Source: Wenzhouxiangella sp. XN201 (GTDB taxonomy: Bacteria > Pseudomonadota > Gammaproteobacteria > Xanthomonadales > Wenzhouxiangellaceae). From it: a stretch of DNA of 64,000 nt. The first letter of the stretch is position 1, and each line of letters opens with the position of its first letter. Location of the stretch: contig NZ_JAAIVI010000017.1 in assembly GCF_011008905.1 (NCBI RefSeq), positions 1,589,750 to 1,653,749 of the forward strand, in the 5' to 3' direction. The notes under the pieces are model-generated. The model did no database searches, had not been told where the DNA came from, and was given only the letters and a program-made list of their open reading frames with translations. The position numbers and the translations under genes were made by a program. Positions 1-64,000 of the stretch are shown here, piece by piece.

Positions 1-471
1 CGTAATCGATGTCGATGATTTCCAGGCGGCGCGTACCGGCGGGTGTGCGTACCTTGACCTCGTCGTCGATCGACCGCCCCAGAAGCGCCAGCGCCACGGG
101 CGAGTCAATAGAAATCCAGCCGCGTTCGGCGTCGGTTTCATCGACGCCGACGATGCGGTAGCGGACTTCGCCGCCGTTATCTTCCGCCAGGGTGACGGTC
201 GCGCCGAAAAAGATCCGGTCGGGCCGATCTTCCCGCGTGGGGACCGGCTTGACCTCGTCCAGGCGCTTTTGCAGGTAGCGCACGCGCCGATCGATTTCCC
301 GCAGCTGCTTCTTGCGATAGATGTACTCGGCGTTCTCGGAGCGGTCGCCCTCCGCCGCCGCTGCGCTCAGCGCCCGGGTGACCTCGGGGCGCTTTTTCTG
401 CCACAGGTCCTTGTATTCATCCTGCAGCCTGCGATGCCCGGCGCGGGTGATGTAGGGACTGCGAGCCAGGG

Positions 472-475
<4 letters not shown>
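1..475 (-). CDS. greB: Transcription elongation factor GreB (3' end cut by window edge)
   Basis: GreB rescues backtracked RNA polymerase by inserting its coiled coil into the secondary channel and stimulating transcript cleavage. Translating the minus strand from the GTG at 475-473 gives a protein starting VTLARSPYITRAGHRRLQDE. It contains GDRSENAEYIY and REIDRRVRYL, the acidic-tip coiled-coil signature of GreB, then FFGATVTL and ISIDSPVALALLG from the C-terminal FKBP-like domain. Only the last few residues lie outside the window. LWQKKRPEVT matches GreB rather than GreA, and a separate greA lies at 37730. The start overlaps the fumC stop as GTGA, so the two are probably co-translated. The GTG start is chosen because it is the only one that gives the full N-terminus. 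Confidence 0.93.
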
Positions 476-1848
<1,373 letters not shown>

Positions 1849-1951
1849 GATCCTGTGTCCGGAAGGTTACAAGAAATCCAAGGTGGGAATTATAACCGCC
1901 CCGGGTCGTCGTCCCGGCCGAATGGGCCGCGCTCATGCGACAATGCCGGCC

Positions 1952-2857
1952 ATGATGGTCAAGCTGAGTGACTTGGCGCGCATAATCTTCGGCGGGGCTC
2001 TTCTGGCGGCCAATTCCGTGGTTCATATCCTGCCGCTGCTGCTGGTCGCACTGATCAAGGCAGTGCTGCCCTTCACCCCGGTGCGTCAGGCGTGCAACCG
2101 CGTGTTGATGGCATTGGCGGCGAGTTGGATCAGCGTCAATTCCTGGCTGCTTGATCACTTTACTGCCACACGCATCGAGGTCGAGGGCCTGCCCGACAAG
2201 GAAATGGCGGGGCAAATGCTGGTGGTGTGCAATCACCAGAGCTGGGTCGACATCCCTGTTCTTCAGAAGTTGTTCAACCGTCGCCTGCCCCTGCTACGCT
2301 TTTTTCTCAAGAGCCAGTTGATCTGGGTACCGCTGCTGGGACTGGCCTGGTGGGCGCTCGATTTTCCCTTCATGAAGCGCTACACACGCGAGCAGATCGA
2401 GCGCCGCCCGGAGCTGGCCGGACGCGACATCGCCGCCACCCGCCGCGCCTGCCGCAAGTTTCGCGACCTGCCCGTCGCCATCGTCAATTTCGTCGAGGGC
2501 ACCCGTTTCACACCGGACAAGCACGACACCCAGAATTCGCCTTATCGCTATCTGCTCAAGCCCAGGGCCGGTGGTCTGGCCTTCACCCTGGATGCCATGG
2601 GCGATGCCCTGCACACCCTGGTCGACGTGACCATCGCCTACCCGGATGGCCGCCCGAGCCTGGCCGACCTGCTTGCCAACCGGGTTGGCGAGATCAAGGT
2701 TCACGTCCGCCAACTCCCGATACCGGAACACCTGCGCGGCGGCGACTACCACAACGACCCTGAGTACCGCCGCGACATCCAGGACTGGATCAACCAGCTC
2801 TGGCGCCAGAAGGACAGCATGCTCGACAAGCTTCAGGCCGTTCCCTCGACCGACTGA
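1952..2857 (+). CDS. Inner-membrane lysophospholipid-type acyltransferase (YihG/PlsC family)
   Basis: This is a PlsC-superfamily acyltransferase, most like YihG (about 310 residues), which transfers acyl chains to lysophospholipids at the inner membrane. From the ATG at 1952 it has 301 residues. An N-terminal hydrophobic stretch (about 8-40) is followed by the HX4D box NHQSWVD at 94-100 (H95, D100) and the FVEGTRF glycerophosphate-binding motif at 180-186. An open frame runs upstream to 1601, but that part is antisense to fumC and lacks family similarity. The start is therefore placed at the tandem ATG codons 1952/1955; an ATG at 1943 is also possible. The exact acyl acceptor cannot be read from sequence. 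Confidence 0.88.
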   Translation: MMVKLSDLARIIFGGALLAANSVVHILPLLLVALIKAVLPFTPVRQACNRVLMALAASWISVNSWLLDHFTATRIEVEGLPDKEMAGQMLVVCNHQSWVDIPVLQKLFNRRLPLLRFFLKSQLIWVPLLGLAWWALDFPFMKRYTREQIERRPELAGRDIAATRRACRKFRDLPVAIVNFVEGTRFTPDKHDTQNSPYRYLLKPRAGGLAFTLDAMGDALHTLVDVTIAYPDGRPSLADLLANRVGEIKVHVRQLPIPEHLRGGDYHNDPEYRRDIQDWINQLWRQKDSMLDKLQAVPSTD

Positions 2858-2926
2858 ACCTTCGAACTTGCGCTGCATGTACTGACCCGGCAAGAATGGC
2901 GGCAGGCTCCCCACCCGAGGTTTTCC

Positions 2927-4237
2927 ATGTACCGGCCAATTCTGATCTCACTCCTGGCCCTGCAATTCACTACAGGCGCCGAAGCACAGCAATCATCACA
3001 AGACTGGCACGACTACATCGACCAGCGTGCCGACACGCTGCAGGAACAGGTGGTCGAATGGCGACGGCATTTCCACGCCAACCCCGAATTGTCCAACCGC
3101 GAATTCGACACGGCTGAGACCCTCGCCGAATTTCTGCACTCGCTCGACATGGAGGTGACCACGGGCGTGGCTCACACCGGCGTCGTGGGCGTTCTGCAAG
3201 GCGGGCGGCCCGGGCCGGTGGTCGGCCTGCGCGCCGACATGGATGCCCTGCCGGTGCCCGCACGGGCCGGCCTGCCCTTCTCGCCCGATGTCACCAGCGA
3301 GTACCTGGGCGAGGAAGTCCCCGTCTCGCACGCCTGCGGTCACGATTCGCATATGGCCATGCTGATGGGAGTCGCGCAGATGCTGGCCGAACGTCGCGAT
3401 GAACTCCCCGGCACGGTCAAGTTCATCTTTCAGCCGGCCGAGGAAGGCACTCCGCCGGGCGAGGATGGCGGGGCCGAGATGATGGTCGCCGAAGGCGTCC
3501 TCACCGACCCGGACGTCGATGTGGTCTTCGGCCAGCATATCTGGGCGCCGTCGCCGGCCGGCCAGATCGGTTACCGCCCGGCCGGCACCATGGCGGCCTC
3601 CGACCAGTTCACCATCACCGTGCACGGCAAGCAGACGCACGGCTCCACCCCCTGGACCGGCGTCGACCCGATCACCACCGCCGCGCAGATCGTGCTCGGC
3701 CTGAACACCGTCATAAGCCGGCAGACCGAACTGACCAAGGCTGCCGCGGTCATCTCGGTCGGCCGGGTACGCGCCGGCGTGCGCAACAACATCATTCCCG
3801 AGGAGGCGGAACTGATCGGCACCATCCGCACCCTCGATCCCGACATGCAGGAGAAAATCCACGCCGACATCCGGCGCACCGCCGAGCACATCGCCGCCAG
3901 CCAGGGCGCGGAAGTCACGGTCGACATCGAGCGCGGCTACCCGGTGACCTACAACGATCCCGAACTGACCGAGGCGATGGCCCCCAGCCTGCGGCGCGTG
4001 GCTGGCGACAAGGCCGTGCAGATCGACGCCCTGACCGCGGCCGAGGATTTCTCCTATTTCCAGCGCGAGGTACCGGGCCTGTATTTCTTCCTGGGTGCCG
4101 CGCCCGAGGATGTTCCGCTCAAGGAGGTCGCGCCGCACCACACGCCCGACTTCCGCATCAACGAGAAGGCGATGGAAACCGGCGTGCGCGCGCTGGCGAG
4201 CCTGACGCTGGATTACATGCTGAAACACAGCGATTGA
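2927..4237 (+). CDS. Secreted M20 family amidohydrolase (aminoacylase / IAA-amino acid hydrolase type)
   Basis: A metal-dependent amidohydrolase of the M20D group, which removes acyl groups from N-acyl amino acids or similar conjugates. The first 20 residues form a signal peptide ending TGAEA, so it acts in the periplasm or outside. Family motifs in order: RRHFHANPEL (46-55), RADMDAL (102-108), HACGHDSHMAML from 135 with the metal-binding Cys/His, FQPAEEG (168-174), and GQHIWAP from 202. The lid/dimerisation domain follows (KQTHGSTPWTGVDP). At 436 residues it is full length. The next gene starts one base after its stop, so they are co-transcribed. The substrate is unknown. Confidence 0.9.
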   Translation: MYRPILISLLALQFTTGAEAQQSSQDWHDYIDQRADTLQEQVVEWRRHFHANPELSNREFDTAETLAEFLHSLDMEVTTGVAHTGVVGVLQGGRPGPVVGLRADMDALPVPARAGLPFSPDVTSEYLGEEVPVSHACGHDSHMAMLMGVAQMLAERRDELPGTVKFIFQPAEEGTPPGEDGGAEMMVAEGVLTDPDVDVVFGQHIWAPSPAGQIGYRPAGTMAASDQFTITVHGKQTHGSTPWTGVDPITTAAQIVLGLNTVISRQTELTKAAAVISVGRVRAGVRNNIIPEEAELIGTIRTLDPDMQEKIHADIRRTAEHIAASQGAEVTVDIERGYPVTYNDPELTEAMAPSLRRVAGDKAVQIDALTAAEDFSYFQREVPGLYFFLGAAPEDVPLKEVAPHHTPDFRINEKAMETGVRALASLTLDYMLKHSD

Positions 4238-4238
4238 C

Positions 4239-5366
4239 ATGTCACGCGTAACCGTCATCGGATCCGGATTCGCCGCCCTGACTGCGGTTCGCACACTGCG
4301 GCGTGCGAATCCCGAGCTCGGGATCGATGTCGTGTCCCCACGATCCGAACTGATCTACTACCCGGGAACAATCTGGATTCCCACCGGAAAGCGTCAGCCC
4401 GAAGACCTGATCGTGCCGCTGGATCGCTTTTTCGAGCGCATGCGGGTAAAGCACCATGCCACGCATGCCAACGGACTGTCAGACGACGGGCGGACGGTAC
4501 ACACCGAAGCCGGCGATATTGCCAACGACGGGTTGATCATCGCCTGCGGCGGTCAGTTCCTCAAGAAACTGCCCGGGATCGAACACAGTTTCCTGCCCTG
4601 CGGCGGGCCTCGGGAGATTGCCCGGGCACGCGACCGCCTGCACGCCATGCAATCGGGCTCGATCGCATTCGGCTTTGCCGGCAACCCGAAAGAACCTTCG
4701 GCCATGCGCGGGGGGCCGGTGTTCGAATTCCTGTTCGGCATCGACACCTGGCTGCGCAAGCAAAAATGTCGCGACCGCTTCACGCTGCACTTCTTCAGCC
4801 CCGCCGAAAAGCCGGGGCAGCGCCTCGGCGGAAAAGCCGTCGACCGCCTGCTCGGGGAAATGCAAAAGCGGGGGATTCGCACTCACCTGGGTCGCAAACC
4901 CAAGCGTTTCAGCGAAGACGGCGTGGAAACCGAAACCGAGCGTTTCGCCGCCGACCTGATCCTGTTCATGCCCGGCATGACCGGTAACGACTGGTTCGAC
5001 GATACGTCCCTGCCGCGTTCCGACGGCGGCATGATCCGCGCCGACGAGCACTGCCGGGTCGGCGGCTTCGAGCGGGTCTATGTTGCCGGAGATGCCGGTT
5101 CCTTCCCGGGCCCGGGGTGGATGCCCAAGCAGGCGCACATGGCCGACCTGCAGGCCGAGGCCGCGGCCAGGAACCTGCTGGCCGAGCTGGGCGGCCGTCC
5201 GATCGCGGCCACCTTCAAGAGCGAATTGATGTGCATTGTCGACCTTTACGATCGCGGCATCCTGGTCACGCGCAGCGAGAAGGCCAACCGCACCCTGCCT
5301 CCACTCAGGGCCATGCACTGGGCCAAACGCCTGTTCGAGTGGCGCTACCTGCGGCAGTACCGCTGA
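4239..5366 (+). CDS. FAD/NAD(P)-dependent oxidoreductase, sulfide:quinone reductase-like
   Basis: A 375-residue two-dinucleotide-binding-fold flavoprotein. The N-terminal FAD-binding motif is VIGSGFAALTAVRTLRR (residues 6-22), and the second FAD contact YVAGDAGSFPGPGWMPKQ lies near residue 282. YYPGTIWIPTGKR and the C-terminal FEWRYLRQYR resemble sulfide:quinone oxidoreductases and flavocytochrome c sulfide dehydrogenase flavoproteins. Cysteines occur in ACGGQF, LPCGGP and LMCIVDLYDRG, but I could not align them confidently to the three SQR redox cysteines, so sulfide oxidation is only a possibility. There is no signal peptide. It starts 1 nt after the M20 hydrolase stop. Confidence 0.72.
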   Translation: MSRVTVIGSGFAALTAVRTLRRANPELGIDVVSPRSELIYYPGTIWIPTGKRQPEDLIVPLDRFFERMRVKHHATHANGLSDDGRTVHTEAGDIANDGLIIACGGQFLKKLPGIEHSFLPCGGPREIARARDRLHAMQSGSIAFGFAGNPKEPSAMRGGPVFEFLFGIDTWLRKQKCRDRFTLHFFSPAEKPGQRLGGKAVDRLLGEMQKRGIRTHLGRKPKRFSEDGVETETERFAADLILFMPGMTGNDWFDDTSLPRSDGGMIRADEHCRVGGFERVYVAGDAGSFPGPGWMPKQAHMADLQAEAAARNLLAELGGRPIAATFKSELMCIVDLYDRGILVTRSEKANRTLPPLRAMHWAKRLFEWRYLRQYR

Positions 5367-5449
5367 TCCATGCCCTGAACCAAGGGACAATGGCCCTCGG
5401 GTCCGGGGCATGGCAGACTCCAGCCCGGATACCCACTCTGCCCCGACCG

Positions 5450-6619
5450 ATGCTGCAAAAATCTCTTCCGCTCCTGTTTCTGCTGCTTGCGCTTTCGGCC
5501 AATGCCGATCAATTGCTGGTTGATAAGCGTGAGTTCGTGACCGAGGATTTCACGACATTCGGTGGCACAACCCTGCCGGAGGTTCGTGTCGGCTGGGAGG
5601 CCTACGGTGAACTGAACGAGGATCGCTCCAACGTCATCCTGATCACGCATTTCTTCTCCGGCACCTCACATGCCGCGGGTCGCTACCACCCGGACGACCC
5701 GGAACCGGGCTACTGGGATGCCATCATCGGACCGGGCAAGGCGATCGATACCGACCGCTTCTACGTCATCAGCGCCGACACTCTGGTCAATGCCAACGTC
5801 CACGACGAGCAGGTCATCACCACCGGCCCGGCCAGTATCAACCCGGAGACCGGCCAGGCCTGGGGGAGCGATTTTCCGGTCGTGACCATCCGTGATTTTG
5901 TCGAGGTGCAGCGACGGCTGCTCGATTCGCTCGGCATCGAGCGCCTGCACGCGGTCATCGGCGCCTCCATGGGCTCGTTCCAGGCCCTGGAATGGGCGGT
6001 GACCTATCCCGAACGGGTCGAACGCATGGTCTCGGCCATCGGCGCTGCCCGCATGGGACCGTGGGAAGTCGCGCTGCTGGAAAGCTGGGCCCGACCGATC
6101 CGGCTCGATCCGAACTGGCGCGCCGGTCGCTACTACGGCCAGGAGCGACCGCTGGACGGCCTGACCACGAGCCTGATGCAGATCACCCTCAACGCCCTTC
6201 ATCCCGATTTCTTCGACCGCCGGTTCCCGCAGCACGACAATCTGACCGACCGCGCGCTGGCCGGCATCGACAGCGGTTTCGCCGTCACCGACTGGTTGGA
6301 AGAACGGGCCCGCCAGCGCGCCCTCGTGTCGGACGCCAACCACATTCTCTACCTGGTGCGCGCCAGCCAGCTGTTCATCGCCGGCCACGACGGTGACCTC
6401 GACTCGGCCCTTGAGCGCGTGCAGGCCAGGACCCTGTTCCTGCCCGCCGAAGGCGACCTGCTGCTGCGTCCACAGCTCGCCCGCGACGCTCATCGGCAAC
6501 TCGAGGCGGCGGGTGCGAACAGCCGGCTGCAGACCATCCCGGGACCCATGGGTCATCTCAACGGCGTGGCCGGCATCGCCGCCGTTTCCGACACCCTGGC
6601 GGATTTCCTCGCCGATTGA
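5450..6619 (+). CDS. Secreted alpha/beta hydrolase, homoserine O-acetyltransferase (MetX)-like
   Basis: A 389-residue alpha/beta-hydrolase with the MetX fold. The nucleophile elbow is GASMGSFQALEW with Ser173; an acidic residue follows in PAEGDLLLRP near 336, and the His in GPMGHLNGV near 368. FFSGTSHAAGRY and WWD/YWDAIIGPGKAIDTDRFYV are MetX-family landmarks. Unlike true MetX it begins with a signal peptide (MLQKSLPLLFLLLALSANA), so it should be exported and is unlikely to make O-acetylhomoserine in the cytoplasm. The start is taken at 5450 because the upstream frame overlaps the SQR-like gene antisemantically and lacks similarity. It is the third gene of a same-strand trio. A role as a periplasmic esterase or acyltransferase is inference. 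Confidence 0.75.
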   Translation: MLQKSLPLLFLLLALSANADQLLVDKREFVTEDFTTFGGTTLPEVRVGWEAYGELNEDRSNVILITHFFSGTSHAAGRYHPDDPEPGYWDAIIGPGKAIDTDRFYVISADTLVNANVHDEQVITTGPASINPETGQAWGSDFPVVTIRDFVEVQRRLLDSLGIERLHAVIGASMGSFQALEWAVTYPERVERMVSAIGAARMGPWEVALLESWARPIRLDPNWRAGRYYGQERPLDGLTTSLMQITLNALHPDFFDRRFPQHDNLTDRALAGIDSGFAVTDWLEERARQRALVSDANHILYLVRASQLFIAGHDGDLDSALERVQARTLFLPAEGDLLLRPQLARDAHRQLEAAGANSRLQTIPGPMGHLNGVAGIAAVSDTLADFLAD

Positions 6620-6673
6620 ATCCCGCCGACTGCGGTATCATTCCGGCCTGCTCCCAATTGGTATTTCAGTCTC

Positions 6674-8053
6674 ATGGACATCCAGGCCCTGACCGCACTC
6701 TCGCCGCTGGACGGCCGCTACGCCGGCCGCCTTGAAGGACTGCGAAAACTGGCCTCGGAGGCCGGGCTGATCCGGCAACGCGTTCGCGTCGAGGTGGCCT
6801 GGTTCCAGGCCCTGGCGGCCGAACCCGCTTTCCCCGCCCTGCCCGCGCTCGCGCGCGCGGACCGCGAGTTTCTGGATCGCCTGTTCGAGCAGTTCGATGA
6901 TGCGGATGCCGCGGCAATCAAGGCCATCGAAAAGACCACCAACCACGACGTCAAGGCGGTTGAATACTGGCTCAAGCAGCGGCTTTCCGAACGCGAATCG
7001 CTCAAGCCGTTCACCGAGTTCGTCCACTTTGCCTGCACTTCCGAGGACATCAACAACCTGGCCTGGGCGCTGATCATCCGTCACGCAGTGGTGCAGGAAC
7101 TCGATCCCCTGCTGGCCGAGCTCGACCGCCGGCTGGCCGGCATGGCGAAGGACACGGCCGAAATGCCGATGCTTTCGCGCACCCACGGACAGACCGCCTC
7201 GCCGACGACCCTGGGCAAGGAACTGGCGAACGTCGTTTTCCGCCTGCGCCGACAGCGCCGCGCGCTCGATCAGGTCGAGATCAGCGGCAAGATCAACGGT
7301 GCGGTGGGCAATTTCAACGCCCATATGGCCGCCTGCCCGGACGTCGACTGGCCGGCACTGGCGCGCGCCCTGGTCGAGGATCTGGGCCTGGTCTGGAATC
7401 CCTATACCACCCAGATCGAGCCCCACGACATGATCGCCGAGGTCGCCCATGCGCTGATGCGCATCAACACGGTGCTGCTCGATTTCGCGCGCGATGCCTG
7501 GGGCTACATATCATTGGGCTATTTCCGCCAGAACCTGATCGAAGGTGAAGTCGGTTCCTCGACCATGCCGCACAAGGTCAACCCGATCGACTTCGAAAAC
7601 GGCGAGGGCAACCTCGGCCTGGCCAATGCCCTGCTCGGTCACCTGGCCGGCAAGCTGCCGATCTCGCGCTTCCAGCGTGATCTCACCGACTCGACCGTAC
7701 AGCGCTCGCTCGGCTCGGCCTTCGGTTACTGTTCGCTGGCCTGGCAGTCGGTTCTCAAGGGCCTGGATCGCATCGCGCCCAACGAACAACGCCTGGCCGA
7801 GGATCTGGAGCGTGCCTGGGAAGTGCTGGCCGAGGCCGTGCAGACGGTGATGCGCCTGCACGGCGTGCCCGAGCCCTACGAGAAGCTCAAGGCACTGACC
7901 CGGGGACAGGGGATCGATCGCGAAAAGCTTCGGGCATTCATCCAGGATCTCGACATCCCGGCATCCGACCGCAACCGACTGCTTGAACTCACACCGGCGA
8001 ACTACATCGGCAATGCTGCACAAATGGCCGCCGAAATAGACCGCTATATCTGA
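6674..8053 (+). CDS. purB: Adenylosuccinate lyase
   Basis: PurB catalyses two beta-eliminations in purine synthesis: SAICAR to AICAR, and adenylosuccinate to AMP. The 459-residue length is typical of the gammaproteobacterial type. Visible features are TALSPLDGRY at the N-terminus, TSEDINN near 118, MLSRTHGQTASPTTLGKE with the general-acid region, and the signature loop GSSTMPHKVNPIDFEN from about 294 with the catalytic serine. It stands alone between the MetX-like gene and the suc operon, on the same strand. Confidence 0.96.
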   Translation: MDIQALTALSPLDGRYAGRLEGLRKLASEAGLIRQRVRVEVAWFQALAAEPAFPALPALARADREFLDRLFEQFDDADAAAIKAIEKTTNHDVKAVEYWLKQRLSERESLKPFTEFVHFACTSEDINNLAWALIIRHAVVQELDPLLAELDRRLAGMAKDTAEMPMLSRTHGQTASPTTLGKELANVVFRLRRQRRALDQVEISGKINGAVGNFNAHMAACPDVDWPALARALVEDLGLVWNPYTTQIEPHDMIAEVAHALMRINTVLLDFARDAWGYISLGYFRQNLIEGEVGSSTMPHKVNPIDFENGEGNLGLANALLGHLAGKLPISRFQRDLTDSTVQRSLGSAFGYCSLAWQSVLKGLDRIAPNEQRLAEDLERAWEVLAEAVQTVMRLHGVPEPYEKLKALTRGQGIDREKLRAFIQDLDIPASDRNRLLELTPANYIGNAAQMAAEIDRYI

Positions 8054-8094
8054 TCAATTCGGGAGATTCGGCCCAATCAATCCGGTGCCCCCGT

Positions 8095-8100
8095 TATAAT
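8095..8100 (+). promoter_or_regulatory. Candidate -10 box (TATAAT) for sucA
   Basis: A perfect TATAAT lies 41 bases before the sucA ATG in the 88-base purB-sucA gap. I see no good -35 hexamer 16-18 bases upstream, so this is a weak or activator-dependent promoter candidate. Confidence 0.35.
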
Positions 8101-8141
8101 CAACCGTCTTTGACCGGGACGCGATCCAGGCCGCGCTTGTA

Positions 8142-10952
8142 ATGACCGACTTCCTTCAGGAGCAGTACCGGAATTCTCATCTTTCCGGGGGTAATGCCGA
8201 TTACGTCGAAGCCTTCTATGAACACTGGCTCGACGACCCGGAGTCGGTTCCCGAACAGTGGCAGAAGCTGTTCGGCCAATTGGCCGACTCGGTCGACACC
8301 GAAACCCGCCATCGCCGGATCGAAGCCCATTTCCAGGCGCTCGCCGCCAATGGTCATTACAGTGCCGGCACCGCCGCCGAGGACTTCAAACAGGCGGGCG
8401 TCCTGCGTTTGATCAATGCCTATCGGGTTCGCGGTCACCAGCGTGCACAGCTCGATCCGCTCGGCATCAGCAAACGGCCCAAGGTACCTGACCTCGAGCT
8501 GGGCTTTCACAGCCTCAGCGACGCCGACCTCGACACCGAGTTTCACACCGGCTCGCTAGCCGGCCCGGATCACCTGGCGCTGAAAGAAATCATCGAGATC
8601 TGCCGCCATACCTACTGCGGCAGCATCGGTGTCGAGTACATGCACATCACCGACACCAACCAGCGCCGCTGGCTGCAGCAGCGTCTCGAGGGCGCACGCG
8701 GCCACTACACGCCCGAATCCGAGGAACGCAAGCGACTGCTCGACAAACTCTCGGCTGCAGAAGGCATGGAAAAGTATCTGCATTCGAAGTACGTCGGTCA
8801 GAAACGATTTTCGCTCGAGGGCGGCGAGACCATGATTCCGCTGCTCGACTCCCTGATTCGCCATACTGGCAGCCAGGGCGTGCGCGAGATGGTCATCGGC
8901 ATGGCGCACCGCGGCCGGCTCAACGTGCTGGTCAACATTCTCGGCAAGAGCCCGGGCGAACTGTTCGCCGAGTTCGAGGGCAAGATCGCGCGCGATGACC
9001 CGAACCGCACCGGCGATGTGAAATACCACCTGGGCTTCAGTTCCGATGTGCCCACGCCGGGCGGGCCCATGCACCTGGCCCTGGCCTTCAATCCTTCGCA
9101 CCTCGAGATCGTCAATCCGGTGGTAGCCGGTTCGGCCCGCGCCCGTCAGGCCCGGCTCAGGGACGACCGCCGTGAGCAGGTGCTGCCGGTCCTGATTCAC
9201 GGCGATGCCGCCATTGCCGGCCAGGGCGTCAACATGGAACTGCTCAACATGTCGCAGGCGCGCGGCTTCGCCGTCGGCGGTACGTTCCATGTCGTGGTCA
9301 ACAACCAGATCGGCTTTACCACGTCGAACCCGCTCGACGCGCGCTCGACGCTGTATTGCACGGAAGTGGCCAAGATGGTCCAGGCGCCGATCCTGCACGT
9401 CAACGGCGACGATCCCGAGGCGGTGCTGTTCGCCACCCGGGTGCTGGCCGATTTCCGGCGCGAGTTCAAGAAGGACGTGGTGCTCGACCTGGTCTGTTAC
9501 CGCCGGCTCGGCCATAACGAGGCCGACGAGCCGGCCGCGACTCAGCCGAACATGTACAGCGTCATCCGCAAGCTCGACACGGTACGCAAGCAGTACGCCG
9601 ACCAGTTGATTCAGGAAGGGCTGATCGATAAGGGTCAGATCGAGGCGGCCAACAAGGCCTATCGCGACAAGCTCGATGCCGGCGAGCCTGTCGTCGACCT
9701 GTTGAGCGAGGACGAGGCCATCGAAACGGTGGACTGGGAACCCTATCTCGAGGCCGACTGGCGCGAACAGGTGCAGACCGGCGTCGATGCCGCCACCATC
9801 CGCGAATTGTCCGGACGCATGAACACGCTGCCCGAAGGCTTCGAACTGCACAAGCAGGTGCAGCGCGTCATCGATTCGCGCAATCAGATGGCCGCCGGCG
9901 AGAGCCCGATGGACTGGGGTTTCGCTGAAACCATGGCCTACGCCAGCCTGATCGACGCCGGTCACGGCCTGCGCCTGGTCGGCCAGGATTCCGGCCGCGG
10001 CACCTTCTTCCACCGCCACGCCGTCCTGCACAGCCAGGCCGACGGCGCCTCGATCCTGCCGTTGCAACAGTTGCATGAGGATCCCCGACGCGTGACCGTG
10101 ATCGACTCCCTGCTGTCCGAAGAGGCGGTGCTCGGCTTCGAATATGGCTTCGCCACCGCCGAGCCCTCGACATTGACCATCTGGGAAGCGCAGTTCGGCG
10201 ATTTCGTCAACGGCGCCCAGGTCGTGATCGACCAGTTCATCGCTTCGGGCGAAGCCAAGTGGGGGCGGCTGTGCGGCCTGGTGATGTTCCTGCCGCACGG
10301 CTACGAAGGCCAGGGACCGGAACACTCCTCGGCCCGGCTCGAGCGCTTCATGCAATTGTGCTCGGGTGCCAACATCCAGGTTTGCGTACCGACGCTGCCG
10401 TCGCAGATGTTCCACATGCTGCGGCGCCAGATGCTCAGGCGCTTCCGCAAGCCGCTCATCGTCATGACGCCCAAATCGCTGCTCAGGCACAAGGACTCGA
10501 CCTCGTCGCTGGACGATCTGGAAAACGGCCATTTCCAGCTGGTGATCGACGATCCGGCCGGACCCGATCCGAAAAAGGTCAAGCGGGTCGTTTTCTGTGC
10601 CGGCAAGGTCTACTTCGATCTGGCCAAGCAGCTCCAAGAGGACGGGGTCGACAACGTCGCCCTGGTCCGCGTCGAACAGCTCTATCCCTTCCCGCGCGAG
10701 GAAGTGCAGGAAATCATTGCGCGCTACGACAAGGCCACCGAAGTGGTCTGGTGCCAGGAAGAGCCCATGAATCAGGGCGCCTGGTTCCAGATCCGGCACC
10801 ATCTTCAGGCCTGCGTCCGCGACGGGCAGGAACTCGGCTACGTCGGTCGCCACGGCTCGGCATCCCCGGCGGTCGGCTACTATCAGGTCCACCTCGAACA
10901 ACAAAAGCGCCTGGTCGGCGAGGCGCTGACACCAGGCAAATTCACGGAGTAA
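8142..10952 (+). CDS. sucA: 2-oxoglutarate dehydrogenase E1 component
   Basis: This is the thiamine-diphosphate E1 subunit of the 2-oxoglutarate dehydrogenase complex, which decarboxylates 2-oxoglutarate and passes the succinyl group to SucB. It has 936 residues, the usual length. The N-terminal peptide-binding segment ([20 protein letters not shown]) is followed by the ThDP/Mg motif [20 protein letters not shown] near 351-371. [21 protein letters not shown] and the transketolase-like pyrimidine-binding domain ([14 protein letters not shown]) come next. It heads sucA-sucB-lpd. The sdh genes that usually lie upstream and sucCD downstream are absent here; purB lies upstream instead. Confidence 0.97.
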
Positions 10953-10959
10953 GTCACTG

Positions 10960-12201
10960 ATGAGTGTTGAAGTCAAAGTCCCCAATCTGCCCGAATCCGT
11001 TTCGGACGCCACGGTCGCCAAATGGCACAAGAAGCCCGGCGACGCGGTCGAACGAGACGAGAATCTGGTCGACCTGGAAACCGACAAGGTGGTGCTCGAG
11101 GTACCCGCGCCGGCCGACGGCGTACTCGAGGACATCAGCGCAGAGGAAGGCGAAACCGTCACCGAAGGTCAGTTGCTGGGGAAGATGAAGGAAGGCGAGG
11201 CGCCGAGCAAGTCTGATGACGAAGCGTCCGACGACGACGGCGACGACGGGGAGTCTGAAGAAAAGTCTGAGAAGAAGGACGCCGACAAGGGCGACAAGTC
11301 CGGGCGCAAGAAGGACGAAGCGGATAAGGACGACAAGAAGTCCGGCAAGTCGAAGGGTTCGGACAAGGACCTGCCGCCCTCGGCCCGCCGACTCGCCGCC
11401 GAGAACGATCTCGACACCAGCGAGATCGAGGGCAGCGGCCGCGGCGGGCGCATTACCAAGGGCGATGTGCTCAGCCACATGGCCGGCGGTGCCACCGGCC
11501 CACGCCCGGAAGAGCGCGTAAAGATGTCGCGCCTGCGTTCACGCATCGCCGAGCGCATGAAGGAAGCACAGAACACCGCCGCAATCCTGACCTCCTTCAA
11601 CGAAGTCGATCTCAAGGCGGTGATGGACATCCGCAGCCGCTACAAGGAAGACTTCCAGAAGCGACACGGCATCAAGCTCGGTTTCATGTCCTTCTTCGTG
11701 AAGGCCGCCTGCGAGGCCCTGCAGAAACACCCGGTGGTCAACGCCTCGGTCGACGACAACGAAATCATCTACCACGGCTACCAGGACATCGGCATTGCCG
11801 TATCCACCGACCGAGGCCTGCTGGTGCCGGTGATCAGGGACGCCCACCGCATGGGCCTGGCCGAGATCGAGTTGAGTATCGCCGACTACGCCGAGAAAGC
11901 CAGGAAGGGCACGATCCAGCTCGACGACCTGCAGGGCGGAACCTTCACCATTACCAACGGCGGCGTATTCGGTTCGCTGCTGTCGACGCCGCTTCTGAAC
12001 ATGCCGCAGTCTGCGATCCTGGGCATGCACACGATCAAGGAACGTCCGGTGGCCATCGACGGTGAAATCGTCATCCGGCCGATGATGTACATCGCCCTGT
12101 CCTACGACCACCGCATCATCGACGGCAAGGACGCCGTCCAGTTCCTGGTGGCAATCAAGGAAGCGCTCGAAGACCCGGCCCGTATGCTGCTGGGGCTTTG
12201 A
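10960..12201 (+). CDS. sucB: Dihydrolipoyllysine succinyltransferase (E2 of 2-oxoglutarate dehydrogenase)
   Basis: The E2 core of the complex: it accepts the succinyl group on lipoate and forms succinyl-CoA. The order is a single lipoyl domain (1-80) with the lipoylated Lys43 in [11 protein letters not shown], a linker (about 84-137), a peripheral subunit-binding domain ([14 protein letters not shown], 139-170), and the catalytic CAT domain ending in [11 protein letters not shown] with His384 and Asp388. The linker is unusual: it is almost entirely Asp, Glu, Lys, Ser and Gly, instead of the Ala/Pro-rich linker of E. coli. It starts 7 bases after sucA. Element A1 follows its stop. Confidence 0.96.
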
Positions 12202-12225
12202 GCGACTAGCACCTAAGGAGTTTTT

Positions 12226-12369
12226 GAAACCGCAGATTACGCTGATTTCCGCAGATTTTTACCATCAGCTCGGCGAAGATGGGCTCCAACGCGTGACAAC
12301 ACCACTGCGTTTCTAGAGCTTCACTTTTTCATTCTTGAATCTGCGTCAATCTGCGAAATCTGCGGTTCC
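12226..12369. repeat. CGCAGAT-arm element A1 (short, non-coding), between sucB and lpd
   Basis: Inverted arms flank an apparently non-coding core. The left arm (12226-12260) reads GAAACCGCAGATTACGCTGA and contains three tandem units of about 10 nt related to CGCAGATT, spaced 9 then 10. The right arm (about 12332-12369) is its inverse, three units ending GCGGTTCCC. The core of about 75 bases shows no ORF and no similarity to other cores. The element begins 24 bases after the sucB stop and ends before an intact ribosome-binding site (AAGGAAAG) for lpd, so the operon remains readable. The RNA could fold into a long imperfect hairpin. Confidence 0.85.
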
Positions 12370-12398
12370 CAAGAAAACCAAATCTCAAGGAAAGAAAA

Positions 12399-13826
12399 AT
12401 GGCTGACAAGGAATTCGATCTGATCGTTATCGGCGGCGGACCCGGCGGGTACGTGGCCGCCATTCGCGCCGCGCAGCTCGAGATGAAGGTGCTGCTGGTC
12501 GACGATCGGCAAAACGATGACGGCAAGCCCGCCCCGGGCGGTACCTGCCTGAATATCGGCTGCATTCCGTCCAAGGCCCTGCTGGATTCGTCGAAACATT
12601 TCGTACACGTGAAGGACGACTACGCCGACCACGGCATCAATGTCGAGAAAGTCAGTATCGACGTCGAGAGAATGCTCAAGCGCAAGGACGGCGTGGTCAA
12701 GCAGCTCACCGGCGGCGTCAACCAGCTGCTGAAGGCCAACAAGGTCGAGTTCGTCAATGGCCGTGGCAAGCTGCTGGCCGATCGCGAGGTGGAGCTTTCC
12801 CCGCATGAGGGCGATGCCTTCACTGCCAAGGGCAAGCACGTTTTGCTCGCTGCCGGCTCTGTGTCCTTCTCGATCCCGAATGTCGAGATCGACGGCGAAA
12901 CCATTGTCGACAATGTCGGCGCACTGGAATTTTCCGAAGTGCCCAAGCGCCTGGGCGTGATCGGCGCCGGCGTGATCGGCCTGGAAATGGGCAGTGTGTG
13001 GTCACGCCTGGGCAGTGAAGTCATGCTGTTCGAGGCCATGGACGAATTGCTGCCGACCATCGACAAGGACATGTCGCGGCTAGCGGCACGCGAGTTCAAG
13101 AAGCAAAAGCTCGACATCCGCCTGGGCGCCAAGGTGTCCGGCGCCGAGATCAAGGACGGCAAGGTGACCGTCACCTTCGAGGATTCTGATGGGGAACACA
13201 GCGAGACCTTCGACAAACTGCTGGTGGCCGTCGGCCGCAAGGCGGCCAGCGAGGGCCTGCTGGCCGAGGATTGTGGCGTAAAGCTGACCGACCGCGGCCA
13301 GGTCGAGGTCGACGATCACTGTCGCAGCTCGGCCGAGAACGTGTGGGCCGTCGGCGACCTCGTGCGCGGCCCGATGCTCGCCCACAAGGCCTCTGAAGAA
13401 GGTATCGCGGTGGTCGAGACCATCGCCGGCGGCCATGGTCACTTCGGCCACGACACCGTGCCCTGGGTGATCTACACCGACCCGGAAATCGCATGGGTCG
13501 GCAAGACCGAAAGGCAGCTCAAGGACGAAGGCGTCGAATACCGCGCCGGCAATTTCCCGTTTGCCGCCACCGGCCGCGGCCTGGCCATGGGCGATGCCCC
13601 CGGCGCCGTGAAAGTCATCGCCGACGCCGAAAGCGACCGGGTGCTCGGTGTGCAGATCATCGGCCCCAACGCCTCCGAGTTGATCGCCGAATGCGTGGTG
13701 ACGATGGAGTTCGCCGGCGCAAGCGAGGATCTGGCCCGCATCATCCACGCCCACCCGACCCTGTCGGAGGCCGTGCACGAAGCGGCCCTGGCCGTGGACA
13801 AGCGCGCTATTCACAAGGCTAATTGA
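12399..13826 (+). CDS. lpd: Dihydrolipoyl dehydrogenase (E3)
   Basis: This FAD-dependent E3 reoxidises dihydrolipoamide for the 2-oxoglutarate complex, and probably also for pyruvate dehydrogenase and the glycine cleavage system. The order is FAD-binding IGGGPGGYVAA (11-21), the redox disulfide in GGTCLNIGC (Cys50, Cys55), the NAD-binding GAGVIGLEMGSVW segment, the second FAD motif WAVGDLVRGPML, and the C-terminal active-site dyad His452-Glu457 in HAHPTLSE. The 475 residues are normal. A strong SD sequence (AAGGAAAG) lies just before the ATG, downstream of element A1. Element A2 follows the stop. Confidence 0.97.
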   Translation: MADKEFDLIVIGGGPGGYVAAIRAAQLEMKVLLVDDRQNDDGKPAPGGTCLNIGCIPSKALLDSSKHFVHVKDDYADHGINVEKVSIDVERMLKRKDGVVKQLTGGVNQLLKANKVEFVNGRGKLLADREVELSPHEGDAFTAKGKHVLLAAGSVSFSIPNVEIDGETIVDNVGALEFSEVPKRLGVIGAGVIGLEMGSVWSRLGSEVMLFEAMDELLPTIDKDMSRLAAREFKKQKLDIRLGAKVSGAEIKDGKVTVTFEDSDGEHSETFDKLLVAVGRKAASEGLLAEDCGVKLTDRGQVEVDDHCRSSAENVWAVGDLVRGPMLAHKASEEGIAVVETIAGGHGHFGHDTVPWVIYTDPEIAWVGKTERQLKDEGVEYRAGNFPFAATGRGLAMGDAPGAVKVIADAESDRVLGVQIIGPNASELIAECVVTMEFAGASEDLARIIHAHPTLSEAVHEAALAVDKRAIHKAN

Positions 13827-13841
13827 TGACGTTGAGTTCTT

Positions 13842-13926
13842 GAAACCGCAGATTACGCAGATTGACACAGATTTGATTGGAAGCTTCATATTCCAATCTG
13901 CGCAAATCTGCGAAATCTGCGGTTTC
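13842..13926. repeat. CGCAGAT-arm element A2 (short), between lpd and the acuI-like gene
   Basis: This 85-base element consists almost only of two inverted arms. The left arm is GAAACCGCAGATTACGCAGA followed by TTGACACAGATTT; the right arm is its inverse, ending GCGGTTTC. Unit spacing is 9 then 10 in both arms, the same subtype as A1 and A4. The core is only about 18 bases. It sits 15 bases after the lpd stop and 23 bases before the next start, whose SD (AAGGAAG) is left intact. Confidence 0.87.
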
Positions 13927-13949
13927 ATCGAACGCCGCAAGGAAGATCA

Positions 13950-14954
13950 GTGAGCAGTACTCCCGATAAGTTCCGAGCATTCCGCATCGACGACGACGAG
14001 GACGGCTATCGCGCCGAGCTGGTCGAGCAATCGATCGACGCGCAGACCGAGGGCGATGTCGTCATCCGGGTCGCCTACTCCAGCGTCAACTACAAGGACG
14101 CGCTGGCCGCCAGCGGCAAGGGCAAGATCCTGCGAAAGTTTCCGCTCAACGGCGGAATCGACGCGGCCGGTACGGTGGTGGCATCCGAGAGCGATGCCTT
14201 TTCAGAAGGCGACGAGGTCCTGATCACCGGCAGCGGCCTGTCGGAAACACGCGACGGCGGCTACAGCGAATACCTGCGCGCACCCTCCGACTGGCTGGTG
14301 CCGCTTCCGGAAGGCCTCAACCTGCACGAGGCGATGATCCTGGGCACGGCCGGCTTTACCGCCGCCCTGGGCCTGTGGCGAATGGAAGCCAACGGGCAAA
14401 CGCCCGACATGGGTCCGATTGCGGTAACTGGCGCCTCCGGCGGAGTGGGATCGCTCGCCGTCGACATCTACTCGAAGGCCGGCTATGAGGTCAGCGCAAT
14501 TTCCGGCAAGGAAGACGAGTTCGAGTGGCTGCATGAGCTGGGCGCATCGCAGTGCATTTCCCGCCACGAGCTCTACTGGCCGGAATCTCCCCTGGCCTCG
14601 GCACAGTTCGCCGGCGCCCTCGACAGTGTCGGTGGCGACACCCTCTCCGGACTGACCCGCGTGATCAAGCCCTGGGGCAACATCGCCGCGTGTGGCATGG
14701 CCGGCGGCATCGGCCTCAACACCACGGTCATGCCCTTCATCATTCGCGGGATCGGCCTGCTGGGCATCAATTCGGCCGGCTGCCCCTACCCGATCCGCAA
14801 GGAAATCTGGCAGCGCCTGGCTGGCGACTGGCGACCCCGGCACCTCGATCGCATCGCCGCCGAGCCGGTCGACCTGGAATCCCTGGACTCGGCATTCGAA
14901 AAACTGCTGGCCGGAAACGGACGTGGCCGGATCGTCGTGCGCGTGGGCGAATGA
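13950..14954 (+). CDS. YhdH/AcuI-type quinone oxidoreductase (acryloyl-CoA reductase family)
   Basis: A 334-residue MDR-superfamily NADPH-dependent reductase without the structural-zinc cysteines. The family motifs are YSSVNYKDALAASGKGKI, FPLNGGIDAAGTV, the nucleotide-binding VTGASGGVGSLAVDI, and INSAGCPYPIRKEIWQRLAGDW near the C-terminus. These fit YhdH/AcuI, whose characterised members reduce acryloyl-CoA to propionyl-CoA. Whether that is the substrate here is not shown by context. The start is GTG at 13950, preceded by AAGGAAG. Confidence 0.85.
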   Translation: MSSTPDKFRAFRIDDDEDGYRAELVEQSIDAQTEGDVVIRVAYSSVNYKDALAASGKGKILRKFPLNGGIDAAGTVVASESDAFSEGDEVLITGSGLSETRDGGYSEYLRAPSDWLVPLPEGLNLHEAMILGTAGFTAALGLWRMEANGQTPDMGPIAVTGASGGVGSLAVDIYSKAGYEVSAISGKEDEFEWLHELGASQCISRHELYWPESPLASAQFAGALDSVGGDTLSGLTRVIKPWGNIAACGMAGGIGLNTTVMPFIIRGIGLLGINSAGCPYPIRKEIWQRLAGDWRPRHLDRIAAEPVDLESLDSAFEKLLAGNGRGRIVVRVGE

Positions 14955-15029
14955 GGAAGAATCGGGTCGATTCGGGTATGATGAGCATCTGCCGATTTCG
15001 AGCTCACAATCGATAAACAAGGGATACTC

Positions 15030-15395
15030 ATGGCCAAGATTCTGATCGTGGACGACTCCGAAACCCATCTGTACTCGCTCCAGAAAATTGTCGAGGGCGG
15101 CGGCCACGAAGTGATAACCGCCACCAGCGGCGAGGAAGGCGTCGAGCAGGCCAAGGGGCACTTGCCTGACGTGATCCTGATGGACATCGTCATGCCCGGG
15201 CTCAATGGTTTCCAGGCCACTCGACGCATCGGCAAGGACGAATCCACCGCCAATATCCCGATCATTTTCGTGACCACGAAAGATCAGGAAACGGATCGCA
15301 TCTGGGGCATGCGCCAGGGCGCAGCCGCGTATATCACCAAGCCGGTCGACAAGAAGGAACTGCTCAAGGCAATCGACAGCGCCCTGTCTGCCTGA
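15030..15395 (+). CDS. pilH: Type IV pilus response regulator PilH
   Basis: A stand-alone CheY-like receiver (121 residues) that acts with PilG in the Pil-Chp chemosensory pathway controlling twitching motility and cAMP signalling. The acidic pocket is Asp9/Asp10, the phosphoacceptor is Asp52 in ILMDIVMPGLNGFQATR, and VTTKDQETDR and the conserved Lys104 in YITKPVD follow. The string LMDIVMPGLNGFQATR plus TKDQETD is characteristic of PilH rather than PilG. No other pil/chp genes are in the window. The peroxiredoxin gene starts 2 bases after its stop. Confidence 0.88.
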   Translation: MAKILIVDDSETHLYSLQKIVEGGGHEVITATSGEEGVEQAKGHLPDVILMDIVMPGLNGFQATRRIGKDESTANIPIIFVTTKDQETDRIWGMRQGAAAYITKPVDKKELLKAIDSALSA

Positions 15396-15397
15396 GA

Positions 15398-15889
15398 ATG
15401 ACGATCGAGGTCGGTGAGCGGGTACCGGAAGCGACGCTGACCGTGATGACACCGGAAGGACCTTCCGGACTGTCGACCAACACACTTTTTGGCACCGGGA
15501 CCAGCGTCATTTTCGCGGTCCCCGGGGCATTCACGCCGACCTGCTCGGCTCGGCATCTGCCCGGCTTTGTCGAGCGCGCCACCGACATTCTCGCTGCCGG
15601 CGCCGACCGCATCGTGTGCATCGCCGTCAATGATGTCTTCGTGATGAACGCCTGGGGTCAATCAGCCGGGGTCGGCGAGCACATCGTGATGGCAGCCGAC
15701 GGCAACGCCGAGCTCACCCTCGCGCTCGGTCTCGAAAAAGACGCCAGTTCGTTTGGCATGGGGCTTCGCTCACAGCGCTACGCCATGATCGTGCGCGACG
15801 GCGTCGTCAAGCACCTCATGGTCGAAGCCCCGGGCGAGTTCAGGGTCTCGAGCGCGGATTCCACGCTCGATAGACTGCGCTCGGAGTGA
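15398..15889 (+). CDS. Prx5/AhpE-type peroxiredoxin (thiol- or glutaredoxin-dependent)
   Basis: A 163-residue Prx5-family thiol peroxidase that reduces H2O2 and organic peroxides. The peroxidatic cysteine is Cys49 within VPGAFTPTCSARHLPGF; VNDVFVMNAWG and LGLEKDASSFGMGLRSQRY are family landmarks. A second cysteine, Cys74, sits in RIVCIAVNDV; whether it acts as a resolving residue is uncertain. It lies 2 bases after pilH, so the two are probably one transcript, and it converges on the DUF2909 gene. Confidence 0.9.
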   Translation: MTIEVGERVPEATLTVMTPEGPSGLSTNTLFGTGTSVIFAVPGAFTPTCSARHLPGFVERATDILAAGADRIVCIAVNDVFVMNAWGQSAGVGEHIVMAADGNAELTLALGLEKDASSFGMGLRSQRYAMIVRDGVVKHLMVEAPGEFRVSSADSTLDRLRSE

Positions 15890-15892
15890 CAT

Positions 15893-16123
15893 TCAGCCTT
15901 CCGATGGATAACGGACGGGGTTGACGCCCTGCGGCTCGATCCAGCCGAGCTGAAATCCAATCCAGAGCAGGATCACCAGTCCCAGCGACAGGCCGACCCG
16001 CCAGCTCAGCCGGCGCACGGTCCGATCCCCATCGCCGGAATCCTTCACCAGGAAATAGAAGCTGGACGCCAGGGTGTAGAGAATGACGAGAAATGCAGCG
16101 ATGATCAGGATCTTGCTGGCCAA
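15893..16123 (-). CDS. DUF2909-like twin transmembrane protein of the cytochrome oxidase cluster
   Basis: A 76-residue protein with two membrane helices (about 4-25, ILIIAAFLVILYTLASSFYF, and 40-56, LSLGLVILLWIGFQLGW) separated by a short charged loop, and with C-terminus PSEG. Proteins of this shape occupy the slot before SURF1 on the opposite strand in many gammaproteobacterial aa3-oxidase clusters; the function is unknown. I place the start at the TTG at 16123 because GGAG lies about 7 bases upstream and the hydrophobic segment begins there. An open frame extends to 16231 without similarity. Confidence 0.68.
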   Translation of the reverse strand: MASKILIIAAFLVILYTLASSFYFLVKDSGDGDRTVRRLSWRVGLSLGLVILLWIGFQLGWIEPQGVNPVRYPSEG

Positions 16124-16152
16124 GACGTGACTCCAGAGTGACACCACCCCAT

Positions 16153-16158
16153 TATAAT
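16153..16158. promoter_or_regulatory. Palindromic -10 box shared by divergent DUF2909 and SURF1 genes
   Basis: ATTATAAT at 16151-16158 is self-complementary, so it presents TATAAT to both strands in the 46-base gap between the two divergent starts. On the plus strand the SURF1 ATG (16170) is only 12 bases downstream, predicting an almost leaderless mRNA. Confidence 0.4.
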
Positions 16159-16169
16159 GGTCCGCTGTG

Positions 16170-16895
16170 ATGCGCGCGCTTCGATCCCTCTCGGTTCGTC
16201 TACTGCCCCACCTGGCCGCCGCCGGGGTCATCCTGCTGTGTGTTCATCTGGCTAACTGGCAATTTGACCGCGCAGCCTACAAGCGCGATCTGGTCGAAGG
16301 CTGGGAACAGGCACCCGCCCTTGCGCTGGAAACCGCCGCGAGCCAAGCGCAGGAGGGACCGATACAGGTCGACGCCCGCGGACGCTTCGACAATCAGCGC
16401 CTGATCCTGCTCGACAACCAGGTCCGGGCCGGCCAGGCGGGCGTTCACGTCTATACCCCTTTCATGCCCGGCGGCCAGGACAAGACCTGGCTGGTCAATC
16501 GGGGCTGGCATGCCCTGCCCGACCGCAGCGCCGGCCTTCCCGCCATCGAAACACCGGGCGACACGATGTCGATCACCGGCCGCCTGGTCGATGCGCCCCG
16601 GGTGGGCCGTCAACTGGGCGAGGCACGGGCACTCGATGCCGAGGACTGGCCCCAGCTGGTCACCTACCTCGATCTCGAGCGGGTGGCGGAAGCCCTCGGG
16701 CACGGGCTGGGCGACCGGGTTATCCTGCTCGACCCCGAGCATCCCGCCCATCTCACCGGCGACCCCTGGCGGCCTGTGGTATTCGGCCCTGACCGGCACC
16801 GGGCGTATGCCTGGCAATGGATCACCATGGCCGTGGTCGTCTTCCTGATCTGGATTTTCCTGACCTGGCGCTGGCTGGGAAGCCTTCGAAAATGA
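16170..16895 (+). CDS. SURF1 family cytochrome oxidase assembly protein
   Basis: SURF1 assists haem a insertion into subunit I of cytochrome c oxidase. The 241-residue protein has the SURF1 layout: an N-terminal membrane helix (about 13-30), a periplasmic domain with HLANWQFDRAAYKRDLVEGW, and VYTPFMPGG...TWLVNRGWHALPDR, then a C-terminal helix (YAWQWITMAVVVFLIWIFL). The start is the ATG at 16170; a GTG is just before it. The stop overlaps the next gene as ATGA. Confidence 0.9.
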   Translation: MRALRSLSVRLLPHLAAAGVILLCVHLANWQFDRAAYKRDLVEGWEQAPALALETAASQAQEGPIQVDARGRFDNQRLILLDNQVRAGQAGVHVYTPFMPGGQDKTWLVNRGWHALPDRSAGLPAIETPGDTMSITGRLVDAPRVGRQLGEARALDAEDWPQLVTYLDLERVAEALGHGLGDRVILLDPEHPAHLTGDPWRPVVFGPDRHRAYAWQWITMAVVVFLIWIFLTWRWLGSLRK

Positions 16896-17473
16896 CCAAA
16901 AAAACGACTTTCATTGCCGTACTGCTTGTCTTTTTCACGCCGGTGCTGCTGGCCGTGCTGCTCAACAGCCAGTGGCTGGACTGGCGCCCGGGCGAGACCC
17001 GAAATCACGGCGAACTGATCACCCCGCCGCCGCGACTTGATGACTTCGAGCTCCAGACTGCAGCGGGAATCCGCTTCAGCCGCGAGGATCTGGCCGGCCA
17101 GTGGCAATTGCTCCACTACCGTTCGGGAAACTGCGGCGAGGACTGTCTCGACGCCCTGTACTGGATGCGCCAGGTTCGCACGGCGCAAGACCGTCACCAA
17201 CCGGAAATCGGGCTGATGCTGGTCAGCGAATCGCGCCTGAATGCGGCCACGCTGACGGCGATCGACGAATTGGCCACGGACATCCGGGTGGTGCACGCCG
17301 AGGCCGGTCTGGCGCTTGCGCAAAGCCTGCCCGACCGCGGTTCTGAGGCAATCAGCTACATCGTCGATCCCGACGGCCATATAATATTGCGATATCCGCC
17401 CGAGGCGGAATTCAATGGCATGCGGCGCGATCTCAAGCGCTTGCTCACCTGGACCCAGACCGGGCCCCAATAG
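16892..17473 (+). CDS. Sco-like membrane-anchored protein of cytochrome oxidase cluster
   Basis: A 193-residue protein with one N-terminal membrane helix (7-25) and a periplasmic thioredoxin-like domain. It carries a CxxxC pair, Cys81 and Cys85 in [18 protein letters not shown], resembling the copper/thiol site of Sco1/SenC, and ends with the [17 protein letters not shown] strand typical of that fold. It sits in the slot after SURF1 where many gammaproteobacteria carry a conserved protein of unknown function. The ATG overlaps the SURF1 stop (ATGA). A copper or thiol role in oxidase assembly is inferred. Confidence 0.75.
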
Positions 17474-17505
17474 GCCCGGCACATCGATATCCCCGGCCAC
17501 TACGC

Positions 17506-18416
17506 ATGACCGCAGCGACTGCATCAATCTGGCAGCGAACGCGCTTCTTTCTGGGCCTGTGCAAGCTCAGAGTGGTGGCGCTGATCGTATTCACAGCGAT
17601 CGTCGGCATGGCGCTGGCCGTACCCGGCATGATCCCGCTCGACGCCCTGGTCTGGGGCACGCTCGGTATCGGCATGGCAGCGGCTTCGGCGGCGGCCATC
17701 AACCACCTGCTCGACGAACGCGCCGACCGCATCATGGTGCGCACCCGCAATCGGCCGTTGCCGACCAACCAGCTCAACCGCCGCCAGGCCCTGGTGTTTG
17801 CCCTGGTACTGGCCGCGCTCTCCATGCTGATTCTCAGCCTGCTGGTCAATCCGCTCACGGCCGTGCTGACCTTCGCCAGCCTGATCGGCTATGCCGTGGT
17901 CTACACCGCCTGGCTCAAGCGGGCCACGCCACAGAACATCGTCATCGGCGGCGCCGCCGGGGCGGCCCCGCCTGTGCTGGGCTGGGTCGCCGTGACCGGC
18001 GAGGTACACGCCCACGCCCTGATCCTGTTCCTGATCGTGTTTGTCTGGACACCACCGCATTTCTGGGCCCTGGCGATTCACCGCCGGCATGATTACGCCG
18101 CGGCCGATGTGCCCATGCTGCCGGTCACCCACGGCGTCGCCTTCACCCGCTGGCAGATTCTGTTCTACACCATCATCCTCGTGCTGGTCACCCTGCTGCC
18201 CTGGCTGACCGGCATGAGCGGCCTGGCCTACCTGGCCGGGGCGATGATTCTCAACCTCGGCTTCCTGGGCTATGCCGTCGCCATCATGCGCTCCGACAAC
18301 GAGCAGCTGACGATGCACATGTTCAACTACTCGGTGGTCTACCTGATGGCGCTGTTCGCCTTCCTGCTGGTCGACCACTACCTGTTCAAGACTTCCGCGC
18401 AAGGATTGTTGCTGCA

Positions 18417-18420
<4 letters not shown>
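17506..18420 (+). CDS. ctaB: Protoheme IX farnesyltransferase (haem O synthase)
   Basis: CtaB/CyoE transfers a farnesyl group to haem b to make haem o. The 304-residue protein is a UbiA-superfamily polytopic membrane prenyltransferase: the first Asp-rich site is [20 protein letters not shown], the second is [16 protein letters not shown], with [14 protein letters not shown] between them. About eight or nine hydrophobic helices are visible. The usual partner ctaA (haem a synthase) is missing from the expected position just upstream. The gcvP ATG overlaps the stop as ATGA. Confidence 0.93.
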
Positions 18421-21329
<2,909 letters not shown>

Positions 21330-21344
21330 ACCCGGTATGAATTA

Positions 21345-21425
21345 AACCGCAGATGAACGCTGATTAACGCAGATGGAAAAATACTTTTCTCTTATCTGCG
21401 TTGATCTGCGTTCATCTGCGGTTCC
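21345..21425. repeat. CGCAGAT-arm element A3 (short), between convergent gcvP and tricorn genes
   Basis: An 81-base element. The left arm is AACCGCAGATGAACGCTGAT plus TAACGCAGATGG; the right arm is its inverse, ending CTGCGGTTCC. Units are spaced 10 and 10 and are of the GATGAA type, as in the gene-bearing copy A5, not the GATT type of A1/A2/A4. The core is about 17 bases, A/T rich. It lies 15 bases after the gcvP stop and about 10 bases from the stop of the convergent protease gene, where a hairpin could act as a two-way terminator. Confidence 0.86.
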
Positions 21426-21435
21426 AAATTGAAAT

Positions 21436-24400
21436 CTAATTCACCTTCACCGGCGGCTCCGGACGCTCGGGGAAGCGCGGCGGATCGGCCTCGATCTGCT
21501 TCATCACTTCCTCGATGGCACGCTCGAGTTGTGGATCCTCACCGGCGATCACGCTGGCCGGATCGTTCTCGACCTCGATATCGGGCGCGACGCCCTCGCC
21601 TTCGATCACCCACTCACCGTCGACGTTCAGGAAACCGAACTCCGGCACATTGACCGAACCGCCGTCGATCACCGGACCGTGGCTGGTGATGCCGACCACC
21701 CCGCCCCAGCTCTGTTTGCCGATCAGCGGTCCAAGCCCGGCATTGCGGAACTGCCAGGGGAAGATATCGCCGTCGGAAGCCGAGTTTTCGTCGAGAATCG
21801 CCGCCATGTGGCCATTGAAGGCCTGGTACGGATAAGTCGACACGTTGGGCTGGGTGCGTGAGTAGCCCAGTGACAGCGGCTTGCGCGACAGGCGCTCGAT
21901 CAGCATCTGCGAAACGTTGCCGCCGCCGTTAGAACGCACGTCGACGACCAGGCCGTCCTTGCGGATCTGGCCGTAGAACCACTTGATGAACTCGCGAATG
22001 CCGTTCGGCCCCATGTCAGGGACATGCAGATAGCCGACGCGGCCGTCGGTGGCCTCGGTCACGCGGCGGTGATTGGCCAGTACCCAGGCCAGGTAATGCA
22101 GCGAAGTCTCGTCGGCGATCGGCTCGACCAGCACCTCGCGGGCATCGCGTCCATCGGCGCGCGAAGACACTGTCAGGGACAGGGCCTGGCCGGACGGTAT
22201 TGTCAGTTGCTGGTAGATGTTTGCTTCGGCACTGAGCGAGCGTCCATTGATGGCCAGGATATAGTCGCCTTCGGACACGTCGACACCGGCGGCAGTGAGC
22301 GGCGAGCGATAGCGCGGCTCGTCGTTCTGGCCCTCCAGGATCTCGGCAATGCGATAGCGGCCGCCGTCGATTTCGAAACGCGCGCCCAGCAAAGCCACGG
22401 ACGGCCGTTCGGGCAGGCGCTCATCACCGCCGCTGACGTAGGCGTGCGAAACATTGAGCTCGGCAATCATTTCACCGATCAGGTAATTGAGATCGCTGCG
22501 GTGGGCAACGTGCTCGAGCAGCGGAAGATAGCGCTCGCGCAGGGCCTCCCAATCGTAGCCGTGCATGTTCTCGACGTAGAAGTGGTCGCGGAAGCGTCGC
22601 CACACCTCGTCGAAAATGGTGCGCCACTCGGCCACCGGATCGACCTGGGCAGTCAGGCCGCTCGTGACGACGTCTTTGCCATCCTTACCTTCCTTGGCGA
22701 TGTCGTAGACCTTCCAACCGCCGCCGCTGCGTACCAGCACCCGCTTGCCGTCGAGGCTGGCGTCGACGCCCTGCACGCCCGAGACGAAATCAACCACCTT
22801 GCGCTCGTCGAACTTGAACAGCTTCAAGCGCGGCGGCGCTTCCGGCCCGCGACCGTAGTAGAACGCATCGCGTTCTCCGAACAGGACACCGTTTTCGGCC
22901 ACCACAAGGTTGCTGTAGTTACCAGCGTCGACCGGCACGCGCACCAGTCGTTCGGACAGGTCGTCGAGCTCGACGACGATGCGTTCATCGTCCGAGTCTT
23001 CGTCCTTGTCCTTGCCATTGCCATTTTCATCAGCGCCGTTCATGCCGTCTTCTTCGGCATCTTCGGGGGCGAAGGGGTTGTCGGCTTCCGGGTCGAGCAG
23101 GAAGGCGTAGATGCCACTCACGCGGTCGGTGGCGTAGTTCCACTCTCGACCGGAGATTTGAGGCGAGAACTCACGGTCGGCGACGAAATACAGCGCCTTG
23201 CCGTCAGGCGAGAAGGCCGGCCCGTATTCCGAGAACAGGCCTTCGGTGATCTGATGGGTCTCGCCACCGTCGATGTCGTGCAGGTACAGCGCGCGCAGAC
23301 CGTTGTCCTGCGTCAGGCTGAAGGCCAGCCACTGACCGTCCGGCGACCAGACATAGTCACGATTGCGCCAGCCCGGATCGCGGCCGACCCGTTCGAGCCC
23401 ACCGCCACCGTCGGCAGCAATGACGTAGATGATGCCGTCCTTGTCGGATATGGCAATGCGTTCACCGTCGGGGGAGTAACGCGGATGGTAGAAGCGCGTC
23501 TGGTTGCCCGTGGTCAGCGCTGCAGGTTCGGCGCTGCCGTCTGCCGGCGCGGTGTAGAGCTCTTCCTCGCCGCTGACATCGGATACGAATGCCACCGTCT
23601 TGCCGTCCGGCGACCAGTCGACCTCGCGCTCGTGGGCGTAGGAGCGGTGCGTGATCGCGCGCGTCACGCCCTTGTCGACCGGCGCATTGAACAGATTGCC
23701 GCGCGCCCCGAACAAGACCCGCATGCCGGTCGGGCTCAGGCGGGCATCATTGATCTGATCCGACACGTCGACGCTGCGCACGTGACGGTTGATACCGTCG
23801 TCGGGTACGTAGATATCGATGCCGGCATCCGTGCCATTGCCGGTATCGAAGACGCGCAGCAAGCCACCGTGTTCATACACGATGCGGCCGTCGCGATCGG
23901 CGCTGGCCCAGCGCACATCGTAGTCTTCGTGCGCAGTCAGTTGCTCGGACTCGCCGCCCTCGGCGTCGGTGCGGTAGAGATTGAGCGTGCCGTCGCGGTC
24001 GGAGACGAAATAGGCCTGGCCGTCGATCCACATCGGGTCGCGCTCGGTGCGCTCGTGATCGGTAATCTGGCGGGCATCACCGGCCTCCAGGTCGAACAGC
24101 CACAGATCCTGGGCCCAACCGCCCTGGTAACGCTTCCAGGTGCGGAAATCACGGAACAGCGGGGAATAGAAAATCTTCGATCCGTCGTCGCTGAACGTGC
24201 CGGCACCGGAGACCGGCATTGGGAGAACCTCGGGCGGGCCGCCGTCGCGCGCCACGGTGTAGAGTCGCGCCGTCGAAGAGCCCCAGGCATCGCGCTGGGA
24301 ACGGAACAGCACGGCCTCGCCATCCGGTGTCCAGCCATAGACCTGGTTATCGTAGCCCCAGCGCGGCGGCAGAGGCCCGGAAGCCGGGTACCAGGTCAAC

Positions 24401-24723
24401 TGCTCGGGCTCGCCCCCGGAGGCCGGCATGACATAGACCTGTTCGTCGCCAGCATACTGCCCGGTAAACGCGATCCAGCGACCGTCCGGCGAAAATTTCG
24501 GAAACAGCTCCAGCCCCGGATGAGCGGTCAGGCGCCAGGCCGTCCCACCCGCCGCCGGCGCCGACCAAAGGTCGCCGCCGTAGCTGAATACGACATGGTC
24601 GCCGTGGATGTCGGGAAAACGCAGCAGCTTGGTCTGTGCCACGGCCAGTCCGGCCAGAAGCGCCAGCAACAATCCGAAAGCGATGCGCGAGGGGCTGAAA
24701 CAGGAGGGTCTGCTTGTAATCAC
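21436..24723 (-). CDS. Tricorn-type S41 serine protease, exported
   Basis: A 1095-residue homologue of the tricorn protease, a large peptide-degrading enzyme. A signal peptide (about 1-29, ending GLAVA) is followed by beta-propeller repeats with SPDGRWIAFTG, SPDGKTVAFVSD and SPDGQWLAFSL blades, then a PDZ domain and the C-terminal S41 protease domain. ENSASDGDIFPWQF holds the catalytic Ser983, and GKQSWGGVVGI the following loop. Bacterial members are periplasmic or secreted. An Asp/Glu-rich insertion of roughly 30 residues (FAPEDAEEDGMNG onward) interrupts the propeller region. It stands alone between gyrA and convergent gcvP. Confidence 0.9.
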   Translation of the reverse strand: MITSRPSCFSPSRIAFGLLLALLAGLAVAQTKLLRFPDIHGDHVVFSYGGDLWSAPAAGGTAWRLTAHPGLELFPKFSPDGRWIAFTGQYAGDEQVYVMPASGGEPEQLTWYPASGPLPPRWGYDNQVYGWTPDGEAVLFRSQRDAWGSSTARLYTVARDGGPPEVLPMPVSGAGTFSDDGSKIFYSPLFRDFRTWKRYQGGWAQDLWLFDLEAGDARQITDHERTERDPMWIDGQAYFVSDRDGTLNLYRTDAEGGESEQLTAHEDYDVRWASADRDGRIVYEHGGLLRVFDTGNGTDAGIDIYVPDDGINRHVRSVDVSDQINDARLSPTGMRVLFGARGNLFNAPVDKGVTRAITHRSYAHEREVDWSPDGKTVAFVSDVSGEEELYTAPADGSAEPAALTTGNQTRFYHPRYSPDGERIAISDKDGIIYVIAADGGGGLERVGRDPGWRNRDYVWSPDGQWLAFSLTQDNGLRALYLHDIDGGETHQITEGLFSEYGPAFSPDGKALYFVADREFSPQISGREWNYATDRVSGIYAFLLDPEADNPFAPEDAEEDGMNGADENGNGKDKDEDSDDERIVVELDDLSERLVRVPVDAGNYSNLVVAENGVLFGERDAFYYGRGPEAPPRLKLFKFDERKVVDFVSGVQGVDASLDGKRVLVRSGGGWKVYDIAKEGKDGKDVVTSGLTAQVDPVAEWRTIFDEVWRRFRDHFYVENMHGYDWEALRERYLPLLEHVAHRSDLNYLIGEMIAELNVSHAYVSGGDERLPERPSVALLGARFEIDGGRYRIAEILEGQNDEPRYRSPLTAAGVDVSEGDYILAINGRSLSAEANIYQQLTIPSGQALSLTVSSRADGRDAREVLVEPIADETSLHYLAWVLANHRRVTEATDGRVGYLHVPDMGPNGIREFIKWFYGQIRKDGLVVDVRSNGGGNVSQMLIERLSRKPLSLGYSRTQPNVSTYPYQAFNGHMAAILDENSASDGDIFPWQFRNAGLGPLIGKQSWGGVVGITSHGPVIDGGSVNVPEFGFLNVDGEWVIEGEGVAPDIEVENDPASVIAGEDPQLERAIEEVMKQIEADPPRFPERPEPPVKVN

Positions 24724-24860
24724 GGGTGTACTCCACCGGGCAATGAGAGTTCAGGAAACGATACTACGGTCTGCAAAGCGAGCCGCGCGCGTGTCGAAAG
24801 TCATGAACCAGAGTCGGGCCTGATCGGGCGGCCGAGACGCCACCCGACCCGGGCCAAAGC

Positions 24861-27422
24861 CTATTCGGTCTCGTCTTCGATCTCGCCCTCTTCCTCTTCG
24901 GAGGCGGCAATGCGGGCCATGCCGATGAGCTGCTCGTCCTCGGCCAGGCGAATCAGCGTCACGCCCTGGGTATTACGGCTCAGGCGCGAGATTTCGGCCG
25001 CCGAGGTGCGAACCAGTGTTCCGGCGTTGGAGGTGAGCATGACATCATCGTCCTCGCTGACCGCCAGCGCGGCCACCAGCGGGCCGTTGCGACCCTGGGT
25101 CTGAATGCCGATCACGCCCTGACCGCCGCGCTTGTGGACCGGGAACTCCTCCAGCGGCGTGCGCTTGCCGTACCCATGGGCCGTGCCGAGCAGCACGTCG
25201 CCCTCGTCGGCGACCAGCATCGAGACGACTTGCTGTTCATCCTTGAGACGGATACCGACCACGCCGCGCGTCTGGCGCCCCATCGGCCGGGCGTCCGTCT
25301 CGTGGAAGCGCACGGTCTTGCCCGAGGACGAGAACAGCAGAATGTCGCGATTGCCTTCGGTGAAGGCCACATCGACCAGCTCGTCGCCTTCTTCAAGCAG
25401 CACCGCCCAGATGCCATTGGAACGGATATTGGCGAAATCCGACAGCGGGGTCTTCTTGACCCTGCCGGAACGTGTCGCGAAGAACACGAACCAGTCGTCC
25501 GGAAACTCGCGTGTGGGCAGCACGGCATTGATGCGTTCATCCTCGTCGAGTGGCAGCAGGTTGACCATCGGCCGGCCGCGGCTGTTGTGGCCGGCCTGCG
25601 GCAGTTCGTAAACCTTGGTCTTGTAGACCTTGCCGGCGGACGTGAATACCAACAGGGTGTCGTGGGTGTTGGTAACCCAGAAACGCTCGACGAAATCCTC
25701 GTCCTTGGTCTTCGCCGCCGAGCGTCCGCGGCCACCACGCTTCTGCGCGCGATAGCGATCGAGCGGCTGGTACTTGGCGTAACCGGCGTGCGACAGCGTG
25801 ACGACCACGTCCTCGGGCGTGATCAGGTCTTCCATGGTCAGGTCGAGATGATCGCGAACGATCTCGGAACGGCGGGGGTCGTCGAATTGATCTCGTAACG
25901 CCACCAGCTCATCGTGGATGACCTCCATCAGGGCGTCCGGCTCGGACAAGATCCGCATTAGCTCGCGGATGGTGTCGAGAATGCCCTTGTATTCCTCGGA
26001 GAGCTTGTCCTGCTCCAGGCCGGTGAGCTTCTGAAGCCTCAAGTCCAGAATGGCCTGGGCCTGCTGCGGCGAAAGCTGGTAACCGCCCTCGCCCAGCCCG
26101 TATTCGGGCAGCAGGTCTTCCGGCCGCGACAGTTCGGCCCCGGCCTGGCCCAACAGGGCCTCGACCAGCTCGGCGTTCCAGCGTCGCGACTGCAGGGCCT
26201 CGCGGGCGTCTGCCGGGGTCTTCGACGCCTTGATCAGGGCGATGACTTCGTCGAGATTGGCGATCGCGACGGTCAGGCCTTCCAGGATATGGGCGCGCTC
26301 GCGCGACTTTCTCAGTTCAAACAGGCTGCGCCGGGTGACCACTTCGCGCCGGTGCGCCAGGAAGGCCGAAAGCATCTGCCGGATATTGAGCAGTTTCGGC
26401 TGGCCATCGACCAGGGCGACCATGTTGATACCGAAGACCGATTGCAGCTGGGTGAGCTGAAACAGGTTGTTGAGCACCACTTCGGCCACTTCACCACGCT
26501 TGAGCTCGATCACCATGCGCATGCCGTCCTTGTCGGACTCGTCGCGCAGCTCGGAAATGCCCTCCAGGCGCTTTTCCTTGACCAACTCGGCAATCTTTTC
26601 CAGCAGCCGGGCCTTGTTGACCATGTAGGGCAGTTCGGTGACGACGATCCGGGTCCGTCCGGTGTTCTCGTCGGTCTCGATCTCCGTGCGTGAGCGCAGA
26701 TAAATTCTGCCGCGGCCGGTGCGATAGGCCTCGTCGATGCCCCCCGCACCGTTGATGATGGCGGCGGTCGGAAAGTCCGGGCCCGGCAGGTGCTCCATGA
26801 TCTCGTCGATGCCGATGTCGGGATCGCGGATCATCGCCAGCAAAGCACTGATCACCTCGCCAAGATTGTGCGGCGGGATATTGGTGGCCATGCCGACCGC
26901 AATGCCCGAAGCGCCGTTGACCAACAGGTTCGGAACCCGTGCCGGCAGGACGGTCGGTTCATGTTCCGACTCGTCGTAGTTGGGAAGGAAGTTGACCGTT
27001 TCCTTGTCGATGTCGGCCAGCATCTGATGCGCGATCTTGGCCATGCGCACCTCGGTGTAACGCATGGCCGCTGCCGAATCGCCGTCGATCGAGCCGAAGT
27101 TGCCCTGGCCGTCGACCAGCATGTAGCGCATGGAGAACGGCTGGGCCAGGCGTACGATCGTGTCGTAGACCGCGCTGTCGCCGTGGGGATGGTACTTACC
27201 GATGACGTCACCGACCACGCGGGCCGATTTTTTGTAGGGCTTGTTGAAGTCATTGCCCAACTCGTGCATGGCAAAGAGCACGCGCCGGTGAACCGGCTTG
27301 AGGCCGTCACGCACGTCCGGGAGCGCACGTCCGACGATCACGCTCATGGCGTAATCGAGATAGGACTGGCGCATTTCGTCTTCCAGGTTGACCTGGAGCA
27401 CTTCGCGTGCCATTTCCGCCAT
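24861..27422 (-). CDS. gyrA: DNA gyrase subunit A
   Basis: The breakage-reunion subunit of gyrase, which introduces negative supercoils. The 853-residue protein has the catalytic Tyr122 in [10 protein letters not shown] and the quinolone-determining region [14 protein letters not shown] with Ser83 and Asp87, the same residues and numbers as wild-type E. coli. The GyrA box [10 protein letters not shown] and the C-terminal six-bladed pinwheel (repeats such as [14 protein letters not shown]) follow. It ends with an acidic tail ([12 protein letters not shown]). An alternative start is the ATG three codons in (27413). Confidence 0.97.
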
Positions 27423-27465
27423 CTACGGATACCCCGTATTTGCTTTAAATTGTTTTTGTAACTAT

Positions 27466-27485
27466 CTGAAAATAATGATTTTCAG
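27466..27485. promoter_or_regulatory. Perfect inverted repeat in the AT-rich leader upstream of gyrA
   Basis: CTGAAAAT-AATG-ATTTTCAG forms an 8-bp perfect inverted repeat 44 bases upstream of the gyrA ATG, inside the only clearly AT-rich patch of the mtnA-gyrA gap. It may be an operator or a leader hairpin. No protein can be assigned. Confidence 0.35.
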
Positions 27486-27555
27486 GGAATGCGCCGCGGG
27501 ACAGGAATGCGGCTTGTCGAACGAGCGCAACAAACCACGAATTTTACCACAGCGC

Positions 27556-27570
27556 GGCCCCTTCGGGGCC
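27556..27570 (-). terminator. Hairpin at the mtnA stop (possible terminator, no T-run)
   Basis: GGCCCC-TTC-GGGGCC makes a 6-bp perfect GC stem overlapping the first base of the mtnA stop region. Read on the minus strand it follows mtnA immediately, but no run of T follows. It could be a weak intrinsic terminator or an mRNA 3'-end stabiliser. Confidence 0.3.
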
Positions 27571-28619
27571 TATAAGGCAGTGCCCGGGCGGGAGAAGTCA
27601 TAGGGCGGGAAATGAGCACCTTGCTCGGTGACGATGCAGTCGATCAGCTCGGCCGGCGTGATGTCGAAAACGGGATTCCAGGCAGCGAAGCCTTCCGGCA
27701 CTGAAACCAGTCCGGCCGCGCCCCAGATCTCGTCCGGATCGCGCTCCTCGATGGTTATCGCCCGGCCGCTGTCGAGATTGGCGTCGACCGTGCTCGACGG
27801 TGCCACGACCATGCAACGCAAGCCGTGGTGGCGCGCCAGGACCGCCAGCATGTAAGTGCCGATCTTGTTGGCCACATCTCCGCGGGCGGTGATCCGGTCA
27901 GCGCCAACCACGACCCAGTCGACCTGGCCGGCGGCCATCAGGGACGCCGCGGCACCCTCGACGATGACCCGAAACGGAATTTTCAGCCGCGCCAACTCCC
28001 AGGCCGTCAGGCGCGCACCCTGCAGCCAGGGCCGGGTTTCGTCGGCGAAGACGCGACTCAGGCGCTGTTGCCGCCAGGCTTCGGCGATCACGCCCAGGGC
28101 CGTGCCGATGCCGCCGGTGGCGAGCGACCCGGTATTGCAGTGGGTCAGCACCCCGGATCCGGGCTCGATTTGCTCCGCACCGGCCACCGCCATGGCCCGG
28201 TTGGCGGCAATATCTTCTTCGTGGATGCGACAGGCCTCCTGGTAGAGTTGATCGGCATCCGGCCCGCCTGCGGACTCGGCACAGGCGCGCATCCGCGCCA
28301 CCGCCCAGCTCAGGTTGACCGCGGTCGGCCGCGCCAGGGCCAGGCGTTCGAGATCGGCGCGCCAGCCGGCCGTGTCGCCGTCGCGCTGCCGTGCGGCCAG
28401 CACGGCCGCATAAGCTGCGGTGATACCGATTGCGGGCGCCCCCCGGACCACCAGGTCCCGAATCGCGGCCGCGGCTTCATTGACGTCGGCCAGGTCCAGC
28501 CAGCGCTCCTCGCCGGGCAGCAGTCGCTGGTCAAGCAGTCGCAGACCATGACCGTCGCATTGGATAACCTGGAACCCGCGCGCTTCGTCGATTTTCGCCA
28601 TTACATCCGTCGCTGACAA
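27570..28619 (-). CDS. mtnA: S-methyl-5-thioribose-1-phosphate isomerase
   Basis: MtnA isomerises methylthioribose-1-phosphate to methylthioribulose-1-phosphate in methionine salvage. The 349 residues match the eIF2B-like family. [13 protein letters not shown] (about 59-71), the catalytic-type Cys in [19 protein letters not shown], and the Asp in [18 protein letters not shown] are all present. It is more like MtnA than ribose-1,5-bisphosphate isomerase or eIF2B-alpha. The rest of the salvage pathway is not in the window. It is divergent from the cyclophilin gene. Confidence 0.94.
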
Positions 28620-28672
28620 CTGATCACCGAAACCTTATCATGGCGGATTCCACAACCGATGGATTCATCACC

Positions 28673-29269
28673 ATGCGAACCCTGTTTGCACTCATCCTCC
28701 TCGTTTCGCTGCCGCTGGCCGCCCAGGACAGCGATTCGAGTGAATCAGGCAATAACCAGACGGAGAACCCCAACGTGATCCTGCATACCAACTTCGGCAC
28801 CATCACCGTCGAGCTGTTCGAACAAGAAGCGCCGAAATCGGTGGCTAATTTTCTGCAGTACGCACGCGATGGTCACTACGACGGCACCCTCTTCCACCGG
28901 GTGATCAACAATTTCATGATCCAGGGCGGCGGATTCGATACTGAATTCAAGGAAAAGTCCACGCAGGAGCCGATCGAGAACGAAGCCGACAACGGCCTCG
29001 AGAACGAGCGCGGTACGCTGGCGATGGCACGCACCAACGATCCCCATTCGGCCACCAGCCAGTTCTTCATCAACGTGGTCGACAACACCTTCCTCAATCA
29101 CCGCAACAAGTCCTCCGGGCAGACCTGGGGTTACGCGGTATTCGGCCGCGTCATCGACGGCATGGACGTGGTCGACAAGATCAAGTCGGTCGAAACCACC
29201 AGCCGCGGCATGCATTCCGACGTGCCGGCCGATCCGGTCATTCTGGAGCGGGTGGAAATCCCTGAGTAA
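28673..29269 (+). CDS. Periplasmic cyclophilin-type peptidyl-prolyl isomerase
   Basis: A 198-residue cyclophilin that catalyses prolyl bond isomerisation. The N-terminus [18 protein letters not shown] is a signal peptide, so this is a periplasmic form similar to PpiA, followed by a Ser/Glu/Asn-rich spacer. Cyclophilin motifs are [47 protein letters not shown] and [17 protein letters not shown]. The ATG at 28673 is preferred over 28640 because it starts the signal peptide directly. The lpxH frame begins inside its last codons. Confidence 0.9.
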
Positions 29270-30053
29270 ACCGGCCCCCACGACCTACCTGATCGCCGAT
29301 CTGCACCTGCAGGACGAGCGTCCGGAAACGACGCGCCTGTTCGTCGAATTCCTCGACGGACCGGCGCGTCAGGCCGGCACCCTCTACATCCTGGGGGATC
29401 TGTTCGAAGCCTGGGTCGGCGACGATGCCCCGGGCCGGCTCGGCCGGCTCGTGGCACGACACCTGAAGAACCTGGCCGAGAGCGGTACACAGATCCTTTT
29501 TATCTGCGGCAATCGCGATTTCCTGTTGTCCCGGGATTTCTGTGGGCAGGCGGGCATGACCTGGCTTGAAGAACCGCGGATCGTGGAACAGGCCGGTGAG
29601 CCCATCCTGTTGCTGCACGGCGACGTGCTGTGCACCGATGACATCTCTTACCAGAATTTCCGCCGCAAGGTCCGCGATCCCGACTGGCAACAGCGCATCC
29701 TGTCACGCCCGGTCTGGTGGCGTCGCCTGCTGGCACGCCTGGCTCGCTTGATGAGCCGGCGCCATACCGGCACGACCGAGGCCACGATCATGGATGTCAA
29801 TCCGCAGGCCGTGGCCGAAGCCTTTCGAACGCACGATGTGCGCCGGATGATTCATGGCCACACCCACCGGCGCGCCATTCACGATCTCCAGATCGATCAG
29901 CGCCATTGCCAGCGCATCGTGCTGGGCGACTGGCACGAGACCGGCAGTGTTGTTCGTCTGCTCGACGATGAAGTCGCGATGCTGATCGTGACCCGCGACG
30001 ACAACCAGGCGGTCGAACTCCGTCTGCAGGAAACAGCCGCGCCACTGGCGTAA
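29262..30053 (+). CDS. lpxH: UDP-2,3-diacylglucosamine diphosphatase (CTG start proposed)
   Basis: LpxH hydrolyses UDP-2,3-diacylglucosamine to lipid X and UMP in lipid A synthesis, at the inner membrane's cytoplasmic face. Metallophosphoesterase motifs are [44 protein letters not shown] and [13 protein letters not shown]. No ATG, GTG or TTG in frame precedes IADLHL; the first ATG (29451) would delete two metal-binding motifs. The best start is CTG at 29262, which overlaps the cyclophilin stop and has GGTGGA a few bases upstream, giving 263 residues. Translational coupling probably supports it. Confidence 0.88.
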
Positions 30054-30164
30054 ACCGCATCCAACGACCGATAGCAGCCGCTGGCGGGCACAGTGACGAC
30101 TGTGATAATCTGCCGCGTACTTGTTGAAATCATTGAAAAAAGGGGGCTGACGGGAGCAGCGCAA

Positions 30165-31610
30165 ATGAACAACACGGCCGCCGGACAGTGCCGCTATCAC
30201 TCCGATCAATCCACGCGCTGGTACTGTCGCGACTGCGATCTGCCGCTGTGCACGACCTGCAAGCCGTACGCCGACCAACTACCCCAGGACGTGCCCTGTC
30301 CGCTGTGCCAACAGCCGATGGACGACATCGCCGTCGGCGATCCTTTCTGGTGCAACCCCAAGCCCTTTGTAGTCTATCCGCTTGATCGCAACCACCTGAT
30401 CATGATGGCCGTGCTGGCCACATCGGTCGCGGTTCTGGCATCGGGTCTGTTCAGTTTGCTGGCCATCGTCGCGGCGACTGCCATTCTGATCCGGGTCTGC
30501 TTCGTGGTGATCGAGCGTTCCAGCCTGGGCCATGTGCGGGCCCCGAGTCTGACCGAACTTGCCGATCCGGACAATTTGTCTCACAACCTCCAGTTCGCGC
30601 TGACCATCCTGATTGCAGCCGTGCCGGTAGGCCTGGGCTGGATCGCCGAAACCGTGCTGATGTGGCTGATTCTGGTGCCGGTTGCCGCACTGTTGCCGGC
30701 CATGCTCATGGCCGTGGTCATCGACGGCAATGCCCGGGCCGCGCTGGACTACCGTCGGATCACCGCCATCGTTCGAGCCATTGGCGCCGCGTATGGCGTG
30801 CTGGCCGGCGCTTGTGCACTGCTCGCTCTCGCCACCACGATCGGACTGTGGTTACTGGGCTTTGTTCTGCCTGGCTGGCTGCTGGCCGGACTGGCCATGC
30901 TGGCCTGGTCTTATCTGGGTCTGCTGACCGCACGCCTGATCGGGCACTGCCTCCACCAGTTTCGCCGCCAACTTGAATTCGGCCCCGCCCTCGATCGGGT
31001 CACTCGGCATGTGCTACCGCAGGCCGAAGTCCACGAACCGGCCCGCGCCCTGGCCGACGCCAGCATCCAGGCAATCGAGGGAGACGTCCGCCAGGCGCGG
31101 CTGACCATCGGGGAAGCCCTGGTTCGACACTCTGAAAATGACGACCTCAACCGCTATTTCGACGACCTGATCCTGGAATCGGAAGACCAGAAGAAATACC
31201 GCAATCACATGGAACGCCGGCTGCGGCGGCTGGTTGCCAGGGACCAGCCGGGGGCTGCCGCCGATTTGTGGTTGAGCAACCGTAAAAACCTGGAAGGCTG
31301 GCTGCCCAGAATCGCGGAAACTCGCCACCACATGGCGCTGGCGCTGGAGCAACGCGGCCACCCGAAAGTAGCCATCAAATTGCTGCTGAGACTGCCGAAA
31401 ACCGATCCCAGGTATTCCCATTTGCCGGAAGCCTGCCTGGAAGCGGCGCGAATGCTCGAGCAGCATCTCGATGACCGAGAGCAGGCCACCACGCTGCGCG
31501 ACTGGGTCTTGAAACGCTACCCGCAACGGGCCGAGCACTGGTACGAGCAACGCCGGCAGGATGCGGCCGATTCGAATCAGGCGCCGGTCAACCCGGCATT
31601 TCAGGCCTGA
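30165..31610 (+). CDS. B-box zinc-finger membrane protein with helical-repeat C-terminus
   Basis: A 481-residue protein of unknown function. The N-terminus has a B-box-like zinc-binding pattern: Cys9-x2-His12, Cys21-x2-Cys24, Cys29-x2-Cys32, then Cys45-x2-Cys48. A block of hydrophobic helices follows (about residues 76-120 and 150-265), then a soluble C-terminal region of about 190 residues. That region, with EPARALADASIQAIEGDVRQARLTI and KVAIKLLLRLPKTDPRYSHLPEACLEAARML, looks like TPR-type helical repeats. The start is the ATG at 30165 with GGGAG upstream. It is convergent with the lipocalin gene. Related proteins occur in Xanthomonadales-type genomes, from memory; no function is known to me. 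Confidence 0.72.
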   Translation: MNNTAAGQCRYHSDQSTRWYCRDCDLPLCTTCKPYADQLPQDVPCPLCQQPMDDIAVGDPFWCNPKPFVVYPLDRNHLIMMAVLATSVAVLASGLFSLLAIVAATAILIRVCFVVIERSSLGHVRAPSLTELADPDNLSHNLQFALTILIAAVPVGLGWIAETVLMWLILVPVAALLPAMLMAVVIDGNARAALDYRRITAIVRAIGAAYGVLAGACALLALATTIGLWLLGFVLPGWLLAGLAMLAWSYLGLLTARLIGHCLHQFRRQLEFGPALDRVTRHVLPQAEVHEPARALADASIQAIEGDVRQARLTIGEALVRHSENDDLNRYFDDLILESEDQKKYRNHMERRLRRLVARDQPGAAADLWLSNRKNLEGWLPRIAETRHHMALALEQRGHPKVAIKLLLRLPKTDPRYSHLPEACLEAARMLEQHLDDREQATTLRDWVLKRYPQRAEHWYEQRRQDAADSNQAPVNPAFQA

Positions 31611-31640
31611 GGTAAGAGCGGGAGAAGACGGCTGCTTCGA

Positions 31641-32204
31641 TCAAGGTGACTGCTGCGTGCGCACCAGTTGATCGGTGTCGAAACCCTGCGAGCGGGCGCG
31701 TTCGATCAGACGGTCGAAGGTTGCCTGCGGCAGTTCTCGCTCGCGGGCCAGCACCCACAGAAACTCGCGATCCTCGCTGCCGACCAGGGCGTGGTCATAG
31801 TCCTCGCCCAGCGCAATCACCCGGTAGTCGCCCCAGACGAAGGGCAGGAAAGAAAGCCAATGCGGCGCAAAGCGGACTTCCAGGGCGGCGGGCGACCCGT
31901 CGTCATCGGCGCGCCGGGCGACACCCTGTGCTTCGATCCAGCCGCCGTCTGTGCGGCGGCAGCGATTGGTCACGTCGACCCGGCCGTCGGCACGCAACTG
32001 ATAGTGCGCGCTGACCGCCCCGGCACAGTCGGACTGAAAGCGATTGGGCAAGCGTGCGATTTCGTACCAGGTGCCCTGGTAACGTTCGAGGTCGAGTTCG
32101 TCGACCAATTCCAGTGCCTGCTCTGCCCGGCTCATTCCTGACAGCATGCTTGCGGCCAAGACGACAATCAAGCCGACGTGTTTTGCGTCTCCGAAGGCGA
32201 CCAT
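31641..32204 (-). CDS. Exported lipocalin (Blc-type)
   Basis: A small bacterial lipocalin; Blc-type members bind lysophospholipids or fatty acids at the envelope. The signal-like N-terminus (HVGLIVVLAASMLSGMSRA) is followed by the lipocalin hallmark YQGTWYEIARLPNRFQSDC, then DGRVDVTNRCRR and LSFLPFVWGDYRVIALGEDYDHALVG. LWVLARERELPQ matches the third lipocalin block. There is no Cys at the usual lipobox position, so it is probably soluble periplasmic rather than a lipoprotein. A longer GTG start at 32243 is possible; the ATG at 32204 better fits a signal peptide. Confidence 0.85.
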   Translation of the reverse strand: MVAFGDAKHVGLIVVLAASMLSGMSRAEQALELVDELDLERYQGTWYEIARLPNRFQSDCAGAVSAHYQLRADGRVDVTNRCRRTDGGWIEAQGVARRADDDGSPAALEVRFAPHWLSFLPFVWGDYRVIALGEDYDHALVGSEDREFLWVLARERELPQATFDRLIERARSQGFDTDQLVRTQQSP

Positions 32205-32261
32205 GGCATGACATCCATTGCGAGTCTGGCTCGCATTATCCACGGCCCCGTCGACGGCCGA

Positions 32262-33797
32262 TCAAAGATCACTTTCCGGCCGCAGGTAGGGAAAGAGCAG
32301 GACGTCGCGAATCGAGGGCGAATCGGTCAGCAGCATCACCAGGCGGTCGATGCCGATGCCCTCGCCCGCCGCTGGCGGCATGCCGTACTCCAGCGCCCGG
32401 ATGTAGTCGTGGTCAAAGTGCATCGCCTCGGCATCGCCGGCGTCGCGCGCCTCGACCTGGGCCTGGAAACGCTCGGCCTGGTCCTCGGGATCGTTGAGTT
32501 CGGAAAAGCCATTGGCGATTTCGCGCCCGGCAACGATCAGCTCAAAACGGTCGGCGAAGTCGGGGTCGTCGTCGTTGCGGCGCGACAAGGGCGAGACTTC
32601 GATCGGGTACTGGGTAACGAAGGTCGGCTGGACAAGGGTGTGCTCGATGCGATGCTCGAACAATTCCATCAGCAGCCGGCCCCAGCCCCAGGCTTCCTCG
32701 ACGTGAAAGTCGTTGGCCTCGCACACTGACCGCAGTTTGTCGGCGCTTTTGATATCGGCCGCGCTCAACTCGTCGTAATGCGCCACAACCGCCTCGGCCA
32801 CGGTGATGCGATCGAACTCGCCGCTGAAGTCGATCGTCTCGCCCTGATATTCGACCCGGCCGTCGGCCATGCCCGGCAAGGCCGTCACCAGGCCGTTGAG
32901 CAGTTCCTGCGTCAGGGCGATGAGGTCGTTGTAATCGGCATGCGCCCAGTAGAACTCGAGCATGGTGAACTCGGGATTGTGCCGCGTCGATACGCCCTCG
33001 TTGCGGAAATTGCGATTGATCTCGTAGACCTTCTCCAGGCCGCCGACCAGCAGTCGCTTGAGGTGCAGCTCCGGCGCCACGCGCAGGTAGAGATCGAGGT
33101 CGAGGGCATTGTGATGCGTCACGAAGGGCCGGGCCGTGGCACCGCCGGGGATGTGATGCATCATCGGCGTCTCGACTTCGAGAAAACCGTGATCGTCAAA
33201 GAAATGCCGGATGGCACGGATCACCAGGGTCCGGCGCACAAAGGTATCGCGCACTTCCGGATTGACGATCAGGTCGACATAGCGCTGGCGGTAGCGCGTT
33301 TCCTGATCGCTCAAACCGTGCCATTTCTCCGGCAGCGGCCTGAGTGACTTGGTCAGCAGCGCCAGCTCGCTGGCATGAACGCTGAGCTCACCGGTACGCG
33401 TGCGCATCAACCGGCCGGTGACGCCAACGATGTCGCCGATATCCCATTGCTTGAAGGCCTGGTAGACGCCCTCGGGCAGATCGTCGCGTCTGAGGTAGAG
33501 CTGGATGCGCGCACCGGAGCCATCCTGGATATGCACGAAACTGGCCTTGCCCATGATCCGTCGCGACAGGATACGCCCGGCCAGGCTGTAGGATTCATCG
33601 TGCTGTTCGAGTGCCGCCTGATCCCATCGTTCGGCATCACCGAAACGCTCGAGCAGATCAGCCGCCTCGATCGTCACCCGGAAGTCATTCGGATAGGCCT
33701 CACCCTGCTCACGCAAGGCATGCAGCTTTTCGCGCCGCTCGGCGATCAGGCGGTTCTCGTCGACCTCGGGTGTCTGGTTCTGGTTCTCTTCAGTCAT
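32262..33797 (-). CDS. lysS: Lysyl-tRNA synthetase, class II
   Basis: Charges tRNA-Lys. The 511-residue protein has the N-terminal OB-fold anticodon-binding domain ([23 protein letters not shown]) and the class II catalytic core: motif 2 [21 protein letters not shown], and motif 3 [24 protein letters not shown] near the C-terminus. An N-terminal extension rich in Glu/Asn/Gln ([15 protein letters not shown]) precedes it, as in E. coli. It lies downstream of prfB on the same strand, the same order as E. coli and Xanthomonas, but element A4 is inserted between them. Its SD-like GGAA survives just before the ATG. Confidence 0.97.
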
Positions 33798-33814
33798 CTA
33801 ATTTCCGGTTTGTT

Positions 33815-33961
33815 GGAACCGCAGATTTCGCAGATTAGCGCAGATTAAAAAGCAACTTGATCTCACATAAGTACGTGCTTCGGCATCAATCATCCAGCAC
33901 GCGCCACTCCGAAAAACACTTCTTCAATTAATCTGCGTCAATCTGCGAAATCTGCGGTTTC
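33815..33961. repeat. CGCAGAT-arm element A4 (short), between prfB and lysS
   Basis: A 147-base element with arms of three units each. The left arm starts GGAACCGCAGATTTCGCAGA; the right arm is its inverse and ends TCTGCGGTTTC. Spacing is 9 then 10 (GATT subtype). The core of about 80 bases shows no ORF and no resemblance to the core of A1. One end lies only 2 bases beyond the prfB stop, the other 17 bases before the lysS ATG, so it fills nearly the whole intercistronic space of the prfB-lysS pair. Confidence 0.87.
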
Positions 33962-33963
33962 AC

Positions 33964-35062
<1,099 letters not shown>

Positions 35063-35122
35063 GTGGCCTTTTCCTTGGAGGTTGGAAACGCATTGAGTAA
35101 AGCGGGCTATTGTAACGCCGCA

Positions 35123-36834
<1,712 letters not shown>

Positions 36835-36838
<4 letters not shown>

Positions 36839-37761
36839 CGCCACACCTGCCAGGCATCAACCGGTCGAAATCGACGCACCGAACGGCGGTCGGCCAGTTC
36901 GAGACAACGGATGCGACCGGTGCGCAATTGTCGCCAGACCGGGCGCAGGAACTGCAGCAGCCGCTGCAGATTGGTATCGGCCGACTCGGTCAGGTCGCCC
37001 GACCACTGGTGCACTGTGCCCGGCTGCGGCGTTGCAAGCGATTCCTCCGGCAAGTGCTCGAGGGCGAGCCAGTCGGCCAGGCCCTGCGCGGCCGGATCGC
37101 CGGAGCTCAGGCGATTGACTCGCGACCGGACCTCGTCGAACGGCGGCAGATGACCCGCACCCCAGAACCACAGGCTCCCGGGAATCTGATCAGGATGGTC
37201 GGCGTGCTGCCGGCATTGCTGCAGCAGCACCTGGGATTCGGTCAGCAATCGCAGCCAGCGCTGCGCCTCGCCGCCTTGGGGATAGACATGCTCCAGGCTC
37301 TCACCGGCAAGCTGCCAGGGCGGCCGAAATCGACAGTCCGGCACGGCTTCGAGCCGCAGATAGCCCCGGCCGGAAGCACTCAGCTCCCATTGCAGGCCTT
37401 CGTCTCGGAACAGCTCGATCAGGGGATCGGTCCAGTCGCCGGGCGGAAATTCATGATCGGTCTGAAGCCAGACCGCCGCCAGGTCCGGCACCAGTCCGAC
37501 CGGGTCGGCCCGAAGCCAGATACCGGTGTGATCGTCGGGAAAGTCGATCCGGCGCGTCAGCGCGGCGGCCGCAACCGGACGATCGACCAGCAATTCGGCC
37601 AGCGGAAGGGAGGCTTCGTCGAGATGCCGCGCAGGTGATTTCGAGACCAAGGCCCGGATCAGGGGTGGCACGGAGCCAGCTTCCCGAAGCAGCGCGGCCA
37701 GCTCCGGAACGTATACGATCAGCAGCCGCTCAGGAGTCGTAGCGCACCTCGACGATTTCAT
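36835..37761 (-). CDS. RpfE-like / phosphoglycerate-mutase-type regulatory protein family
   Basis: About 308 residues, of a family annotated in Xanthomonas and Xylella as RpfE, whose biochemical role is unresolved. The core [21 protein letters not shown] and [18 protein letters not shown], plus [12 protein letters not shown], match the recurring 'RADP ... L ... L.E.WGAG' pattern of that family as I remember it. Its location between greA and recJ also fits. The N-terminus is uncertain: the ATG at 37761 lies inside the end of greA (32-base overlap), and an internal CTG is conceivable. No rpfF/rpfC/rpfG quorum-sensing genes are in the window. Confidence 0.62.
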
Positions 37762-38212
37762 AACTTCGCATGCCGTTGGGCGCCCGGAATTCAACCACAT
37801 CCCCTTCCTCGTTTCCGATCAGGGCACGCGCCAGCGGCGCCGAAATGGCAAGCCGACCCTGGGTGGAATCGGCTTCCAGGTCACCGACGATCTGCCAGGT
37901 CACTTCCTCGGCCTCGTCTCGCTCTTCCATCAGCACGACGGTCGCCCCGAAGACCACCTTGCTTCCGGCATTGAGCGAAGCCACGTCGATGATGCGCGAG
38001 TTGCCCAGGGTCGCTTCCAGGTCGCGAATACGAGCCTCGATGAAACCCTGTTGCTCACGCGCGGCATGGTACTCGGCGTTTTCCTTGAGATCGCCGTGGG
38101 CGCGCGCCTCGGCAATCGCCTCGATCACCGCTGGCCGGTCCTTTTTCTTGAGGCGGTCGAGCTCGGCACGCAGGCGCTCCGCGCCTGCTTTTGTCAATGG
38201 CGTCTGGCTCAT
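37730..38212 (-). CDS. greA: Transcription elongation factor GreA
   Basis: The 160-residue paralogue of GreB that stimulates cleavage of short backtracked RNA. The N-terminal coiled coil carries [20 protein letters not shown], the GreA acidic-tip signature, and the C-terminal FKBP-like domain has [20 protein letters not shown] and EIVEVRY. It follows carB's upstream side: carB starts its own unit, and the greA start lies 9 bases after the carB stop on the same strand. The window thus holds both Gre factors. Confidence 0.96.
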
Positions 38213-38221
38213 CTTCTCTCC

Positions 38222-41443
<3,222 letters not shown>

Positions 41444-41451
41444 GGATATCT

Positions 41452-41883
41452 AACCGCAGATGAACGCGGATGAACGCGGATTGAAGATCACAATTGATGA
41501 ACCATTCGCTTTATCTGCACTTTGGGGCGCCCAAAGTTCACGAGCAACCCCAACTGAAAACTCCCGCAACGCAAATAGTTGAGCAATTGCGCCTGATGTT
41601 CTGGAAGGATGCCACTGACCGCTTTCAGCTCCACGATTACGCAATCTTCCACGATGAAGTCGGTCACGAAAGAACCGACCACGTGGCCGTCGTAATGGAC
41701 AGAAACGCTCGCCTGACGGCGATAATCCAGTCTTTGCCGGCCCAGCTCGATCGCCAAAGCACGCTCGTAGACCGATTCCAGGAAACCGCTTCCCAAGGCA
41801 TTGCTCACCGTATAAACGCACCCGATGATCCGCTCTGAAATTGTGTTCAGATCTGCGTTCATCTGCGTTCATCTGCGGTTTCC
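41452..41883 (-). mobile_element. Gene-bearing CGCAGAT-arm element A5, inserted between carA and carB
   Basis: A 432-base element. One arm (41452-41486) reads AACCGCAGATGAACGCGGAT on the plus strand; the opposite arm (about 41847-41883), on the minus strand, reads GGAAACCGCAGATGAACGCA and continues with further units. Units are 10 nt apart, GATGAA subtype like A3. Between the arms is a single complete gene for a GxxExxY protein, which fills the interior almost completely. The carA C-terminus runs into the outer arm and stops there. I infer that this is the autonomous member and that A1-A4 are derivatives or relatives moved by such proteins. No target duplication is visible. Confidence 0.75.
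41488..41862 (-). CDS. GxxExxY family protein, PD-(D/E)XK nuclease-like
   Basis: A 124-residue protein with the family motif GSGFLESVY (24-32; G26, E29, Y32) and a PD-(D/E)XK-like core: Asp68 in VTDFIVED, then Glu78-x-Lys80 in VIVELKAV, followed by [10 protein letters not shown]. The family is widespread, often near short repeats, and has no established function known to me. Its ATG lies within a repeat unit of the arm and overlaps the carA stop as ATGA, so translation is probably coupled to carA. Its stop abuts the other arm. A longer 148-residue frame across 41450-41896 is a shadow. The catalytic residues appear intact, so it may be active. Confidence 0.88.
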
Positions 41884-42989
41884 ATTGATTCCACAAAGCT
41901 GAGGAAAAGCAGCCGCAAATCGTGCGGCCCCGGACTGGCTTCCGGATGACCCTGGAAGCTCATGGCCGGCTTGCCTTCGATGCGGATGCCCTGCAGGCTG
42001 CCGTCGAACAGGGAGCGGTGCGTGGGCACGACATGCTCGGGCAGGCTGTTCTCGTCGACCGCAAAACCGTGATTCTGGCTGGTGATCATTACCTGGCCGC
42101 TGGCGAGATCCTTGACCGGGTGATTGGCGCCGTGGTGACCGAACTTCATCTTGGTAGTCTTCGCTCCGGCCGCCAGGGCCAGGAGCTGATGACCCAGGCA
42201 GATGCCAAAGACCGGCAGGTTCTTCTCGAGCAGGCCGCGAATGGTTTCGATGGCGTAGCCGCAGGGCTCGGGATCGCCCGGTCCGTTGGAGAGCATGACG
42301 CCGTCCGGCTCGAGGGCCAGCACTTCGTCCACGCCGGTGCGGGCCGGCACGACGGTGACGCGACAGCCGGCGTCGACCATCAGGCGCAGGATGTTGCGCT
42401 TGACGCCGAAGTCCAGGCACACCACGTGGAAGCGACCCTCGCCCTGCCGAAAAACACCCGCGTCGAGATCCCAACTGCCCTCGCGCCAGTCGTAGGCCTG
42501 CGCCACGGTCACCTGCGAGGCCAGATCGCGGCCGGTCATTGCTTCGCAGTCGCGTGCCCGCGCCACGGCCTCGTCGGCATCGACGGTATCGCCCACCATC
42601 AAACAGCCGTTGAGGGCGCCGACATCGCGCAGGCGAATGGTCAGGGAGCGGGTGTCGATGCCGGCGATTCCGGAACTGTCCTGGTCGGCCATCCAGTCCG
42701 ACAGCGCCTGGGACGACCGCCAGTTGCTGTGGCGACGGGGATAGTGACGAACGATCAGGCCGGCGGCATGAATGCGCGACGATTCCAGATCCTGGGGATT
42801 GACGCCGGTGTTGCCGACATGCGATGCCGTCAGGGTGACCAGCTGACCGGCATAGCTGGGGTCGGTCAGGATTTCCTGATATCCGGTCATGGCCGTGTTG
42901 AAGACGACTTCACCGACGCGCGTGCCCGGCGCGCCGATGCCCCGCCCGGAAAACGTCGTACCGTCTTCCAGCGCCAGAATTGCCTTCAT
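41859..42989 (-). CDS. carA: Carbamoyl-phosphate synthase small subunit
   Basis: The glutamine amidotransferase subunit supplies ammonia to CarB. From the ATG at 42989 it has 376 residues: N-terminal domain ([34 protein letters not shown]) and class I GATase domain with Cys264 in [13 protein letters not shown] and the His-x-Glu in [11 protein letters not shown]. The natural end seems to be ...LFLSFVESM; the last residues ETADERR and the stop are encoded by the arm of element A5. An ORF can be extended to 43022, but the extra residues ([11 protein letters not shown]) come from the leader hairpin. Confidence 0.96.
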
Positions 42990-43008
42990 TAGGTCCTCCG
43001 GGTACACA

Positions 43009-43031
43009 AAGCGGGCCTGCATGGCCCGCTT
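43009..43031 (-). promoter_or_regulatory. Terminator-like hairpin in the carA leader
   Basis: A perfect 9-bp stem, AAGCGGGCC / GGCCCGCTT with a 5-base loop, ends 20 bases before the carA ATG and is followed on the minus strand by only TTTG. A second hairpin (43039-43057) lies just upstream, and a -10-like TAGAAT at 43075-43070 would start a transcript through both. This could be a carA attenuator or the terminator of the DUF1249 gene. Confidence 0.45.
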
Positions 43032-43038
43032 GTCGAGT

Positions 43039-43057
43039 ACCGAACCAGCGGTCCGGT
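43039..43057 (-). promoter_or_regulatory. Upstream hairpin in the carA leader
   Basis: On the minus strand, ACCGGACC-GCT-GGTTCGGT forms an 8-bp stem with one G-U pair. It precedes the stronger hairpin at 43009-43031, giving a two-hairpin leader of about 75 bases before carA. Confidence 0.35.
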
Positions 43058-43123
43058 TTCCGGATGGCTATTCTAAACCAAGCGCGGCAGTCGAACCAGA
43101 AAAATCTGCCCGGAAGAGGGTTT

Positions 43124-43618
43124 TCAGGCCTCGGGAGTGACTGCCGCCGCGGGCGCCGTGGAATCGCCGCTCGGTCGCATGGTATCGGCACCGTGGCCCT
43201 GGGCAATCAGGTAGTCGACCCACTTCAGCAACGCCCGGTTGAGCCGCCAGCTACGCGCAACCAGGCCGTTGATCGCCAGCTCGGGCCCGGCGAAGCGCTG
43301 TATACCCTGCTGCGGGCTGAATGCCGTCGCCTCGGCCATGGCAGCATCGTGGTAGATGCGCACGTGCGCATTGGGGTTGTGGGAACGCTCCGCGCCGATG
43401 ATGTAGGACAGGCGCGCGAAAGTCGTATACGGGTGACGCTCGATGACCTCGAGATACAGCTCCGGGCCGTCGCCCACCCGCGAGACCAGGTGGTCGCATT
43501 CGGCCAGGGCATCCGGCAGCAACACATTGAGCGCGCGATAAAGCGCGCTGTGCAGCTCCGGCAGCCGCCGTGCCAGAATTCGGCTCGAGGGCTGGATTTG
43601 ACGGGTCGTCGTAAGCAT
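43124..43618 (-). CDS. DUF1249 family protein
   Basis: A 164-residue protein of the DUF1249 (YqiB-like) family, function unknown. The recognisable core is LYLEVIERHPYTTFARLSYIIG followed by NAHVRIYHDAAMAEATAF, a family pattern, and a C-terminal LNRALLKWVDYLIAQGH helix. The tail is Ala/Thr-rich (STAPAAAVTPEA). The start is taken at the ATG at 43618, which removes a basic upstream stretch without similarity. It precedes carA with a 134-base gap; in other gammaproteobacteria DUF1249 genes lie elsewhere, so the adjacency may be accidental. Confidence 0.8.
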   Translation of the reverse strand: MLTTTRQIQPSSRILARRLPELHSALYRALNVLLPDALAECDHLVSRVGDGPELYLEVIERHPYTTFARLSYIIGAERSHNPNAHVRIYHDAAMAEATAFSPQQGIQRFAGPELAINGLVARSWRLNRALLKWVDYLIAQGHGADTMRPSGDSTAPAAAVTPEA

Positions 43619-43691
43619 GGCGGGCGAGCATATCAGGCGCCGGCCAAAACCGCCAGCCCTGCGCACGCCAATCACTCATATGCCCTTGATT

Positions 43692-44510
43692 TCAGCGCAT
43701 TTCACGCTGCAGGCCCAACTCGAGCAGGATGCGGCTGGCAAGCTCCTCGATCGAGGAAGCGGTGGACGAGAGCGTCGGCACACCTTCGACGCGCAGCATG
43801 GCTTCGGCTGCCTCCACCTCGTAGCGGCACTGCTTGAGCGAGGCATAGCGGCTGCCCGGCCGGCGGTTTTCGCGGATCTGCGCCAAACGCTCGGGGTCGA
43901 TGCTCAGGCCGAACAGCTTGTGCTTGTGCTCGCGCAGGAAGGCCGGCAGGCGCGACTGCTCGAGATCTTCCTCGGTCAGCGGGTAGTTGGCCGCCTTGAT
44001 GCCGAAATGCAGCGCCATGTAGAGACAGGTCGGCGTCTTGCCGGAACGCGACACTCCAACCAGGATGACCTCGGCGGCGTCGAGGCGTTTCGAAATACCG
44101 TCGTCATGGGTCAGGGCGTAATTGGTCGCCTCCATGCGGTCCTCGTAACCCTGCGTGTCGCCCATGCCATGAGCCTGGCCAATCCGCGGCGAGCGTTCCA
44201 CTCCAAGGGAATCTTCGAGTTGCGGCACGAAGGTGCCAAACAGATCGAAAAGGTGGCAGTTCGCCTGTACCAGGATCTCACTGACGTCCGGATCGACGAT
44301 GGTGCTGAACACCACCGGCTGCTTTCCCTCGTCGGCCTCGGCCGCCCGATCGATCAGCGAAACCGCGTCACGCGCCTTGCTCGGCGTATCGACAAAGGGC
44401 AGGCGAACCTGCCGGAACTCCACGCCGGAGAACTGCGTCATCAGAGTATGACCGAAGGTCTCGGCAGTGATCGCGGTGCCGTCGGAAACAAAAAATGCCG
44501 TTCTTCCCAT
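43692..44510 (-). CDS. ppsR: PEP synthase regulatory protein (bifunctional kinase/phosphorylase)
   Basis: PpsR (DUF299) inactivates PEP synthase by ADP-dependent phosphorylation and reactivates it by phosphate-dependent dephosphorylation. The 272 residues include the P-loop GVSRSGKT at 152-159 and HLFDLFGTFVPQLEDSLG, VERSPRIGQAHGMGD, the target-binding region. It is divergently paired with its substrate gene ppsA across a 57-base gap, the typical arrangement. Confidence 0.95.
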   Translation of the reverse strand: MGRTAFFVSDGTAITAETFGHTLMTQFSGVEFRQVRLPFVDTPSKARDAVSLIDRAAEADEGKQPVVFSTIVDPDVSEILVQANCHLFDLFGTFVPQLEDSLGVERSPRIGQAHGMGDTQGYEDRMEATNYALTHDDGISKRLDAAEVILVGVSRSGKTPTCLYMALHFGIKAANYPLTEEDLEQSRLPAFLREHKHKLFGLSIDPERLAQIRENRRPGSRYASLKQCRYEVEAAEAMLRVEGVPTLSSTASSIEELASRILLELGLQREMR

Positions 44511-44523
44511 GAGTATTAGCCGG

Positions 44524-44529
44524 TTACAA
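44524..44529 (+). promoter_or_regulatory. Candidate -10 box (TACAAT) for ppsA
   Basis: TACAAT lies in the 57-base gap between the divergent ppsR and ppsA starts, 38 bases before the GTG chosen for ppsA. No convincing -35 was found. Confidence 0.3.
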
Positions 44530-44567
44530 TGAGCAGCTGTTCCATTATTGCTGCGTTTGGAGTTTCA

Positions 44568-46931
44568 GTGTCCGAGTATATCCTTTGGCTCGACGAACTT
44601 GGTATGGGCGACCTGGAAAAGGTCGGTGGCAAGAACGCCTCGCTGGGGGAAATGATCGCCCATCTGAAGGATCTCGGGGTCAACGTACCCGGCGGGTTCG
44701 CGACCACGGCTGATGCATTTCGCGAGTTTCTCGAGCAGTCGGGGCTGGCCGGACGAATCGACAAGGCGCTGGAAGCACTCGACGCCGACGACACCCGGGC
44801 CCTGGCGAAAACCGGCAGTGAGATCCGGCAGTGGATCATGGACACACCCCTGCCGGACAAGCTCGAGCAGGCTATCCGCGAAGCCTATGCCAGGATGCAG
44901 GAACATTACGGAGCCGACCTGGCCGTAGCGGTACGTTCATCGGCCACCGCCGAAGACCTGCCCGACGCCTCCTTTGCCGGCCAGCAGGAAACCTTTCTCA
45001 ATGTCTGCGGCATCGACACGGTGCTGGAAAAGATCCGTGCCGTTTTCGCCAGTCTCTACAACGACCGGGCCATTGCCTACCGCGTCCACCAGGGCTTTGC
45101 TCATGCCGATGTGGCGCTGTCGGCCGGCATCCAGCTGATGGTGCGGGCCGGCGCCGGAGCAGCCGGCGTGCTGTTCACCCTCGATACGGAGTCCGGCTAC
45201 CGCAACGTGGTGTTCATCACCTCCAGCTACGGCCTGGGCGAATCGGTCGTCCAGGGCGCGGTCAACCCGGACGAGTTCTACCTGTTCAAACCCAACCTGC
45301 GAGATGGCAAACCAGCCGTGCTCCGCCGCACGCTTGGCACCAAGGCGTCGCGCATGGTTTACGGCAGCGGCGATGGCGGCGGTGTTCATACCGAGGACAC
45401 GCCCGAGGCCGAACGTCAGAAATTCTCGATTTCCGATGCCGAGGCCACCGACCTGGCGAACATGGCGCTGACCATCGAGGACCACTACGGCCGGCCGATG
45501 GACATCGAATGGGGCAAGGACGGCGAAACCGGTGAACTCTTCATCCTCCAGGCGCGTCCGGAAACGGTCAAGAGTCGATCCGGCCAGTCGATGGAACGCT
45601 TCCGCCTCGAATCCACCGGCTCGGTGCTCGCCGAGGGACGCGCCATCGGTCAGCGCATCGGCCAGGGCAAGGCACGCGTGATCGAGTCGCTCGATGAAAT
45701 CCACGAGGTCGAAGAAGGTGATGTGCTGATCACCGACATGACCGATCCCGACTGGGAGCCGGTAATGAAGCGCGCAGCGGCCATTGTCACCAACCGTGGC
45801 GGGCGGACCTGCCACGCCGCCATCATCGCGCGCGAGCTCGGCATTCCGGCCGTGGTCGGCTGCGGTGATGCCACTGATCGCGTTCCGCACGCGGCGGAAG
45901 TTACCGTTGCCTGCAGTGAGGGCGATACCGGCCGCATTTATGACGGCCTGCTCGAGTTCAGCGTCAGCGAGGATTCGCTCGACGACATGCCCGAAGCCCC
46001 CTTGAAGATCATGATGAACGTCGCCAACCCGGACCGGGCCTTCGACTTCGCCCTGATCCCGAATCACGGCATCGGCCTGGCGCGCCTGGAGTTCATCATC
46101 AACCGCATGATCGGCATCCACCCGCTCGCCCTGCTCGACTACGCGGGCCAGAGCGACGAGGTCAAGGCCGAGATCGATCGGCGCACCGCCGGCTACGACG
46201 ACCCGGTGAGCTTCTACATCGACAAACTGGCCGAGGGCATCGCCACCATCGCCGCACCTTTCGGCCCCCACCCGGTGATCGTGCGCCTGTCGGATTTCAA
46301 GAGCAATGAATACGCCAACCTGATCGGCGGCGAGCGCTACGAACCGGACGAAGAAAATCCGATGATCGGCTGGCGCGGCGCCTCACGCTACGTCGACGAG
46401 ACCTTCCAGCCGGCGTTCGAGCTCGAGTGCCGGGCGATGAAGAAAGTGCGCGAGGAAATGGGTCTGGATCATGTCTGGGCCATGGTGCCGTTCGTGCGCA
46501 CGGTCGGCGAAGCCCGCGACGTCGTTGCCGTCATGGACAAGTTCGGGCTCAAGCGCGGCGAGAACGGCTTGAAGATCATCATGATGTGCGAGCTGCCGTC
46601 CAATGCGCTCAGCGCCGAGGCCTTCCTGGAACACTTCGACGGCTTCTCGATCGGCTCCAACGACATGACCCAGCTGACCCTGGGCCTGGACCGCGACTCC
46701 GGCCTGGTCGCCCACCGTTTCGACGAACGCGACCCGGCGGTCAAGGCGATGCTCGCCATGGCCATCGAGGCCTGTCGCAAGCAGGGCAAGTACATCGGCA
46801 TCTGCGGACAGGGCCCGTCCGACTATCCCGACCTGGCCGAATGGCTGATGGACCAGGGGATCGAGAGCATGTCACTCAATCCGGATACGGTCGTGGATAC
46901 CTGGCGCAAGTTGGCTAATCACCAAGGTTAA
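44568..46931 (+). CDS. ppsA: Phosphoenolpyruvate synthase
   Basis: PpsA makes PEP from pyruvate and ATP, for gluconeogenesis. From the GTG at 44568 it has 787 residues (E. coli 792); GGAG lies 5 bases upstream, whereas the ATG at 44529 has no SD. Domains: ATP-binding ([30 protein letters not shown]), swivelling phosphohistidine domain with His416 in [15 protein letters not shown], and the PEP-utilising barrel with [15 protein letters not shown] and Cys746 in [10 protein letters not shown]. After [14 protein letters not shown] the last residues ANHQG merge into element B, which may have supplied the C-terminus. Confidence 0.96.
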
Positions 46932-47122
46932 TTGGTTAGCTGGTTGGCTGGTTAGCTGGTTCGGCAGCCGAAAGATTTGGAGGGCGGTTTCACCGCGAGA
47001 TCTTGGAGACAAGCCGACGGGCCGCCGAATAATGAAGTGGCGACACTGCAATCGCGGCGAAGCCGCCCGGCAACCCAGCCTGCACCGAACCAGCCAACCA
47101 GCAAACAAGCTAACCAGCCAAC
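46932..47122. repeat. TGGTTAGC-arm element B, between convergent ppsA and orn
   Basis: Inverted arms made of 8-nt units. The left arm (46932-46964) is TTGGTTAGC-TGGTTGGC-TGGTTAGC-TGGTTCGG. The right arm (47085-47122), read inverted, is TTGGC-TGGTTAGC-TTGTTTGC-TGGTTGGC-TGGTTCGG. The core is about 120 bases with no convincing ORF. The arms abut the ppsA stop (TAA at 46929-46931) and the orn stop (at 47124-47126) almost exactly. Architecture is that of the CGCAGAT elements, with different sequence and an 8-nt rather than 10-nt period. Confidence 0.83.
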
Positions 47123-47123
47123 A

Positions 47124-47672
47124 TTAGTGACCTGCCAACTCCCCCATGAACCGCCGGTAGTAGCGAAGCTCCTCGATCGAATCCCTGATATCCTCCAACG
47201 CCTGGTGGCTGGAATCCTTGGAATGGCCCTCGGCCACCTTCGGGGCCCAGCGGCGGGCCAGTTCCTTGACTGTGCTGACATCGAGATTGCGGTAGTGAAA
47301 GTAGGCTTCGAGAGTGGGCATCAGGCGAGCCATGAAACGCCGATCCTGGCAGATGGAATTGCCGCACATGGGGGATTTGCCGGCCGGTACGTATTGCTCG
47401 AGAAAGGCGATCGTTCGGCGCTCGGCCTCGGCCAGGTCGATACCCGATTCGAGGCAACGACGGACCAGGCCCGATTCGGTGTGGGTCCGAGTGTTCCACT
47501 CGTCCATGCCCTCGAGCACTTCGCGCGGCGTGGCGATCGCCAGTTCCGGTCCGACCGCGACCTCAATGAGCTGAGCGTCGGTCACGAGCGTGGCGATTTC
47601 GATAATGGTGTCGCTGGCCGGATCCAGCCCGGTCATTTCAAGATCGATCCAGATCAGGTTGCTCTCGTTCAT
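47124..47672 (-). CDS. orn: Oligoribonuclease
   Basis: Orn degrades dinucleotides left by RNA decay, including pGpG from cyclic-di-GMP. The 182-residue protein is a DEDDh exonuclease: Asp10 and Glu12 in [13 protein letters not shown], the second Asp in FLEQY...[13 protein letters not shown], and the final [18 protein letters not shown] with His and Asp. The C-terminal GELAGH is unusual and sits directly at the edge of element B. It is divergent from rsgA. Confidence 0.96.
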
Positions 47673-47728
47673 CGCTCTCGGCCCGGACTGCGTTCAGGGG
47701 CAGCACTATACCAGCCGGACCCGGCCTC

Positions 47729-48595
47729 GTGAGCAGCCGCCTGATCCAGGCCCATGCCAATCACGGTGTCGCCATGAACGCCGCCGGCGAACTGCAACCC
47801 GTTCACTTTCCCCGGCGCTTCGAACGCCCCCTGCCCGGTGACTGGGTCGAGCTCGACGCCCACGGCACCCTGACGGCAGTGCATGATCGCCAAAACCGTT
47901 TCGGACGCGGCGATGGACGGGGCCGTTTCCGCCCGATCGCGGCCAATCTCGACCGCGCGATCATCGTCATCGCACCCGAGCCGGCGCCCAGCCGCGACCT
48001 GCTGCACCGCTACCTGGCCGCCTGTGCCATTCATGCCATCGAGCCGCTGATCGTGGTCAACAAGGCCGACCTGCCGCTGCCGCAACAGGCGCCGTTTACC
48101 GAACTCGAGGGGTTCAAGGCTCTCGGCTATCCGCTCACCCTGACCCGCTGCCTGCCGACCCCGGATGTCGATGCCCTCGCCGAACGGATCAAGTCCGGAA
48201 CGAGCCTGCTGGCCGGACAGTCTGGCGTGGGCAAGTCCTCGCTGCTCAACGCACTCGTCCCCGACCTCGACGCGCAGACCGGCGCCCTGTCGCGGGTCAC
48301 GGGCAAGGGTACGCACACGACGACCACGGCCACCGTTCACCGCCGGGGCGAAAACGCATGGCTGATCGATACACCCGGGGTCTGGGAGTTCGGGCTGTGG
48401 CAGATGGATGCCGAAACGCTGCAGCGGGGATTTCCCGAATTGGCCGAACACGCGAACCGCTGCAAGTTTCGCGACTGCCGCCACCGCTCCGAACCCGGCT
48501 GCGCCGTCCGCAAAGCGGTCGAGTCCGGCACCCTGCCCGCCTTCCGCCACGAAGCCTGGCTGCGCCTGCTGGCCGAGCAGGAGCGCTTTCGCTAG
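47729..48595 (+). CDS. rsgA: Ribosome small-subunit-dependent GTPase A
   Basis: RsgA is a circularly permuted GTPase that checks late 30S maturation. In the 288 residues, G4 (VVNKADL, 109-115) precedes G1 (GQSGVGKSS, 163-171), G2 (KGTHTTTT, 193-200) and G3 (IDTPGVWEF), the permuted order diagnostic of the family. The C-terminal zinc site has CKFRDCRHRSEPGC. It is about 60 residues shorter than E. coli RsgA because of a short N-terminal OB region. The start is GTG at 47729, with no clear SD. It is divergent from orn and convergent with the SDR gene. Confidence 0.93.
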   Translation: MSSRLIQAHANHGVAMNAAGELQPVHFPRRFERPLPGDWVELDAHGTLTAVHDRQNRFGRGDGRGRFRPIAANLDRAIIVIAPEPAPSRDLLHRYLAACAIHAIEPLIVVNKADLPLPQQAPFTELEGFKALGYPLTLTRCLPTPDVDALAERIKSGTSLLAGQSGVGKSSLLNALVPDLDAQTGALSRVTGKGTHTTTTATVHRRGENAWLIDTPGVWEFGLWQMDAETLQRGFPELAEHANRCKFRDCRHRSEPGCAVRKAVESGTLPAFRHEAWLRLLAEQERFR

Positions 48596-48625
48596 CGTGC
48601 GGGTGCTCAGCAATCTCGTCAGCCC

Positions 48626-48772
48626 TCACGCCAAGGCGCAAAGGCGCCAAGTTCGCGAAGTGAATGAAGTAAAAAATGTCCGACGGAGGGCCGCTATTGA
48701 ACCCGACTGCCGATTCGAGGATTTTTTCGTATTCGTTCTTGGCGAACTTGGCGCCTTTGCGCCTTGGCGTGA
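48626..48772. repeat. CGCCAAGG-arm element C, between convergent rsgA and SDR genes
   Basis: Two 35-base arms, 48626-48660 and 48738-48772, are inverted copies with a single mismatch (34/35). Each contains 8-nt units: CGCCAAGG, CGCAAAGG, CGCCAAGT. The core of 77 bases has no ORF of note. It fills most of the gap between the two convergent stops, and would form a very stable hairpin RNA on either strand. Similar CGCAAAGG-type tandem arms are familiar to me from the surroundings of GxxExxY genes in other phyla; this needs checking. Confidence 0.88.
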
Positions 48773-48790
48773 ACCAGGCCTGTACGCGCT

Positions 48791-49459
48791 CTACCAAGGC
48801 AAGGCCTCGCCATTGGCATGGCGGAAGCTGCCCGTCGTTTCCATGCTCAGCTCCTCGATGCGTTCGACCAGACCGGCCGCAGCCTCGGCCGGTTCGACGT
48901 GGCCCTGCTTGCCGGTCATGTCGGTGCGGACATAGCCGGGATGGAGCAGGCCGACGGCGATTTTCCGGACCTTGAGTTCGTGCGCCAGTGACACGCCGGC
49001 GATATTCACCGCTGCCTTGGACATGCGATAAGCATAGGCCCCGCCCGAACTGTTATCGGCGATCGAGCCGACACGCGACGAGATAATCACCACCTTGCCA
49101 CCATCATTGAGATGATTGCGCAGCGCCCGGGTAACCCGGAGCGGCGCGAGCGCATTGACCTCGTACTGGGCCCGCCAATTGTCGATCTCCTCCTCGATGG
49201 TATCCAGGCTGGAGGGGATCAGCAGCCCCGCATTATTGACCAGCAGTTCGATGCGCGTACCGGCCAGGCGATTGGCCAGGTCAGCCAGGCTCGTACCGTC
49301 GGTGACGTCGATCCCCTCTTCCACCTGTACGCCCAGGGCGTTGAGTTGCGGCGAGGAATGACGGCAGACTGCCACGATCCGGTAGCCCCGATCGCCCAGT
49401 TGACGCGCAAGTTCCAGGCCGATACCGCGATTGGCGCCCGTGATGACAGCTGTCTTCAT
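48791..49459 (-). CDS. Short-chain dehydrogenase/reductase (SDR)
   Basis: A 222-residue classical SDR. The NAD(P)-binding GANRGIGLELARQL is at 8-21, LVNNAGLL is present, and the catalytic tetrad is represented by Ser in VVIISSRVGSIA and YRMSKAAVN (YxxxK). LLHPGYVRTDMTG follows. The substrate is unknown; the sequence resembles C-factor/sniffer-type carbonyl reductases. It is a single gene, convergent with rsgA across element C. Confidence 0.88.
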   Translation of the reverse strand: MKTAVITGANRGIGLELARQLGDRGYRIVAVCRHSSPQLNALGVQVEEGIDVTDGTSLADLANRLAGTRIELLVNNAGLLIPSSLDTIEEEIDNWRAQYEVNALAPLRVTRALRNHLNDGGKVVIISSRVGSIADNSSGGAYAYRMSKAAVNIAGVSLAHELKVRKIAVGLLHPGYVRTDMTGKQGHVEPAEAAAGLVERIEELSMETTGSFRHANGEALPW

Positions 49460-49583
49460 GGTGGAGAATCCGCTTTGAGTGAGTGCCTTATGCTACTATT
49501 TTTCCGCAGAATGGAACTGAGCTTCCATGACATCTTGCCGTGAGAATCACTGCAAGCCGAGGGATCAACCAGAGGACTGCACC

Positions 49584-49907
49584 ATGATGCGAACAACACT
49601 GGGCAAGCTGGTTTGGGGGACGGCTTTCTGGGCGGTACTGAGCGTCGCGACCGCCGGCGACATCCTGCTGATCGAAAAGGTCGAGGAACGGCAGAGCCGC
49701 GACCTGCCGGGCAACGGCCTGACCATGAACGAGGTCGAGTCCCGCTACGGCAGCCCGGTCGAAAAGCGACCGGCGGTCGGCGATCCGCCGATCACCCGCT
49801 GGATCTATCCCGATTACAGCGTCTTTTTCGAGCACGAGCTGGTGATCGAAAGCGTGGTTCGCCACAGCGCGGTCGTGCGCGAAGCGGAAGCGCAAGGCGG
49901 TTCCTGA
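49584..49907 (+). CDS. Small exported protein with BamE/SmpA-like segment
   Basis: A 107-residue protein of unknown function. A signal peptide (1-24, ending SVATA) is followed by a short mature domain. GLTMNEVESRYGSPVEKRPAV resembles the 'G-x-s-x-x-E-V-x-x-x-x-G-x-P' helix-turn of BamE/SmpA-like folds, then RWIYPDYSVFFEHELVIESVV, a two-strand pattern also seen in such proteins. No lipobox Cys is present. The tandem ATG at 49584/49587 is used as start because it begins the signal peptide. The agmatine deiminase gene follows after 15 bases. Confidence 0.65.
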   Translation: MMRTTLGKLVWGTAFWAVLSVATAGDILLIEKVEERQSRDLPGNGLTMNEVESRYGSPVEKRPAVGDPPITRWIYPDYSVFFEHELVIESVVRHSAVVREAEAQGGS

Positions 49908-49922
49908 GCAACGGCGCCGGTC

Positions 49923-50912
49923 GTGTCCCACAGCCGCTACAGACTCCCGGCCGAATGGGAACGGCAAAGCGCCACCCTGCTGGCCTGGCCGTCGGCCGAA
50001 TCCGACTGGCGTGACCAACTTGAGGCGATCCGCGACGAGTACCGTGAGCTGATCACCGTCCTCATGCGATTCCAGACCGTGGTGCTGCTGACCCGGCCTG
50101 GTGAGGAGCAGCCTTCAGGTCTGCCGCTCGACCATCCCCGGCTGCACTGCCTGTCGGTCGACTTCGACGACACCTGGTGCCGCGACTACGGACCGATCGT
50201 GCTGGTTTCGGGCGGCCAGCGGATGGCGCTGGATTTCCACTTCAACGGCTGGGGCGGCAAGTATCCGGCCGCGCTCGACAATCGGGTCAACAGCCACCTG
50301 GCGCGCCATGAACTGTTCAACCGCCTGGAGTTTCGTCAGTACCTGCTCGAATTCGAGGGCGGCGCCATCGACTGCGACGGCCAGGGCCGCGTATTGATCA
50401 ATCGCCACTGCTTGCGCACCCGGCATTCGCACATGAGCGACGCTGAAATCGATCACCAACTCCAGGCGGTACTCAACCTCGACGAGGTGATCGGCATCGA
50501 CCTCGAGCCCATGCCCGGCGACGACACCGACGGCCACATCGACACCCTGGTGCGCTTTGTCGATACCGACACCCTGGTATTCCAGGTCCAGGCCGACACG
50601 GCCCGCACCGAGCGCCTGCGCGGTCAGCTCGAGACCCTGCGCACCGGCGATGCCTCAGCCTACCAGCTCCACGCCCTGCCCCATCCCGACGACCTCGATC
50701 CCGGGCTGCCGGCCAGCTACGCCAACTTCGTGCTGGCCAATGACGCCTGCCTGGTCCCGGCCTACGGCAGTCGCCACGACGAGGCCGCCCGCGACATCCT
50801 GGCCGAGCGATTTCCGGAGCGCGAGACCATATCGGTGCCCGCCCGCATCATGATCACCCAGTCGGGCGGACCGCACTGCGCCAGCATGCACATTCCGGCG
50901 GCCCTGGCATGA
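49923..50912 (+). CDS. aguA: Agmatine deiminase
   Basis: AguA hydrolyses agmatine to N-carbamoylputrescine and ammonia. The 329-residue protein has the pentein-fold motifs TLLAWPSAESDW, the substrate-binding WCRDYGPI, FEGGAIDCDG, GDDTDGHIDTLVRFVD with catalytic Asp/His, and nucleophile Cys319 in QSGGPHCASMHIP. The neighbour encodes the next enzyme of the pathway, which supports agmatine over peptidyl-arginine as substrate. The start is GTG at 49923. The stop overlaps aguB as ATGA. Confidence 0.92.
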   Translation: MSHSRYRLPAEWERQSATLLAWPSAESDWRDQLEAIRDEYRELITVLMRFQTVVLLTRPGEEQPSGLPLDHPRLHCLSVDFDDTWCRDYGPIVLVSGGQRMALDFHFNGWGGKYPAALDNRVNSHLARHELFNRLEFRQYLLEFEGGAIDCDGQGRVLINRHCLRTRHSHMSDAEIDHQLQAVLNLDEVIGIDLEPMPGDDTDGHIDTLVRFVDTDTLVFQVQADTARTERLRGQLETLRTGDASAYQLHALPHPDDLDPGLPASYANFVLANDACLVPAYGSRHDEAARDILAERFPERETISVPARIMITQSGGPHCASMHIPAALA

Positions 50913-51796
50913 GCGCGCACCAGCTTGTCATTGCCCTGATCCAGCACGCCATGGGCCCGCACGCCGAGGACAACCGTGCCGTCAGTGCCGCCGGCATCAC
51001 CGAGGCAGCCGAACTGGGCGCCGACCTGGTCCTGATGCCGGAACTGCATGCCAGCGAGTATTTCTGCAAGTACCAGGACCCTGAACTGTTCGACCTGGCC
51101 GAGCCCCTCGACGGTCCGACGGCGCAAATGCTCGCAGCTGCGGCAGCGGAGAACGAAGTGGTCGTGGTCGGCTCGATCTTCGAACAACGTGCGCCGGGGC
51201 TGGCCCACAACACGGCCCTGGTTTTCGACCGCGATGGCAGCCGGGCCGGCATCTACCGCAAGATGCACATCCCAGATGATCCGGGCTACAACGAAAAGTT
51301 CTACTTCACCCCCGGCGACCTCGGTTTCGAGCCGATCGATACCTCGGTCGGCCGCCTGGGCGTGCTGGTGTGCTGGGACCAGTGGTATCCCGAGGCCGCC
51401 CGCCTGATGGCCCTGGCCGGTGCAGACCTGCTGCTCTATCCGACGGCCATCGGCCTCGATCCGGATGACGACGAACAAGAGCAGCACCGCCAACTCGACG
51501 CCTGGCGCACCATCCAGCGCGCGCATGCCGTGGCCAACGGCATTCCCATGGCAACCTGCAACCGCGTCGGCTTCGAACCGGACCGCTCCGGCGGCAATCT
51601 CGAGGCGGAATTCTGGGGCCACAGCCTGGTCGCCGGCCCGCAGGGCGAAATCCTGGCCGAGGCCGGGAGCGAGGCCGAGGTCCTGATCACCACCCTCGAC
51701 CTGGACCGCAGTGAGCAGGTCCGCCGCCTCTGGCCGTTCCTGCGAGACCGCCGCATCGACGCCTACGGCGACCTGCTCAAACGCTGGCGAAGCTGA
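50909..51796 (+). CDS. aguB: N-carbamoylputrescine amidase
   Basis: AguB hydrolyses N-carbamoylputrescine to putrescine, CO2 and ammonia, completing agmatine catabolism. The 295-residue nitrilase-superfamily protein has the catalytic triad Glu45 (LMPELHASEYF), Lys118 (IYRKMHIPDDPGY) and Cys155 (VLVCWDQWYPEAARL). The sequence CWDQWYPEAAR plus IQRAHAVANGIPMATCNRVG is typical of AguB. It overlaps aguA by 4 bases. No speA (arginine decarboxylase) is in the window. Confidence 0.94.
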   Translation: MSAHQLVIALIQHAMGPHAEDNRAVSAAGITEAAELGADLVLMPELHASEYFCKYQDPELFDLAEPLDGPTAQMLAAAAAENEVVVVGSIFEQRAPGLAHNTALVFDRDGSRAGIYRKMHIPDDPGYNEKFYFTPGDLGFEPIDTSVGRLGVLVCWDQWYPEAARLMALAGADLLLYPTAIGLDPDDDEQEQHRQLDAWRTIQRAHAVANGIPMATCNRVGFEPDRSGGNLEAEFWGHSLVAGPQGEILAEAGSEAEVLITTLDLDRSEQVRRLWPFLRDRRIDAYGDLLKRWRS

Positions 51797-51816
51797 CCCA
51801 CGGTAAGCGCATGGGT

Positions 51817-52563
51817 TCAGCCCGAGGGCGTCCCAAACGGCCAGCCCCGCACGTCTCCGCCAAGCTTGTTCAAGACCTCCCGCACAGCGCCACTCAGTGC
51901 CTCGACCCGAGCGGACCAGGCCCGGGCCGCGACCAGGGCCTGGTTGATCTCGATTTCCAGCGTGATGAGCCGGCGCCCGTCATATCGGCGCCGGTGTTGC
52001 TGGCCGATGCCGTTGGCCGTCCCGCGATAAGGCTGGTTCATACGGACGCGAAGCCCTGGCAGGCACCGGCCGATGGCCGCGCGCAGTTCGGCGGCGAAGG
52101 CGCGCTCGCTGGGCCGCCGCGGATCGTAGAGCAGTCCGATATCTGCCCTGCGTTCGACGCCTTCGAGCACCGGCACGAAGCTGTGACAGGCCAGGTGCAC
52201 GACCGGGGCGGCGCTGGCCGCCAGGAAATCGCCGAAGGCCTGCCAGTGCGGCTGCCAGTATTCGGCCTCGATGCGCCGGCGATCCGCCGGCGCAAGTTGG
52301 CGCGTCAGTTCGGAAAAACGCGCGGGATGACCGGCCGAGCGATTGAGATCGATCAGCAGGCGGGTCACCCGCCCGGCCAGCAGGGGTGCGCTCAGGGCTG
52401 TGGACAATGACCGGGCAAGATCGAGCGAGCCCGGGTCCCAGCCCCGGTGGCTGTCGAGCAGCGCCTCGTGCCCGGCAAATAGCGGCTGCCACCTGGGCGG
52501 CACTTCGTTGCGGGCATGCTCGCAGGTAATCAGGACCGAAACAGGCGATTCTGGGCCAGGCAT
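51817..52563 (-). CDS. N-formylglutamate amidohydrolase-like protein (amidoligase cluster)
   Basis: A 248-residue member of the N-formylglutamate amidohydrolase (FGase) family, zinc-dependent amide hydrolases. The family motifs are TCEHARNEVP near the N-terminus, SHRGWDPGSL, LIDLNRSAGHP and HLACHSFVP, together with GLRVRMNQPYRG and LITLEIEINQAL. It is the last of four overlapping minus-strand genes, overlapping the GCS2-like gene by 34 bases. Histidine-degradation genes are absent, so here it probably trims or matures the cluster's amide-linked product; that role is inference. Confidence 0.85.
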   Translation of the reverse strand: MPGPESPVSVLITCEHARNEVPPRWQPLFAGHEALLDSHRGWDPGSLDLARSLSTALSAPLLAGRVTRLLIDLNRSAGHPARFSELTRQLAPADRRRIEAEYWQPHWQAFGDFLAASAAPVVHLACHSFVPVLEGVERRADIGLLYDPRRPSERAFAAELRAAIGRCLPGLRVRMNQPYRGTANGIGQQHRRRYDGRRLITLEIEINQALVAARAWSARVEALSGAVREVLNKLGGDVRGWPFGTPSG

Positions 52564-53771
52564 GTCGCGAGTTCCCGATAACAGGCCGTGACCGTCTCGC
52601 CGGTCGGCGCGCGACCGAGCCGGTCCAGAATCGCTTCGGCCAGACTGCCGCGATCGATCATTTCGAGCAGGATGCCGGATGCCGCATCGGAAAGCTCGAT
52701 GCGCCCGACCAGCTCACGCCACAGCGTCGCCCCCTCCATCGGACGGTCGACATCGAACAGCGCCAGCCAATCAACCCGATCGAAGCGCACTGCCGAACCT
52801 TCGCGCGCCGCGGCGAACAGCTGATCGGCGAGGTCCTCGGTGCCCAGGGTCTGCGCCGCGGCCAGACGTCTATCGTCGTGGTAGATCCAGCGCACCAGAC
52901 CGACCACCGCCTCGGCAATCGCGAGGTCGGCCGCCGGGCATTCCTGGATGTCGATAATGCGAATCTCGATGGTCTGGCGTTCGAAGCGCGCAATCGCGCC
53001 ACGCGAATTGAGCCAGTCCTCGGCCAGGATGCCATCAGGATCGTGCGCCGCTACGGCCCGATACATCGGCTCCAGGATGCGCTGCCCGTAATCCTCGATT
53101 GAGGCGATGGCCTCCGGCACGATCCGGCCCGCAATCTCGGGTATGTGGCGCTGGTTGTCGCGGTAGTAGCGCAGGCGGCTGTCCATCCAACCCGAAGCAT
53201 GGCCTTCAACCAGCGGCGAGGCTGCCGCCAGGGCCGGAATCAGCGGCAGCACGGCCCGAATGGCCGCATGCAGTCGAACGAACTCGGCATCGTCGAAGAA
53301 CGGCAGATTGATGTGCATCGACTGCAGGTTCGACCAGCCATGCCCCCGGCACTGAAAAATGCGGTCGTAGGCGGCATAGATCTCGTTCTGGCCGTGCGGC
53401 CACAGACGCGTTTCGGAATCCGGATCGAACAGCGGATGCATGGCGGTAGGCAGGAGCATGCCGCCCATCGGCGCCAGCCCTTGGTTGACGGTCGCCACCG
53501 CTTCGGCAAAGCGGGCTGCTAGCGGGACCAGCGAGGGCGCCGGACCGTTGGTCTTGAACTCCACGACATGCAGCACCAGCTCGTTCGACCAGGCCAGCTC
53601 ACCGGCCTCGATCTCGTTGACCGGTTCCCCGTCCGACCCGGTCAGCAGGCGATCCGCCACGGGCAGGGCCGCCAGCGTGTCGCGCGCGACGATCATGTAT
53701 TCCAGCTCGATGCCGTAACCGGCAAAGGCATGCAGGTGGGGCTGGGGCGTAATCGGGTCAATCGTCGGCAT
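52530..53771 (-). CDS. GCS2-family carboxylate-amine ligase (glutamate-cysteine ligase-like)
   Basis: A 413-residue enzyme of the glutamate-cysteine ligase 2 superfamily, which forms amide bonds by an acyl-phosphate. FAGYGIELEYMIV at the N-terminus is the Glu-x-Glu metal site; HVVEFKTNGPAP, QSMHINLPFFDD and RFERQTIEIRIIDIQECPAADLAI are other family blocks. The ATG shares one base with the upstream ligase stop (TGATG), so translation is coupled. Given the cluster, it is more likely to link an amino acid onto a peptide-like product than to make gamma-glutamylcysteine. Confidence 0.85.
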   Translation of the reverse strand: MPTIDPITPQPHLHAFAGYGIELEYMIVARDTLAALPVADRLLTGSDGEPVNEIEAGELAWSNELVLHVVEFKTNGPAPSLVPLAARFAEAVATVNQGLAPMGGMLLPTAMHPLFDPDSETRLWPHGQNEIYAAYDRIFQCRGHGWSNLQSMHINLPFFDDAEFVRLHAAIRAVLPLIPALAAASPLVEGHASGWMDSRLRYYRDNQRHIPEIAGRIVPEAIASIEDYGQRILEPMYRAVAAHDPDGILAEDWLNSRGAIARFERQTIEIRIIDIQECPAADLAIAEAVVGLVRWIYHDDRRLAAAQTLGTEDLADQLFAAAREGSAVRFDRVDWLALFDVDRPMEGATLWRELVGRIELSDAASGILLEMIDRGSLAEAILDRLGRAPTGETVTACYRELATCLAQNRLFRS

Positions 53772-55237
53772 CAGGCGTTCCCCAGCTTGCGAGCCGTCAC
53801 ACGTTTGAGCATCACGCCCATGATCTCCCGATACAGCGCATCCTTGAGTACGGAATCCTCGCAGCCGGCATCGATCGACGGGTTGTCGTTGACCTCGATG
53901 ACCATGACCCGGCCGTCGATCTCCTTCAGATCCACCCCGTATAGCCCCTTGCCGATCAGCCCTGCGGCGCGCACCGCCATGTCGACCACGGCCTCCGGCG
54001 CTTCGCCCACCGACAGGGTGTCGGCCAGGCCTTCGTCGTCATCGCCGGCGTCATCGTGATTGTAGATCTGCCAATGCCCGCGGGCCATGTGATAGCGGCA
54101 CACATACAGCGGCCGCCCGTCGATCAGGCCGACGCGCCAGTCGAAGGCAGTCGGCAGGAATTCCTGCGCCACCACCAGCTCACTGTTCCTGAGCATCTCG
54201 CGCAGGGTGCGCTTGAGCATTTCGGCCGTCTCGACCTTGACCACGCCCAGTGAGAACGCACTGTCGGGCTGTTTGAGCACCACCGGCAGTCCCAGACGAT
54301 TCTCGACCTCGCCGGTGTTGTCGCGGTGCACCAGCAGGGTCTTTGGTGCGGCGATGCCGTGGCGCTGCAGCAGTTCGGCCAGGTAGACCTTGTTGGTGCA
54401 TTTGAGGATCGAATCGGGGTCGTCGATCACCACCAGGCCTTCGGCCGCCGCGCGCCGGGCGAAGCGGTAGGTGTGGTGGTTGACGGCGGTGGTTTCGCGG
54501 ATGAACAGCGCGTCGAACTCGGCCAGGCGCCCGATCTCGTCCGGACGGATGCGCTCGACGTGAAATCCAACCGACTCGCCGGCGCGCTCGAATCGTTTGA
54601 GGGCGCGCTCGTTCGAGGGCGGGTGCGCTTCATCCGGATTGACCAGCATGGCCAGATCGAAGCGCGCCGTCTTCGCCCGCCCGGCCCGCGGCCGTTTGCC
54701 GGAGAAATACATCCGGGCCGCTTCGCCGACGAACTCGAGATGGGTTTCGGGGATGTCTTCGAAGGAGATCGGCCCGATGCGCCTGAGCCCCCAGCCTTCG
54801 GCCAGGCGTTCGAAACGGGCCCGCAACAGCGGCGCCGGAAACAGGTTGAAAAGGGCGCGCGACAGGCGATCGTATCGGCGCGCCAGGTTACGTCCGAAAT
54901 AGATCGACAGGGTGAATTCATCCGACTGCAATGGCTTGAGGCTCGACTCGATCTGCCGCGCCAGCTCGGCCCCGGTCAGGCGCACGATGGCCGGCACCCG
55001 GAAATCCTGCAGTGTGGCAACCGAAGGCAGGGGCTTGTGGCCGCGCGCTGCCGCCAGCAACGACACATAGTAGCAATTGGCCTGGTAGCCATAGCTGCGG
55101 CACAAGTTGTAGACGCGCACGGCCCGTCGCTCCGACCAGGCCGGATCGGTCAGGTAGTCGCGAGCCAGGACACGCTCGACCCCCTCGATCGACAGCGGCC
55201 AGTCTTCCGGTCGGCTGACGACGATCAGCTGCTGCAT
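53771..55237 (-). CDS. RimK-like ATP-grasp ligase with RLAN N-terminal domain
   Basis: A 488-residue ATP-grasp enzyme. The N-terminal 150 residues (MQQLIVVSRPEDWPL, RVYNLCRSYGYQANCYYVSLLAAARGHK) fit the RimK-like ATP-grasp N-terminal (RLAN) domain. The ATP-grasp core follows with FIRETTAVNHHTYRFARRA, ILKCTNKVYLAELLQRHGI, PVVLKQPDSAFSLGVVKV and the metal site VIEVNDNPSIDAGCED. RimK relatives add amino acids by alpha- or gamma-linked peptide bonds. The ATG lies inside the end of the peptidase gene (13-base overlap). An N-terminal ORF extension to 55459 is antisense noise. Confidence 0.87.
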   Translation of the reverse strand: MQQLIVVSRPEDWPLSIEGVERVLARDYLTDPAWSERRAVRVYNLCRSYGYQANCYYVSLLAAARGHKPLPSVATLQDFRVPAIVRLTGAELARQIESSLKPLQSDEFTLSIYFGRNLARRYDRLSRALFNLFPAPLLRARFERLAEGWGLRRIGPISFEDIPETHLEFVGEAARMYFSGKRPRAGRAKTARFDLAMLVNPDEAHPPSNERALKRFERAGESVGFHVERIRPDEIGRLAEFDALFIRETTAVNHHTYRFARRAAAEGLVVIDDPDSILKCTNKVYLAELLQRHGIAAPKTLLVHRDNTGEVENRLGLPVVLKQPDSAFSLGVVKVETAEMLKRTLREMLRNSELVVAQEFLPTAFDWRVGLIDGRPLYVCRYHMARGHWQIYNHDDAGDDDEGLADTLSVGEAPEAVVDMAVRAAGLIGKGLYGVDLKEIDGRVMVIEVNDNPSIDAGCEDSVLKDALYREIMGVMLKRVTARKLGNA

Positions 55238-55935
55238 GGCCGAATCACCAGCAGGTTGGCATCGTAGGTCAGTGCACCGAGCAGGATGGCCGCGATCACG
55301 CGATCGATGTGCACAGCGTAGTTCTGGCTGCCACGCGGATTGGGGCTGGCCGGGTCCGCCACGATCACTTCGCGCGTCTCGCGCCGGTAGCCACTGAGTA
55401 CGACGAAGTGGCCGACCGGCTCGCCGCGGATGTCGTCGTCGGCATCGTCCGGACCCCACTCGCGCGCGGCCTGGTACAGATAGGTCGCGCTCAGGCCGGT
55501 CATCACCGGCTGGCCCGACGACAGCAAACGGCGCAGCAGGGCCCGGTTGAGATCGCCGAACTTGAGCTGACCGCCGGCGGCCAGAAATTCCAGGTAGCCC
55601 ACGGTGGCCGTGCTCAGCCGCTCGCGCCGCTTGAACGCCGCCTGCCGTCGCAGCTTGTTGGCCAGATCGATGTCCGGGCGCGAAAACCAGGTCGGGTCGA
55701 ACACTTCCAGGTTCCAGGTATGGATCGTCGCCCGGTAGCCCCGGGCCAGCGCATGATTGGCCAGGAATACGTCGAGCGTGCCGCCGTGGTCAAGGCGCTC
55801 GATCTCGTCGATGATCCGTCCGAGCCCAATCTCTTCACCGAAATGGCGGTAGACCGCATGCAGGCAGGTCGGGCCGCACGTCGTCGTATCGGGCTGGGCC
55901 TCGATGGCCAGACCAGCCTTTTGTGCGTGGATCAT
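55225..55935 (-). CDS. C39-like cysteine peptidase family protein (amidoligase cluster)
   Basis: A 236-residue papain-fold protein of the C39-like group. The nucleophile region is QPDTTTCGPTCLHAVYRHFG with Gln14 and Cys20; His176 lies in VGHFVVLSGYR, and Asp194 in VADPASPNP completes the triad. No signal peptide, ABC-transporter domain or membrane helix is present, so it is not a bacteriocin exporter; it likely acts in the cytoplasm. It is the first gene of the cluster, divergent from the TraB gene with a 118-base gap. A candidate -10 (GATAAT, 55973-55968) lies upstream. Confidence 0.84.
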   Translation of the reverse strand: MIHAQKAGLAIEAQPDTTTCGPTCLHAVYRHFGEEIGLGRIIDEIERLDHGGTLDVFLANHALARGYRATIHTWNLEVFDPTWFSRPDIDLANKLRRQAAFKRRERLSTATVGYLEFLAAGGQLKFGDLNRALLRRLLSSGQPVMTGLSATYLYQAAREWGPDDADDDIRGEPVGHFVVLSGYRRETREVIVADPASPNPRGSQNYAVHIDRVIAAILLGALTYDANLLVIRPCSS

Positions 55936-56053
55936 GCCGGACGCTCCGCAGGAGGATTGTCGCTCGAATTATCGCGCCGATTCGGTTGTTGCGGTAAAAA
56001 ATACCACGATGGATGGGCTAAACTGCCCGACCGCTTCAGGCATCGAGATTTTA

Positions 56054-57259
56054 ATGACTCCCGAGCAGCAAGCTCTTTTCGGTGACGAGCCGGTACGGCA
56101 TGTCCAGCGCGATGGCGTGGACTACGCCCTGCTCGGCACGGCCCACGTTTCGCGCACCAGCGCCGAAGCGGTCGAACGCCTGCTCGCGAGCGGCCACTAC
56201 GATGCCGTGGCCGTCGAGCTGTGCCCTTCACGCTACCAGACCCTGACCGAGCGCGATGCCTGGCGCAACATGGACCTGTTCAGGATCATTCGCGAGGGCA
56301 AGGCCGGCATGATGATGGCCTCGCTGACCCTGTCGGCCTACCAGCGCCGCATCGCCGAACAGTTCGGCATCGAACCGGGCGCGGAAATGAAAGCGGCCAT
56401 CGAGGCCGCTGGCCGCGCCGGGATACCGGTACAGCTCATCGATCGCGAAATCGGCATCACGCTCCGGCGCGCTTCGCGCCGCCTGTCCTGGTGGAAGCGC
56501 TGGCTGATGCTCAATGGCCTGGTGATGTCGATGTTCTCGCGCCAGGAAATCAGCGAGGAAGACATCGAGCGCCTCAAACAGGGGGACCTGCTGACCGAGA
56601 CTTTCAGTGAGTTTTCCGAAACCGCGCCGGAGCTCTACGAATCCCTGATCACCGAACGCGATCGATTCATGGCCGCGCGGCTTCGCCAGGAAAACGAATC
56701 GGGCGAGTCGCGCCGGGTGCTCGCAGTGCTGGGTGCCGGTCACCTCGAGGGCACTGCCGAAGCGCTCGGCAGCGATGACGATCCGGAGCCGACCGTTTCG
56801 GAACTCAATCACATGCCACCGCCCTCGCGCTTCATCAAGGCCCTGCCCTGGCTCATCGCGGCCCTGGTGATTACCGGATTCGCCATCGGCTTCTCACGCT
56901 CGCCCGAACTGGGCCTGGCCCTGATTGCCACCTGGGTGATCATCAACGGCACGCTGTCCGCGCTGGGGGCGCTGATTGCCGGTGGGCATCCGCTCACCGT
57001 GCTCACCGCGCTGGTGGCCGCGCCGCTCACCTCGCTGAATCCGACCATCGGCGCGGGCATGGTCACCGGGGCGGTCGAGGCCTGGCTGCGCAAACCAAGG
57101 GTGGCCGATTTCGAGTCGCTGCGGGACGACGTGGTCAAGCTGTCCGGCTGGTGGCGAAATCGTGTCTCGCGAGTGCTGCTGGTGTTCTTTCTGTCAAACC
57201 TGGGTTCGGCCATCGGCACCTGGGTGGCCGGCTTCCGGATGGTGCAACAGCTCACCTGA
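56054..57259 (+). CDS. TraB/PrgY family membrane protein
   Basis: A 401-residue TraB-family protein. The GTAHVS motif is at 28-33, VAVELCPSRY at 53-62, then AEMKAAIEAAGRAGIPVQLIDREIGITLRRA and VLAVLGAGHLEG. The C-terminus holds about four membrane helices (ALPWLIAALVITGFAIGF, LGLALIATWVIINGTL and others). Enterococcal TraB/PrgY reduces pheromone activity; the biochemical role in proteobacteria is unknown. The start is the ATG at 56054; upstream frame is without similarity. The last 66 bases overlap the convergent kinase gene. Confidence 0.86.
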   Translation: MTPEQQALFGDEPVRHVQRDGVDYALLGTAHVSRTSAEAVERLLASGHYDAVAVELCPSRYQTLTERDAWRNMDLFRIIREGKAGMMMASLTLSAYQRRIAEQFGIEPGAEMKAAIEAAGRAGIPVQLIDREIGITLRRASRRLSWWKRWLMLNGLVMSMFSRQEISEEDIERLKQGDLLTETFSEFSETAPELYESLITERDRFMAARLRQENESGESRRVLAVLGAGHLEGTAEALGSDDDPEPTVSELNHMPPPSRFIKALPWLIAALVITGFAIGFSRSPELGLALIATWVIINGTLSALGALIAGGHPLTVLTALVAAPLTSLNPTIGAGMVTGAVEAWLRKPRVADFESLRDDVVKLSGWWRNRVSRVLLVFFLSNLGSAIGTWVAGFRMVQQLT

Positions 57260-58972
57260 GCGATCGCGGGGCAGGAACAGGCGGATCTCCGTCCCCTCCC
57301 CCAGCGTTGAGTCGACCTCGACGTAACCATCGGACTGACGCACGAAGCCATAAACCATGCTCAGCCCCAGGCCGGAGCCGCGCATGTCCGGCTTCGTGGT
57401 GAAGAAGGGCTCGAACAACCTGTTCAAATGCTCCGGGGCGATTCCCGTGCCGTTATCCCTGACCCCCAGGCAAACGTAGTCACCCGGTGGCACGCCGTCG
57501 CCGTCAATCACGCGGGGTGCATCGAGCCGATGATTGCGGGCCGACACTCGCAAGCGGCCGCCCGCGGGCATTGCGTCTCGCGCATTGATGCACAGGTTGA
57601 GCAAGGCATTCTCGAGTTGCGCCAGATCGACATTGGCCGGCCAAAGCCCGTCCTCAAGCTCGAAGACGACTTCGATATCGTCCCCGAGAATCCGATCGAG
57701 CATGTCCCTGAAACCGTCAAGCACGGGCGCCACGTCCACACGCTGCGGGATCAGCTCTTGCTGACGCGAGAAAGCCAGCAGTTGCTGCACCAGTCGCGTC
57801 CCGCGCTCGGCCGCGCGGCGGCACATCGCGACGTTGCGGAGCATCTCCGGGTCATCCTCGGCAGCTTGCTCGAGCAATTCGGTATTCCCGAGAATCACGG
57901 TCAGCAGGTTGTTGAAATCGTGGGCGATGCCTCCGGTGAGCTGGCCCACGGCCTCGAGCCGCTGGGAGTGATGGAGCCGGTCTTCCATGGCGCGCACCCG
58001 GGAATTGTCCAGGCACACGAAGGCAATCGCCTCCGGCTCGCCATCCGGGTCACGGACCAGGGAGAAACTCAGCCCGGCCACCACGGCTCGTCCACCGCTA
58101 CCACGCAGCCGCAGTTCCACGGTAACGTCCTCCTGGCGCAACGAACTCAGGCCTTCGCGCAGCGCCCGCCAGCGATCATAGTCGGCAGCATCGACGAACT
58201 CGCCGAAGCGGCAGCCGCGCATGTCAGCGTGCGGGATTCCGACGATTTCACCGAACGTCCGGTTGATGTCCAGGCACTCCCCGTCGAGCGACAACCAACC
58301 GATGCCGGCAGCGGCATTTGCAAACAGGCGACGAAAGCGCTGCTCGCGCTCACGCAGGGCCTGATCGACCAGAAGCTGACCACGTTCGCGTTCCTGCTCC
58401 TTGATCCAACCCTCACGAAACCGCGCGAACAACTCCAGGAGCAGGACAAAACTGACCAGGCTCAGGGCATAGACCACCATGATGATCGCGCCCTGTGCAT
58501 CGTCGGGGTGCACAACGATTCGCGTCGCTGCCAGCGCCAGAGCCAGGCCGATAAACAGGTAGGAAAAAACCTGGCTGTAATTCGAGACGTTGACGAAGCG
58601 ATTGAAGACTAGAAGTGGAAAGAACCACAGCAGATAGACAAAAAAACTGTCGAGAATATTGTCGTTGCCGACCGAAATCAGTCCGGCCAGCGACAGGTAG
58701 GCGACAAAGAACGCACTGGTCAGCGGCGCAATCCATGTCTGGCTCTGGAAGGGCCGGCTCGCCAGCATGACGAACAGGAAGATGGCATACACACCCGCCG
58801 CGGCAATCAGACCCGCTTCAAAGCCCTCCACGCCACCGACTTGCCGTCCGACCGTCAGTCCCAGTAACGAGCCGATCAGCGCCAGCACGGCCACAACCAG
58901 CAGGATCGGCCTTGCCGGCCGTTCCGACCAGCGAACCGTTGGTGCTTGAACTGGCTTTGCCGGACTCGACAT
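57194..58972 (-). CDS. PAS-domain sensor histidine kinase, membrane-bound
   Basis: A 592-residue kinase. Residues 1-190 hold about six membrane helices (22-45, 50-70, 78-100, 108-125, 132-150, 160-183). A PAS domain follows (about 205-325), then HisKA with phospho-acceptor His351 in [21 protein letters not shown], and HATPase with N-box [20 protein letters not shown], and [13 protein letters not shown]. The [11 protein letters not shown]-box is the hybrid-kinase/NtrB-like type. No response regulator lies nearby. The start at 58972 drops an upstream ORF part without similarity. The C-terminal tail (572-592) is encoded in the overlap with the TraB gene. Confidence 0.9.
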
Positions 58973-59114
58973 GGTGTGCAGTTTTCGTGTACAGGAGAAA
59001 ACCCTACCTTCGAGCGCGCTCCAAGTACAGCGCCATCGAACCGGAGATCCGGCCTGTCGGCAACGACTTCGCCACCTATAATGCGTCGCAAGGGTCCAAG
59101 GAAAACAAGCAGGC

Positions 59115-61799
59115 ATGAGCATCAAGTCACGCATCTTCGGTCAACCCTGGCAGCACCGCGATCCCGAAATCCGCGCCCGCGGCGTTGCCGAAGGCGACAC
59201 GCCGGAGCTTCGGGAAGCGCTGCCGCGTATTGCCGAGCATGACGAGGATCCCGGTGTCCGCCTGGCGGCACTCAAGCGCATCGATACCGAGCCCTTCTGG
59301 CTCGACGCCCGGCTGCGTGAAAGTGACCCGCGCATTGTCGAGGCCGCCGATGCCTATCTGATGCGGTCCATCATGCAGCGTTCGGATGAGCGCCTGATCA
59401 AGGAGCGCGTCGAGTGGTTCCGCCGGATCGAAGACGCCGAACTGATCCGGCGGGCCGCCCGCCATGCGCCCGATCGCAGTATACGGGCCGAGGCCCTGGC
59501 ACGCGTCGACTCGCCCGGCTTCCTCGGCGATCGGGTCGTCGACGAAGCCGACGAGCAACTGGCCCTGTCACTGATCGATCGCATCGACCAGGTTTCGACC
59601 CTGCAGCGCATCGCCGGCGCGTTGCGGAAAAAGAACAAGCGCCGGGCGCGAGCGGTCGAAGACCGTCTGCACGACCTGCAGGCGGCCAGCGGCCACTACG
59701 ACCCGGCGGCGGCATCGGCCACGCAACTGGTCGAACGGGCCGAGACCCTTGCGCGCGGACAGTTCGAGGGTAATCGTGCCGAAGCCCTGCGGGAACTGGA
59801 ATCGAACTGGGCCGGCATCGAATCTCCGCGGGAAGATCTGGCCCGCCGATTCAACGGCGCGATCGCGATTCTGAAACGCGCAATGACGCCTCGCAGGGAA
59901 GCGCCCGGCGGTGCCGACGACTCGATTGATCCGCCCGGTCCGCAGCCCGACCCGGCGCTGCTCGCGCTGGTGGAGCGACTCGAAGCCGCCGACGATCCGC
60001 TGCGAGCATTCGGCGATCGCGCCGGTGAACTGCTGGGCGAGTTCGACCGCTGCTGGAACGCCATTGACGCACCCAGCGATGCAGACCAGGGGCTGCGCGA
60101 ACGTGCCCTGCCGATCCTGCAAGCGCTACAGAAGAATCACCAGCAGCAAAGCGCTGTCCACGAGAAGCAAAAAGAACGCCCGCAACGGCCGCCGCAAACC
60201 GAATTCAATGACAAGCTCGATCGCATCGCCGGCCTGCTCGAGGACGGTCACCTGGCCGACGCACAGTCCGCGGTCCGCGAACTGCGCAGCCAGCTTGATC
60301 GACTGGAGAAACGTCAGCGACCCCATGCAGTGCTTGGACGACTTGGCCGACTCGAGGGCCGTCTGCGCGAAATGCGCAACTGGGAGCACTGGTCTGACAA
60401 TCAGATCCGTGATGAACTGATCGAGCGTGTCGAGGCCCTGGTCGATTCCGATCAGCATCCCGACGCCATCAGCGCCGCGCTCAAGGAAGCGCGCGCACAA
60501 TGGCAGCGCCTGGAAGCCCTCGAAATCCTGCCCGGCGACAAGCGCCGGCACGCGGCCCCGGCCGGTCAGTGGCGCCGTTTCCAGGCTGCCTGCAAGCGGG
60601 CCTTCGAAGCGGCCCAACCCTATTTCGAGAAGCGCCATGAGGTTCAGGCCGAAAACCTGGCGCAGCTCGAAGCCTTTCTCGAACAGGGCCATGCCCTGGT
60701 TGATGACGAGGACGCCGGCCTCGATAAGCTCAAGCAATTCATGCGCGCCGCTCGCCTGGCCATCCGGCGGCTCGACGACTTGCCGCCTAAATCGCGCGGC
60801 CGATCAGCGGCCAGGCTGAGGGAGCTGATGGACGCCCTGTCCGCGCGTCTCGATGCCGGCTTCGAGGCCATCGAGCTGGAAAAGCGACGCCTGGTGACCG
60901 AAGCCCGACAGCTGCAGCACGAATCCGACCTGGCCACGGCGATCGACAAGGCCAAGGCCCTGCAGGCGCGCTGGCAGCAGTCCGGCAGTGGCCGGCGGCG
61001 GGTCGAGCAGCAGCTGTGGAAGGAGTTCCGGGAACCGATTGATCCGCTGTTCGAAAAGGTGCGGGAAAACACGGCCGAGCAACGCGAGCAGCAGGAAGCC
61101 GAACTGAACGAGCTCCAGGCGCTGTGCGAACAAGCCGAAGCCCTGACCGAATGTGACGACGAAGCACTCGACGGTGCCGAAGGGCGGCTGCGCGCCCTGC
61201 AGGCGGAATGGGCTGCCATCGGCCGCAAGCCGCGCAATCTGATCAAGCGCTTCGAGCAGGCTGAACGCACCCTTCGACATCGTATTCGCGACCGCGAGCA
61301 GGCCCATGCCCGGCAAGTGCTGAACCAGTACGCCACGCTGGCCGAGACCACCCAGCAACTTTGGCAGGCCCGCAACCAGGGCGAAACCAACACCCGCCTG
61401 ACCGAATCCCTGGCCGGGATCGAAGCCACCGACGAGTTGACCACGGCCTTGCTCGAGACCGCCCGTCGCGTCGCCGATCCCGACGTCGCGACCGCCGACC
61501 TGGCCGTCCAGGCCGAAAGCAACGCCGAGCAGGCGCGCCAGGTGCTGATCGAGATGGAATTGCTCGCCGGGCTGGAGTCACCGGCAGAAGACCGCGAAGC
61601 ACGCATGAACTATCAGGTCGAACGGCTCGCCCGCCGTCTGGGAGAACGCGACCGTCAACCGGGCCTGGCCGAAGAACTGACCGGGCTGCGCGAGCGCTGG
61701 TATCGAAGTTTTCCACTGCCAGTCGAGCGGCACGAGGCCATGGCAAAGCGCTATGAGAAGTGCCAGAATGTGCTCGATTCGATGTCGGGGACAGAATGA
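59115..61799 (+). CDS. DUF349 domain protein, long coiled coil
   Basis: An 894-residue, almost entirely helical and charged protein with repeated DUF349-type segments such as WQRLEALEILPGDKRRHAAP...WRRFQAACKRAFEAAQPYFEKR and LQARWQQSGSGRRRVEQQLWKEFREPIDPLFEK, and LQAEWAAIGRKPRNLIKRFEQ. The N-terminal 160 residues look like short HEAT/armadillo repeats (DPGVRLAALKRIDT, DRSIRAEALARVDS). The family is common in Proteobacteria; the function is not established. The stop overlaps the antiporter start as ATGA, an unusual coupling. Confidence 0.86.
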   Translation: MSIKSRIFGQPWQHRDPEIRARGVAEGDTPELREALPRIAEHDEDPGVRLAALKRIDTEPFWLDARLRESDPRIVEAADAYLMRSIMQRSDERLIKERVEWFRRIEDAELIRRAARHAPDRSIRAEALARVDSPGFLGDRVVDEADEQLALSLIDRIDQVSTLQRIAGALRKKNKRRARAVEDRLHDLQAASGHYDPAAASATQLVERAETLARGQFEGNRAEALRELESNWAGIESPREDLARRFNGAIAILKRAMTPRREAPGGADDSIDPPGPQPDPALLALVERLEAADDPLRAFGDRAGELLGEFDRCWNAIDAPSDADQGLRERALPILQALQKNHQQQSAVHEKQKERPQRPPQTEFNDKLDRIAGLLEDGHLADAQSAVRELRSQLDRLEKRQRPHAVLGRLGRLEGRLREMRNWEHWSDNQIRDELIERVEALVDSDQHPDAISAALKEARAQWQRLEALEILPGDKRRHAAPAGQWRRFQAACKRAFEAAQPYFEKRHEVQAENLAQLEAFLEQGHALVDDEDAGLDKLKQFMRAARLAIRRLDDLPPKSRGRSAARLRELMDALSARLDAGFEAIELEKRRLVTEARQLQHESDLATAIDKAKALQARWQQSGSGRRRVEQQLWKEFREPIDPLFEKVRENTAEQREQQEAELNELQALCEQAEALTECDDEALDGAEGRLRALQAEWAAIGRKPRNLIKRFEQAERTLRHRIRDREQAHARQVLNQYATLAETTQQLWQARNQGETNTRLTESLAGIEATDELTTALLETARRVADPDVATADLAVQAESNAEQARQVLIEMELLAGLESPAEDREARMNYQVERLARRLGERDRQPGLAEELTGLRERWYRSFPLPVERHEAMAKRYEKCQNVLDSMSGTE

Positions 61800-63445
61800 T
61801 CAATCACAATCGCACCCCGCTGCGCGGCCTGGTCCTGTGCAGCACGCTTCTCGCCAGCCCGTTAACCTTTGCCGCCGAATCCAGTCATTTCGGCTGGGTT
61901 TCGATCCTGCCGCCGGCGCTGGCCATTGCCCTGGCGCTGATCATCCGCCAGGTGGTACCCGCCCTGTTCATCGGAATCTGGGTCGGCGCCTGGGCACTCA
62001 ATGACTTCACGCTGGTCGGACTGTTTACAGGCCTGCTCGAGTCCTTCGAAGTTCACGTCGTCGCCGCCCTGGCCGATTCGGGTAATGCGTCGGTGGTGCT
62101 ATTCTCGATGATGATCGGCGGGATGGTCGGCATCATCTCCAAGAACGGCGGACTCCAGGGCGTGGTCGAGCGTATCGTCGGCTTTGCCGATTCGGCCCGA
62201 CGGGCCAGCCTGGCGACCGTAGCCATGGGGCTGGCGATCTTCTTCGACGATTACGCCAATACCCTGGTGGTGGGCAACACGATGCGACCCGTGACCGACC
62301 GCATGCAGGTCTCGCGCGAAAAGCTCGCCTACCTGGTCGATTCCACCGCTGCGCCCATCGCCTCCGTGGCCCTGGTGACCACCTGGGTCGGCTACGAAGT
62401 CGGCCTCATTCGCGATTCCATGGAAGGCATCGCCGGCCTGGATGCGAACGCCTACTTCGTTTTCCTCAATTCGATCGCCTACAGCTTCTATCCGCTTTTT
62501 GCCCTCGTCCTGGTCTTCGCCGTGGTGCTCTCGGGCCGTGATTTCGGCCCCATGCACACAGCCGAACGCCGCGCCCGTGTGGAGGGACGAGTGGCGCCGG
62601 AGGCAGTGAGCACGGCCCTGGTCGACGACGACATGCAGCAGGTCCAGCCCGCCGAGGGCACCCGCCGACTGGCCCGGAACGCGATCGTGCCGGTCGCGAC
62701 CCTGGTCGTCTCGATGGTTGCCGGCCTGTTCCTCAGCGGAGAAGGCGAGACCCTCCAGGCAGTGCTCGAGAGCGCCGATGCCTACAAGGCCCTGCTGTGG
62801 GGCTCGCTGCTGGGCGTGGTCTCGGCCGTCATCATGACGATGCTGCATCGCAGCCTGTCCATCCCGGAGCTCATGGGGGCCTGGTTCACCGGCCTTCGCA
62901 GCATGTTGTTGGCGGTGGTCATCCTGGTCATGGCCTGGGCCCTGGGCGGCATTACCGAGGAACTGGGCACGGCCGGTTTCCTGTCCGAACTGCTGGGTGA
63001 TCGACTGCACCCGGGCCTGGTACCCACGCTGGTTTTCGTGCTGGCGGCGGCAACTGCTTTCTCGACGGGGTCGAGCTGGGGCACGATGGGCATTCTCCTG
63101 CCGCTGATGCTGCCGCTCACCTGGGCCCTGATGAGCACCAACGGCATGACCGGCGTCGAGCACATGCCGATTCTCTATGCCTCGGTGGCCGCCGTGCTCG
63201 GCGGCGCAGTCTGGGGCGACCACTGCTCTCCGATATCCGACACCACCATCCTGTCGTCGATGGCCAGCCAGTGCGACCACATCGAGCACGTGCGTACCCA
63301 GCTGCCCTACGCCCTGTTCGCCGGCATCATCGCCATCGTGCTTGGAACGCTGCCCGCCGGCTTCGGAGTGCCGTGGTGGCTGTGCCTGCCGGTAGGTGCC
63401 CTGGCTCTGATCGTGGGGATGCGGATGATCGGGAGGACGGTCTGA
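61796..63445 (+). CDS. NhaC family Na+/H+ antiporter-like transporter
   Basis: A 549-residue polytopic transporter of the NhaC/ArsB-NhaD-like superfamily. It has about 11-12 helices; the conserved blocks are VPALFIGIWVGAW, IIGGMVGIISKNGGLQG-type (MMIGGMVGIISKNGGLQGV), AIFFDDYANTLVVGNTMRPVTD, and TAFSTGSSWGTMGILLPLMLPL, with WGDHCSPISDTTILSSMAS near the end. The blocks with Asp/Asn/Ser are those expected of the ion path. The ion or metabolite specificity (Na+/H+ or an amino-acid exchanger) is not certain. An apparent leader (LLASPLTFA) precedes helix 1. Confidence 0.88.
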   Translation: MINHNRTPLRGLVLCSTLLASPLTFAAESSHFGWVSILPPALAIALALIIRQVVPALFIGIWVGAWALNDFTLVGLFTGLLESFEVHVVAALADSGNASVVLFSMMIGGMVGIISKNGGLQGVVERIVGFADSARRASLATVAMGLAIFFDDYANTLVVGNTMRPVTDRMQVSREKLAYLVDSTAAPIASVALVTTWVGYEVGLIRDSMEGIAGLDANAYFVFLNSIAYSFYPLFALVLVFAVVLSGRDFGPMHTAERRARVEGRVAPEAVSTALVDDDMQQVQPAEGTRRLARNAIVPVATLVVSMVAGLFLSGEGETLQAVLESADAYKALLWGSLLGVVSAVIMTMLHRSLSIPELMGAWFTGLRSMLLAVVILVMAWALGGITEELGTAGFLSELLGDRLHPGLVPTLVFVLAAATAFSTGSSWGTMGILLPLMLPLTWALMSTNGMTGVEHMPILYASVAAVLGGAVWGDHCSPISDTTILSSMASQCDHIEHVRTQLPYALFAGIIAIVLGTLPAGFGVPWWLCLPVGALALIVGMRMIGRTV

Positions 63446-63451
63446 TAACGC

Positions 63452-63457
63452 TATAAT
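63452..63457 (+). promoter_or_regulatory. Candidate -10 box (TATAAT) immediately before dnaE
   Basis: A perfect TATAAT lies 7 bases before the dnaE ATG (63465) in a 19-base gap after the antiporter stop. If used, transcription would start at or next to the ATG, giving a leaderless mRNA. No SD is present to argue otherwise, and no clear -35 is seen. Confidence 0.35.
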
Positions 63458-63464
63458 CCCCCTC

Positions 63465-64000
63465 ATGCCCGACGAAGTTGCCAACCCGACCGCGCCCCCC
63501 TTCGTCCATCTCCGCCTGCATACCGAATACTCGCTCGAGGACGGCATGGTGCGTATCGGGGCGCTGGTCAATCGGGCGGCCGAGTTGGGCATGCCGGCGG
63601 TGGCGGTCACCGACTGGCACAACCTGTTCGGGCTGGTCAAGTTCTACCGGGCCGCCATCGCCCGGGGCATCAAGCCGATCGTCGGCGCCGACATCCGGGT
63701 GCAGGATGCGACCCATGCCGATCAATTCGGCGTCGTCACCCTGCTGGTGCAGGATCGAAGCGGCTACCTCAATCTCTGCAAGATCCTCTCGCGCAGCTTT
63801 CTGGAAGGCCGTTTCCGCGGGCAGCCGCGTGTGCACCCGGCCTGGCTGCAGGGCCATAGCGAGGGGCTGATCGCCCTGCTCGGCCGTCAATCCGAAATCG
63901 GTGAGGCGCTCGCCAACGGGCGCCGCAACCTGGCTCGCAATCGCCTCGAAACCTGGCTCGGCCTGTTTCCCGACCGGCTCTATCTGGCACTGGAACGGCT
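63465..64000 (+). CDS. dnaE: DNA polymerase III subunit alpha (5' part only)
   Basis: The replicative polymerase catalytic subunit; 178 codons lie in the window and the rest is cut off. The PHP domain at the N-terminus is visible: FVHLRLHTEYSLEDGMVRI, AVAVTDWHNLFGLVKFYRAA, KPIVGADIRV and LLVQDRSGYLNLCKILSR. The HLRLHTEYS motif of this family holds the first metal-site histidines. The start is ATG at 63465, with no SD upstream (see the -10 box). Confidence 0.93.
   Translation, partial: MPDEVANPTAPPFVHLRLHTEYSLEDGMVRIGALVNRAAELGMPAVAVTDWHNLFGLVKFYRAAIARGIKPIVGADIRVQDATHADQFGVVTLLVQDRSGYLNLCKILSRSFLEGRFRGQPRVHPAWLQGHSEGLIALLGRQSEIGEALANGRRNLARNRLETWLGLFPDRLYLALER

Follow-up and report, generated by a model that had tools for sequence, protein, structure and literature searches.

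A conserved four-gene cassette combining two amide-forming ligases and two hydrolases in Wenzhouxiangella sp. XN201

Gene organization of the cassette

The window analysed here is a 64,000-nucleotide stretch of the genome of Wenzhouxiangella sp. XN201 (contig NZ_JAAIVI010000017.1, positions 1,589,750 to 1,653,749). Four overlapping genes, all on the minus strand, were found at positions 51817–55935 of the window, in the order C39-like peptidase (C39), RLAN-RimK ligase, GCS2-type ligase (GCS2) and FGase-type amidohydrolase (FGase) (Table 1). Their coordinates agree with the overlaps of 13, 1 and 34 bases described in an earlier note on this DNA, and the gene families named there were confirmed by Pfam matches above the cut-offs. 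The strict stoichiometric system proposed in the same note is not supported, because the junctions between cassette genes vary among loci from overlaps to gaps and C39 or FGase is absent from some loci.

Table 1. Genes of the cassette and the RLAN stretch, with positions in the window
Feature	Position	Strand	Remarks
C39-like (papain-fold) cysteine peptidase	55225..55935	-	236 aa, gene 1 of the cassette
RLAN-RimK ATP-grasp ligase	53771..55237	-	488 aa, gene 2; overlaps the C39 gene by 13 bases
GCS2-type carboxylate-amine ligase	52530..53771	-	413 aa, gene 3; overlaps the ligase gene by 1 base
FGase-type amidohydrolase	51817..52563	-	248 aa, gene 4; overlaps the GCS2 gene by 34 bases
RLAN domain stretch, ligase residues 1–205	54623..55237	-	predicted lid-less, degenerate RimK/LysX-like ATP-grasp half

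The mechanical ORF call starts the RLAN-RimK ligase at GTG 55459 (562 aa, the ORF used in the Pfam scan), but the family alignment favours ATG 55237. Promoter and terminator scans found none, a result that says little. In the family alignments of the cassette proteins, the positions with an expected catalytic role do not vary.

C39-like peptidase and RLAN-RimK ligase

The C39-like protein matched PF13529 (45.2 bits) and PF03412 (24.1 bits), both over the cut-off. C39 peptidases possess conserved Cys, His and Asp residues and an oxyanion Gln; by analogy with this family, Q14, C20, H176 and D194, which are invariant in a 17-row alignment, probably constitute the catalytic set. The AlphaFold model has a mean pLDDT of 74.3, with residues 1–18, 154–174 and 197–203 under 50, and its best solved folds are the C39 domains of PCAT1/ComA (Z about 13) and the phytochelatin synthase Alr0975, whose structure contains glutathione (Z 12.9, 162 aligned residues, rmsd 3.4). 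The invariant Q/C/H/D set and the papain/C39 fold match together identify a C39 cysteine peptidase fold. Alr0975 and the C39 leader peptidases tie in Z against this model, and the papain fold is generic.

The ligase carries a fused RLAN domain (PF14401, 153.5 bits; cut-off 25) and RimK-type ATP-grasp domain (PF08443, 36.8 bits; cut-off 21), both above the curated cut-offs, and thus belongs to the RLAN-RimK ligase family. D436, E448 and N450, invariant in a 20-row alignment, are presumably metal-binding residues. The best PDB matches of the ligase profile, RimK and LysX, fall in the ATP-grasp half, and E. coli glutathione synthetase is found among the weaker matches (22.4 bits, E 3.1e-4).

The predicted structure of the RLAN half (pLDDT 91.2) also resembles this enzyme group: the first 11 rows of the fold search are all RimK, LysX or ArgX, and VIA-align gave a Z of 12.1 to ArgX 3vpc (170 aligned residues, rmsd 3.9). 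A profile comparison of RLAN with the ATP-grasp half gave a probability of 1.1 and an E of 0.048, which is not significant. Among PDB sequences, the only matches of RLAN were to ribosomal protein eS12 (E 0.003 at best); ATP-grasp enzymes were absent. Because the sequence comparisons were not significant, it is solely from the predicted structure that we propose, newly here, that RLAN may be a degenerate, lid-less RimK/LysX-like ATP-grasp half. If so, a Pfam domain of unclear role would gain a structural origin. The window ligase differs from RimK, LysX and ArgX by this extra half and reaches no equivalog cut-off.

GCS2 and FGase proteins

The third protein matched PF04107 (93.4 bits; cut-off 21) and carries the GhExE signature, described in PMC2588565, as G20-I21-E22-x-E24, invariant in a 20-row alignment; these two features identify a GCS2-fold carboxylate-amine ligase. 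It gave no match at E 0.001 to TIGR01436, the glutathione-type glutamate-cysteine ligase, and matched other models of carboxylate-amine ligases or glutamate-cysteine ligases only weakly, TIGR02050 being the best (51.7 bits; cut-off 176.4). No solved structure is close to its profile: YbdK matched with an E of 0.0072 and a plant glutamate-cysteine ligase with 0.008. The FGase protein matched PF05013 (87.6 bits), a family that it shares with HutG and Atu2144, and its profile matched the Atu2144 structure 2odf with an E of 1.5e-35. At E 0.001 it matched no NCBIfam model, not even TIGR02017 (HutG).

Two of the genes bear the family names GCS2 and N-formylglutamate amidohydrolase, and both ligases matched models of glutamate-cysteine ligase and glutathione synthase weakly, below the cut-offs; this might be taken to mean that ordinary glutathione synthesis and histidine catabolism genes are adjacent here by chance. 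However, gshA (TIGR01436, 638.8 bits), gshB (TIGR01380, 391.8 bits), the true hutG (C17:472376) and the adjoining hutF all lie elsewhere in the genome and exceed their equivalog cut-offs, none of which is reached by the cassette genes. Both identities were rejected on these grounds, and a chance neighbourhood of this kind is hardly credible. Ordinary glutathione synthesis by the GCS2 protein, which the earlier note had named as an outcome that would count against its proposal, was likewise not what was found. In one MAFFT placing, GCS2 and the genome's own GshA have in common G20, E22, E24, R199, R257, E269 and R271 and agree in 29 of 80 invariant columns, whereas FGase and the genome's own HutG have in common H16, H39, D72, N74, R75, H127, S128 and E205 and agree in 17 of 36 (start M counted). 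The cassette and the GshA–GshB pair have the same two enzyme folds by sequence, but the cassette adds two hydrolases.

Distribution and co-inheritance of the cassette

The distribution was surveyed in the best-scoring 80 of 570 confirmed GCS2 relatives, which are thus not a random sample. These 80 come from at least eight phyla, and some of the loci (such as L135–L143) appear to be from the same assemblies as loci in the other relatives' set. The RLAN ligase adjoins GCS2 in 79 of the 80, FGase is present in 71 and C39 in 55, some of the absences falling at contig ends; none of the 21 Flavobacteriaceae loci among them has C39. The order C39, RLAN, GCS2 and FGase, with short junctions, recurs both in relatives and in other phyla and is therefore well beyond chance. 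All four genes are held by 17 of the 23 genomes with the cassette-type ligase clade, and four of the other six run off contig ends; of 30 genomes of the window's genus, 13 have none of the four. Only one ligase copy per genome was found in all 38 genomes with a match. The four genes are a real conserved unit that is inherited together, so that the association described in the earlier note is upheld by joint presence and absence and by the recurring order.

Several exceptions were also found. In L139/G340, GCS2 lies on a different contig from C39, RLAN and FGase; G337 holds FGase alone; and in L154, FGase is more than 4 kb away. FGase is missing from L158, L159, L206 and L208 although the contig continues, and from L212, whose contig extends about 600 bases further. 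C39 is missing from L152, with about 2 kb of contig upstream, and no C39 match was obtained genome-wide in G317, a one-contig genome, or in G320, which is 65% complete.

These patterns bear on a salvage or detoxification role, in which existing gamma-glutamyl or N-acyl amino acids would be remodelled, the hydrolases doing the main work and the ligases re-using the parts. Two of the four genes encode hydrolases, and the invariant columns shared by FGase and HutG fit such a role, but in the same best 80 of 570 it is the hydrolases that are most often missing (C39 from 25 and FGase from 9, some at contig ends), whereas the two ligases stay together in all but one locus. Salvage is accordingly regarded as quite improbable.

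Two types of RLAN ligase systems

A ligase tree, from which GCS2-linked ligase ORFs of <380 aa were left out and 9 of 156 rows repeating the core stretch of another were dropped, separated the cassette ligases and the commoner RLAN ligases into two groups with a support of 100. In the sampled phylum the more frequent RLAN system, termed type I here, consists of an RLAN-RimK ligase with a GNAT-DUF3335 (C39-like) protein. Using iterated profiles, no cassette-type C39, GCS2 or FGase gene was detected at any of the 58 other RLAN loci in the phylum sample, in about 8 kb or as much as the contig offered; 57 of the 58 match the GNAT-C39 profile, several of them partially, and PF11814 itself was checked in two. 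Type I and the cassette have in common an RLAN-RimK ligase adjoining a C39-fold hydrolase, and the C39 part of type I is related to the C39 protein of the window (hhalign probability 96.2, E 2.3e-9), but type I has a GNAT acetyltransferase and lacks nearby GCS2 and FGase genes of the cassette type. The C39 neighbour in the window matched only PF13529 and PF03412, with neither GNAT nor PF11814 at E 0.001, and therefore does not belong to type I. The earlier note had also held that its proposal would fail if the genes were mostly apart elsewhere; this does not apply to the cassette GCS2 clade, in which the RLAN ligase adjoins in nearly all of the best 80 of 570, but does apply to RLAN ligases in general, the other 58 loci being without these partners.

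Both GNAT-papain-like proteins and GCS2 were reportedly predicted as neighbours of RLAN-RimK by the amidoligase survey of Iyer et al. 2009 (Mol Biosyst) and by the Pfam note on RLAN. Among the papers listed in literature searches, none pointed by its title or abstract opening to the present cluster.

Flanking regions

Small genes were searched for in about 700 bases on each side of the cassette, yielding 1658 candidate ORFs of 18–110 aa, and the 14 largest groups contained no precursor or tag gene shared across families. The largest group (25 loci) sits antisense to the start of the C39 gene and seems to be a shadow reading, as does a group of 9 loci; the remaining groups among the 14 are lineage-bound. 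Among the 25 largest groups of other neighbours, the highest recurrence is 11 of 102 loci, reached by TraB, whose loci all come from Wenzhouxiangellaceae or the window's family. A small number of groups, of 4–9 loci each, extend over several families, at varying positions. The lack of a cross-family small gene leans against a locally encoded tag, although very divergent short peptides could be missed, and for Pup-like tagging a distant or very divergent tag lies outside the reach of this search. The lack of both a recurrent neighbour and a cross-family small gene suits a small substrate.

The same flanks count against a graspetide-like ribosomal-peptide cluster, in which C39 would act as leader peptidase and the ATP-grasp enzyme as cyclase. 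Double-glycine C39 peptidase-transporters are, according to PMC8939145, among the families commonest beside graspetide ATP-grasp genes, and this speaks for such a cluster. However, neither a precursor gene nor a widely conserved neighbour was seen in the regions searched, the C39 gene encodes a stand-alone protein without an ABC transporter part, and a single ligase copy per genome (38 genomes) with one gene order over phyla is unlike a variable natural-product cluster. Such a cluster is considered very improbable.

Protein modification has more in its favour and is nonetheless judged unlikely. RimK adds amino acids to ribosomal protein S6, and the Pup ligase makes an isopeptide bond. By analogy, the RLAN-RimK ligase would add amino acids to the end or a side chain of a host protein, GCS2 would make an isopeptide bond, and C39 and FGase would remove the tag; two hydrolases beside two ligases could represent a reversible system. 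The ATP-grasp half is closest in the PDB to RimK and LysX, the ArgX structure 3vpb contains the protein LysW (entry title), and GCS2 resembles the Pup ligase PafA in its fold and GhExE motif, as described in PMC2588565. Against this, no carrier or tag gene and no common neighbour emerged from the flanks described above, and the ligase scored only 31 bits against the ribosomal protein S6 ligase family NF007764, whose cut-off is 331.

Proposed pathway

The reading that we prefer, to which we would give somewhat less than an even chance, is that the cassette is a self-contained intracellular pathway making a short non-ribosomal gamma-glutamyl-type peptide or peptide-like cofactor; its substrates, step order, product and cell location are put forward here as suggestions. 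GCS2 would phosphorylate the side-chain carboxylate of glutamate, or of a close analogue, and join an amine or amino acid to it, and the RLAN-RimK ATP-grasp enzyme would then add the next residue at the carboxyl end, a division of labour like that of GshA and GshB in glutathione synthesis. RLAN may be an internal pseudo-subunit that serves the active ATP-grasp half. FGase, as a metal-dependent amidohydrolase, could remove an N-terminal acyl cap or hydrolyse a side product, and the C39-like cysteine hydrolase, where present, could release, trim or exchange a residue. The C39 and FGase steps would not be universal, because all the Flavobacteriaceae loci lack C39 and a few other loci lack FGase. 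A peptide pathway is favoured by the pairing of a GCS2-fold and an ATP-grasp enzyme, which matches that of GshA and GshB while the real gshA and gshB lie elsewhere, and by the match of the C39 model to glutathione-bound Alr0975. Also counted in its favour are the protein families and motifs, the recurring gene order with short junctions, the joint presence or absence in relatives, the separate ligase clade, the weaker match of the ligase to E. coli glutathione synthetase and the residues that GCS2 and GshA have in common.

Other observations point away from a peptide product. The ligase is closer in the PDB to RimK and LysX than to glutathione synthetase, and RimK modifies a protein; GCS2 is far from solved structures and agrees with GshA in the limited set of columns given above; and the Alr0975 tie involves a C39 model with low-pLDDT stretches.

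In a broader version of the preferred reading, possible but doubtful, the product would be a glutathione-like gamma-glutamyl peptide or cofactor that is itself new, made by an undescribed two-ligase pathway that occurs in at least eight bacterial phyla and has apparently been transferred as one block. The ATP-grasp enzyme of this pathway would pair, within one molecule, a dead, lid-less RimK-like half (RLAN) with a live one, and the two systems would differ by an exchange of the partner module, GNAT in type I and GCS2–FGase in the cassette type. An enzyme set that is intact across distant phyla and lies outside the characterised pathways found here points to a missed common compound or modification. 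Since a set of three to four enzymes is small enough for expression in E. coli, the product can be searched for directly.

Among plasmid records, GCS2 was found in 1 and the ligase in 17, 11 of the latter at >=80% coverage. Azospirillum was the commonest genus among the ligase records (7), and a Legionella record was the only one with both GCS2 and the ligase.

Organization of the cassette

The cassette lies in a 3.13-Mb assembly, is ordered C39-like, RLAN-RimK, GCS2 and FGase (see table), and resembles its surroundings in base composition. The four family names proposed in the earlier note are each backed by a Pfam match above cut-off, and the overlaps of 13, 1, and 34 bases that it had described on the minus strand were confirmed.

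Coordinates of the cassette and of other features discussed in the text (window positions unless a locus or contig is named)
Feature	Positions	Strand	Basis
C39-like peptidase, RLAN-RimK ATP-grasp ligase, GCS2-type ligase, FGase-type amidohydrolase	51817-55935	-	Pfam
Likely agmatine-to-putrescine gene pair, next to the cassette, convergent	49923-51796		
TraB-family gene, divergent from the cassette	56054-57259		
Third GCS2-fold protein of the window's genome (L003), C-terminal CBS domains	G000:C17:1547396-1547734		
RLAN-RimK gene interrupted by an insert, candidate division KSB1 genome	L208:2773-5636		

Among the window, its relatives and a Legionella adelaidensis record, a 13-base overlap was found at the C39-RLAN junction in 12 of 18 loci and a 34-base overlap at the GCS2-FGase junction in 16 of 19, and at the RLAN-GCS2 junction the genes overlap by up to 14 bases or lie up to 100 bases apart. 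Because the junctions differ in sign and length between loci, they give no sign of the fixed stoichiometry that had been read into the overlaps.

Distribution across phyla

Scanning named genomes once with the GCS2 alignment yielded at least 570 confirmed relatives, the best 80 of which were kept; the nearest of these are from Wenzhouxiangella. By the NCBI ranks of their record titles, these 80 belong to Pseudomonadota (30), Bacteroidota (29), Thermodesulfobacteriota (8), Myxococcota (2), Bdellovibrionota (2), and Deferribacterota, Spirochaetota, Eiseniibacteriota, and Krumholzibacteriota (1 each), with five lacking a phylum by rank, one of them titled KSB1. Because the two Myxococcota records seem to be those titled merely 'Deltaproteobacteria', we state that this GCS2 clade spans at least eight phyla.

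The genes that the earlier note had grouped do co-occur: among these best 80 of at least 570 relatives, an RLAN ligase adjoins GCS2 in 79 (including L209, a fragment at a contig edge, and L208, a split gene), and FGase and C39 are found in 71 and 55, respectively. Neighbouring genes overlap or lie within 50 bases of each other in 55/55 (C39-RLAN), 73/78 (RLAN-GCS2), and 64/70 (GCS2-FGase) measurable loci. C39 is missing from all 21 Flavobacteriaceae loci among the 80. Whole-genome searches of 18 genomes, from a choice of 20 loci, detected no cassette-type C39 in the 15 flavobacterial genomes, three of which gave only weak matches, inside frames of 738-770 residues, and a strong match in each of the three other genomes, which carry C39 at the locus. 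The L. adelaidensis record contains RimK, GCS2, and FGase in cassette order; no C39 was found in this record, which begins at RimK. The two ligases are the constant core of the cassette, and the hydrolases are parts that are sometimes lost.

The insert in L208 contains an ORF of 713 amino acids with resolvase, recombinase, and zinc-ribbon domains, i.e. a large serine recombinase; an Rfam scan of the insert found no family. Two metagenome-assembled records titled Klebsiella pneumoniae (L164 and L170) contain the full cassette, and we suspect that this label is wrong.

Co-inheritance among close relatives

Each of the four proteins was searched against the window's genome and 100 relatives (101 genomes in all). 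GCS2 is present in 21 (23 matches less G319 and G322, which gave partial matches of 28-31% identity), as C39 is in 21; FGase gave matches of ≥45% identity in 20 genomes and of lower identity in 25 more. RLAN ligases of the cassette clade occur in 23 genomes at ≥56% identity, and a further 15 gave matches at 45-48%. All four genes were found in 17 of the 23 (the window's included); the loci of G306, G308, G313, and G326 reach contig ends, and C39 searches of G317 and G320 gave no match. In the window's genus, 17 of 30 genomes carry the cassette-clade ligase and the other 13, several of them incomplete drafts and five at least 95% complete, lack all four genes, two giving only weak GCS2 matches. 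Given this joint presence and absence, the cassette genes are gained and lost as one set in close relatives. G337 carries FGase without the other genes, and the draft G340 has GCS2 on one contig and C39-RLAN-FGase on another (L123 and L139), in which the gap is too short for GCS2; this split reflects either rearrangement or an assembly error. The G340 GCS2 gene stands otherwise alone, preceded by a gene resembling a PLP enzyme.

Two kinds of RLAN system

RLAN was found in 56 of 299 sampled genomes of the window's phylum. No cassette-type C39, GCS2, or FGase was found near the 58 RLAN loci outside the window, within the up to ~8 kb fetched on each side. In 57 of these type I loci (all except L038), a GNAT-C39 profile match, in several cases spanning one domain only, lies beside RLAN, 37 being on the same strand. 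The C39 part of the two type I neighbours scanned is PF11814, whereas the window's C39 does not match PF11814 and is accompanied by GCS2 and FGase; the two C39 profiles are nevertheless related (probability 96.2, E = 2.3e-9). In a FastTree of 147 ligases, one branch (local support 100) separates 57 type I from 90 GCS2-linked ligases, the former drawn solely from the window's phylum and the latter chosen by GCS2 similarity, with long branches and odd letter composition flagged in the output.

In their survey of amidoligases, Iyer et al. (2009) reportedly mention GNAT-papain-like and GCS2 neighbours of RLAN, as reportedly does the Pfam RLAN entry, and this kind of RLAN-GCS2 association is already known by prediction. 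New here are the taxonomic spread, the ligase clade split, and the proposal for the RLAN fold. Among the papers listed in literature searches, none describes the four-gene cluster, judged by title or start of abstract. The survey is among the references of PMC4431377; other papers describe the GhExE signature and link GCS2 to Pup ligase (PMC2588565), report that RimK adds tails to ribosomal protein S6 (PMC10092738), and cover graspetides (PMC8939145).

Predicted structures

The C39 model (mean pLDDT 74.3) matched the C39 domains of PCAT1 and ComA at a Z of about 13; a glutathione-bound structure of phytochelatin synthase Alr0975 ties with these (Z 12.9, 162 aligned residues, rmsd 3.4). This fold is generic and is no proof of function. 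Matches of the GCS2 profile to PDB sequences were weak, with E = 0.0072 for YbdK and E = 0.008 for plant glutamate-cysteine ligase.

The model of the RLAN stretch (ligase residues 1-205) reached a pLDDT of 91.2; it was built on an alignment of 60 sequences, the window's plus those of 59 out of 79 non-redundant loci. In this model, residues 1-180 align to nearly whole RimK-type ATP-grasp chains; the first 11 matches are all RimK, LysX, or ArgX (e.g. ArgX 3vpc, Z 12.1, 170 aligned residues over chain 1-278, rmsd 3.9), followed by D-Ala-D-Ala ligases (Z 10), with matches no more than 1 apart in this list treated as tied. With about 170 residues aligned over a chain of about 280, a large part of the latter has no counterpart in RLAN; most simply, the missing part would be the ATP-binding lid. 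Since the active ATP-grasp half comes next in the same protein, we propose that RLAN may be a degenerate second ATP-grasp half. Against this proposal, a profile comparison of RLAN with the ATP-grasp half was not significant, and a sequence search of the PDB with RLAN returned only eS12 (best E = 0.003).

Relation to glutathione synthesis and proposed function

Ordinary glutathione synthesis, which the earlier note had weighed as a role for GCS2, and histidine breakdown were both rejected. The genome has separate gshA (TIGR01436, 638.8 bits, cut-off 463), gshB (TIGR01380, 391.8 bits, cut-off 299), and hutG (TIGR02017, 334 bits, cut-off 279; adjoining hutF) genes, as well as a second glutathione-synthetase-like match weaker than gshB. 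Both cassette ligases match related NCBIfam models, including some for glutamate-cysteine ligase or glutathione synthase, only at scores far below cut-off, and a search with the cassette FGase gave no NCBIfam match at E 0.001. In one MAFFT placing, FGase has 17 of 36 invariant columns in common with HutG (start M counted), including H16, H39, D72, N74, R75, H127, and E205, and GCS2 has 29 of 80 in common with GshA, including G20, E22, E24, R257, E269, and R271. This partial sharing suggests that FGase and GCS2 probably keep the chemistry of HutG and GshA but differ in substrates. L003, the genome's third GCS2-fold protein, has a borderline GCS2 score (20.9 bits, cut-off 21).

In the proposed pathway, GCS2 would form a bond on a glutamate side chain, RLAN-RimK would add one residue to the product, and FGase and C39 would remove or trim groups. 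This division between the ligases would mirror that of GshA and GshB, from which the cassette would differ in its extra phytochelatin-synthase-like or C39-like hydrolase. No precursor or tag gene kept across families was seen in the locus flanks, and no neighbour, partner transporters included, is shared by over 11 of the 102 loci. These results make a small product inside the cell likelier than a secreted peptide or a tag encoded at the locus.

The gene pair convergent with the cassette comprises an agmatine deiminase family gene (PF04371, 286.9 bits) and one for an N-carbamoylputrescine amidase-like nitrilase (TIGR03381, 286.7 bits, below the cut-off of 410). The TraB-family gene, found at a similar distance in several Wenzhouxiangellaceae, probably starts at the ATG near 56054 and not at 55904.
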